A DNA stretch of 35,540 nucleotides from Rhodospirillales bacterium (lineage in GTDB: Bacteria > Pseudomonadota > Alphaproteobacteria > Rhodospirillales > Magnetovibrionaceae), in the NCBI GenBank assembly GCA_024653965.1, contig JANLGW010000131.1, positions 1 through 35,540 on the forward strand, given 5' to 3'. Below are positions 1-35,540 of the stretch, in pieces. The first letter of the stretch is position 1. The number at the start of each line of letters is the position of its first letter. The translations under genes were made by a program, and so were the position numbers. The notes under the pieces are model-generated. The model saw nothing but the letters and a program-made list of their open reading frames with translations. It was not told the origin of the DNA and ran no database searches.

Positions 1-2
1 GA

Positions 3-617
3 AAACCCGAGCGCCTGAGCCCTGCCGCCACCCCGGCCCAACAGGCGCGCAACATCGCCCAGGCGCGCCAGTTCACCGCACAACAACGCGCCGCCGAGGC
101 GAACGCCAGTGCCGCAGCAGCACGCACCCGCCAAACCGTAAAAGACTATTTAGGCAAAACCCAATCCACCCGCACGCCGGCAACCGCCACACGGCGAGCG
201 CACGCCATTATCCCCCAGGGCGGCACATGGCTGGACAGCGTACAGGCGCAGACCGGATATAGGCTCACCCCGGCGGCAACCATTGTTAAAGAAAAAAGAA
301 GTTGGCTGGAACCCGCTTGGAACACCGGCGTCACAATTGGACAGACATGGGATGAAATCAAAGATCGGGCTTTGAACCCCAACCGAAATCATATGTTTGA
401 TAAAGAGCAAACAAATATGAGCCCGGCAGAAGCTCTGACAGGACCAGCGCAATACGGAGGTGCAAAACTATTAAGTGGCGGCGCTGCCATTGGGAGCAAC
501 ACCATAAAAAATCCTGTCGGATCAATCCTCGGTATTGTTTCCGATATCCTTGACTATTTTGCCGAACAACAAAAACGCGATTACCTAGAACCAAGGTTAA
601 AAATAAATAAAAAATAA
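3..617 (+). CDS. 3' part of an unrecognised protein (5'-truncated by window edge)
   Basis: The frame is open from base 3 to the TAA at 615-617, about 204 codons, so the gene starts upstream of the window. An internal TTG at 372 could be mistaken for a start, but the frame is uninterrupted well before it. The first ~95 residues are rich in Ala, Gln and Arg (PAQQAR, AQARQFTAQQRAAEA) and probably helical. The rest is different: a Trp-containing stretch (GGTWLDSVQAQTG, EPAWNTGVTIGQTWDEI), a Gly/Ala-rich segment that could be a short hydrophobic helix (KLLSGGAAIGSNT), and a Lys-rich tail. Base composition shifts from GC-rich to AT-rich near base 290, in the middle of the gene. I do not recognise the family. 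Such a shift is seen in modular secreted or toxin-like proteins with a swapped C-terminus, but nothing here proves that. Confidence 0.65.
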   Translation, partial: KPERLSPAATPAQQARNIAQARQFTAQQRAAEANASAAAARTRQTVKDYLGKTQSTRTPATATRRAHAIIPQGGTWLDSVQAQTGYRLTPAATIVKEKRSWLEPAWNTGVTIGQTWDEIKDRALNPNRNHMFDKEQTNMSPAEALTGPAQYGGAKLLSGGAAIGSNTIKNPVGSILGIVSDILDYFAEQQKRDYLEPRLKINKK

Positions 618-680
618 TTTCCCCGTGCGTCTCATCACGGAATTAACAATGGCATCTAAAATCGCGCCAATGACTAAAGA

Positions 681-708
681 TTGAATGCAGCGAGTATTTT
701 GCTAACAT
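681..708 (+). promoter_or_regulatory. possible sigma70-type promoter for the MORN gene
   Basis: TTGAAT at 681-686 and TAACAT at 703-708 are separated by 16 bases, about 38 bases upstream of the ATG at 746. Each box matches four of six consensus positions. The stretch is AT-rich compared with the surroundings. Weak, position-based support only. Confidence 0.3.
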
Positions 709-745
709 AAATTGGCTCTATTGGATCAGGAAAGGACAGCGATTC

Positions 746-1648
746 ATGCACCACAACGGATACGTCACCGTCACATTCCTCATCGCGATAGTGCTGTCGG
801 CATTATTCACTAAGGCTACGCCTGCGCAGGAGATGAATCACAAATGGATCGCCACCGCGAACAACCCCGACTGCACGTTCTGGGCATCGTACGACAAAGA
901 AATGACTGAAGAAAAAATGACGTGGTCCGGAACATGCCTAAATGGTCACGTGCATGGTCCAGGAAGACTCACTTCAAGCCATAGCTACTTTGAAGGAACC
1001 TTTAGAGAAGGTAAACTACAGGGCCATGCTGTATTGGACGGTATACGGATGAAAGGCGAGGGTTCGCTTGCCGGGCATTTTGAGGGCGAGATGGAAAATG
1101 GCATCATCCACGGTCATGGCGCTTTTGACGCAAATATGATGCGTAACGGCGAACCCATGCGATTAAGCTATAAGGGTGAATTCAATGACGGCGTTTTCCA
1201 TGGCCGGGGGGACATAACGCTTGAGAAAAAAACAACGCACCTCGCCTACAGGGGCAATTTCAAGAATGGTACGTTCGATGGGCAGGGCTCATTAACAATC
1301 GAGAGTGAAAACGAACACATCACCTACGTAGGGAAATTCAAGGACGACGCCTTCCATGGACAAGGAGTCATAGAGGTCAAAGGCCCCGTTCAATACAGAT
1401 ACGAGGGTGAATTTCAAAGAAATGATAAACACGGAAACGGCGTCCAAGAGTTCTCCGATGGCAGCCAATATGCCGGAGAATTTAATAACGGTTGGAAGCA
1501 TGGCCACGGCGTTGCGACACTCGCTAACGGAAACACCTGTACGGGCGAATGGAAAGAAGACGTTCTCATCGGCGCTGGCGAAGGATTGATTAAGGGGCGT
1601 TCGGTAAAGTGTTATGCCGATGGCACCGCAATAAAGTTCGCAGATTAG
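746..1648 (+). CDS. secreted MORN-repeat protein
   Basis: 300 residues. Residues 1-27 look like a signal peptide (hydrophobic FLIAIVLSALF, then TPAQE), so the mature protein should be periplasmic or secreted. The remainder is about nine consecutive MORN-type units with the pattern Y-x-G-x-F/W-x-x-G-x-x-x-G-x-G, e.g. YEGTFREGKLQG, YKGEFNDGVFHGRG, YRGNFKNGTFDGQG, YVGKFKDDAFHGQG and YAGEFNNGWKHGHG. MORN repeats form extended beta-hairpin sheets; in bacteria their partners are mostly unknown. Three cysteines lie outside the regular units: C43 and C63 near the N-terminus, in the segments CTFWASYDKE and SGTCLNGH, and one near the end (VKCYADG). The start is backed by a good Shine-Dalgarno (AGGAAAGGA, 728-736). 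The gene is AT-richer than the window average, like the end of the gene before it, which suggests an accessory locus. No enzymatic domain is seen. Confidence 0.85.
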   Translation: MHHNGYVTVTFLIAIVLSALFTKATPAQEMNHKWIATANNPDCTFWASYDKEMTEEKMTWSGTCLNGHVHGPGRLTSSHSYFEGTFREGKLQGHAVLDGIRMKGEGSLAGHFEGEMENGIIHGHGAFDANMMRNGEPMRLSYKGEFNDGVFHGRGDITLEKKTTHLAYRGNFKNGTFDGQGSLTIESENEHITYVGKFKDDAFHGQGVIEVKGPVQYRYEGEFQRNDKHGNGVQEFSDGSQYAGEFNNGWKHGHGVATLANGNTCTGEWKEDVLIGAGEGLIKGRSVKCYADGTAIKFAD

Positions 1649-1718
1649 GCATGACGCCTATTGCCCCCGCACACCACAGGGCTCGCCCACATCACGCCCG
1701 CCCAACAGGCACGCATGC

Positions 1719-1748
1719 AAAAAGGGCCTCCCATTTGAGAGGCCCTTT
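1719..1748 (-). terminator. intrinsic terminator of serC-serA
   Basis: A perfect 10-bp stem (AAAGGGCCTC at 1721-1730 with GAGGCCCTTT at 1739-1748) and an 8-base loop. Read on the minus strand it is followed by five T (1719-1723), and it lies about 35 bases past the serA stop. On the plus strand the T run is shorter (four), but it may also stop MORN transcripts, making it bidirectional. Confidence 0.85.
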
Positions 1749-1767
1749 TACGTTATTGATCACACCC

Positions 1768-1799
1768 TAGAACTTCAGTGCCTTAGAACTTCAGTGCCT
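1768..1799. repeat. 16-bp perfect tandem duplication at the serA stop
   Basis: TAGAACTTCAGTGCCT occurs at 1768-1783 and again at 1784-1799 with no gap. On the minus strand this is the last codons of serA (ALKF) plus the stop, followed by a second non-translated copy. The duplication junction forms the present TAA stop (1783-1785). It leaves the protein unchanged. Confidence 0.9.
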
Positions 1800-3360
1800 G
1801 GGCGCGCACCACCTGCGGCAGGGCGCGCAGTTCGTCGAGCACGCTGTCGTCGACTTCCTGATCCACTTCGATCAAGGCCAGCGCTTCGCCACCGATTTCG
1901 GAACGGCCCAGATTGAAGGTCGCGACGTTGATGCCCGCATTGCCCAACACCGTGCCCAAACCGCCGATGAAACCCGGCTTGTCTTTATTGGTCAGATACA
2001 ACATATGCGGCCCCATCTTGGCGTCCATGGGGATGCCTTTGATGTCGACAAAACGCGGTTCTTTGCCCGCGAACAAGGTACCGCGCACGGTGCGGGTCTG
2101 GCTTTCCGTGGTCACGGTGAGCGAGACCAAGGTCTGATACTCGGTCGGGCGGTCGTGTTTGACTTCGGTGATGTCGATATCGCGTTCCTTGGCGATGACC
2201 GGGGCGGAAACCATGTTCACGCCTTCCAGCATCGGGCTCAACAGGCCTTGCAAGATGACTGCCGTAATGGGCTTGGTATTGAGTTCGGCGGCCAAGCCTT
2301 CGTATTCGACTGTCACCGACTTGATGCCCGACTGCGTCACCTGACCGGCGAAGCTGCCCAACTGTTCGGCCAGCTTCAGATACGGCGCCAGACGCGGCGC
2401 TTCTTCGGCCGACACGCTCGGCATGTTGAGCGCGTTGGTCACCGCGCCGGTGAGCAGATAGTCCGCGATCTGCTCGGCAATTTGCAGCGCCACGTTTTCC
2501 TGCGCTTCGGAAGTGCTGGCACCCAAGTGCGGGGTGCAGATCACGTCGTCGCGACCGAACAGAGGATTTTGTTTGGCCGGTTCGACTTCAAACACGTCCA
2601 ACGCCGCACCCGCGCACTTGCCGCTGTTTAAGGCTTCCAACAGATCCGCCTCGACCACCAGACCGCCACGCGCGCAGTTGATGATGCGCACGCCGTCTTT
2701 CATTTTGGCGAACGCCGCTTTGTTGACGATGCCGCGGGTAGCGTCGGTCATGGGGGTGTGCAGGGTAATAAAATCAGCGCGCGCGAACAGATCGTCGAGT
2801 TCGACCTTTTCCACGCCCAAATCCATGGCGCGTTCCGGCGACAAGTACGGATCATACGCGATGACTTTCATTTTCAAGCCCTGGGCGCGGTCGGCGACCA
2901 CCGAACCGATGTTGCCCGCGCCGATCAGGCCCAGCGTCTTGCCCATGATTTCCACGCCCATAAAGCGGGACTTTTCCCACTTGCCGGCATGGGTGGAAGC
3001 GTTGGCCTGCGGAATGTCGCGGGCCAGCGCCATCATCAGGGATATGGCGTGTTCGGCGGTGGTGATGGCGTTGCCGTAAGGCGTATTCATCACCACGATG
3101 CCCTTGGCGGTAGCGGCTTTGATGTCGACGTTATCCACGCCGATGCCCGCGCGGCCGATGACCTTGAGCTTGTCGGCAGCATTGATGATGTCCGCCGTCG
3201 CCTTGGTGGCGGAGCGGATGGCCAGACCGGAATATTGCCCGATGCAGGCTTTCAATTGCTCGGGCTTCATGTCGGTTATGACATCGACGGTGATGCCGCG
3301 ATCTTTGAAAATCTTTTCGGCGAACGGGCTCATCTCGTCGGAAATTAGAACCTTAACCAT
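1783..3360 (-). CDS. serA: D-3-phosphoglycerate dehydrogenase
   Basis: 525 residues, the length of the long (type 1) SerA. It oxidises 3-phosphoglycerate to 3-phosphohydroxypyruvate with NAD+, the first step of serine synthesis in the cytoplasm. The N-terminal substrate-binding part is followed by a Rossmann domain with the GxGxxG loop (GAGNIG, 147-152). Catalytic Arg231 (NCARGG), Glu260 (FEVEP) and His278 (TPHLGAST) are all present. The C-terminal part carries the intervening ASB-type domain and an ACT domain beginning near HMLYLTNKDKPGF, so serine feedback is possible. The ATG is preceded by AAAGGAT on the minus strand. It lies 43 bases after serC and is probably co-transcribed with it. The gene ends in a tandem duplication and a strong terminator. 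Confidence 0.97.
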   Translation of the reverse strand: MVKVLISDEMSPFAEKIFKDRGITVDVITDMKPEQLKACIGQYSGLAIRSATKATADIINAADKLKVIGRAGIGVDNVDIKAATAKGIVVMNTPYGNAITTAEHAISLMMALARDIPQANASTHAGKWEKSRFMGVEIMGKTLGLIGAGNIGSVVADRAQGLKMKVIAYDPYLSPERAMDLGVEKVELDDLFARADFITLHTPMTDATRGIVNKAAFAKMKDGVRIINCARGGLVVEADLLEALNSGKCAGAALDVFEVEPAKQNPLFGRDDVICTPHLGASTSEAQENVALQIAEQIADYLLTGAVTNALNMPSVSAEEAPRLAPYLKLAEQLGSFAGQVTQSGIKSVTVEYEGLAAELNTKPITAVILQGLLSPMLEGVNMVSAPVIAKERDIDITEVKHDRPTEYQTLVSLTVTTESQTRTVRGTLFAGKEPRFVDIKGIPMDAKMGPHMLYLTNKDKPGFIGGLGTVLGNAGINVATFNLGRSEIGGEALALIEVDQEVDDSVLDELRALPQVVRAQALKF

Positions 3361-3403
3361 GGCTTCGATCCTTTTCTATAATTCTTGAAATTTATGGGGC
3401 GGA

Positions 3404-4561
3404 TTACGGCTTCACCTGGGCATAGGCCCAGTCGAGCCACGGCAGCAGAGCTTCAACGTCCGGCGTTTCCACCGTGGCACCCGCCCAGATGCGCAGACCC
3501 GCAGGCGCGTCGCGATAACCGCCGATGTCGTAGGCGACACCTTCGCCATCGAGCAGCTTGACCATCTTTTTCAACGCTTCTTCCTGGGCCTTGTCATCGA
3601 GCGCTACAAACGCCGGGTCTTTGACCTTCAGACACACCGAAGTGTTGGAGCGGATCGATTTGTTTTCAGCCAGGAAATCGCACCACATGGATTCTTCGAT
3701 CCAGTCTTCGATCACCGCCAGATTGGCGTTGGAACGAGAAATCAGGGCATTCAGCCCGCCGATGCTTTCGGCCCATTTCAGGCCATCGAGCGCATCTTCG
3801 ACCGCGATCATGGACGGCGTGTTGATGGTTTCGCCCTGGAAGATGCCTTCCATCAGCTTGCCGCCCTTGGCCATCAGGAAAATTTTGGGCATCGGCCATT
3901 TGGGCGTATAGGTTTCCAAGCGCTCAACCGCGCGCGGCGACAAAATCAACATGCCGTGCGCGCCCTCGCCGCCCATGACCTTTTGCCACGAATAGGTGAC
4001 CACATCGAGTTTATCCCAGGCCAGGTTCATGGCGAACACGGCGGACGTGCTGTCGGCGATGGTCAGGCCTTCACGGTCGGCGGGAATCCAGTCGCCGTTC
4101 GGCACACACACGCCGGATGTGGTGCCGTTCCAGGTGAACACCACGTCGCGCTTGAAATCGACTTTGGCCAAATCAGGGATGGAGCCGTAAGCGGCTTCGG
4201 TGACTTTAACGTCGTCGAGTTTAAGCTGTTTGACCACATCGGTCGCCCAGCCCGCGCCGAAGCTTTCCCACACCAGCATTTCCACGCCGCGTGCCCCCAG
4301 CAGCGACCACAGCGCCATTTCCACCGCGCCCGTATCGGATGCCGGCACAATGCCGATGCGGTAATCCGCAGGTACGCCCAAAACGGCGCGGGTGCGATCA
4401 ATCACTTCGGCCAAGCGCTTTTTGCCGGGGCCGGAACGATGCGAACGGCCAACCAGCGCGCTGGAAAGCGCGTCAACGGTCCAGCCGGGACGTTTGGCAC
4501 AAGGGCCGGAGGAAAAATTGGGATTGGCGGGGCGTAAGGACGGTTTGGAAACGGTGGTCAT
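3404..4561 (-). CDS. serC: phosphoserine aminotransferase
   Basis: 385 residues. PLP enzyme that transfers the amino group of glutamate to 3-phosphohydroxypyruvate, giving phosphoserine; the same enzyme acts in the DXP-dependent route to PLP. It starts with the typical [17 protein letters not shown] segment. The PLP lysine is K194 in SYSWQK-type context ([16 protein letters not shown]). [13 protein letters not shown] (residues 38-50) matches the alphaproteobacterial and actinobacterial-like SerC branch rather than the E. coli form. It is the first gene of a two-gene serine operon with serA. The only good Shine-Dalgarno (GGGAG, 8 bases before ATG) lies in the 3' arm of a leader hairpin, which implies regulated expression. 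Confidence 0.96.
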
Positions 4562-4609
4562 AAAAAAACTCCCTTCTATGGCTCTATGGCGAAGGGAGGT
4601 TTTAAAACC
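4561..4609 (-). promoter_or_regulatory. serC leader hairpin covering the Shine-Dalgarno, with U tract
   Basis: On the minus strand a perfect 8-bp stem, CTCCCTTC (4598-4591) with GAAGGGAG (4576-4569), encloses a 14-base loop and is followed directly by seven T (4568-4562) and then the serC ATG. It therefore looks like an intrinsic terminator and also hides the Shine-Dalgarno. A 12-bp palindrome, GGTTTTAAAACC (4598-4609), overlaps the 5' edge of the stem and could offer a competing fold. A serC leader RNA motif is known from alphaproteobacteria. Whether this is a member cannot be decided by eye. Confidence 0.65.
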
Positions 4610-4704
4610 AAGTGACGGGGAACAAACGGTTCACGCGCATCAATCAGAATTCAACGATATGCCCTTCGCCTCACGGCAGAAGGGTCGCGCTCCGTTGGGG
4701 GAAC

Positions 4705-4761
4705 GTGGCCCGCAACCCGTATACTCCGGCTTGCTTAACCGCACAAGGGGATTCACACAGA
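4705..4761 (-). promoter_or_regulatory. possible serC promoter
   Basis: Within the 225-base gap upstream of serC, the minus strand reads TTGTGC, 17 bases, then TATACG (around 4721-4749). Each box is weak (three and four of six matches). Reported only because it would place the start about 160 bases before serC and give a leader long enough for the hairpin at 4561-4609. Confidence 0.2.
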
Positions 4762-4786
4762 TGGCGCAATCCACCCGCGTTATGCC

Positions 4787-5080
4787 CTACCCCCAATGAT
4801 GCGCGGGATTGTGGCGTTCATGAAGAATGCGGACAATCAAAACGCCTGCGTCGGTTTCGATGTAATAGATGGCGTGGCTTTTGTGGTCATGGCGACGCAG
4901 GCCCAAACGAATGTGGTCTTGCTCGCGCCCCATTTTGGGATTTTTGGCAATCAGGGCGAAACACTCCGCAAAACCGTCTCGATAGGTCTTGGCCTGTATT
5001 TGACCGAACTGCCGCACCGTATAACGGGCAATCTCCAAAAGATCGCTTTCCGCGGCGTGCGACAGCCGATACTCAGCCAC
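4787..5080 (-). CDS. parE: ParE/RelE-family toxin
   Basis: 97 residues, the usual length for ParE. Begins MAEYRLSHAAESDLLEIARYTVRQFG, the N-terminal helix pair of the family, continues through a GFAECFALIAKNPKMGRE segment, and ends in beta strands (HAIYYIETDAGVLIVRILHERHNPAHH). ParE toxins act on DNA gyrase; RelE relatives cleave mRNA on the ribosome. The partner gene is ParD-like, so a ParE role is favoured. The ATG overlaps the antitoxin end by 8 bases, so the two are translationally coupled. The reading frame is intact. Convention puts this toxin second in the operon, as here. Confidence 0.88.
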   Translation of the reverse strand: MAEYRLSHAAESDLLEIARYTVRQFGQIQAKTYRDGFAECFALIAKNPKMGREQDHIRLGLRRHDHKSHAIYYIETDAGVLIVRILHERHNPAHHWG

Positions 5081-5318
5081 TGGCCGCTTCCAGTTTCTCG
5101 GCCTCGGCCCAAATGTCGCCGACGCTGCGCGTGCTCACGCCGCTCCTCAGGCCTTCGTCGATCAGGGTGCGCAGGGCCGCCTCGGCCTCGCGCCGTTCCC
5201 GATCCTGACGCACCAGATGGCGGAAATATTCACTGACGTTGTCGAACTTGCGATTTTCCATAGTGCTGTGAACGTATTCGCCCAAGTCGTCGGACATGGT
5301 GATGGAAAACTTGGTCAT
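5073..5318 (-). CDS. parD: ParD-family antitoxin
   Basis: 81 residues from the ATG at 5316-5318. A GTG at 5342 would add eight residues, but the ATG has a better Shine-Dalgarno (AGCGGGA) and gives the typical ParD N-terminus MTKFSITMSDDLGEYV. The N-terminal half is a ribbon-helix-helix DNA-binding fold (FSITMSDDLGEYVHSTMENRKFDNVSEYFRHLVRQD). The acidic C-terminal half (RREAEAALRTLIDEGLRSG) is the part that wraps the toxin in this family. Directly upstream lies a 23-bp palindrome, the expected autoregulatory operator. The pair sits between the DASS transporter and serC, all on the same strand. Confidence 0.88.
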   Translation of the reverse strand: MTKFSITMSDDLGEYVHSTMENRKFDNVSEYFRHLVRQDRERREAEAALRTLIDEGLRSGVSTRSVGDIWAEAEKLEAASG

Positions 5319-5342
5319 GGGTGTTCCCGCTCTCGATTTCAC

Positions 5343-5385
5343 ATTATCCTATATCGTCCTATATTATCCGATAATATCGGATAAT
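5343..5385. promoter_or_regulatory. operator palindrome of the parDE pair
   Basis: Two perfect 11-bp arms, ATTATCCGATA at 5363-5373 and TATCGGATAAT at 5375-5385, flank one central base. Partial half-sites (ATTATCC at 5343-5349 and TATATCGTCC after it) lie between the palindrome and the parD start. The placement about 45 bases before parD suits cooperative binding by a ribbon-helix-helix dimer. Confidence 0.75.
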
Positions 5386-5391
5386 GCCACC

Positions 5392-7335
5392 CTAAACCCC
5401 ATAAAACCACGGCATCAACAAGCTGAATGCAGCCCAGAGCAGCAAAATCAGCGGCACGCCCGCGCGGGCAAAATCGGCGAATTTATAATGACCGGGGGCC
5501 ATCACCAGCAAATTGGTCTGATAACCGATGGGCGAGGCGAACGAGCAATTGGCGGCAAACACCACCGCCACCGCGAAGGCTTCCACCGGGGCGTTCAGGC
5601 TGACAGCCAAATCCACCGCGATGGGCGTAAACAGCACCGCCAACGCCTGGGAACTGATGATGTTGGTCAGCACCACCAACGTGATGAAAAAGATCGACAG
5701 CATCACCCACGGCCCCGCGCCGACGAACAGCCCCATCACCGCGCTGGAAACGAAATGCGCGCCGCCGGTGATGTGCATGGCCGCACCCATGGCCAACGCC
5801 GCCGGGATCATGGTGAGGATTTTGGTATCCACGGCGCGAAACGCTTGGCGGATATTGAGCACGTTCAGCGCCACCATCGCCGCCACCCCGGTCAATCCAG
5901 CGACGACGATGGGCACCAACCCGCTTGCCGCAGCGAACACCACGCCCGCCAAAATCAGCGCCGCCGATTTGGCGTGATGATGTGCGGGCAGTTCGGCCGC
6001 CGACCATTCGATCAACAACACATCCTGGCTGGCGCGCAGGGCTTCGACATCCTTAGGCGCGCCCTGAACCAACAACACGTCACCGGCCTGCATACGAATG
6101 TCGGTCATACGCGCGCGGATCATGCGCGAACGGCGCTGCACGCCCAACACGATGCAATTGGTCTTATGCCGAAAGCCCGCCTGCGACAGAGTCTGGCCGA
6201 TGATGCGCGAAGCAGGCGGGATCATGGCCTCGGCCAGCACCCGTTCGCCGCCGTGCCAGGGCATATCGTCGATTTCACCCGCTTCCTCCTGCGCGCTGAC
6301 GTCGATTTCTTCGCCCTCGCCGTTTCCTCCCCCGGCGGTAACGCGCACCGCGCCCGCGGCGGCGCTCTCGATATCGGGGTACAGGCCTTTTTCGTGATGC
6401 GCCAGGGCTTCGGCGATTTCTTTGCGCATCGCCGCCACCACCAATATATCGCCCGCGCGGGCGGTGTAATCCTCGAACGGCGGCAAGATCGCTTCTTCAC
6501 CCCGCTGCACCATGCGCAGCGTCATCTGCCCCAGGGCGGGAAAGATGCCGCCGATCGCCTGAGAGCCCACCAGACGCGAACTTTCGCCCACCGTCACCTG
6601 GGCGATGTATTGCTTGCCGCCCGAAGCGTTGCCCGCCAACTCTTCCGCCATGCCTTCGCGACGGGGCAGCAGCCAGGGGGCCACGACCAGCAAAAACACC
6701 AGCCCGATGCCCGCCAGCACCAAGCCCGGCACGGTGAAATCGAAAAAACCGAAGGGCCGTTCGCCCATGTTGATCAGGGCCGAATTGACCAGCAGGTTGG
6801 AGCCCGAGCCGATCAGCGTCGTCATGCCACCCAAAATGGCGGCGAAGCTGACCGGCATCATCAGCTTGGAAGGCGGCAGATCGAAGCGTTCCGCCACCGC
6901 CTGCATGATGGGGATGAAAATCACCACCACGGGAATGTTGTTGAGAAAGCCGCTGACCACGGTGATGGTCAGCAGCACCACCGCGATGGATATCCAAGAT
7001 GCCGAACCGCACACGTTCAAGATCACGCGCGCCGCCATATCCAGCACGCCCGTGCGCACCATGCCTTGGCCGATCACCAGCAACGCCAATACGGTAATCA
7101 GCGCCGGGTTGGAAAAGCCTGCCAGCAAGGCCTGGGGGCTAAGCGCGTTGCCTGCGCCATCCGCACCGATGGGCACGGGAAAAAGGTGAAAGAAGATCAT
7201 CAGCACGCACAACACACCGAGGCTGGTAACCTCGACGGCGATCTTTTCATAAGCGTACAACACGAACGCCGCGATGATGACCGCGAACGTCATGCCCATC
7301 TGGAAATCGGTGGCGTGTGTCAACGTGGCCTGCAT
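5392..7335 (-). CDS. SLC13/DASS-family anion transporter with two RCK_C domains
   Basis: 647 residues, inner-membrane. Two blocks of transmembrane helices (about residues 10-215 and 430-645) surround a soluble insert with two TrkA_C/RCK_C-like domains (around QYIAQVTVGESSRLVG...DILVVAA and RIIGQTLSQAGFRHK...GDVLLVQG). Re-entrant loop motifs typical of the family are visible: TLIGSGSNLLVNS and ASPIGYQTNLLV. The family carries dicarboxylates, sulfate and similar anions with Na+; this domain layout (SLC13 permease with RCK_C pair) is common in bacteria, and the substrate cannot be told from sequence. The ATG at 7333-7335 has AAAGGGG five bases upstream; a GTG two codons earlier is less likely. 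Confidence 0.9.
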   Translation of the reverse strand: MQATLTHATDFQMGMTFAVIIAAFVLYAYEKIAVEVTSLGVLCVLMIFFHLFPVPIGADGAGNALSPQALLAGFSNPALITVLALLVIGQGMVRTGVLDMAARVILNVCGSASWISIAVVLLTITVVSGFLNNIPVVVIFIPIMQAVAERFDLPPSKLMMPVSFAAILGGMTTLIGSGSNLLVNSALINMGERPFGFFDFTVPGLVLAGIGLVFLLVVAPWLLPRREGMAEELAGNASGGKQYIAQVTVGESSRLVGSQAIGGIFPALGQMTLRMVQRGEEAILPPFEDYTARAGDILVVAAMRKEIAEALAHHEKGLYPDIESAAAGAVRVTAGGGNGEGEEIDVSAQEEAGEIDDMPWHGGERVLAEAMIPPASRIIGQTLSQAGFRHKTNCIVLGVQRRSRMIRARMTDIRMQAGDVLLVQGAPKDVEALRASQDVLLIEWSAAELPAHHHAKSAALILAGVVFAAASGLVPIVVAGLTGVAAMVALNVLNIRQAFRAVDTKILTMIPAALAMGAAMHITGGAHFVSSAVMGLFVGAGPWVMLSIFFITLVVLTNIISSQALAVLFTPIAVDLAVSLNAPVEAFAVAVVFAANCSFASPIGYQTNLLVMAPGHYKFADFARAGVPLILLLWAAFSLLMPWFYGV

Positions 7336-7429
7336 AGACACCCCTTTCCATCCGCCCCCTCAGACGCATGTCCTTCCCAACTAGGGGAACATAAGCGCCA
7401 TAGCCATGACAAGCGGATTCACGCGCGGT

Positions 7430-7909
7430 TCAGCCGAACAGCCAGCTTTCGGGGTTGGGGATCGGTTTTTTATTTTCCAGCAACAGCCAACCGCGCACCA
7501 CACGAATGGCGAGCCACAGCGGCAACAGCCACAGCAGCATGAAACCGACCAGCAAAAATGCCAGCGCAACGCCAATCAGCACCAGCGCGATGAAATACCA
7601 AAAGGTGCGGATCAAAAAGGTGTAGTGCGTTTGCAGCCAGTGCGGCGCTTCACCTCGCACCACATAAGCGACAATCAGGCCCACCAGCATGGGAAAGCCC
7701 GATACCACCGACACGGCGTAAAGCGCATACGTCACACGCGGCATGCTCAAGGGATGGCGCATGAGGCCGGAAACCTGCCGGCCTAAATCTTCGATGCTGC
7801 CGTCGACACCGGGGCCGCTGGCGCGCCGCACCTCGCTTTCTTTGTAACCGTGCTCCTGGCCGGGCGGAAGGATTTCAGGCTCGGGCTGAGGGTCGGAGGG
7901 ATTGGACAT
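7430..7909 (-). CDS. DUF4870-like small membrane protein
   Basis: 159 residues. A soluble, charged N-terminus of ~55 residues (Pro/Glu-rich, then SIEDLGRQVSGLMRHP) is followed by three or four hydrophobic helices: VTYALYAVSVVSGFPMLVG, FWYFIALVLIGVALAFLL and LLWLLPLWLAIRVV. The phrase WLQTHYTFLIRTFW between the first helices is the signature I associate with DUF4870/Tic20-like proteins. Function is unknown. It is transcribed divergently from the DUF2784-like gene and lies 94 bases upstream of the DASS transporter on the same strand. Confidence 0.75.
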   Translation of the reverse strand: MSNPSDPQPEPEILPPGQEHGYKESEVRRASGPGVDGSIEDLGRQVSGLMRHPLSMPRVTYALYAVSVVSGFPMLVGLIVAYVVRGEAPHWLQTHYTFLIRTFWYFIALVLIGVALAFLLVGFMLLWLLPLWLAIRVVRGWLLLENKKPIPNPESWLFG

Positions 7910-8021
7910 CGCGGCCTCGGTTTAATTGCAGATGGTCAAAATATAAGCCGTTTTTCACGCAATGCCAGGGGCGGCCAAAGGCCTAAAAACCTCAAGCAAA
8001 AAACCTGTGTTATCATGGCCC

Positions 8022-8408
8022 ATGAACCCCGCCTTGTGGGCCGATGTGGTGGGCCTTGGCCACGCCCTGATCGTGTTGTTTGTCGTCGGCGGCGAGGCTT
8101 TGATCCTGGCCGGATGGGCGTGCGGCTGGGCATGGACACGCCACGCGCTGCTGCGCCGCGCCCACCTTGTCTCCATCACGATCATCTTGGTCTTCGCCGC
8201 CTTAGACCAATGGTGCCCGCTGACGCTTTGGGAATCCGAGTTGCGCGCCCGCGCGGGCCAAGCGGGTTATGCAGAGGGTTTCATCGCCACCTGGCTGGAA
8301 CGCCTGCTCTATTTTGAAGCACCGCTATGGGTTTTCGCCATTATTTACGCCGCCTTCGCCCTGTTGGTGGCAGGGACCTATTGGAAATATCCGCCGGACC
8401 CGCGCTGA
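8022..8408 (+). CDS. DUF2784-family membrane protein
   Basis: 128 residues from ATG 8022 (MNPALWADVVGLGHALIVLF). Upstream in-frame codons give a non-hydrophobic, unlikely extension. Four hydrophobic segments are visible, with the conserved interior Leu/Trp/Cys context DQWCPLTLWESELRARAGQAGY and an acidic EAPLW before the last helix. This matches DUF2784, small inner-membrane proteins of unknown function. It is divergent from the DUF4870-like gene, sharing a ~110-base promoter region. Confidence 0.8.
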   Translation: MNPALWADVVGLGHALIVLFVVGGEALILAGWACGWAWTRHALLRRAHLVSITIILVFAALDQWCPLTLWESELRARAGQAGYAEGFIATWLERLLYFEAPLWVFAIIYAAFALLVAGTYWKYPPDPR

Positions 8409-8456
8409 GCAAAGAGGGCTTGCGCCCGCCTTTCCCCTTCGTGATATGCTGCCGTC

Positions 8457-9116
8457 ATGACCCTGATCCGATTCGTCCCGCACCTCGTTGCGCCCCTCAT
8501 TGCCATGGCCCTGCTCGCCATCACGTCCACCATCCCGCCCGCAGCGGCCACCCCGGCGGACACCCAGACCATCTTGCTGCCCACCATCATGTTCCAGGGC
8601 AGCCTGCCTGGCCCTGGCAGACCGGGTGTGTTCGTGATGCGCAACGCGGACGACTGGCGCACCTTTCTAAGCGCGGCACGCCTCACCCCCACGCAGATGC
8701 CGGACTTCACGCAAAATATTGCCGTGGCCGCACTGCTCGGCACCCGCGCCACCGATGGCTACACGGCGGACATTGCCCAGGTGATGGACCGCGACTGGTA
8801 CCTAGAGGTTACGGTGGCGGAAATTCCGCCCGCCGCCACGTCGGCGGTGGCGCAAACGCTCACCAACCCTTATTTCATCGCCACCCTGCCCAAAACCGAA
8901 GCCCCGGTCGTGTTCAGCCAGGGACAGTTCGGCACCCTGCAAGCACCGTACAATGAATTCGAACGCCTGATCCGCTTCACCAGCGAGCTGCATTACGAAC
9001 GCACCGCCGACCAGCGCCGCTTGCAACGGGCAGAGCAGCGCATCCGCGAACTAGAAGCACTGATCGCGCGCCTTCAGCAAACCCTGCCTCCAGATGCGAT
9101 CCGGCCCACCCATTGA
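8457..9116 (+). CDS. exported protein with PrcB_C-like domain
   Basis: 219 residues. The N-terminus has a hydrophobic signal segment (APLIAMALLAITSTI) with a probable cleavage after PAAA near residue 32. The body resembles the PrcB C-terminal domain: MRNADDWRTFLSA, then an inner strand (NIAVAALLGTRATDGYTADIAQV), then EVTVAEIPPAATSAVAQTLTNPYFIATLPK ending PVVF. That domain is found in periplasmic and lipoprotein-like proteins and its role is not established outside the Porphyromonas/Treponema-type protease complexes. Residues 175-210 form a charged heptad-like helix (ERTADQRRLQRAEQRIRELEALIARLQQ), a likely coiled coil. It starts 48 bases after the DUF2784 gene, so the two may be co-transcribed. 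Confidence 0.7.
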   Translation: MTLIRFVPHLVAPLIAMALLAITSTIPPAAATPADTQTILLPTIMFQGSLPGPGRPGVFVMRNADDWRTFLSAARLTPTQMPDFTQNIAVAALLGTRATDGYTADIAQVMDRDWYLEVTVAEIPPAATSAVAQTLTNPYFIATLPKTEAPVVFSQGQFGTLQAPYNEFERLIRFTSELHYERTADQRRLQRAEQRIRELEALIARLQQTLPPDAIRPTH

Positions 9117-9118
9117 GC

Positions 9119-9331
9119 CTAGCTCCCGGCTAGACACGCGTTAACACATTCCAAGAGTGCATCCGCCGGGAACGGTTTCGCTAGGATCAAGCCCGCGTAT
9201 CTCTTGCGCCAATTGAAATAGGTCGCCTAGCTAATCCCGGCCTTGCCGCAGATCTCCGCAACTGGCATGCCGTCATCACCTTGCTTCAAAATGAATGCCT
9301 TTGGGGCGTCCGAAAACTTTGCGGCCCTCAT
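9119..9331 (-). pseudogene. IS3-family OrfA relic with internal stop
   Basis: Reading the minus strand from the ATG at 9331 gives MRAAKFSDAPKAFILKQG, VAEICGKAGIS, a TAG at codon 35 (9227-9229), then ATYFNWRKRYAGL and a tail that ends in TAG at 9119. This is the helix-turn-helix transposase OrfA pattern of IS3-group elements, where Gln (CAG) is expected exactly at the TAG position (GIS-Q-ATYFNW). The Shine-Dalgarno AAAGGAG is still present. No OrfB follows: the sequence runs straight into the end of the PrcB-like gene. It is a dead remnant. Confidence 0.8.
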
Positions 9332-9572
9332 GTGTTCCGCTCCTTTCCCCAACCAGAAAATTACTGATCCGCTCGAACATGAAATCCCCTACCGTTGCTG
9401 CTGAATAACGAGCATGGCGTTTGCCGTTGTCAATGACAATGTTGCTGTCGCGGCAACCGTGCAAGGTGTACCATCTCTTGCCGCGGTGATATTCGAAGTC
9501 CTTCGGAACGCGACCGCCATGTTCAATCACGGCAATATGCGAAACCCATTCATGGTGACAATGTCTCAACAT
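9276..9572 (-). CDS. unrecognised short ORF, possibly cut by the IS relic
   Basis: 98 codons from ATG 9572. The first ~75 residues look protein-like (HEWVSHIAVIEHGGRVPKDF, KRWYTLHGCRDSNIVIDNG, GDFMFERISNFLVG). The last ~20 read the IS3 OrfA relic in another frame, so the natural C-terminus, if the gene is real, was lost to the insertion. The Shine-Dalgarno is poor. Function unknown. It may be a host gene fragment or chance. Confidence 0.3.
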   Translation of the reverse strand: MLRHCHHEWVSHIAVIEHGGRVPKDFEYHRGKRWYTLHGCRDSNIVIDNGKRHARYSAATVGDFMFERISNFLVGERSGTHEGRKVFGRPKGIHFEAR

Positions 9573-9607
9573 AAATGATCCATTGACCCAGAAACCGTAA
9601 AGCCGCC

Positions 9608-10876
9608 ATGACCTTAAAGCGCACCATCATCATCGGTCTTGTTTTGCTCACCGTTGCATTCTTGGCATGGCGCTTCGTGCGGCCGATGAACATCTTCGTG
9701 GTCTCGGGGCATTTCGAGCGCCCCATTTCAACGGCTAAAATTCCAAAATCCCTGGAAACTTTGAGAGCCGAGGAATGCGCCGGCTGTCATCAGGAATTTT
9801 TTGATGAATGGGCAACCTCTATCCACAGCCAGGCTTGGACCGACCCCTATTTCCAGGTTGATTTTAAATTCGACGGATCACAGCAGATCTGCCTTAACTG
9901 CCATACTCCGCTCGACCGTCAACAGGAAAATCTCGTGCTCGGTTTCCGCGACACGGATAAATGGGACCCGATCTTGGAACCCAATCCGGATTTCGATCGC
10001 GCCTTGCAGCACGAAGGCGTGACCTGCACCGTCTGCCACCTCAGGGAAGGCAAGATCATTGGACCCTTTGGCAGCAGTTCGGCGGCTCATCCAGTAGAAA
10101 AAATCGAGGACGGCAATCAAATCTGCGCAGGCTGCCACGTCGTTGCTGGTGAACGATGGGATACTTTTTTCAAATTCCCCCCCTGCGGCACGGTCGCCGA
10201 AATTCAAACGACGCATGCAGCCACAACGGCAAAGGAAAACGCTGCCCCCAAGGTGGGTTCGTCGGGGGAAATCGTCGCGCCTGACACGGCGTCTCTCGGG
10301 TGCGTCGAATGCCACATGCCCCTTGTCGAACGTCCCCTTGTCGAGGGCGGTGAGGGCCGTCTCGTGCGCCGACATCTGTGGCGCGGCGGGCACGACCCAG
10401 AGATGGTGAAAAGCGGCCTTGCCATCGAACTGCTGGAGAAAACGCCGTCGGGACCGGAAAAACGGAAGTTTACACTGACCATCACCAACGTCGGAGCCGC
10501 CCACTATCTACCCACCGGCACTCCTGACCGGCACCTCACGGTTAGCTTGCGCGTGCTGAACCGCGAGGGCGATGTCGCGGAAGAAGATAACCATACGCTC
10601 AAACGCACCATTCTTTGGCGACCGTTCATCATCGACCTGTGGGATACGCGGCTGCAAAGAGGGCAACCGCGCGCATATGACATCGAGTTTTCCGTTGCCG
10701 AAAATCCACGGCCCGCAGCGCTGGAAGCCGTGGTGCAGTATTTCCTGGTCGATGAAAAACGTCGTAAACGCATCGGCTACGAAGACAAGGACGCCACATC
10801 CTACGAGGTATTCCGACAGCGCGTCGTGTTGCAAACCGAAGAGAGACCTTCAGCAAGCGAAACAGGGTACGAGTAA
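9608..10876 (+). CDS. membrane-anchored five-heme c-type cytochrome
   Basis: 422 residues. A single N-terminal membrane helix (TIIIGLVLLTVAFLAW) without an obvious cleavage site would tether it to the inner membrane facing the periplasm. Five heme c motifs: CAGCH 57-61, CLNCH 95-99, CTVCH 140-144, CAGCH 173-177 and CVECH 232-236. Extra histidines suited to axial ligation occur at H73 (SIHSQAW), H161 (SAAHPVEK), H256 (RRHLW) and H262 (GGHDP). Residues 270-410 form a heme-free beta-rich domain (KFTLTITNVGAAHYLPTGTPDRHL). The layout is like the cytochrome c554 / multiheme oxidoreductase group. The substrate cannot be assigned. No neighbouring redox partner genes are present, which is unusual. 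It lies between an IS relic and a tRNA gene and is likely acquired. Confidence 0.85.
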   Translation: MTLKRTIIIGLVLLTVAFLAWRFVRPMNIFVVSGHFERPISTAKIPKSLETLRAEECAGCHQEFFDEWATSIHSQAWTDPYFQVDFKFDGSQQICLNCHTPLDRQQENLVLGFRDTDKWDPILEPNPDFDRALQHEGVTCTVCHLREGKIIGPFGSSSAAHPVEKIEDGNQICAGCHVVAGERWDTFFKFPPCGTVAEIQTTHAATTAKENAAPKVGSSGEIVAPDTASLGCVECHMPLVERPLVEGGEGRLVRRHLWRGGHDPEMVKSGLAIELLEKTPSGPEKRKFTLTITNVGAAHYLPTGTPDRHLTVSLRVLNREGDVAEEDNHTLKRTILWRPFIIDLWDTRLQRGQPRAYDIEFSVAENPRPAALEAVVQYFLVDEKRRKRIGYEDKDATSYEVFRQRVVLQTEERPSASETGYE

Positions 10877-11320
10877 GTGAACTGTCGCCTCACCCTTACC
10901 AAAGGGCGCGGTGTCAGATTAAGTTGGAACTCATACACTGGATATAGTCGAACCATATTTTCTCTTCTTCCTTCGCAACTCCACCTATCTTGATAGGCTC
11001 GCACCGTGACGGTTGAACGGGTGGATTATGTGGCAGACTTTTAATGCTGTAACTTAGTCCACATCGCGACCACGATCTTTATCGCGTTTTTTGGATGGCA
11101 TTTTCACACTCGACGCCAGCGACCCCCTTGGGGTCACCATCGAGCGATGCGCGGTGACCCACCTTAATTTGATATGACGCCCAATCAAGACCGGGCGGAA
11201 AAACGATTGTACACTTGACGTGATGGTGTGGACGGCTCTCAAGCTTCCGCCGGGCTTCCGCAAGGACGCTCTGCAAAAATCAGGTTCCGTTGAACTTTCG
11301 GCTAACGCATTGAAAGATAA
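10877..11320. other. 444-base gap between cytochrome gene and tRNA-Leu
   Basis: I see no convincing gene here. Short minus-strand frames exist (for instance GHRASLDGDPKGVAGVECEN around 11090-11180), but none has a good start or a recognisable family. A CCTATCTTGATAGG inverted repeat lies at about 10983-10996 (6-bp arms). With the IS relic on the other side of the cytochrome gene, the gap fits a decayed mobile segment reaching to the 3' end of tRNA-Leu. Confidence 0.5.
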
Positions 11321-11408
11321 TGGTGCGGGCGGCCGGACTTGAACCGGCACGGGATTGCTCCCAACAGATTTTAAGTCTGGCGCGTCTACCAAATTCCGCC
11401 ACGCCCGC
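11321..11408 (-). tRNA. tRNA-Leu (anticodon UAA)
   Basis: Minus-strand acceptor GCGGGCG pairs with CGCCCGC before A and an encoded CCA (11321-11323). The anticodon arm reads CCAGACT-TAA-AATCTG (loop holding UAA). The T arm is GGTTCAAGTCC, and a long variable arm (GGGAGCAATCCC) marks a class II Leu tRNA. Length is 85 bases plus CCA. Its 3' end faces the IS/cytochrome patch, as seen for islands integrated at tRNA genes. Confidence 0.97.
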
Positions 11409-11549
11409 ATGACTTCGCTCAAAGCCGCCAATTTTTCGGCTGAGCGACAAGAACCTATTGCGTCAGGCCCGCCCTGGCAAGGCGCTAAAACGCCCAAATG
11501 ACAATCTTTACGGTGGCCAGCGCCGCCCGGCGGATTTAAGGTGCCGGGC

Positions 11550-12254
11550 ATGAGCCACGAACCCCCTAGCCCCTCGCCGCTTGCAAGCGCCAATTTCGGC
11601 CCTGATTTCGGCCCCAATTTCGGTCCTGATTTCGGTCCTGATTTTCAGGCCGAAATGGATGCTTTGCTGCGCTGGCGGCGCGACGTGCGACGTTTTAGGG
11701 CCGATGCGCTGCCCGACGGCCTGATGGATGATCTGCTGGCCCTGGCCGCGTTGGCGCCGTCGGTAGGCAACAGCCAGCCGTGGCGATTCGTGTTTGTCGA
11801 AAGCGAGACCATCCGCCGCCAAGTGCGCGAGCATTTCACCGCCTGCAACGCCCAGGCGCTCAACGATTTTGATGGCGAACAAGCCAAGCTTTACGCGCAG
11901 TTGAAGCTATCGGGCATGGATCAGGCCCCGGTGCAGCTGGCCGTCTATTGCGACTTGGCAACCCAGATGGGCCACGGCCTGGGTAAACGCACCATGCCCG
12001 AAACGCTGCAGTATTCGGTAGTGATGGCGGTGCATACGTTGTGGCTGGCGGCGCGCGCCCGGGGTGTAGGCGTGGGCTGGGTATCGATCCTGGAACCCGC
12101 GCAAATCGACCGCATTTTAACCGTCCCCCAAGACTGGGCACTGGTGGCCTATTTGTGCATCGGCTATGCGGAAGAAGAACACCTGGACCCGGAACTGGTG
12201 CGCCACGGCTGGCAAGAGCGTGTGGACGTGCAGGCGTTTATCGAACGACGATAA
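11550..12254 (+). CDS. bluB: 5,6-dimethylbenzimidazole synthase
   Basis: 234 residues from ATG 11550 (AAGGTG about seven bases before it; a GTG three codons earlier is less likely). BluB is a nitroreductase-fold enzyme that cannibalises FMNH2 with O2 to make 5,6-dimethylbenzimidazole, the lower ligand of cobalamin. Family features: the RRDVRRF segment at about residues 43-49, LALAALAPSVGNSQPWRFVFV, and GVGWVSILEP near the C-terminus. The first 35 residues are unusual: a low-complexity FGPDFGPNFGPDFGPDF tail encoded by 12-bp tandem repeats precedes the normal domain start (AEMDALLRWRRD). CobS and CobT, further along in this window, belong to the same pathway. Confidence 0.93.
   Translation: MSHEPPSPSPLASANFGPDFGPNFGPDFGPDFQAEMDALLRWRRDVRRFRADALPDGLMDDLLALAALAPSVGNSQPWRFVFVESETIRRQVREHFTACNAQALNDFDGEQAKLYAQLKLSGMDQAPVQLAVYCDLATQMGHGLGKRTMPETLQYSVVMAVHTLWLAARARGVGVGWVSILEPAQIDRILTVPQDWALVAYLCIGYAEEEHLDPELVRHGWQERVDVQAFIERR
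11593..11640 (+). repeat. 12-bp tandem repeat, 4 units, within bluB
   Basis: Four in-frame units of ATTTCGGYCCYR (11593-11604, 11605-11616, 11617-11628, 11629-11640), the last two identical. Each codes four residues (FGPD or FGPN). Copy number could vary between strains without shifting the frame. Confidence 0.9.
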
Positions 12255-12259
12255 CAAAC

Positions 12260-13030
12260 CTATTTCGGCACTTCGCCTTTGGTGTCGCCATCAATGGCGT
12301 GGCCACCCAAGGCCTGCACCATCGCGATCAGATCGGCGCAGGCGGCATCGATTTTGGCCGGGTCATCGCCGCGCACCACCAAATTGACGCCGAAACCGCC
12401 CAGCTTCAAAAACGGATAGGAGCCGATGTCCACGTTTGGGTGCTGGTCCTGTACGGCGCTGAGTTCATCGGCCAACATGCCTTCCGACAGATCGGTGGTG
12501 GAAATGGTGCGCGAGGCCAAAACCTTGCCGCCCTTGAGCGATGCCTTGACGCCGTCGAACATGGCGCGCGCGATCAGCGGCACACCCGCCATGACATAGA
12601 CGTTTTCGACCTTAAAACCCGGCGCGCGGCTGACCGGATTGTCGATCAGTTCCGCGCCCTTTGGCGTCATCGCCATGCGCATGCGCGCGACATTGGCGCG
12701 TTCGCCATAATGCTTGAGCAACATCGGCTCGGCTACCGGGTGCATGCAAAATTCCCGGCCAAACGCCTTGGCGATGGATTTGGCGGTGATGTCGTCGTGG
12801 GTGGAGCCGATGCCGCCGGTGGTGAACACATAGTCGTACTTGGCGCGGCAATGGTTCACCGCATCGACGATTTCGCCTTCGATATCGGGAATGATGCGGC
12901 ATTCCATCAAACGAATGCCGAGCGCCGTCAGCTCTTTGCCCAAGTGATTGATGTTGACGTCTTGGGTGCGGCCCGAGAGCACCTCGTTGCCGATGACCAA
13001 GACGCAGGCGGTGTAGATTTTGTCGCTCAT
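12260..13030 (-). CDS. molybdopterin-binding / CinA N-terminal-like protein
   Basis: 256 residues. N-terminal MoaB/MogA-type (MoCF_biosynth) domain with TACVLVIGNEVLSGRTQDVN, the TTGGIGSTHDD loop (around residue 80) and a PGF...VYVMAGVP segment near residue 160. It lacks the C-terminal nicotinamide-nucleotide amidohydrolase domain of full-length CinA (about 400 residues), so it is the short 'competence/damage-inducible protein A' type. Substrate is uncertain: pterin-like or nucleotide-like. It follows the GNAT/Nudix gene by 22 bases and is probably the last gene of the ppiC–argJ operon. It converges on bluB with only five bases between stops. Confidence 0.85.
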   Translation of the reverse strand: MSDKIYTACVLVIGNEVLSGRTQDVNINHLGKELTALGIRLMECRIIPDIEGEIVDAVNHCRAKYDYVFTTGGIGSTHDDITAKSIAKAFGREFCMHPVAEPMLLKHYGERANVARMRMAMTPKGAELIDNPVSRAPGFKVENVYVMAGVPLIARAMFDGVKASLKGGKVLASRTISTTDLSEGMLADELSAVQDQHPNVDIGSYPFLKLGGFGVNLVVRGDDPAKIDAACADLIAMVQALGGHAIDGDTKGEVPK

Positions 13031-13052
13031 GAAACGAATGTTAAGCGTTCCC

Positions 13053-14030
13053 CTACAGAACGTCCATCAGCATCGCCACCAACGGAATGTCGGCGGGCGG
13101 CATGGGCAGCGTGCTCAAGCGATTGGGCGCCAGCCATTTGAGCACCTGACCCTCGCGCGCCGTCACCTGGCCTTGCCACACGCGACACACATAAAGCGGC
13201 ATGATCAGGTGAAAGTGTTCATAGGCATGGCTGGCAAAGGTCAGCGGGGCAAGGCAGCTTTGCGAAATGTCGATGCCCAGTTCTTCGTGCACTTCGCGCA
13301 CCAGGGCGGCTTCGGGCGTTTCATCGTCATGCACCTTGCCGCCGGGAAATTCCCACAAACCGGCCAACGGTTTGCCTTCTGGCCGCCGCGCCATCAGTAC
13401 CCGCCCGTCGGCGTCGACCAGCGCCACCGCGCTCACCAGCAGCTTCGGCTTGGCCGCTTCGCGGGCAAACCAATCCTTAGCCGTCAGACGATAAACACGC
13501 GCCGCAACCGATGCGCAGCGCCCGGACAAGTTGGACTCAACGCGGTCATAAACGAAGCCCGCTTTTTCCAGCACCCGCGAGGAAGCGCCGTTGTCGGGAT
13601 GCACGGCGGCGCACAGTTCGTCCTTGCCCGCGTTTTGAAACGCAAACCGGCACATGGCCAGCGCCGCCTCGGTTGCATAACCCTGGCCCCAGTGATCGAC
13701 GCCGACCCAATAACCGAAGGTGTCGCCGCCATAACCCATGTTGACTTCGATGCAACCGATCAGATCGCCGCCGATGCGCTTTTCCAGGGCGAACACGTGG
13801 CGGGTATTGGCATTGCGATCCATCAACGCGCCGCTTAAAAACTCACGCGCATCGGCCTCGCTATAAGGATGGGCAATGTGCGCGGTATAACGCGCCACTT
13901 CCCACGGGCTCGCGCCGGATAACAAAGCCGGAATGTCATCTTCCGTTAAGCGGCGCAAACGCAAGCGCGGCGCTTCGATAACGGTGATGTTCACCGCCTG
14001 CAATGCCGACATGCAGCCTTTTTCCGACAT
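13053..14030 (-). CDS. GNAT acetyltransferase–Nudix (MutT-like) fusion
   Basis: 325 residues, two domains in one frame. Residues ~15-185 are a RimJ/RimL-type N-acetyltransferase: IEAPRLRLRRLTEDD, the acetyl-CoA loop GYWVGVDHWGQGYATEA (107-122), and NGASSRVLEKAGF. Residues ~197-325 are a Nudix hydrolase with a complete box at 231-253 (G-x5-E-x7-REVHEELGI), preceded by LLVSAVALVDADGRVLMARR and GLWEFPGG, the MutT 8-oxo-dGTPase pattern. The fusion would join protein or small-molecule acetylation to nucleotide sanitation. Such fusions occur in alphaproteobacteria next to argJ. The start may instead be M7 (14012), with AAAGG close upstream. argJ stops three bases before the first ATG, so the genes are coupled. 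Confidence 0.9.
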   Translation of the reverse strand: MSEKGCMSALQAVNITVIEAPRLRLRRLTEDDIPALLSGASPWEVARYTAHIAHPYSEADAREFLSGALMDRNANTRHVFALEKRIGGDLIGCIEVNMGYGGDTFGYWVGVDHWGQGYATEAALAMCRFAFQNAGKDELCAAVHPDNGASSRVLEKAGFVYDRVESNLSGRCASVAARVYRLTAKDWFAREAAKPKLLVSAVALVDADGRVLMARRPEGKPLAGLWEFPGGKVHDDETPEAALVREVHEELGIDISQSCLAPLTFASHAYEHFHLIMPLYVCRVWQGQVTAREGQVLKWLAPNRLSTLPMPPADIPLVAMLMDVL

Positions 14031-14033
14031 GCC

Positions 14034-15269
14034 TTACGACCTATAATCCGCATTGATGGCGATGTAACCGTGGGTCAGATCGCAGGTCCACACCGTGGCT
14101 TGGCCGATGCCGACACCGACATCGACGGTGATGATGATGTTCTGGCCCTTCATGTGCGCCGCGACGGGAGCTTCGTCATAGCCTTCGACACGCATGCCGT
14201 CGTGGGTCACCTGGACGCCGCCAATAACGATGCCCAGCTTATCGCGGTTAGCCTTTTCCCCCGCCTTGCCCACTGCCATGACGATACGGCCCCAGTTCGC
14301 GTCTTCGCCCGCGATGGCGGTCTTGACCAGAGGGGAATTGGCAATGGACAACGCGATGCGTTTGGCGGCCAAGTCGCCATCCGCCCCGGTGACGGTGATT
14401 TCGACGAACTTGGTAGCACCCTCACCGTCACGCACCACCTGATGCGCTAAATCCAGCAACAGATCGTCAAGCGCGCGTTTAAAATCCGCGATCAGAGGAT
14501 CGGTAGGGCTGGCGGGTGACGGGTTGCCCGCCTGACCGGTGGCGAACACCATCAAGGTATCGCTGGTCGAAGTATCGCTGTCCACCGTGATGGCGTTGAA
14601 CGATTTGTCCGTGCCGTCGCTCAGCAAGGCTTGAAGCACCGCCGAGGGGATAACCGCGTCGGTGGCGACGAAGCTCAACATGGTCGCCATGTCGGGCGCG
14701 ATCATGCCCGAGCCCTTGGCCATGCCGTTGATCGTCACCGTAACACCGCCGATTTCCGCCGTGCGCGTGGCGCCCTTAGGGTAGGTGTCGGTGGTCATGA
14801 TGGCGTTCGCCGCCGCTTCCCAATCGGCGCTGCCCAGTTGGGCCTTTAGTCCCGGCAGCGCAGCGGTGACGATATCATGGGGCAATGGTTCGCCGATCAC
14901 GCCGGTGGAAGCGGAAAAGACTTCCCCCACTTCGCAGCCCACCGCATCGGCGGCGGCGGTCAAAATATGATCTACCGATTCCTCGCCGCGCCGCCCGGTG
15001 AAGGCGTTGGAGTTGCCGGAATTCACCACCAGCGCACGCGCCGAACCGCCCGTCAGATGTTCACGGCACTTCAGCACCGGCGCAGACGCGGTCAGCGATT
15101 TGGTGAACACCCCGGCCACCGTCGTGCCGGGCGCAAATTCGGCCAGCATCAGATCGGTGCGGCCCTTGTATTTGATGCCCGCCTGAACGGTGGAGAATTT
15201 AACGCCCGCGATTCCGCCCAAAGTAGGAAAGCGTTCCGGCGCCAGCGGCGATTTTTCATATTTTGCCAT
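14034..15269 (-). CDS. argJ: bifunctional ornithine acetyltransferase / N-acetylglutamate synthase
   Basis: 411 residues from ATG 15267-15269, which has GGAAG six bases upstream; a TTG two codons earlier is unlikely. ArgJ moves the acetyl group from N-acetylornithine to glutamate (arginine cycle), and bifunctional forms can also start the pathway with acetyl-CoA. The protein self-cleaves before the nucleophilic threonine of the ATML motif: here [16 protein letters not shown], with Thr196. Other family marks are [42 protein letters not shown] and [13 protein letters not shown]. It lies 22 bases after ppiC and is followed by the GNAT/Nudix gene, the order common in this class. Confidence 0.96.
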
Positions 15270-15291
15270 GATCAACTTCCAACTTTTAAGC

Positions 15292-16182
15292 TTATTTCGC
15301 TTCTTGCTGCGGCTCTTGCTGCGGCTCTGGCTGCGGCTCTGGCGGCAGCTCTTTTTTCAGCTCCGCCCAATCCACCTGCGTTATGTCTACGTCGCCCCGC
15401 AGTTTTTCCATCAACGTCTTGCCCGCCGTCGCCGCCAACTCATTGGCAATCGCCGGACGCGCTTCTTCAAAACTCGGAATAACCAAAGGGCGTCGCTCTA
15501 CAACCTTGATGATGTGCCAGCCGTACTTGGTTTGCACGGGAGCCTGCGTGGTTTCACCGGGCGACAAAGCCATTGCCGCATCTTCAAAAGCGATCACCAT
15601 GTCTCCGGGGCCGAACCAGCCCAAATCCCCGCCTGAAGATGCACTAGAGTCAATGGAATGCGCTTTAGCCAAGGCGGCGAAATCCTCACCGGCTTGCAAT
15701 TTTTCCAGCACCATCCGGGCGGCATCATCGGTTCCCAACAAGATATGCCGCGCGTGCAGCTCAAAGGAGTTTTCGGCCTGTACGCGAAGCTCATCATAGC
15801 GTTTTTGCACCTGCTCATCGGTGATTTGCGCTTCGATCACTTGGCTCAACAACATGCGTTCGAGAAGCTGGTCGCCGATGCGCTCCATACGTTTTTCATA
15901 TTCGGGCTTTTTGTGCAGATCCATATCCCGCGCCTCCTCCGCCGCCAAATACGAATTGATCAGCGAATTGACCAAAATCGGATAGATCGTCTCTAGCGAC
16001 TGGCTTTGCAGCCGGGGGGGCAGCAGGCTGCGCGCGCTTTCTACATCGGACAAATAAATTTCGTGCCCATCGACCTCGGCGACGAGTGGGTCGTTATCTT
16101 CGGCCACAGCCGGAATGGCGAACCCCGCCGAGGCAACCAAGCTGGCAATCAGCGCGGCGAAAAATCCCCCCCTAACAGTCAT
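15292..16182 (-). CDS. periplasmic parvulin-type peptidyl-prolyl isomerase
   Basis: 296 residues from ATG 16180-16182, preceded by AGAGGA nine bases upstream; an upstream frame to 16269 lacks signal-peptide character. Residues 1-27 form a signal peptide ([23 protein letters not shown]). An N-terminal helical chaperone part is followed by a PpiC/rotamase domain at about 142-231 ([50 protein letters not shown]), the SurA/PrsA-type fold. It probably helps outer-membrane or exported proteins fold. The C-terminus ends in Pro-Glu-Gln repeats ([16 protein letters not shown]). It starts a minus-strand operon with argJ. In many relatives secA lies immediately divergent; here lpxR and a response regulator intervene. 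Confidence 0.93.
15303..15350 (-). repeat. 12-bp tandem repeat, 4 units, in the 3' end of ppiC
   Basis: Units of CTKGCKGCRGCT at 15303-15314, 15315-15326, 15327-15338 and 15339-15350; the first two are identical. In the coding strand each gives a Pro/Gln/Glu tetrapeptide at the C-terminus (PEPQ, QEPQ). In-frame copy changes would only lengthen or shorten the tail. Confidence 0.85.
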
Positions 16183-16379
16183 ATCAATATTTCCTCTTAA
16201 TCCTCGTCCGCTGGCGGTTTTGTTCAAATTTTCCTCTTTTTGCATAAAGCACATCACGCCATCAGGCACAAGAGCTACAACGTCACCGTTCCTTTACATA
16301 GCCGAATTTATAATGATCCTAACGACCAATTGACGTAAACTGCGCCTCACCCCGAAACAACGCGATCCGACTCATCCGT

Positions 16380-17393
16380 ATGTCCCGCCGATTCATCCTA
16401 TCCTTAACGGTATCCAGCCTTTGCGCCACATTTGCGTCCGCACCAGCGCTCGCGGGTGAAAACAACGGGGCGCTGCTGATCCAATGGGATAACGACAAGG
16501 TGGTCGACACCGATCGCCACTACACCAATGGCATGCGCATCGCCTATACCGCAGACACGCCCGCCGGATGGATCAAAGACTCCGGCGCGACGTTAGCGGA
16601 TATTTTCGGCTTTACGGATCACAGCGCGCTACGCGCCGGGTGGACCCTCGGCCAGGACATGTACACGCCGGAAGATGTCGAAACTTTCACCCCAGACCCG
16701 CAAGACCGCCCCTACGCAGGGTGGACTTACGTCGGCCTAACCGTGCAAAACGACTATAAAAATACTCAAGACACGATGGAGCTCGACCTTGGCGTCGTCG
16801 GTCCTTCCGCCCACGCCGGACAAACCCAAAATGCCTTTCACCGCCTGATCAACTCGCCCATCTCCCACGGCTGGCGCAGCCAGATCGACGATGAAATCGG
16901 TTTGCTGGCGACTCGCACCTACAAGATGCGATCGGACCCCCGTTTGGTCTATGGATCGGATTGGCTGGAAACGGACCTCATCGGCCATGGCACGGCCCAA
17001 TTGGGCAACGTGCGCACCGGGGCAGGGGTCGGCGCGACCGCCCGGGTGGGGGAAAATTTGGCTGAAGATTTCGGCCCCATTTTCGGCACCTTCGCACTGC
17101 CGCACAAACGCCCGCGAGAAATCACCTACTCGGCGTTTATCGGCGCCGAAGTGCGCGGGGTGGCACGGGACATCTTCTTGGACGGCAACACCTTTACAGA
17201 TAGTCCCAGTGTCGACAAAAACCTATTCATCATCGAGGCGCGCTCGGGTTTTACGGTCCACGTCCCTCTGCCCGAGACGTGGCGCATCACGGCAGTGCGC
17301 GCCAGCGTCAATATCGTGAACCGCACCCGCGAATTCAAAACCCAAGGCAAGGCCGATCACTATGGCAGCGCCCAGCTGACCGTGAACTTCTAG
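16380..17393 (+). CDS. lpxR: LpxR-family lipid A 3'-O-deacylase
   Basis: 337 residues. A signal peptide ends near ALA-GENNG (residue 25-26). LpxR is an outer-membrane beta-barrel that removes the 3'-acyloxyacyl chain of lipid A with Ca2+. The catalytic framework known from Salmonella is visible: Asn38-Asp39 (IQWDNDKV), Thr49 (HYTNGMRIAY, taken as the Thr/Ser position), His154 (QNAFHRLINSP) and Glu172 (QIDDEIG). The barrel continues with PYAGWTYVGLTVQND and DTMELDLGVVGPSAHAGQTQ, and ends in phenylalanine (QLTVNF), as outer-membrane barrels do. The Shine-Dalgarno is weak. It stands alone, divergent from ppiC. Its stop codon lies in a 22-bp perfect palindrome. Confidence 0.92.
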   Translation: MSRRFILSLTVSSLCATFASAPALAGENNGALLIQWDNDKVVDTDRHYTNGMRIAYTADTPAGWIKDSGATLADIFGFTDHSALRAGWTLGQDMYTPEDVETFTPDPQDRPYAGWTYVGLTVQNDYKNTQDTMELDLGVVGPSAHAGQTQNAFHRLINSPISHGWRSQIDDEIGLLATRTYKMRSDPRLVYGSDWLETDLIGHGTAQLGNVRTGAGVGATARVGENLAEDFGPIFGTFALPHKRPREITYSAFIGAEVRGVARDIFLDGNTFTDSPSVDKNLFIIEARSGFTVHVPLPETWRITAVRASVNIVNRTREFKTQGKADHYGSAQLTVNF

Positions 17394-17411
17394 AGTGCGA
17401 TCGCACTCTAG
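17390..17411. repeat. 22-bp perfect palindrome overlapping the lpxR stop
   Basis: CTAGAGTGCGA at 17390-17400 is followed at once by its complement TCGCACTCTAG (17401-17411), centred on GCGATCGC and containing the lpxR TAG (17391-17393). There is no loop and no T tract, so it is a poor intrinsic terminator. It may be a protein-binding site or a bidirectional end for lpxR and the convergent response regulator. Confidence 0.85.
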
Positions 17412-17459
17412 CCCAGCCGTGGGTTAAGCACTTCCTCAAACCGTTGACCCGAATTGTCC

Positions 17460-18419
17460 TCAGGCGGTGGCTGCTGCGGGAACCCGGGCTGCCTCTTCGA
17501 TCGCCGAAGAACGGATATTCGGATTACGAACATATTCAGCGCCTTGTTCTTCACGCTCCGGATCAAATGCACCGGTGATCAATTCGACAATTTTTTGCAA
17601 CATCCGAATATCGTGTTCATCAAAATCCTTCGTCGCCATATGAACCATGCTCTTCAACGTCATGCACATCGAGGCGACATGCGCATAGCGGGTCGATTTA
17701 ATGCGCAAAGACATGTCTTCAGCCACCCAACTCAAGCGTTGCATATGCGCTTTAAACTCATCCGATTTGCTCGTCACATGAATTTCCGGCAGCAGGCGTT
17801 CCAGCAACCAACCAATTTGGAAGGCGTGGCGGACTACTTTTTGCTCGTTGATGCGCCCCTTGGCGGCGTCCACATGACGGCGTAGCACACCTTCGCTCAT
17901 TTGCCCCGTCATGCGCTGGCGCAACGCGTTAGGCACTTCGACTTGTGGAATTTCCATGGTGCCCGGACGCCGCCCGGAACGGCGATCCGGCCCGATATAA
18001 TCGGTGGTCACCACAAACCGCTTGCGCCTGTGGGTAAGTTCCAACACATGACCGATCATGGCATCGGGTTGGAACGGCTTGGCTAAAACGTGATCGGTAC
18101 CGGAATCGATTGCAGCTTGCACGGAGGCGCGGTTAGGGTTGCTGACCAGCGTAATAGACACCAAAAATGGGTTGTAGCCATGTTTTCCATGACGCAGTTC
18201 CGAGACGTAAGCGTTAAAATCCCCTTCGGGAAGAGACGTGTCAGCGATCAGTAAATCAACGTTACCTTCACGTACCGCACCGGACACCTGCGAAAGATTG
18301 CCCGTATCCAAAATGCTGTAAAAGCCATGGTCCTGAAGACACTGCTTTAAGGTTTTGCGCAAGTCCGTCTTGGGCTCAGCTAACACAACACGAATGTTGC
18401 CAAATTGTGAAGGTTTCAT
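17460..18419 (-). CDS. response regulator with unrecognised helical output domain
   Basis: 319 residues. Residues 9-130 are a receiver domain: IRVVLAEPKTDLR at the start, phospho-acceptor Asp60 (DLLIADTSLPEGDFNAYVS) and Lys114 (VLAKPF). The acidic pocket is reduced to Glu15 (AEPK) where two acidic residues are usual, so phosphorylation may be slow or atypical. A short link carries IGPDRRSGRR, a phrase common near receiver domains in this class. Residues 150-319 are mostly helical with Met/His-rich stretches (SWVAEDMSLRIKSTRYAHVASMCMTLK); I recognise no DNA-binding or enzymatic motif. The Shine-Dalgarno is GAGGAG. No histidine kinase is adjacent, so the partner is encoded elsewhere. Confidence 0.85.
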   Translation of the reverse strand: MKPSQFGNIRVVLAEPKTDLRKTLKQCLQDHGFYSILDTGNLSQVSGAVREGNVDLLIADTSLPEGDFNAYVSELRHGKHGYNPFLVSITLVSNPNRASVQAAIDSGTDHVLAKPFQPDAMIGHVLELTHRRKRFVVTTDYIGPDRRSGRRPGTMEIPQVEVPNALRQRMTGQMSEGVLRRHVDAAKGRINEQKVVRHAFQIGWLLERLLPEIHVTSKSDEFKAHMQRLSWVAEDMSLRIKSTRYAHVASMCMTLKSMVHMATKDFDEHDIRMLQKIVELITGAFDPEREEQGAEYVRNPNIRSSAIEEAARVPAAATA

Positions 18420-18436
18420 GTCCCGGTCTCCTCTAT

Positions 18437-18559
18437 TTAAGAAAAACAGCCCCTACGGAGTGCTGTTTTCTCTGCGAACCAACGCCCAGCCATTCGCGTT
18501 ATCACCAATCTTGTGACGCCAAACTCACCGGCGACCTTACCCAGGCACAAAAGCTTCAT
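18437..18559 (-). CDS. possible 40-residue leader peptide
   Basis: From ATG 18557-18559 the minus strand reads MKLLCLGKVAGEFGVTRLVI, then TRMAGRWFAEKTALRRGCFS and a stop at 18437, 17 bases before the response-regulator start. It has a good Shine-Dalgarno (AAAGGGAG, eight bases upstream). There is no known family and it is basic. It may be a real small protein or a translated leader. An AACAGC/GCTGTT hairpin lies at its 3' end (about 18445-18468). Confidence 0.35.
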   Translation of the reverse strand: MKLLCLGKVAGEFGVTRLVITRMAGRWFAEKTALRRGCFS

Positions 18560-18600
18560 CGTATTGGCTCCCTTTCGTATTTTATTGCGTAAACGAAACG

Positions 18601-18638
18601 AAAAAGGCCTTTTTTTAGGGGCACTTGCGGCCCCTTTT
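18601..18638 (+). terminator. terminator-like hairpin upstream of secA
   Basis: AGGGGC (18617-18622) pairs with GCCCCT (18630-18635) around a 7-base loop and is followed by TTT, for transcripts running toward secA. Just before it a 14-bp palindrome AAAAAGGCCTTTTT (18601-18614) can form an alternative stem. It could be an attenuator in the secA leader or the end of a short leader RNA. The whole gap 18420-18876 holds no other gene on the plus strand. Confidence 0.35.
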
Positions 18639-18876
18639 CTGATAGGCCGATTTTCTTTCGTCGCCCTGTCGGAGTCAAGTGACAATTCCATAAAACTGTT
18701 TGTTTCCTGAATTTGGATCAATGCAAATGGCTTAATGGGCAAAAAAAGGCAGCCATATTGCCCACCATCCGTTGACAGACGCACCGGGCCTCTCTAATTC
18801 TTGGGCACCGACTGGGGCGACGGGGGATGACCGCTCGCCGTCACGTCTCAACCCACTTGCCAAGGTATCCCCGCCC

Positions 18877-21576
18877 ATGCTCGGCGCTCTCGCCAAAAAG
18901 CTTTTCGGCTCGGCCAATGAACGTTACGTCAAGGGCCTGCATAAAACCGTCGACGCCATCAACGCCCTGGAACCCGAAGTACAAGTTCTCAGCGACGACG
19001 CGCTGAAAGCCCGTACGCCGTGGCTGCGCGAACGCTTAACCGCGGGCGAAAGCCTCGATGACGTTTTACCCGACGCATTTGCCACCGTGCGCGAGGCGGC
19101 CAAACGTGTCCTGGGCCAGCGCCATTACGACGTGCAGCTGATGGGTGGCATCGTGCTGCATCGCGGCCAGATCGCCGAAATGAAAACCGGCGAAGGCAAG
19201 ACGCTGACCGCCACCCTGGCAATCTACTTGAACGCCCTGGAAGGCAAAGGCGCACACGTTGTCACCGTCAACGATTACCTAGCCAGCCGCGATGCCGCAT
19301 GGATGGGCAAGGTTTATGGTTACCTAGGCCTCAGCTCTGCCTGCATCGTGCATGGACTGAACGACGCCCAGCGTCAGGCGGCCTATGCCTGCGACATCAC
19401 CTACGGCACCAACAACGAATTCGGCTTCGATTATCTGCGCGACAACATGAAGTTCCGCTTAGGCGACATGGTGCAACGCAACTTCAATTACGCCATCGTC
19501 GACGAAGTGGACTCGATCCTCATCGACGAAGCGCGCACGCCGTTGATCATTTCCGGCCAGGCCGAAGACAGCTCGGCCATGTACAAATCCGTCAACGCCC
19601 TGATTCCGTTGCTCACTCCAGCCGACTATGAAAAAGACGAAAAAGCCAAGGCCGTAACCTTGACCGAAGACGGCAACGAACATGCCGAGCAATTGCTGCG
19701 CGATGCGGGCCTGATGCGCGAAGGCAATATGTACGATCTCGCCAACGTATCTTTAGTGCAGCACATCAATCAGGCGCTGCGCGCCCATCATATGTATGCG
19801 CGCGACACCGATTACATCGTTGTCGACGATAAAGTCGTCATCATCGATGAATTCACCGGACGCATGATGGAAGGGCGGCGCTTCTCCGAAGGCCTGCACC
19901 AGGCGCTGGAAGCCAAGGAAGGCGTGACCATCCAGCACGAAAACCAGACTCTGGCCTCGATCACGTTCCAAAACTATTTCCGCATGTACCCCAAGCTGGC
20001 GGGCATGACCGGCACGGCGATGACCGAAGCGGGCGAGTTTTCGGAAATCTACAAACTCGAAGTGGTGGAAATGCCCACCCATCGCCCCTGCGTGCGCAAA
20101 GACCAAAACGATGTGGTCTATCGCACCGCCAAAGAAAAATATGACGCCATCGTCGATCTGATCGACGAATGTCAGGCGCGCAAGCAGCCGGTATTGGTGG
20201 GCACCGTTTCGATTGAAAAATCGGAATACCTGTCGAACCTGTTGAAGACCAAAGGCGTCAAACACAACGTGCTGAATGCCCGCCATCACGAACAAGAAGC
20301 CTTCATCGTTGCCGACGCCGGGCTGCCGGGAGCCGTCACCATCGCTACCAACATGGCGGGCCGCGGCACCGACATTCAATTGGGCGGCAACTTGGAAATG
20401 CGCATTCTGCGTGAACTGGGCGACATCACCCCGGGTGCCGAACACGACGGCGCGGTCGCCAAGATCAAAGCCGAGATCGAAGCCAACCGCAACATCGCGC
20501 TCGAAGCCGGCGGACTGTACATCGTCGGCACCGAACGCCACGAAAGCCGCCGCATCGACAACCAATTGCGCGGCCGCACCGGGCGTCAGGGCGATCCGGG
20601 CGCGAGCGTCTTTTTCCTCTCGCTGCAAGACGACCTGATGCGCATTTTCGGATCCGAACGCATCGATTCCATGCTGGTGAAGCTGGGCCTGGAAGAAGGC
20701 GAAGCCATCGTCCATCCGTGGATCAACAAGGCGTTGGAAAAAGCCCAGCAAAAGGTCGAGGCGCGCAACTTTGAAATTCGCAAGAACCTGCTGAAATTCG
20801 ACGACGTCATGAACGAGCAGCGCAAGGTCATCTACGAACAGCGCAAAGAGTTGATGGCCGCCACCAGCGTCGCCGATGAAATCGTCGGCATGCGCCACTA
20901 CATCATCAACAATCTGGTCAGCCGCGCCATCCCCGAAAAGGCCTACGCCCATGAATGGGACGTGCAGGGCCTGCACGAAGAAGTCATGCGCGTTTTCAGC
21001 CTCAACCTGCCCATCACCGAATGGGCTAAGGAAGAAGGCATCGCCGAGCAGGAAATTTTAGCCCGCGTCACCGATGCCGCCGACCGCAAGATGGCGGAAA
21101 AAGTCGCCAAGTATGGACCCGAAATCATGCGCGACGTGGAAAAGAGCCTCTATCTCTCGCTCTTGGATCAGTTGTGGAAAGACCACCTGTTGACGCTGGA
21201 CCACCTGCGCCAGGGCATCGGCCTGCGCGCCTATGCGCAAAAAGACCCGCTCAACGAATACAAACGCGAAGCGTTTGGTTTATTCGAAGAATTGCTCGAC
21301 AACATTTCCGAACGCGTCACCACCATTTTGTCGCATGTCGAATTGCAGATGTTGCCACCCGAAGGCCTAACGCCGCGCGGCCCTGCCGAGATGCACGAAA
21401 GCCACGAAGACCCAGCCTTCGCCAACACGCAGCAGGCCGCAGGCTTAATCCCCGTCACCACGCCCGCCGACCGCGACCCTCAAGACCCCGCCACCTGGGG
21501 CCGGGTGGGACGCAACGAACCGTGCCCATGCGGTTCCGGGGAAAAATACAAACATTGCCACGGCAAGGTGGCGTAG
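18877..21576 (+). CDS. secA: preprotein translocase ATPase SecA
   Basis: 899 residues from ATG 18877 ([19 protein letters not shown]), the standard SecA N-terminus. In-frame codons back to 18772 give a Pro/Ser-rich stretch unlike SecA. SecA drives export of unfolded preproteins through SecYEG. Seen: Walker A GEGKT at 105-109, [27 protein letters not shown], Walker [15 protein letters not shown], the second motor domain with [15 protein letters not shown] and [13 protein letters not shown], the helical scaffold, and a C-terminal zinc-binding tail [16 protein letters not shown] (C883, C885, C894, H895). That tail also binds SecB. The gene is monocistronic and is followed by a strong hairpin. 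Confidence 0.97.
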
Positions 21577-21626
21577 AACCTGAAGCCGCCATACGCGCCA
21601 CCGGGTTCGGCCCATCCGTGGAGATA

Positions 21627-21667
21627 GAAGCCGTCATCACCGGGCTTGGCCCGGTGATGACGGCTTC
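21627..21667. terminator. 19-bp perfect hairpin after secA (REP-like)
   Basis: GAAGCCGTCATCACCGGGC at 21627-21645 pairs without mismatch with 21649-21667 around a 3-base loop (TTG). It lies 51 bases past the secA stop. There is no T tract. The GTCATCACCGGG-type sequence is typical of dispersed palindromic repeats, so it is both a probable mRNA 3' end and a REP-like element. Confidence 0.75.
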
Positions 21668-21814
21668 AGATCAGTTTTTCGTAAAGATCATCCCAACCGG
21701 GATTATCGGCATGAATCAATCGCACCTTCCAAGCCCTCGGCCAGTGCTTGATATTCTTTTCCCGTTGAAGGGCAGTGCGGGCCGTTGCCCTCTGGATTCC
21801 CGCACGCACGGGAC

Positions 21815-22085
21815 GCTTGCTTTTTGCGGCAAATTTTGGTATATTTTCCTATACCCTTGAGCGGGGTTCCGCTATGGGGTCTGTGGGTGTTTCGCGGTTG
21901 TCAAATATCGTCGATTTTGTGCAAAAAACGGTGGTTTTTATATCAAAAATGCCCCTGATTTTGCACAGTTTAAAAAATTAGTTCTTTGAAAATAAAAGAG
22001 AAAAGTGGTTTCGTTTCGTCACTTTTTTTTACGTTTGCGCCTTTTAGGGGCGGACGGGCGAAAAAGAGGGGGAAATGAGGACCAA
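21815..22085 (+). repeat. 271-bp intergenic repeat, copy A
   Basis: Matches 35149-35419 in inverted orientation over 271 bases with about 30 differences by eye (near 89% identity). It opens with TTGCTT (21817-21822), a 17-base spacer and TATATT (21840-21845), a sigma70-like promoter kept in both copies. A long unchanged block (about 21900-21932) and AGTTCTTTGAAAATAAAAGA (21980-21999; one base differs from copy B) follow. The latter resembles boxA antitermination signals of rRNA leaders. A reading frame (LERG...SNIVDFVQK...KMPL) ends at the same TAG in both copies, but most substitutions in it change the amino acid, so coding is unlikely. The gap 21668-22210 otherwise holds no gene. Confidence 0.85.
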
Positions 22086-22096
22086 GTAGACCGTGG

Positions 22097-22126
22097 ATTC
22101 CGGCTCGCCCTGCGGGCGTCCGGAAT
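22097..22126. repeat. REP-like hairpin after repeat copy A
   Basis: ATTCCGG (22097-22103) pairs with CCGGAAT (22120-22126). The inner CGCCC (22106-22110) and GGGCG (22114-22118) pair around TGC. It belongs to the GGATTCC...GGAATGAC type of dispersed palindrome, and an equivalent hairpin follows copy B at 35117-35136. Confidence 0.7.
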
Positions 22127-22210
22127 GACCGGGGTAAGGAATACCCTTAAAGACGTGGATGCCCGGATCGTGAAGCTTACCGCCAGACTTGAAAAAATCG
22201 GCGCGACATA

Positions 22211-22231
22211 GTATATACATTAAACATATAC
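22211..22231. promoter_or_regulatory. operator-like inverted repeat before vapB
   Basis: GTATAT (22211-22216) and ATATAC (22226-22231) are complementary arms nine bases apart, 22 bases upstream of the vapB ATG and overlapping a TATA-rich promoter region. It is the expected place for VapBC autoregulation. Confidence 0.55.
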
Positions 22232-22253
22232 CATGTCCATAAGGGTGCCCGCC

Positions 22254-22484
22254 ATGACCCAGACCACCGTGTTCAAGTCTAATAAGACCCAAGCCATTCG
22301 TCTGGCCAAGGCGGTGGCGTTTCCCGAACATGTTAAAGAGGTCGACGTGGTCAAGGTCGGCTCCGCCCGGCTCGTCACCCCGGTGGGGGGCTCATGGGAC
22401 GCCTTCTTCGACGGCCCACAAACGAGCGACGATTTTCTCACCGCCCGCGCCCAGCCCACCCCCCAGGAGCGCGAGACGATCTAA
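22254..22484 (+). CDS. vapB: VapB-type antitoxin (AbrB-like)
   Basis: 76 residues from ATG 22254, with AAGGGTG about nine bases upstream. The ATG at 22233 lies within the promoter repeat and lacks a Shine-Dalgarno. The N-terminus (MTQTTVFKSNKTQAIRLAKAVAFPEHVKEVDVV) is the swapped-hairpin AbrB/SpoVT fold of VapB: the FKSNKTQAIRLPK-type signature. The C-terminus (WDAFFDGPQTSDDFLTARAQPTPQERE) is the toxin-binding tail. The TAA stop is directly followed by the vapC GTG start. Confidence 0.92.
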   Translation: MTQTTVFKSNKTQAIRLAKAVAFPEHVKEVDVVKVGSARLVTPVGGSWDAFFDGPQTSDDFLTARAQPTPQERETI

Positions 22485-22883
22485 GTGCTCAAATACCTGC
22501 TCGACACCGACATCTGCATTTACGCCATCAAGGCGCGACCCGAGAGCGTGCGCGCCGCCTTCAACGCCAACGCTGGGCGCATGGCAATCTCTGCCGTGAC
22601 GCTCTATGAACTGGCTTTCGGCGCGGAAAACTCACAAAATGTGGAACGCAACTTAGGCGTCGTCGAAGCGTTCGCCGCGCGGCTCGAAGTCCTGCCCTTC
22701 GACGCTGCCGCCGCCGTCCAGGCCGGACAAATCCGCGCCGAACTGGCACGCGCCGGAACGCCCATCGGTGCATATGATCTGATGATCGCCGGGCACGCCC
22801 GCGCGCAAGGGCTGGTTCTCGTCACTAATAATGGGCGCGAGTTCGAGCGAGTGGCTGGACTTAGAATCGAGAATTGGGCTTGA
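22485..22883 (+). CDS. vapC: VapC PIN-domain ribonuclease toxin
   Basis: 132 residues. The GTG start at 22485 touches the vapB stop, so translation is coupled. PIN-domain acidic residues for Mg2+ are present: Asp7 (LLDTDICIYAIK), Glu42 (TLYELAFGAE) and Asp98 (GAYDLMIAGHARAQGL), with the closing VTNNGREFERVAGLRIENW. VapC toxins cut tRNA or rRNA at specific sites; the target is unknown here. The frame is intact, so the pair is probably active. It is tucked between the 271-bp repeat and accA, where it converges with accA. Confidence 0.94.
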   Translation: MLKYLLDTDICIYAIKARPESVRAAFNANAGRMAISAVTLYELAFGAENSQNVERNLGVVEAFAARLEVLPFDAAAAVQAGQIRAELARAGTPIGAYDLMIAGHARAQGLVLVTNNGREFERVAGLRIENWA

Positions 22884-22911
22884 GAATTTAAGCGGTGAGA
22901 AACGCCGACTT

Positions 22912-23868
22912 TTAGCTTAAGCCCACCTTGCCCATGTCCAGAAACTTCTGGCGGCGCTTGGCGCGAAGTTGGCCGGGGTCCAGCGCGTCCAATTTCTGCA
23001 GTTGTTTGGCGATGGCGTCGCCGACGGCCTTCATCGCCGTTTCAGGCGCACGGTGCGCGCCACCCAGCGGCTCGGTGATGATGTCGTCGATCACGCCCAG
23101 CTTCAATAAATCCTGGGCGGTCAGGCGCAGCGCTTCCGCCGCTTCTTTGTTCATCGCCCCATCGCGCCACAAAATGGACGCGCAGCCTTCGGGCGAGATC
23201 ACCGAATAAATGGAATGTTCCAGCATCAAAATCGCATTGGCGCAAGCCAGCGCAATCGCGCCGCCCGATCCGCCTTCGCCGATGATCACGGTGATGAACG
23301 GCACGCGAATTTGAAAGCTGACTTCAATCGACTTGGCGATGGCTTCCGCCTGACCGCGCGCTTCGGCGTCGGCACCGGGAAACGCCCCCGAAGTATCGAC
23401 AAACGTCACCACCGGCAAACCAAAACGATCGGCCATCTGCATCAGGCGCTGGGCCTTGCGATAGCCTTCGGGCTTGGCCATGCCGAAATTGTGTTTCACG
23501 CGCGCGTCGGTATCGGAGCCTTTTTCGATGCCCAGCACCATGACCGAGCGACCCTGCAACCGCCCCAGCCCACCGATGATGGCGGCGTCTTCGCCAAACA
23601 AGCGGTCGCCCGCCAGCGGGGTAAAGTCTTCGATCAGGGCCTTGACGTAATCGAGCGCATGCGGACGATCCGGATGACGGGCGACCAGGGCCTTCTGCCA
23701 CGCCGAAAGTTTGGCGTAGGTGGCGCGCAATTGCTTGTCCAGCTTACCCTGCAGCCGGGTCACTTCATCGGCAATATTGACCTCCGGCCCGCCGCTTAAG
23801 TGGCGGAGCTCAACGATCTTGCCTTCAAGTTCGGCGATGGATTTTTCAAACTCAAGATAGTGATGCAT
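22912..23868 (-). CDS. accA: acetyl-CoA carboxylase carboxyltransferase subunit alpha
   Basis: 318 residues, normal length. AccA pairs with AccD to move the carboxyl group from carboxybiotin to acetyl-CoA, giving malonyl-CoA for fatty acid synthesis. Opens with [18 protein letters not shown], contains [23 protein letters not shown], the [13 protein letters not shown] segment and the [15 protein letters not shown] oxyanion loop (197-211), and ends [10 protein letters not shown]. It follows xerD on the minus strand after 103 bases; vapC converges on it with a 28-base gap. Confidence 0.97.
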
Positions 23869-23971
23869 AAGCGTTTTCTAGCACACGAAAGCCTGGGAAA
23901 GAAGCGTCTATATCGTTCCTGGGCGGGGAAATAAAGCCCTGAAATATCGGGGTATCTGAGCAAAACTCCCG

Positions 23972-24940
23972 TCAATTCCCGGCCAGCGGGTGCGCCGTTT
24001 GCACCAAGCGCTTCAGGCGTTCATCCAAAACGTGGGTGTAAATCTGGGTGGTGGAGATGTCGGAATGGCCCAACATCTGCTGTAAGGCGCGCAAATCCGC
24101 GCCATGCGCCAACAAATGACTGGCGAAGGAATGGCGCAAAACGTGGGGCGAAACCCGCGCCGGGTCCAAATCCGCCTCGACGGCCAATTCCTTCAACAGT
24201 TGAGCAAAGCGCGCCCGGGTGAGGTAACCCTGATGGGCGCGGGAAGGAAACAAATAAGGCGAATCCTTCGCCCCCCCCTTTGCGCCCCCCTTTGCGCTTT
24301 TGCTTTCCCCTTTAGGCAAAAAACGCGCTCGCACGCCTAAATATTCAACGATGGCGTCCTGAGCCGGTTCGGAAAGCGGCACCATGCGCTCTTTGCCACC
24401 CTTGCCACGCACCACCAACATCAGGCCATCACGCGTCACCGCCCGCAACGGCAGGCCCACCAGTTCCGACACCCTGAGCCCGGTGGCATAGAGCACCTCC
24501 ATCAACGCCACCAGACGTTTGCCATCGGCGCCCGCATGGTTGGCGGCGCTGACAAGCAACCGGTCGACTTCTGCTTCGGACAAATATTTGGGCAACGACC
24601 GCCCGGCCTTGGGCGCGTCAATAATAGTGGTGGGATCATCCTCGCGCAGGCGCTCGGAAAACAAAAAGCGAAAGAATTGGCGCAACGCCGAAAGACGTCT
24701 GGCCTGGGTGCGCGGCGCCATGCCGCGACCGGTCAAATGTTTGAGATAGGCGCGGATCAACGCGGCATTTGCATCTTGGGGTGAGTGGCCTTGTTTGCTG
24801 GCAAAAGCGGCAAAGTCGGCCAGATCGCGACGATAGCCTTCCAGCGTATTGGCCGCTGCGCCGCGTTCGGCGGCCAGCATTTCCAAAAACATCTCCACAT
24901 CGCGTGGCAATGCTGCGGTAAGGGTGGCGCGACGACCCAT
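23972..24940 (-). CDS. xerD: tyrosine recombinase XerD
   Basis: 322 residues from ATG 24938-24940; a GTG four codons earlier is possible. It resolves chromosome dimers with XerC at dif. An N-terminal SAM-like core-binding domain ([25 protein letters not shown]) precedes the catalytic domain with Arg156 ([10 protein letters not shown]), Lys near [11 protein letters not shown], His266/Arg269 ([14 protein letters not shown]), His292 (LGHSDIS) and Tyr301 (TTQIYTHV), numbering from this start. An unusual insert of about 15 residues ([17 protein letters not shown]) before the SPYLFPSR strand is encoded by a 12-bp repeat and begins beside a run of eight G on the coding strand. Confidence 0.95.
24271..24296 (-). 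repeat. C8 run and two 12-bp tandem units in xerD
   Basis: Eight C at 24271-24278 (G on the coding strand) run into two perfect copies of CCCCCCTTTGCG (24273-24284 and 24285-24296), encoding the Ala-Lys-Gly-Gly insert. Slippage in the C run would shift the frame of xerD; change in the 12-bp unit would not. Confidence 0.85.
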
Positions 24941-24961
24941 GACGACCCCCACCCCCGCCGT

Positions 24962-26770
24962 TTACAGCCCCGCCGCCACGACGGTTTCCAGCGCCAAGGC
25001 GCGGGCTTCATCGTTCAACCCGATGTTGCGTAGCGCCTTAAGCACCCGGTGAGCGAAAATAGGTTCGACACGCGCGGGCCCGGCGTCGCCCGAAATCACC
25101 AGACTGAGCAGCACCGTTTCACCGATGCGCGCCTGGGACGACGCCCCCTCCAATAAAAACCAGCCGGAAGGATGCGGCGCCGTAACGCTTTGATGCGCAG
25201 GCCCATCCAGCAGCACCAACCAGATATTTTCAGGAACAAACTCGCCCATTGCATCAAAGGTGGAAAACAACATCGCGGCATTTTCCCGCGCGCCCGGAGT
25301 GTCTTTGACAAAATTCCACCACTCGCCAAGGCGATCCATGGTCCAGGAATCAGCTCCGGAAAAGGCCGCCAACCGCGCCATCGGCATCAGTTTTTCCAAC
25401 GCAAGAGCCATTTCCGGATCGCGCCCGGCAGCTTGTTTCAACAGATAAAACCACGGCTCCGCTTCCGATGCATGGCCCGTAACGAGAAGCGCGCGGATCG
25501 CTTCAGGCGCAAACCACGCCAAATCGGAGGACGCTTCAATACCGCTCAACTGCGGCAAAAATGCCCGCGCGGCAGATGCATAACGCCCCTCCGTGCGTGC
25601 CATACTCAAAGCGTGCGACAATGCCTCGGCCTGTGCGGCAGGAACGGTTTGCTCAAGCAAGGCGCGATAAAGTAACGCACGGCTCATCGGTCCAGAGCGT
25701 TTTTCCGCCGCAGTGAGGGGGTTTTTCAATTCGTCGTCGCTAAATTCGATACCGGCGTAAAGCTGACGCAAAGCATCCGTTTCCAATGCACCCGCAGTTT
25801 CTGCGCGTTCCGCCGCTTCCAAACGCAATTCCGCGCCAGCATTTGGACTGGCGGCGACGGCGCGCAGCACACCCGGACGATTGGACGAAAGAACATCGCC
25901 GGGCAATTGCACCTTAGCCGCCCGCGCCAACGCCAGATGCAACGGCGTCGGATCGATCAGGGTTTCCAGCACCGGCGCTTTGCCTGCCGCTTTGTCTTGA
26001 CCGGCAATGATCCGAACCAACTGAAAAAACACCGGATCGTTGACGCCCAATTCTTCCAACAACGAAAGTCCCAAAAGGGCCGCCTGCTGTTGACCTTCCT
26101 GGGCCTGACAGAACGTGAAGGCTTTTTGCCAATAGGGGGTGTCTTGGCTTTCGATGTTCTCATGCGCCATCTGACACGCGTGCGTGACATCGCCGTTCAG
26201 CAGGTGCGTGTCCATTTCGACCTGCAACAAATCTGGGTTGGCGCTAGAACCCGGTACTGTGCCGAGCAATGACGTGACGCCCTGAAATTCCCCCATCGCC
26301 GCCAGCAACTGAGCGCGCAATAAAATCAGCGATCCGGGCTGCCCGCCCTTAGGCACTTCGGCACCGGTTAGCAGCAGGCGACGCATCAAGTCGTGCATGG
26401 CCGGAGACGGCGCCGACACCGGCAATTTGGCCATAAAGGTTTCAATCACCCGCCGGTCGGTCCCCCACCACATGGCTGGGCCGAAACCGCCATTTTCACC
26501 GTTCAATACACCCGCCACATCCGGGTCCACCTGGCCTAAAGGTTCCTGCTCGACTGCGCCGCCCATCCCGGAGGGATTGACTTTCCCGCCCTGAACATCG
26601 ACGGGCGGCTCAAGAGGCGCTTCCATAGGCCGCTGATCCTGACGGGGAGTCTGTGAACCTGTCGGCGACAAATCCACCGGACCGCCTTGCGCAAATGCCT
26701 CGCCGCCCAATAACAGGGCTGTAGCCAAGACGAGCGTGCGGTTAACGCGATTAGCGCGGGAAGCGTTCAT
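24962..26770 (-). CDS. large exported protein of unknown function
   Basis: 602 residues from ATG 26768-26770 (MNASRANRVNRTLVLATALLLGGEAFAQ), a clear signal peptide cleaved near AFA-QG; GAGAGGG lies upstream. A TTG start six codons earlier is less likely. Residues 30-110 are Pro/Gly/Gln-rich and disordered. From about 115 the protein is almost all helical, with paired helices (e.g. LILLRAQLLAAMGEFQGVTSLLG, ALARAAKVQLPGDVL), like a TPR/solenoid scaffold; no exact TPR consensus. Proteins at this place, between aroK and xerD, occur in related alphaproteobacteria, often carrying misleading names such as 'antifreeze glycopeptide polyprotein'. A periplasmic or outer-membrane scaffold is possible. 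The first 20 bases overlap a 46-residue ORF. It lies 21 bases upstream of xerD. Confidence 0.85.
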   Translation of the reverse strand: MNASRANRVNRTLVLATALLLGGEAFAQGGPVDLSPTGSQTPRQDQRPMEAPLEPPVDVQGGKVNPSGMGGAVEQEPLGQVDPDVAGVLNGENGGFGPAMWWGTDRRVIETFMAKLPVSAPSPAMHDLMRRLLLTGAEVPKGGQPGSLILLRAQLLAAMGEFQGVTSLLGTVPGSSANPDLLQVEMDTHLLNGDVTHACQMAHENIESQDTPYWQKAFTFCQAQEGQQQAALLGLSLLEELGVNDPVFFQLVRIIAGQDKAAGKAPVLETLIDPTPLHLALARAAKVQLPGDVLSSNRPGVLRAVAASPNAGAELRLEAAERAETAGALETDALRQLYAGIEFSDDELKNPLTAAEKRSGPMSRALLYRALLEQTVPAAQAEALSHALSMARTEGRYASAARAFLPQLSGIEASSDLAWFAPEAIRALLVTGHASEAEPWFYLLKQAAGRDPEMALALEKLMPMARLAAFSGADSWTMDRLGEWWNFVKDTPGARENAAMLFSTFDAMGEFVPENIWLVLLDGPAHQSVTAPHPSGWFLLEGASSQARIGETVLLSLVISGDAGPARVEPIFAHRVLKALRNIGLNDEARALALETVVAAGL

Positions 26771-26891
26771 CGGGAAGCACCCTCTCAACGGTGGTCACGG
26801 GGGCTGGAATATCCCAGGTGGCGAGGACGACGACACCTCCCCCAATCGCGGCGAGCAATAAGACGAAAATAACGACAGACATCCGTTTCAT
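26751..26891 (-). CDS. 46-residue single-pass membrane peptide
   Basis: From ATG 26889-26891: MKRMSVVIFVLLLAAIGGGV, then VVLATWDIPAPVTTVERVLP and DERFPR, then TAA. One transmembrane helix (residues 5-24) and a short periplasmic tail with WDIPAP and DERFPR motifs. GGAAGG lies upstream. Its stop overlaps the start of the 602-residue exported protein by 20 bases in another frame, so the two are likely co-translated. I recall similar small peptides upstream of this protein in other Rhodospirillales; this is memory, not a search. It may be a conserved partner of the exported protein. Confidence 0.75.
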   Translation of the reverse strand: MKRMSVVIFVLLLAAIGGGVVVLATWDIPAPVTTVERVLPDERFPR

Positions 26892-27033
26892 AAGTTTGGC
26901 GCAACCTTCCAGGTTTTTTTGCGGTTCGATACCGTTATGCTAGGTTTCAAACCTAAGATTCGACGATGGCGATTTTCCGGCAGTATATCGCAAGCCCTGT
27001 GGCTTTCCAGAGATCAATCGCATAAAGGAGAGC

Positions 27034-27582
27034 GTGAACGTGCCCGACACTCGGACAAAACAGCCCAACGTCAACCGTCCCATCGTGCTGATCGGCTTGA
27101 TGGGCGCGGGCAAAAGCTCCGTTGGGCGGCGCTTGGCCAAAAAACTGGGGCTAAGTTTCATCGATTCGGATGACGAAATCGAAAAAGCAGCCGGATGCAC
27201 CATCGAAGACATCTTTGACAGATTCGGCGAAGCCGAGTTCCGCCAGGGCGAAAAACGCGTCATGGAACGCCTGCTGGACGAAGGCCCTATGGTACTGGCC
27301 ACCGGCGGCGGCGCGTTCATGAACTCCGATATCCGCGCCAGAATCTTGGCCAAGGGTACGGCGGTATGGCTCAGGGCCGGGCTAGAGGCCCTGTTCGAGC
27401 GCACATCGAGGCGTGGCGGCAGACCGCTGCTAAAAACGTCAGACCCGCGAAAAACCCTGGAAACCCTGATTAAAGAGCGCTACCCCGTATACGAAGAAGC
27501 GCCTATCATCATCGACACCGACACGGAAACCCTGGACAGCACCGTGGACAGCATCATCGAAGCACTAAGGGCCGACGCATGA
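27034..27582 (+). CDS. aroK: shikimate kinase
   Basis: 182 residues. Phosphorylates shikimate at O3 with ATP in the chorismate pathway. P-loop GLMGAGKSSVG (21-31), shikimate-binding FIDSDDEIE (42-50) with D45/D47, GGGAF (91-95), and a lid arginine near R130 (RGGRPLL). The first GTG (27034) is only three bases after AAAGGAG; a second GTG at 27040 has better spacing and would give 180 residues. aroB starts inside its stop (ATGA overlap), so the two are coupled. It is divergent from the 46-residue ORF with 142 bases between. Confidence 0.94.
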   Translation: MNVPDTRTKQPNVNRPIVLIGLMGAGKSSVGRRLAKKLGLSFIDSDDEIEKAAGCTIEDIFDRFGEAEFRQGEKRVMERLLDEGPMVLATGGGAFMNSDIRARILAKGTAVWLRAGLEALFERTSRRGGRPLLKTSDPRKTLETLIKERYPVYEEAPIIIDTDTETLDSTVDSIIEALRADA

Positions 27583-28733
27583 ACCCGAATTCCCTAACCC
27601 CTAAACCGAGCACGTTGCGCGTGGAGTTGGGCGATCGCGGTTACGACATCGTCGTGGGTGCGGGCCTGATCAACGACGCGGGCGCACGTATAAAACCACT
27701 GCTGAAACGACCGCGCGCGGTGATCATTACCGATACCCAGGTGGCCCCGCATTACTTGGCGCGATTAAGCGCCAGCTTAAAATCGGCGGGCATCGAAGTG
27801 GATGCCATCACCGTGCCTGCGGGCGAGCAGAGCAAGTGCTTTGCGCAACTCGAAAGCCTGACGGAAACCTTGTTGGAAATGAAGGTTGAACGCTCGACCA
27901 CGCTGATCGCGTTGGGCGGCGGCGTGATCGGCGATCTGGTGGGCTTCACCGCCGCCATCACGCTGCGCGGCATGCCCTTCGTGCAGGTTCCCACCACCCT
28001 GTTGGCTCAGGTCGACAGCTCGGTCGGCGGCAAGACCGGCATCAACACGCGATACGGCAAAAATTTAGTGGGCGCATTTTACCAGCCCAAACTGGTGCTG
28101 GCCGACATCGAAACGCTGGAAACGCTAGACCGCCGCCAACTGCTGGCCGGTTATGCCGAAGTGGTAAAATACGGCTTTATCGACGACTTAAACTTCTTCG
28201 AGTGGTTGGAACAAAACGGCAAAACCCTGGTTAATGGCACCCCGGTTAACGAAAAACACGCGTTGCGCCGCCACGCCGTGCTCACCAGTTGCGCCGCCAA
28301 GGCCCGCGTGGTGGCCGAAGACGAACTAGAAGGCGGCAAACGCGCGCTGTTGAACTTAGGCCACACCTTCGGCCACGCATTGGAAGCCGAAACCGGCTAT
28401 GGCGACACCCTGCTGCATGGCGAAGCGGTCGCCATCGGCATGGCCATGGCGTTCGACCTGTCGCACCAATTGGGCCTGTGTTCGGGCCAGGACGCCACGC
28501 GCGCCATCCGGCACATGGCAGACGTCGGCCTGCCCACGGACCTGACCGGCCTAAACACGGCCACCTGGACCACCGATAAATTGATGGACCACATGAGCCG
28601 CGACAAAAAGGTCGAAAGCGGCAAACTTACCTTCATCTTAGCGCGCGGCATCGGCCAAGCCTACATCACCCAAGACGTAACCGAGCAAGCAGTGCGCGAA
28701 CTGCTCACACGCTGGCTCAAGACCCGGAGCTGA
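27579..28733 (+). CDS. aroB: 3-dehydroquinate synthase
   Basis: 384 residues. Cyclises DAHP to 3-dehydroquinate using NAD+ and a metal. Seen: VPAGEQSK, GGGVIGDLVGFTAAITLRGMPFVQVPTTLLAQVDSSVGGKTGIN, the KNLVGAFYQP segment, YAEVVKYGFI, and the metal-binding GHTFGHALE and HGEAVAIGM stretches. The ATG overlaps the aroK TGA by four bases. The CNNM/CBS gene starts 16 bases after it, so aroK–aroB–CNNM/CBS is probably one operon. Confidence 0.97.
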   Translation: MNPNSLTPKPSTLRVELGDRGYDIVVGAGLINDAGARIKPLLKRPRAVIITDTQVAPHYLARLSASLKSAGIEVDAITVPAGEQSKCFAQLESLTETLLEMKVERSTTLIALGGGVIGDLVGFTAAITLRGMPFVQVPTTLLAQVDSSVGGKTGINTRYGKNLVGAFYQPKLVLADIETLETLDRRQLLAGYAEVVKYGFIDDLNFFEWLEQNGKTLVNGTPVNEKHALRRHAVLTSCAAKARVVAEDELEGGKRALLNLGHTFGHALEAETGYGDTLLHGEAVAIGMAMAFDLSHQLGLCSGQDATRAIRHMADVGLPTDLTGLNTATWTTDKLMDHMSRDKKVESGKLTFILARGIGQAYITQDVTEQAVRELLTRWLKTRS

Positions 28734-28749
28734 CGCCCTAGAGGCAACC

Positions 28750-30033
28750 ATGATTTACATCGCCGCCGCCATTTTAATTTTGCTGATTTTGTCCGCGTTT
28801 TTCTCGGGCTCAGAAACCGCGCTCACGGCCTCATCGCGCCCGCTGATGCACCAACTGGAAAAAAACGGCAACCCCCGCGCCGCCCTGGTCAACCGCCTAC
28901 AACAGAAAAAAGACCGCCTGATCGGCACTCTTTTAGTCGGCAACAACCTGGTCAACATCCTGGCGTCCGCGCTGGCCACCAGCCTGCTGATGGGCCTGTT
29001 TGGCGAAGCGGGCGTGGCCATCGCCACCGTGGTCATGACGCTGCTCGTGCTGATTTTCTCGGAAATCATGCCTAAAACCTATGCCTATCGGCACGCCAAC
29101 CGCGTAGCGTTACTGGTTGCGCCGCCGATCAACGTCATCATGACCGTGTTTACGCCGTTCGTAAGAACCGTCAACTGGGTGGTGCGTGTGGTGCTGAGGC
29201 TGTTCGGTGCAGACCCCCACTCCACCGATACCTTGTACTCACCCGAGGATGAGCTGCGCGGCGTGATCGAACTGCACACCACCGAATCCAAGGGCGAGGC
29301 GCGTGAATCCAGCATCATGTTGCGCAGCGTATTGGATTTGCAGGATGTCCAGGTGGGCGAAATCATGACCCATCGCAAGGATATCGATACCATCAACGCC
29401 GACATGCCCGTCGACGACGCCATCGCCTTGGTCTTAAACAGCGCCTACACGCGCATCCCGCTGTGGCGCGAAAATCCGGATAACGTGGTCGGCATCCTGC
29501 ACGCCAAGGCGCTGCTGCGTGAAGTGCGCGCCCAGGATGGAAATCTGAAAAAACTCAAGGATTTGAACCTTGTCGCCATGGCCGCCACGCCGTGGTTCAT
29601 CCCCGAGCAAACCTTGCTGTTGGACCAATTGCAGGCGTTCCGCGACCGTCACGAACACTTCGCCTTGGTGGTGGATGAATACGGCTCACTGATGGGCATC
29701 GTAACGTTGGAAGACATCTTGGAAGAAATCGTCGGCGACATTTCCGACGAAACAGACGTTCAAGCTCCGGGGGTTAATCTTCACGCCGACGGTTCGGTCA
29801 TCGTACAGGGCGACGTGACCATCCGCGATCTAAACCGCCAGTTGGATTGGGAGCTTCCCGATGAAGAGGCCTCGACCATTGCAGGCCTAGTCTTGCATGA
29901 ATCCCGACGCATTCCAGAAGTCGGCCAAACCTATATGTTTTACGGTTTTCGCTTTGAAGTTCTGCGCCGCCGCCGCCACCAAATCACCGCAATTCGCATC
30001 AGCCCGCCTAAACCCGACCCTAACGACGCGTAA
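28750..30033 (+). CDS. CNNM/CBS-pair membrane protein (HlyC/CorC family)
   Basis: 427 residues, inner membrane. Residues 1-180: CNNM (DUF21) domain with helices (IYIAAAILILLILSAFFSGSETAL, VGNNLVNILASALATSLLMGL) and the SGSETALTA motif. Residues ~195-330: a CBS pair (VGEIMTHRKDIDTINADMP, AYTRIPLWRENPDNVVGILHAK, ALVVDEYGSLMGIVTLEDILEEIVGDISDE). Residues 340-420: CorC_HlyC domain (VIVQGDVTIRDLNRQLDWELP). The family is tied to Mg2+/Co2+ efflux or balance; older 'hemolysin' labels are misleading. It shares an operon with aroKB, a grouping common in this class with no known functional reason. Confidence 0.93.
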   Translation: MIYIAAAILILLILSAFFSGSETALTASSRPLMHQLEKNGNPRAALVNRLQQKKDRLIGTLLVGNNLVNILASALATSLLMGLFGEAGVAIATVVMTLLVLIFSEIMPKTYAYRHANRVALLVAPPINVIMTVFTPFVRTVNWVVRVVLRLFGADPHSTDTLYSPEDELRGVIELHTTESKGEARESSIMLRSVLDLQDVQVGEIMTHRKDIDTINADMPVDDAIALVLNSAYTRIPLWRENPDNVVGILHAKALLREVRAQDGNLKKLKDLNLVAMAATPWFIPEQTLLLDQLQAFRDRHEHFALVVDEYGSLMGIVTLEDILEEIVGDISDETDVQAPGVNLHADGSVIVQGDVTIRDLNRQLDWELPDEEASTIAGLVLHESRRIPEVGQTYMFYGFRFEVLRRRRHQITAIRISPPKPDPNDA

Positions 30034-30175
30034 ATTGAAGCGCAATCTTCTGAACTTCGCTGTACCGCGTGCAACGGTTGCATGACATTTACGATCATTT
30101 CTTTTACAACGATGTGGCAAAAATTCTAATAAACGTCGGCCAAGTGGACGACGAAATGAGCTGAGGGACTAGTCC

Positions 30176-30634
30176 ATGGTCATGCAACGCAACATCATTC
30201 CCGGAATTGTCCGCGAACAGGAAATTATTGCGCTCGATACAACGGCTTCCGTTCACGATGCCGTACAGGCCATGAGCAACCATCGCATTGCGGCCATCGC
30301 CATAACCGACCCCATCACCGGTAATCTGGCGGGCATCGTATCCGAGCGCGACATGACCCATCGTGTCTTGGCCTGTGGCCTCAACCCGCAGTCGACGCGC
30401 TTGGCCGATGTGATGACCGAAAACCCGACAACGCTCCGCCCGGGCGACGATGCGCTGGATGCCGTGGAGCTCATGTTGGTGCGCAACTTCCGCCATCTGC
30501 CGGTGGTCGACGAAACCGGCAAGGTTATCGCCATGGTGTCCATGCGCGATCTGTTAAAAGCGGCGCTGATCGACCTCAAAGTCGATCTGGACGTCACCCA
30601 AGAAGCCGCCTTCACTTCAGAAGCAACGGCTTAA
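30176..30634 (+). CDS. two-CBS-domain protein
   Basis: 152 residues, cytoplasmic, made almost wholly of a CBS pair: residues 9-65 (EIIALDTTASVHDAVQAMSNHRIAAIAITD, AGIVSERDMTHRVLACGL) and 75-135 (VMTENPTTLRPGDDALDAVELMLVRNFRHLPVVDETGKVIAMVSMRDLLK). CBS pairs sense adenine nucleotides or similar ligands; the target is unknown. A 142-base gap separates it from the CNNM gene, so it likely has its own promoter. GAGGGACTAGTCC, including a 10-bp palindrome, precedes the ATG. Its stop shares TTAA with the stop of the convergent RHH gene. Confidence 0.9.
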   Translation: MVMQRNIIPGIVREQEIIALDTTASVHDAVQAMSNHRIAAIAITDPITGNLAGIVSERDMTHRVLACGLNPQSTRLADVMTENPTTLRPGDDALDAVELMLVRNFRHLPVVDETGKVIAMVSMRDLLKAALIDLKVDLDVTQEAAFTSEATA

Positions 30635-30993
30635 AATCTATTCACAGGACGCAATTCGGTGAGTGGACGATTTTTTTTCGCCCCGCCGCCCTGGCTCAAT
30701 GAACCATGACCGGCGCGCATATGGCCGGTATCCGATGCCGCTGCCCGGAAATAGCTTAAAACGTACGTCCGTACCGCAGCAGTGCGACTGGGCCCCGATT
30801 TGTGCGTTTCGATGTGCGTACACAGTTCATGGATGTTCAGGTTTTCACGCGAACACACTTCGTCAAGCGCATCCCAAACATCTTGTTCTAAACGCAGACT
30901 GGTCCGATGCCCGCCAACGGTAACGTTACGGCTCTGCAGACTGCTTTTAATCCTGCCGACCAATTCCCCGCCCTCAACATTTGCCCATAACAA
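30631..30993 (-). CDS. ribbon-helix-helix domain protein
   Basis: 120 residues as read from TTG 30993; a TTG at 30963, with GGGGA just upstream, is an alternative start. The core (SRNVTVGGHRTSLRLEQDVWDALDEVCSRENLNIHELCTHIE) is a ribbon-helix-helix of the RHH_4 type, common as a stand-alone protein in alphaproteobacteria and ending with TAAVRTYVLSYFR. The tail after that is Gly/Arg-rich and disordered. Likely a transcription regulator. No ATG start is available, so expression may be weak. Stop overlaps the CBS gene stop. Confidence 0.82.
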   Translation of the reverse strand: MLWANVEGGELVGRIKSSLQSRNVTVGGHRTSLRLEQDVWDALDEVCSRENLNIHELCTHIETHKSGPSRTAAVRTYVLSYFRAAASDTGHMRAGHGSLSQGGGAKKNRPLTELRPVNRF

Positions 30994-31081
30994 TTGCCCC
31001 CATCATTTGTATGATTGCGGCAAATTTGCAACCTGCCCATTTGGACTACTGAGCGAGGGCATTGAAAAAGCCCGTCCTTTT

Positions 31082-31354
31082 TTAAGCGGCCTCCGCCGGC
31101 GTCAGGGTTTGCAGTTCCAGCGCGTGGACATGGTTCGCCATTTCTTCGGCCAAGGCGTCATAAACGAGGCGCTGGCGCTGCACCCGGCTCTTGCCCTCAA
31201 AGGCGCTGGACACGACGATAAGCTTAAAATGGCTTTCGCCTTCGGGATGCGCGCCAGCATGACCGGCGTGACGGGCGGAGTTGTCGATGATCTCCAGACG
31301 TTCAGGGTTCAGTGCGGCCTTCAATTTATTTTCCATCGCGGTACGGATGCGCAT
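31082..31354 (-). CDS. bolA: BolA-family protein
   Basis: 90 residues. BolA proteins pair with monothiol glutaredoxins through a shared [2Fe-2S] cluster and act in iron homeostasis and stress response. The class II KH-like fold is clear: MRIRTAMENKLKAALNPERLEIIDNSARHAGH, SHFKLIVVSSAFEGKSRVQRQRLVYDALAEEMANHVHALELQTLTP, with the conserved HFKL histidine. AAAGGA precedes the ATG. It is divergent from the J-domain gene, the arrangement usual for this class. A tRNA or other gene is not present in the 155-base gap between them. Confidence 0.95.
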   Translation of the reverse strand: MRIRTAMENKLKAALNPERLEIIDNSARHAGHAGAHPEGESHFKLIVVSSAFEGKSRVQRQRLVYDALAEEMANHVHALELQTLTPAEAA

Positions 31355-31364
31355 GCGGGGCTTT

Positions 31365-31396
31365 CCTTTAATCAGATAAACTGGCCTTTAATCAGA
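31365..31396. promoter_or_regulatory. direct repeat in the bolA–dnaJ intergenic region
   Basis: CCTTTAATCAGA occurs at 31365-31376 and 31385-31396, 20 bases apart (two helical turns). It lies 11-42 bases upstream of the bolA ATG. It could be a tandem regulator-binding site or a small duplication. Confidence 0.4.
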
Positions 31397-31509
31397 CCAA
31401 TCGGCTCTCTCCATTTAAGCGCAGAAAGCCAAGGTTCAAGACTTTGTTCCGTCAATAATACTGCAGTCTGCATCTTGTCAGGCATGTTTCAAAATCGCAT
31501 ATTTAGACC

Positions 31510-32124
31510 ATGGCCATACAACCACGCAAACAAGGGCTCGAAACCCCGTTCAATTTCAGCACCAAACGTGCAAAAAAGGCGCACGCCTGCGCGCCCCAAT
31601 GCACATGGCCGGGCTGCGCCGACACGGGCGAGTTCAACGCCCCCAAATCCCCGCGCAATCTGGCCGAACACGTATGGCTATGCGCCGAGCACATCCGCGA
31701 ACACAACAAGGCATGGAATTATTTTGAAGGCATGACCGACGCCGAAGTCGAAGCCGTGGTGCGCCACGACACCGTATGGCAGCGCCAAACGTGGAAACTG
31801 GGCGCCAAACCCGGCATCAAGGCCAAGGCCAGCTTCGCCAACGCGCGTTTTCGCGACAGCTTCGGCCTGTTCGACGATTTGGGCGACCACACCCCCGATC
31901 CCAGCGAACGGGCCCTTCCGCCCAATTCCCCCGTCGCCAAGGCCTTCGCCATCATGGACTTGGCCCCGCCGATAACGCTTGAGCAGGTCAAGGCGCGGTA
32001 CAAACAGCTCGCCCGCCGCCACCATCCCGACGCCAACAACGGCGCAAAAGAGGCGGAAGAAAAGTTCAAGGAAGTCGCCACCGCATACCAAGTCGTGGTG
32101 AAATACCTGGAAGGCTGCGCTTAA
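31510..32124 (+). CDS. J-domain (DnaJ-like) protein
   Basis: 204 residues. The J domain is at the C-terminus (about 150-202: DLAPPITLEQVKARYKQLARRHHPDANNG...EEKFKEVATAYQVVVKYL) with the HPD triad at 172-174, which activates DnaK. The N-terminal 130 residues are unlike DnaJ and include a Cys-rich stretch (ACAPQCTWPGCADTGEFNAP, then WLCAEHIREHN; Cys27, 31, 36, 58 and His61) that could bind zinc. J proteins of this shape sit between bolA and cobS in many alphaproteobacteria, and their client is unknown. It precedes cobS by 48 bases. Confidence 0.92.
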   Translation: MAIQPRKQGLETPFNFSTKRAKKAHACAPQCTWPGCADTGEFNAPKSPRNLAEHVWLCAEHIREHNKAWNYFEGMTDAEVEAVVRHDTVWQRQTWKLGAKPGIKAKASFANARFRDSFGLFDDLGDHTPDPSERALPPNSPVAKAFAIMDLAPPITLEQVKARYKQLARRHHPDANNGAKEAEEKFKEVATAYQVVVKYLEGCA

Positions 32125-32172
32125 GCGGGCAATAATACCCCACCCCGAAGTTTTTAAGAATTGGAACCTCCC

Positions 32173-33192
32173 ATGACCGTCGCCATCAAAACCGACGAGA
32201 AAAACAAATTCCCTCTAAATGCCCCGGACATCGCCGTGGACGTGCGCCAAACCTTCGGCCTGGACGTCGACATGGAAGTTCCCGCCTTTTCCTCAGGCGA
32301 AGAACACGTGCCGGAAATCGACCCCACCTATCAGTTCGATTTCGAAACCACGCTGGCCATCTTGGCGGGTTTCAAACACAACCGCCGCGTCATGATCCAG
32401 GGTTATCACGGCACCGGCAAATCGACCCACATCGAACAGGTCGCGGCGCGCCTCAACTGGCCGACCATCCGCATCAACTTGGATTCCCACGTCAGCCGCA
32501 TCGACTTGGTGGGCAAGGACGCCATCGTGCTGCAAGACGGCAAACAGGTGACCGAGTTCCGCGAAGGCATCTTGCCGTGGGCGTTGCAACACCCGGTCGC
32601 GATGGTGTTCGACGAATACGACGCCGGACGCCCCGACGTGATGTTCGTCATTCAGCGCGTGCTTGAAGTCGAAGGAAAACTCACGTTGCTCGATCAAAGC
32701 CGCGTGATCCGCCCGCACCCGTATTTCCGGCTGTTTTCCACCACCAATACCATCGGGCTGGGCGATACCACCGGGCTCTATCACGGCACCCAGCAAATCA
32801 ACCAAGGCCAGATGGACCGCTGGAACATCGTCACCACGCTCAACTACCTGCCGCACGACGACGAAACGCGCATCGTGCTGGCCAAGGTCAAGGCTTACGA
32901 CAACGACGCCGGGCGCAAGATCGTCTCGGCCATGGTGCGCGTCGCCGACATGACCCGCGAAGGGTTCATCAACGGCGACATTTCCACCGTGATGAGCCCG
33001 CGCACCGTGCTCACCTGGGCCGAAAACGCGCAAATCTTCACCGATGTCGGCACCGCTTTCCGCATGAGCTTTTTGAACAAGTGCGACGAACTGGAACGCT
33101 CCATCGTGGCCGAGTATTACCAGCGCTGCTTCGGTGTCGACCTGCCGGGCTCGGTGGCACGCTCCGCCAAGGCGGCCAGCGAAAAAAGCTGA
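32173..33192 (+). CDS. cobS: cobaltochelatase ATPase subunit CobS
   Basis: 339 residues from ATG 32173 ([13 protein letters not shown]); a TTG four codons earlier is unlikely. CobS is the AAA+ motor that, with CobT, drives CobN to insert Co2+ into hydrogenobyrinic acid a,c-diamide in the aerobic cobalamin pathway. Walker [10 protein letters not shown] (77-85), Walker [10 protein letters not shown] (around 144-152), sensor region [18 protein letters not shown] and arginine-rich MDRWNIV. cobT follows after eight bases. cobN is not in this window. Confidence 0.96.
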
Positions 33193-33200
33193 CCCCCGCC

Positions 33201-35084
33201 ATGGCCAAGGCCGAACCCGTATCCGAAACGCTCAAGCGCGCCACCGCCGCGACGCTCAAAGCCATGTCCGGCAAACGCGGCATGACCATCGGCTTCACCC
33301 GCGGGCTGGAAGCGGCTTCCATCGGCTCCGACGTCGTCACCCTGCCCGAGCCGGAGCCTTCGTTAAGCGCTGCCGACATCAGCCGCCTGCGCGGCAATGC
33401 CGACGCCGCCGCCATGCGCCTTTATTTCCATGACCGCGCGTTGCATTTCCGCCTGACACCGCCGGGCGACGACGCCAAGCGCCTGTTCGGCGCGCTGGAA
33501 CAGGTGCGGGTCGAAGCCTTAGGATCGCGCCTTTATCCGGGCGCGGCGCAGAACCTAGCCGCCGTGCATGCGCTGAACGCCCGCGCTTATAACGACATCG
33601 AAACACGCGACATGGCGCACCTGCCCCAGGCCATGGCGCTGCTGGCGCGTGAACGCTTGAGCGGCGAGCTTTTGCCCCCGGCGGCAAAAGCGCTGGCGAA
33701 TTTGTGGCGCGATTGGCTGATGGAAAAAGCGCCGGGGCATTTGGATAAACTCGCCGCCGCGATGAACGACCAAGCCGCCTTCGCCAAGGCCGCAAACTCG
33801 ATGATGCAGGCGCTGGAACTGCTCAACGCCCTGCCCAGCGACACCCAAGAGGACAGCCAAGCCGACCAGGACGCCGAGCAACAGCCCGAAGACAGCGCCG
33901 AAGGCAAAGACGATGCCCAAGACACTCAAGGCGAAGGCGACATGGAAGCCATGGGCGCGATGGGCGCCGAAAGTCTCGCCGCCGATGGCATCGAAGGCCT
34001 GGACGGCGACGCCGGTTTCGAAGACATGATGATGGGTGGTGAAAACCCCGCCGGACCGACCGAGCGCGACGACGCTTGGCCCGCCAACGAACCCGCCCCG
34101 TTTGCCTATCGCGCCTATACCACGCGCTTCGATGAAATCGTGGCGGCGGAAGACCTCAGCGAGCCCGTGGAGCTTACCCGCCTGCGCGAACAGTTGGACC
34201 GCCAGTTGGATAAACTGCAAGGCGTGGTGGCGAAGCTCGCCAACCGCTTGCAGCGCCGCCTGCTGGCCAAACAAATGCGCTCGTGGGAGTTCGATCTGGA
34301 AGAAGGCATGTTGGATGCCGCCCGGCTTTCGCGCGTGGTGATCGACCCTTACGCGGCCTTGTCGTTCAAGGAAGAAAAGGACGCCGATTTCCGCGATACC
34401 GTGGTGACGCTGCTGATCGACAATTCCGGCTCCATGCGCGGGCGGCCCATCACCATCGCCGCCACCAGCGCCGATATTTTAGCCCGCACCTTAGAACGCT
34501 GCGGTGTGAAGGTGGAGATTTTGGGTTTCACCACGCGCGCGTGGAAGGGCGGAAAATCCCGCGAACACTGGGCTGAACACGGTAAAGCCGAACGCCCCGG
34601 AAGGCTCAACGATCTGCGCCATATTATTTATAAGGGTGCCGACGTGCCGTGGCGGCGGGCGCACAAAAACTTAGGCCTGATGCTCAAAGAAGGCATCTTG
34701 AAGGAAAACATCGACGGCGAGGCGCTGCTGTGGGCGCACAACCGCCTGCTGGCGAGGACCGAACAGCGCCGTATTTTGATGGTCATTTCCGACGGCGCGC
34801 CGGTGGACGACGCCACCTTGTCCTCCAACCCCGGCAACTATCTGGAACGGCACCTGCGCGACGTGATCGAATGGATCGAAAACAAATCGAGCGTGGAACT
34901 GATCGCCATCGGCATCGGCCACGACGTCACGCGTTATTACCACCGCGCGGTAACGCTCTTGGACGCCGAAGACTTGGGCGGCACCATCATGAGCCAACTC
35001 GCCGACCTGTTCGACGAAGAACCCAAACGCGGGGCGGGTGTTAAAACGGGGACGGGTATGGCGCGAAAGCGGGCGGGACGCTGA
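33201..35084 (+). CDS. cobT: cobaltochelatase subunit CobT
   Basis: 627 residues from ATG 33201 ([23 protein letters not shown]), eight bases after cobS; an open frame upstream overlaps cobS and is not CobT. N-terminal domain (33201 to ~33800), an acidic Gln/Glu/Asp-rich linker ([20 protein letters not shown] at about residues 216-235), then a C-terminal von Willebrand A domain with the MIDAS motif DNSGSM (Asp407, Ser409, Ser411), VISDGAP and [11 protein letters not shown]. It forms a hexamer with CobS. The gene ends ~30 bases before a REP-like hairpin. Confidence 0.96.
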
Positions 35085-35116
35085 AAACCTTCCCGCCGTC
35101 ATTCCCGCGCCCCGTC

Positions 35117-35136
35117 ATTCCCGCGAAAGCGGGAAT
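35117..35136. terminator. REP-like hairpin after cobT
   Basis: ATTCCCGC (35117-35124) and GCGGGAAT (35129-35136) form a perfect 8-bp stem with GAAA loop. A partial copy, GTCATTCCCGCG, precedes it at 35099-35110. It probably marks the cobT mRNA 3' end and also bounds the neighbouring 271-bp repeat. Confidence 0.7.
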
Positions 35137-35148
35137 CCAGCGTCCTTT

Positions 35149-35419
35149 TTGGTCCTCATTTCCCCCTCTTTTTTCACCCATCCGCCCTCAAAAGGCGCAA
35201 CCGTAAAAAAAGTGACGAAACGAAACCACTTTTATCTTTTATTTTCAAAGAACTAACTTTTTATTTTGTACAAAACCAGGGGCATTTTTGTCATCAAAAC
35301 CCCTGTTTTTTGCACAAAATCGACGATATTTGACAACCGTGAAACACCGCCCGACCCCTTAACGAACCCCCGCTCAAGGGAATAGGAAAATATACCAGAA
35401 TTTGCCGCAAAAAGCAAGC
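35149..35419 (-). repeat. 271-bp intergenic repeat, copy B (inverted)
   Basis: Minus-strand copy of 21815-22085, same length. The promoter-like pair TTGCTT (35417-35412) and TATATT (35394-35389) keeps its 17-base spacing, and the AGTTCTTTGAAAATAAAAGA block is present with one change. The differences are scattered, with small length changes in T/A runs. The two copies bracket the 13 kb from vapBC to cobT in opposite orientation. Confidence 0.85.
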
Positions 35420-35436
35420 ACAACGTTGAAATGTTC

Positions 35437-35501
35437 ACCACAGAGGACACAGAGTTCACAGAGGATAATTTCAACTCTGTGGTCTCTGTGCACTCTGTGG
35501 T
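35437..35501. repeat. CACAGAG inverted repeat built from 9-bp units
   Basis: The left arm (35437-35463) is three 9-bp units, ACCACAGAG, GACACAGAG, TTCACAGAG. The right arm (35475-35501) is the complement type, CTCTGTGGT, CTCTGTGCA, CTCTGTGGT. Complementarity is almost complete over 27 bases with an 11-base loop. ACCACAGAG-like repeats are known from many bacterial genomes as intergenic elements. No coding potential is seen up to the window end (35540). Confidence 0.75.
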
Positions 35502-35540
35502 TAAAAATAAACGGGCGCTTTTCCGGCTGCGTAAGTAAAC

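Follow-up and report, generated by a model that had tools for sequence, protein, structure and literature searches.

Trans-encoded small RNAs (sRNAs) of Alphaproteobacteria form families of paralogous, free-standing intergenic genes, which usually have few paralogues. Modular interspersed repeats of intergenic regions, some of them transcribed, are represented by the BOX elements of Streptococcus pneumoniae and the Correia elements of Neisseria. In Coxiella burnetii, the QMITE1 and QMITE2 families comprise about 50 dispersed copies of 150–400 bp per family and genome; they have been described as MITEs flanked by direct repeats, some of them bear sigma-70 promoters and are transcribed as small RNAs, and REP-type repeats are involved (PMC5896051). 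The units described below differ from QMITEs in that neither inverted ends nor direct repeats have been found, transcription is only predicted, and each unit has a promoter at one end and a U-tract segment at the other, which also flank an uncharacterised ORF. Like the alphaproteobacterial sRNA genes, they are intergenic paralogues and probably free-standing, but 36 copies in one genome is much more than is usual for such families, and no Rfam family matches the element above its gathering threshold. The likeness to BOX and Correia elements, by description only, lies in the modular intergenic organization, whereas the units here are bracketed by a sigma-70 promoter and a 3′ U-tract.

The window, i.e., the whole analysed stretch of 35,540 nucleotides from a Rhodospirillales bacterium, contains two inverted copies of a 271-base element, copy 1 at 21815–22085 (plus strand) and copy 2 at 35149–35419 (minus strand), which are 89% identical over their length, a similarity far above chance (E = 4e-98). 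Both were found where the original prediction had placed them, yet what it had framed as a pair is actually a family. The genome-wide search for further copies that it had proposed was carried out on the genome of the window (G000, an assembly of 2.99 Mb in 153 contigs) and gave 32 matches at the DNA level, 13 of them near full length with 81–100% identity. The covariance model, likewise proposed, was built as a sequence-only model (R1) from the last 65 nt of the unit and finds 36 places in G000 at E below 1e-6, the E-values of this model being rough.

The copies are intergenic and follow a common plan: a sigma-70-like promoter (TTGxxx-17-TATATWTTCCTATT), a variable body, and a 3′ segment (TTGAAAA..AAAATTGGCTTCGTTYCGTCAC-T7-10). 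In the long and short classes the promoter reads TTGCTTTTT..TGG-TATATTTTCCTATT, and in the most divergent copies TTGACAAATT..GC-TATATATTCCTATT. The units end with TTGAAAA.AAA.GA.AAAANTGGCTTCGTTYCGTCAC, after which nearly all copies have a run of 7–10 T residues that is not accompanied by a conserved hairpin. Body length ranges between about 60 and 230 nt, and the bodies of divergent copies cannot be aligned; no conserved or shared reading frame has been seen in the short copies, whose bodies differ in both length and sequence. The boundary in common with the divergent copies runs from the −35 box to the T-run.

In copy 1, the −35 box TTGCTT (21817–21822, plus strand), a motif common to all long copies and tied genome-wide to the 3′ segment, is followed by the −10 box TATATT together with a conserved TTCCTA (21840–21851), which is near-invariant in 13 copies, recurs in the divergent ones, and is enriched relative to control windows. 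The corresponding elements of copy 2, read from its sequence and the comparison of the 13 long copies, occupy 35412–35417 and 35383–35394 (minus strand). The conserved 3′ segment of copy 1 (21967–22030, plus strand) consists of a boxA-like word (21982–21999), an A-tract, GGTTTCGTTTCGTCAC, and T8, and is supported by the covariance-model match at 21967–22029 and by the alignment across three genomes; that of copy 2 (35205–35266, minus strand), also a covariance-model match, ends in T7. If the start is set from the −10 box and the end from the T-run, copy 1 is predicted to specify a non-coding RNA of about 175–180 nt (21852–22030, plus strand), and copy 2 its counterpart at 35205–35382 (minus strand), which would be convergent with cobT (33081–35084, plus strand). 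The tails beyond the T-run (22031–22085, plus strand, in copy 1; 35149–35204, minus strand, in copy 2) have equivalents only among the long copies and in a few of the short ones.

Conservation along the unit is uneven, as had been claimed from the two window copies and as the pairwise comparison of the 13 near-full-length G000 copies now shows with greater sharpness, region by region. Divergence is lowest in the A-tract, loop, and U-tract (0.5%), followed by the promoter hexamers with TTCC (2.6%), the boxA-like stretch (4.7%), and an internal island of the long copies, GTCAAATATCGTCGATTTTGTGCAAAAAAC (21900–21932, plus strand, about 5%). It rises to 14% elsewhere in the middle and to 26% in both the 5′ body and the tail after the T-run. 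Since passive repeats would be expected to drift evenly, the ends and the island appear to be either under selection or renewed by ongoing copying.

The two ends of the unit are closely linked. In a 1.31 Mb sample of G000, about 230 kb of which had been chosen because it contains copies, each of the 32 promoter motifs that have TTG in the −35 box has a 3′ segment within 900 nt downstream, and 34 of the 35 3′ segments are preceded by this promoter or one closely resembling it, the remaining one lacking a recognisable promoter of this kind. Promoter sites scoring at least 10 are found in 21 of 23 units of a relative, G049 (5 of 267 control windows); for G000 the figures are 16 of 34 units and 11 of 583 control windows. 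When two motifs are so tightly linked although the distance between them varies, the best reading is that they mark the beginning and the end of a transcription unit. At the sequence level, the promoter-like start of the original prediction is upheld as a sigma-70-like motif that is enriched in the units and linked exclusively to the 3′ segment, and its alternative of a transcribed non-coding unit finds good support in the linked ends, the varying body, the intergenic location, and the lack of a conserved ORF in the short copies. The TTCCTA element of the promoter may serve as an operator. A palindrome-like sequence, CCTAAATTAGG or TTCCTAAAATAGGAA, recurs within the promoter spacer in copies of G049 and in the divergent copies of G000, and upstream of the −35 box in copies from another relative, G098; it may represent a shared operator.

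As to the 3′ segment, the long copies can form two hairpins, one over the boxA-like word (UCUUU/AAAGA) and the other ahead of the U-tract (AAAAGUG/CACUUUU). Neither survives across lineages, so the segment is conserved as a linear sequence. A conserved RNA fold was ruled out here: RNAalifold found no consensus pairs among 49 sequences, and the folding energies were the same as those of shuffled sequences, with a mean z-score near zero. Within the long copies, compensatory changes affect 2 of 37 predicted pairs, which is too few to count. Given the lack of a consensus fold and the shuffle-like energies, the 3′ segment outside the long copies is not a classical strong-hairpin terminator. In three G049 units (L184, L180, and L190), two 3′ segments follow each other in tandem at a distance of about 100 nt, and no promoter separates them, an arrangement that would be odd if the first one always terminated transcription. 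The G098 copies L118–L131 possess a conserved tail, AATCAATGACTTCCGCGCACCG, 10–40 nt past the T-run, and its reverse complement resembles the CATTGATTT word that precedes the T-run in other copies.

The reading that we favour, and hold to be somewhat on the probable side, is that each unit is a free-standing member of a multicopy family of predicted sRNA genes. Transcription, 3′-end formation, and action in trans of the units are what we infer from this organization. RNA polymerase would start about 6 nt past the TATATT box, which in the window copies means near 21852 and 35382, and stop at or near the T7-10 tract. The RNA so produced would measure about 100–240 nt, and about 178 nt in the case of the window copies. 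The common 3′ end could act as a shared site for termination or for an RNA chaperone, while the variable bodies would give every copy a specificity of its own. The GGYUUCGUUYCGUCAC segment might pair with, or titrate, a partner common to the RNAs and to the mRNA of the protein described below. A scan of translation starts for complementarity to this segment gave no convincing targets: only a slight enrichment of A-rich heptamers appeared, without a composition control, so target pairing by the segment was not retained. A short leader peptide beginning at an NTG before TCGTTTCGTCAC was also considered and ruled out on inspection by an indel in the frame in L034 and L036.

The same two ends also flank a protein-coding gene. 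In C35 and C103 of G000 and in C15 of G049, the promoter lies about 600 nt upstream and is followed by an ORF of 163–191 codons, whose stop lies at the 3′ segment or immediately ahead of it; a fourth ORF-bearing unit, with a degraded end, is present in G098. The ORFs bracketed by the promoter and the 3′ segment of a unit are L157:4049-4618 (minus strand), L163:3451-4026 (plus strand), L099:554-1042 (minus strand), and L124:3256-3771 (minus strand). Their products of about 190 amino acids are 39–53% identical and share the pattern ...STGPKT...NALRHGL...(I/L)WWRL.R...LD.LGRYE.RLERA..., for which we call them NALRHGL proteins. They have no match in Pfam, NCBIfam, or PHROGs, transposases included; a distant relative is one protein from a Planctomyces plasmid, and the single-sequence structure model has a mean pLDDT of 53 and is not usable. 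The 1.31 Mb of G000 contain only two such ORFs, the two bracketed ones, an association that is strong but not unbiased, since about 230 kb of the sample was fetched for its copies. Judging by the shared ends, the short units seem to be siblings of the NALRHGL gene that lack its ORF, and the bracketed units offer an entry point to a protein family unnamed by the three databases.

Related units occur in some relatives from two other families of the order (up to 28 copies). The exact pattern of the 3′ segment is present in 5 of 317 genomes of the order (16 matches in G000, 16 in G098, 8 in G049, 3 in G063, and 1 in G099), and the reversed control pattern gave none across the same 317 genomes. Searches with the models recovered 23 copies in G049, 28 in G098 (some of them weak, the number of copies there being at least 16), and six each, mostly weak, in G110 and G063. 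The genomes are mostly draft assemblies, that of G098 being about 8% contaminated. The units of G049, G098, G063, and G110, which belong to other families of the order, have the same architecture as those of G000; in G063, the full plan of promoter, boxA, body, and GGGTTCGTTCCTTCACTTTTT can be traced by eye. No unit was found in four congeners and thirteen other genomes of the same family, some of which are incomplete, and, with strict filters, 385 genomes from across the class yielded no other match. In GTDB r220, the pattern matches are dominated by JABMOQ01, “Rhodospirillaceae bacterium bin.380”, and the isolated single matches in unrelated taxa correspond, by our own estimate, to about the number expected by chance. 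Taken as a whole, the units point to a family of dispersed RNA genes, or of mobile units, that had not been described before.

Mobility competes seriously with the sRNA reading, although we regard it as rather unlikely. The units would then belong to a mobile family without terminal inverted repeats. Its autonomous form would be the ORF-bearing units, with the NALRHGL protein working on the two ends, and internal deletion would have produced the 30-odd short units, MITE-like derivatives that still move in trans. Such a scheme would suit the ends held in common by ORF-bearing and ORF-less units, the many dispersed copies, 13 of which show 81–90% identity, the very patchy distribution, with absence from congeners yet presence in separate families, and the frequent location of copies beside REP-like and CACAGAG repeats. 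The REP-like hairpins, which had been thought to end the element, do follow the window copies and several others but are missing after some, and so are not part of it. On inspection, the two ends are unrelated and form no terminal inverted repeats, and no target-site duplication is apparent, the mean longest flanking repeat being 3.8 against 3.6 in the control. The encoded protein matches neither a transposase nor any other family in Pfam, NCBIfam, or PHROGs, and drift after insertion should be even along the unit, whereas 0.5–2.6% is observed at the ends and 26% in the body. Moreover, no related unit was found in the plasmid and phage sets or in IMG/VR; Sinorhizobium plasmids gave three matches of about 40 bases (E 0.02–0.07). 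Thus, mobility explains the patchiness and the copy number, but not the missing inverted repeats and target duplications or the uneven divergence.

The two readings can both hold, as the MITE-borne sRNAs of Coxiella illustrate (PMC5896051). A further reading, which seems unlikely to us, is a new kind of bacterial interspersed element in which the small NALRHGL protein and dozens of ORF-less RNAs share a promoter and a 3′ end. The RNAs would be partners of the protein, either non-autonomous or regulatory, and the element would spread without inverted repeats or target duplication. The roughly 36 copies, their counterparts expanded separately in a few distant relatives, and the ORF-bearing versions would make this either an unusually large family of sRNA paralogues or a mobile element, so far unrecognised, by which small-RNA genes are dispersed; if true, either reading would explain how bacteria acquire many sRNA genes at once.

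The genes around the copies, called with a simple codon-usage script, bear on another possibility, that the unit is a regulated 5′ leader or attenuator whose T-run serves as a conditional terminator and which controls the next gene by boxA-type antitermination. About half of the G000 copies, and most of the divergent ones, have a co-directional gene 28–260 nt downstream, and co-directional neighbours are as frequent there as convergent ones, so some copies could be leaders; the tandem 3′ segments of G049 and the rrn-type boxA near the 5′ end of G049 and G098 units (see below) would also fit. In G049 and G098, however, the next gene is convergent and close in 27 of 37 cases (p = 0.008), often 30–90 nt from the T-run, which suits free-standing RNA genes better than mRNA leaders, and copy 2 of the window is itself convergent with cobT. 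With no common family apparent among the downstream genes and no conserved alternative fold, the leader explanation is very improbable.

The original prediction had also proposed that the element might be copied from the leader of an rRNA operon together with the antitermination site. The likeness to a boxA (NusB-S10) site consists in the boxA-type word, TTCTTTGA in the window copies. In the rrn leaders of Azospirillum, Tistrella, and Skermanella, boxA (TTCTTTGACA or TCTTTGACA) is located upstream of the 16S gene; these other alphaproteobacteria carry the comparison because no 16S gene is readable in this assembly or in the relatives. The window word TTCTTTGAAAATAAAAGA is instead at the opposite, 3′ end of the unit, just ahead of the last hairpin and the T-run, continues as AAATAAAAGA rather than CA..GTGAA, and degrades to YTTGA in the divergent copies; no rRNA sequence is found in the window or after the window copies, and none of the 36 G000 copies has an rrn-type boxA in its 5′ part. 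Hence, the comparison with 16S leaders that had been proposed separates the window copies from all three named leaders, and a copied rRNA leader is scarcely credible and already largely refuted. There is some truth in the idea, since units of relatives do have a 5′ boxA. Shortly after the promoter, 11 of 23 G049 units have an rrn-type boxA like GTTCTTTGACAGGGTGAATAG (3 of 321 control windows), and CTATTTGACATTCGTATAGG lies near the 5′ end in 14 of 18 G098-type units (3 of 288 control windows), these counts being post hoc, that of G098 above all, because the pattern was partly drawn from the scored sequences. G063 units also possess a 5′ boxA. Probably, the boxA-like word of the window copies is a coincidence of the 3′ segment, and real rrn-type boxA belongs to the 5′ parts of the relatives' units.

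The neighbourhood of the window copies has some features of its own. Just 3′ of copy 1, a small ORF and a PIN-domain gene form a co-directional pair (22233–22883), probably a vapBC toxin–antitoxin pair, and a tyrosine recombinase gene with Phage_integrase and SAM-like domains, XerC/D-like, is located at 23972–24952 (minus strand). Directly 5′ of copy 2, positions 35430–35510 are occupied by an interspersed repeat of the CACAGAG type (ACCACAGAGTGCACAGAGACCACAGAG...), which also precedes L007, L014, and L016.

Follow-up and report, generated by a model that had tools for sequence, protein, structure and literature searches.

The question raised by this locus is whether a 46-residue reading frame that runs into the start of a large exported protein is a gene and, if so, whether it serves that protein or has a function of its own. 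The frame lies in the window, a stretch of 35,540 nucleotides from a Rhodospirillales bacterium (contig JANLGW010000131.1), between a divergent aroK gene and genes encoding an alpha-solenoid protein and XerD (Table 1). We regard the peptide as an accessory protein that crosses the inner membrane once, is ancestral, has a docking tail in the periplasm and was coupled to the solenoid only secondarily, and we put the probability of this reading at roughly 0.55. The Alphaproteobacteria include plant symbionts, pathogens and relatives of mitochondria, and a gene conserved across much of the class for which the libraries searched offer no family model deserves further work.

Table 1. Coordinates of the peptide gene, its parts and its neighbours in the window
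Feature	Position	Strand	Basis
46-aa single-pass membrane protein ORF	26751..26891	-	translation and homologues; stop codon 26751-26753
Predicted transmembrane helix, residues 2-25, invariant G18	26817..26888	-	AlphaFold2 and 28-row alignment A1
C-terminal tail, residues 26-46, predicted periplasmic	26754..26816	-	alignment A1, pN/pS
20-base overlap with start of downstream gene	26751..26770	-	-20 ATG in 102/112 distinct homologues
Candidate ribosome-binding region for downstream gene, inside peptide ORF	26775..26788	-	Shine-Dalgarno (SD) match statistics
Exported TPR-like alpha-solenoid, 602 aa, no curated family	24962..26770	-	AlphaFold2, fold search
xerD, next gene after solenoid	23972..24952	-	Phage_integrase 2.5e-41, synteny
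aroK, divergent upstream neighbour	27034..27582	+	SKI 1.7e-47, synteny

The minus strand of 26751-26891 translates to MKRMSVVIFVLLLAAIGGGVVVLATWDIPAPVTTVERVLPDERFPR (codons 26891-26754, then the stop); the plus strand of the same interval contains a stop codon and no comparable peptide. An AlphaFold2 model based on 28 homologues (mean pLDDT 84.9), which carries no interaction information, consists of a helix at residues 2-25, in agreement with the one transmembrane helix proposed by the sequence-only reading, and an extended tail. In alignment A1 the tail motif is W-D-I-P-A-P...V-E-K/R-V-I/L-P-D-E/D-R-F-P-R. Net charge is +1.3 over residues 1-5 and -0.5 over the tail, in line with an N-in orientation, and we infer that the N-terminus is cytoplasmic and the extended tail of about 20 residues periplasmic.

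A single-sequence query recovered a homologue of the peptide at E <= 2.8e-5 in 55 of 60 related genomes, with internal stops in none. Among the five relatives that yielded no clear peptide, G002 and G008 gave weak matches, probably by chance, and G016, G044 and G058 gave none; G058 is a 0.9-Mb genome and the other four assemblies are 73-86% complete. Disruption of the frame in close relatives was thus looked for, and the outcome favours a gene. A profile made from A1, applied at E <= 0.01 to a sample of 385 genomes across the Alphaproteobacteria, matched 219 of them (185 of the 315 of good quality), a few of the weakest of the 219 matches being judged chance once their loci were read. Named carriers include Magnetovibrio blakemorei, Hwanghaeella grinnelliae, Azospirillum brasilense, A. 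halopraeferens and Skermanella aerolata. The ratio pN/pS is 0.37 over the whole peptide (670 pairs); by region it is 0.49 in the helix, 0.23 in tail codons 26-39 and 0.19 in overlapped codons 41-46 (510 pairs), and W26, P29 and P31 are invariant across all 105 coding sequences compared. The sequence-only reading had described motifs as constrained in appearance and had singled out the overlapped codons as a place to measure selection; it is in the tail and in these codons that the ratio is lowest. On these comparative grounds, the 46-residue frame is a genuine protein-coding gene under purifying selection, which is strongest in the putative periplasmic tail, and the gene is old within the Alphaproteobacteria but not universal there.

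The overlap with the downstream gene was examined at 139 loci, which encode 112 distinct peptides. An ATG lies exactly at -20 for 102 of the 112, and for 94 of the 105 that have a solenoid match at the locus. Conservation of this ATG supports a solenoid start at 26770 (602 aa) over the TTG at 26788, which was used by a mechanical ORF listing and would give 608 aa (24962-26788, minus strand). SD matches of at least 4 nt occur inside the peptide ORF in 63 of 91 homologues, compared with 41.6 expected under random choice of synonymous codons (none of 200 trials reached 63); for matches of at least 5 bases there is no clear excess in the same 91 homologues (11 vs 8.3 expected, a level reached in 48 of 200 trials). 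These patterns indicate that the overlap is ancient and that the peptide codons are biased to supply the ribosome-binding site of the next gene. The 20-base overlap claimed from the sequence, for which no strand had been given, is thus confirmed on the minus strand from the positions of stop and ATG, and the tight coupling claimed with it holds both in the position of the ATG and in the SD codon bias. It is possible in principle that the overlap itself forces the tail sequence; this is contradicted by three observations. The 20 shared bases vary far more at third positions of the peptide frame (equivalent to second positions of the other frame) than at its first and second positions, so that constraint there acts on the peptide frame. 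Tails are still recognisable, for example as LPDSRFPR or IPNDRFPR, at the ten loci that lack the overlap (L034, L045, L049, L056, L057, L058, L074, L107, L122 and L124), and they are also found where the locus has no solenoid. The locus also illustrates clearly how a 20-base gene overlap can stay fixed for a long time with a ribosome-binding site written inside constrained coding sequence.

The downstream protein has a signal-like N-terminus ending in AFAQ, of which AQ is conserved, and its AlphaFold2 model (mean pLDDT 89.8) is an all-helical superhelix, as in TPR-type solenoid proteins, with which residues 101-585 align in VIA-align. A fold search returned only generic TPR/PPR-type solenoids, with Z up to 9.5, and indicated no function; chain D of the BAM complex aligns at Z of about 8.3-9.0, and for helical repeats a VIA-align Z below about 13 possibly reflects a common arrangement only. 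The 602-residue protein had no match in Pfam, NCBIfam, PHROGs or PDB sequences; Pfam TPR models match the window solenoid nowhere, and TPR_19 is touched in two of 54 homologues (best 1.4e-4). Conservation is higher in the peptide than in the solenoid at all 54 loci compared (median identity 58% vs 41%). The gene order aroK, peptide, (solenoid), xerD is conserved.

The sequence-only reading had taken the peptide for a conserved partner of the 602-residue protein. In its strictest form, in which the peptide is a dedicated membrane anchor or cofactor of the solenoid and a TPR-like groove binds the tail, this is the strongest of the alternatives, although we hold it only tentatively and think the odds are against it. 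TPR-like folds often bind extended peptides, and the solenoid combines such a superhelix with a signal-like N-terminus. The overlap and the embedded SD speak for a partnership, as does co-occurrence: within the 385-genome sample, 190 genomes have both peptide and solenoid, 29 the peptide only, 61 the solenoid only and 105 neither (Fisher's exact test, P = 6e-25, a value that is overstated because the genomes are related). Moreover, when eight loci from the 61 solenoid-only genomes were read, a diverged one-helix peptide was found to precede the solenoid in five (L153, L154, L155, L157 and L158); none was found in L156 or L159, and L152 lies at a contig end.

What argues against a dedicated partner is that loci lacking the solenoid gene still retain the tail. 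Of the 29 peptide-only genomes, 17 show the peptide immediately ahead of xerD with no solenoid at the locus, and two (G269 and G358) are reduced genomes. Five others (G092, G220, G317, G228 and G071) have a diverged solenoid missed by the genome search, the matches in G338 and G229 are chance, and G188, G065 and G170 (contig end) are ambiguous. Peptide and tail motif are also kept without a solenoid gene at the locus in Azospirillum halopraeferens (L068) and Skermanella aerolata (L086). In 21 solenoid-less tails, V, I or T stands at the tenth position in 19, an I-P-like pair is present in 18, F, L or I stands at the nineteenth position in 17 and W-x-x-P-x-P is present in 14, with losses of tail residues mostly in small genomes. 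In a repeat solenoid search scoring every candidate, 22 genomes gave nothing, G092 included despite its diverged copy; as that copy was found by an ORF-level profile and missed by the genome search, it is only at the locus that the solenoid is directly seen to be absent. The proposed partnership thus stands as far as coupling and co-occurrence go, but the peptide is not always accompanied by the solenoid. Its retention at solenoid-less loci and in the reduced genomes means that its core role cannot be serving the 602-residue protein alone, and that it probably has its own function.

We therefore return to an accessory protein of the inner membrane that was coupled to the solenoid later. Most likely, the helix would sit in the inner membrane and the peptide, by analogy with other small membrane subunits, would act as an accessory subunit or docking factor, and its extended tail (W-D-I-P-A-P ... 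V-E-K-x-I-P-x-x-x-F) may clip onto an inner-membrane or envelope complex encoded elsewhere. In most lineages the peptide frame would also have become the translational coupler for the exported TPR-like solenoid. Since the start codon and ribosome-binding site of the solenoid lie inside peptide codons, both proteins would be made together and probably belong to one envelope process; the persistence of the coupling suggests that the solenoid is probably a frequent co-worker and not the sole partner.

Some further matches within the class are of less certain standing. When 25 class genomes, mostly with weak matches, were searched again for their loci, 20 matches were found to adjoin aroK, the solenoid or xerD, three (L181, L183 and L184) were judged chance and two (L165 and L175) are ambiguous. 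L165, from a 1.7-Mb genome (G065), has a WGIPAP-like peptide (YVGIPAP) next to Fe-S-cluster-like genes (ferredoxin/HscA-like ORFs by eye) instead of aroK/xerD, and is either a relocated gene or chance. One assembly with 5% contamination (G241) has two pairs of peptide and solenoid (on C52 and C119), representing either a duplicated pair or a mixed genome.

The two reduced genomes indicate that the peptide can outlast its neighbours. G269 (1,518,636 bases) and G358 (1,481,191 bases) are single contigs, 99% complete, and belong to the same genus as the 5.6-Mb genome G435. Searches for XerD, AroK and the solenoid gave no match in either, and matched the control G435 at 1e-105, 1e-60 and 4e-137, respectively. 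At their loci (L146 and L147) a tblastn search in which the window proteins and 72 solenoids served as queries hit nothing but the peptide and HlyC; aroB, aroK, the solenoid and xerD were not found there. The peptide is located between hlyC/corC and, by eye, a COQ9-like ORF on the opposite strand. The peptide frame is intact in both genomes and has no indel between them, compared with 1 to 41 gapped bases in each flanking window; pN is 0.16 and pS 0.73, with differences distributed 12/5/23 over the three codon positions. GC content is 41% and 38% in the peptide (G269 and G358) vs 26-31% in the flanks, and nucleotide identity, at 70%, is not above that of all flanks (57-71%). That the frame is open counts for little by itself, as 54% of frames stay open after 20 random substitutions and 32% after 40; it is the low pN/pS, the GC content and the missing indels that carry the argument. 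By these measures the peptide is under purifying selection in both genomes even though aroK, the solenoid and xerD are undetected. Survival in genomes stripped of the neighbouring genes implies a function separable from theirs, and makes a search for the partner worthwhile in any alphaproteobacterium amenable to experiment.

If our identification is right, G269 and G358 are Ca. Endolissoclinum faulkneri L5 and L2. For these a paper reports genomes of 1.51 and 1.48 Mb with 56-57% coding sequence, a divergence 6-31 million years ago and the loss of FtsZ (PMC3851785). There is also a bolder account, to which we give a rather small chance: the peptide could be an ancestral one-helix protein and an overlooked core component of the alphaproteobacterial inner membrane, with a tail that docks on an essential envelope or respiratory complex; it would be kept in degenerate symbionts and maybe have a mitochondrial counterpart, and the solenoid would be a later coupled addition. 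Were this true, the peptide would have been kept despite an undetected solenoid, aroK and XerD and, as published and if the identification is right, a lost FtsZ.

It is very unlikely that the hydrophobic part is instead a cleaved signal sequence from which a short periplasmic peptide is released. The -3/-1 rule formally permits a cut after residue 19 in 92 of 102 peptides or after residue 20 in 71; however, no conserved cleavage site was found at the junction of helix and tail, where at most 16 of the 102 allow a cut after residues 22-30 (after residue 24 in six, residue 25 in 16 and residues 26-30 in none), and in diverged members such as those at L157 and L158 the hydrophobic stretch continues unbroken for about 20 residues. 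We give even less credence to the idea that the ORF is translated just to set downstream expression and its product is inert. The downstream gene does have its SD and start codon within the ORF, as this would require, but constraint on the amino acids (pN/pS 0.19-0.49, depending on the region) goes most of the way to refuting the idea; in addition, the tail is kept where there is no overlap, the downstream gene varies between lineages and the peptide survives where its neighbours are gone. A role in XerD function or chromosome-dimer processing, for which one may cite the 17 solenoid-less loci where the peptide adjoins xerD, is equally improbable, given that XerD is cytoplasmic and the tail predicted periplasmic, and that the peptide is kept in the two reduced genomes without an XerD-like match.

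In a search for the peptide beyond the class, 30 of 398 genomes in a phylum-wide sample matched at E <= 0.01, of which 23 belong to the same class and seven to other classes. The loci of these seven (L194-L200) were all read and the matches judged chance: in L194-L197 (family f216) they are short frames that contain a DLPAPVSPVNT-like string, and neither the solenoid nor xerD or aroK has a match there, and in L198-L200 the matches are parts of long ORFs. For L194 and L195, the surroundings of which were listed, the short frames are antisense to or beside a RecN-like ORF, by eye. Searches of plasmids for the peptide, and of Rfam with 26000-27600, gave no match. The window peptide had nothing above curated cut-off in Pfam, NCBIfam or PHROGs and no significant match among PDB sequences; eight further peptides had only sub-threshold matches. 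Literature searches for the gene or its peptides, literal peptide strings included, brought up no paper on it among the results listed. The family appears to be unnamed in the libraries and literature searched.

Small one-helix membrane proteins found by conservation are an already known kind. Accessory subunits of the CydX and KdpF type have 30-50 residues, one helix and a short tail, are easily missed by gene callers and are encoded together with their own complex. Unlike these, the peptide has neighbours (aroK, the solenoid and xerD) that form no membrane complex, and it outlives them. Similar ORFs may occur at the same site in genomes without a listed peptide. Among 12 such genomes, a one-helix ORF lies between aroK and xerD or the solenoid in eight (G339, G515, G476, G416, G498, G128, G480 and G212), and none was found at the aroK/xerD site in the other four (G121, G168, G519 and G085). 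Rhizobia-like peptides with the pattern MP[ST]LFRF...VxP...IPxxKF (L208, L210-L213, L215 and L217) match the window peptide in size and in position between aroK and xerD, and have a tail of the form V-x-P...I-P-x-x-F/L like that of the window family; no solenoid profile match was found at their loci. Tail-to-tail comparison of the two groups by hhalign is weak (probability 26%, E = 7e-4), so that common descent is at most suggested.

By description, the peptide also resembles SEP20 of Sinorhizobium meliloti, a 46-aa protein with one predicted transmembrane helix that is reported to be conserved in Alphaproteobacteria and to be produced (PMC10117765). Its locus differs, being between ctaB and ctaG in the cta oxidase cluster, and the passages cited mention neither aroK nor xerD (PMC10117765).

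Elsewhere in the window, the plus strand at 22233-22883 carries an 83-aa ORF that has no Pfam match and, after it, a gene for a PIN-domain protein (PF01850, 8.5e-22); located between chromosomal housekeeping genes, the pair looks like a VapBC-type toxin-antitoxin system. More ordinary neighbours are genes encoding a ribbon-helix-helix protein (30631-30993, minus strand), a BolA-like protein (31082-31354, minus strand) and a DnaJ-domain protein (31510-32124, plus strand).
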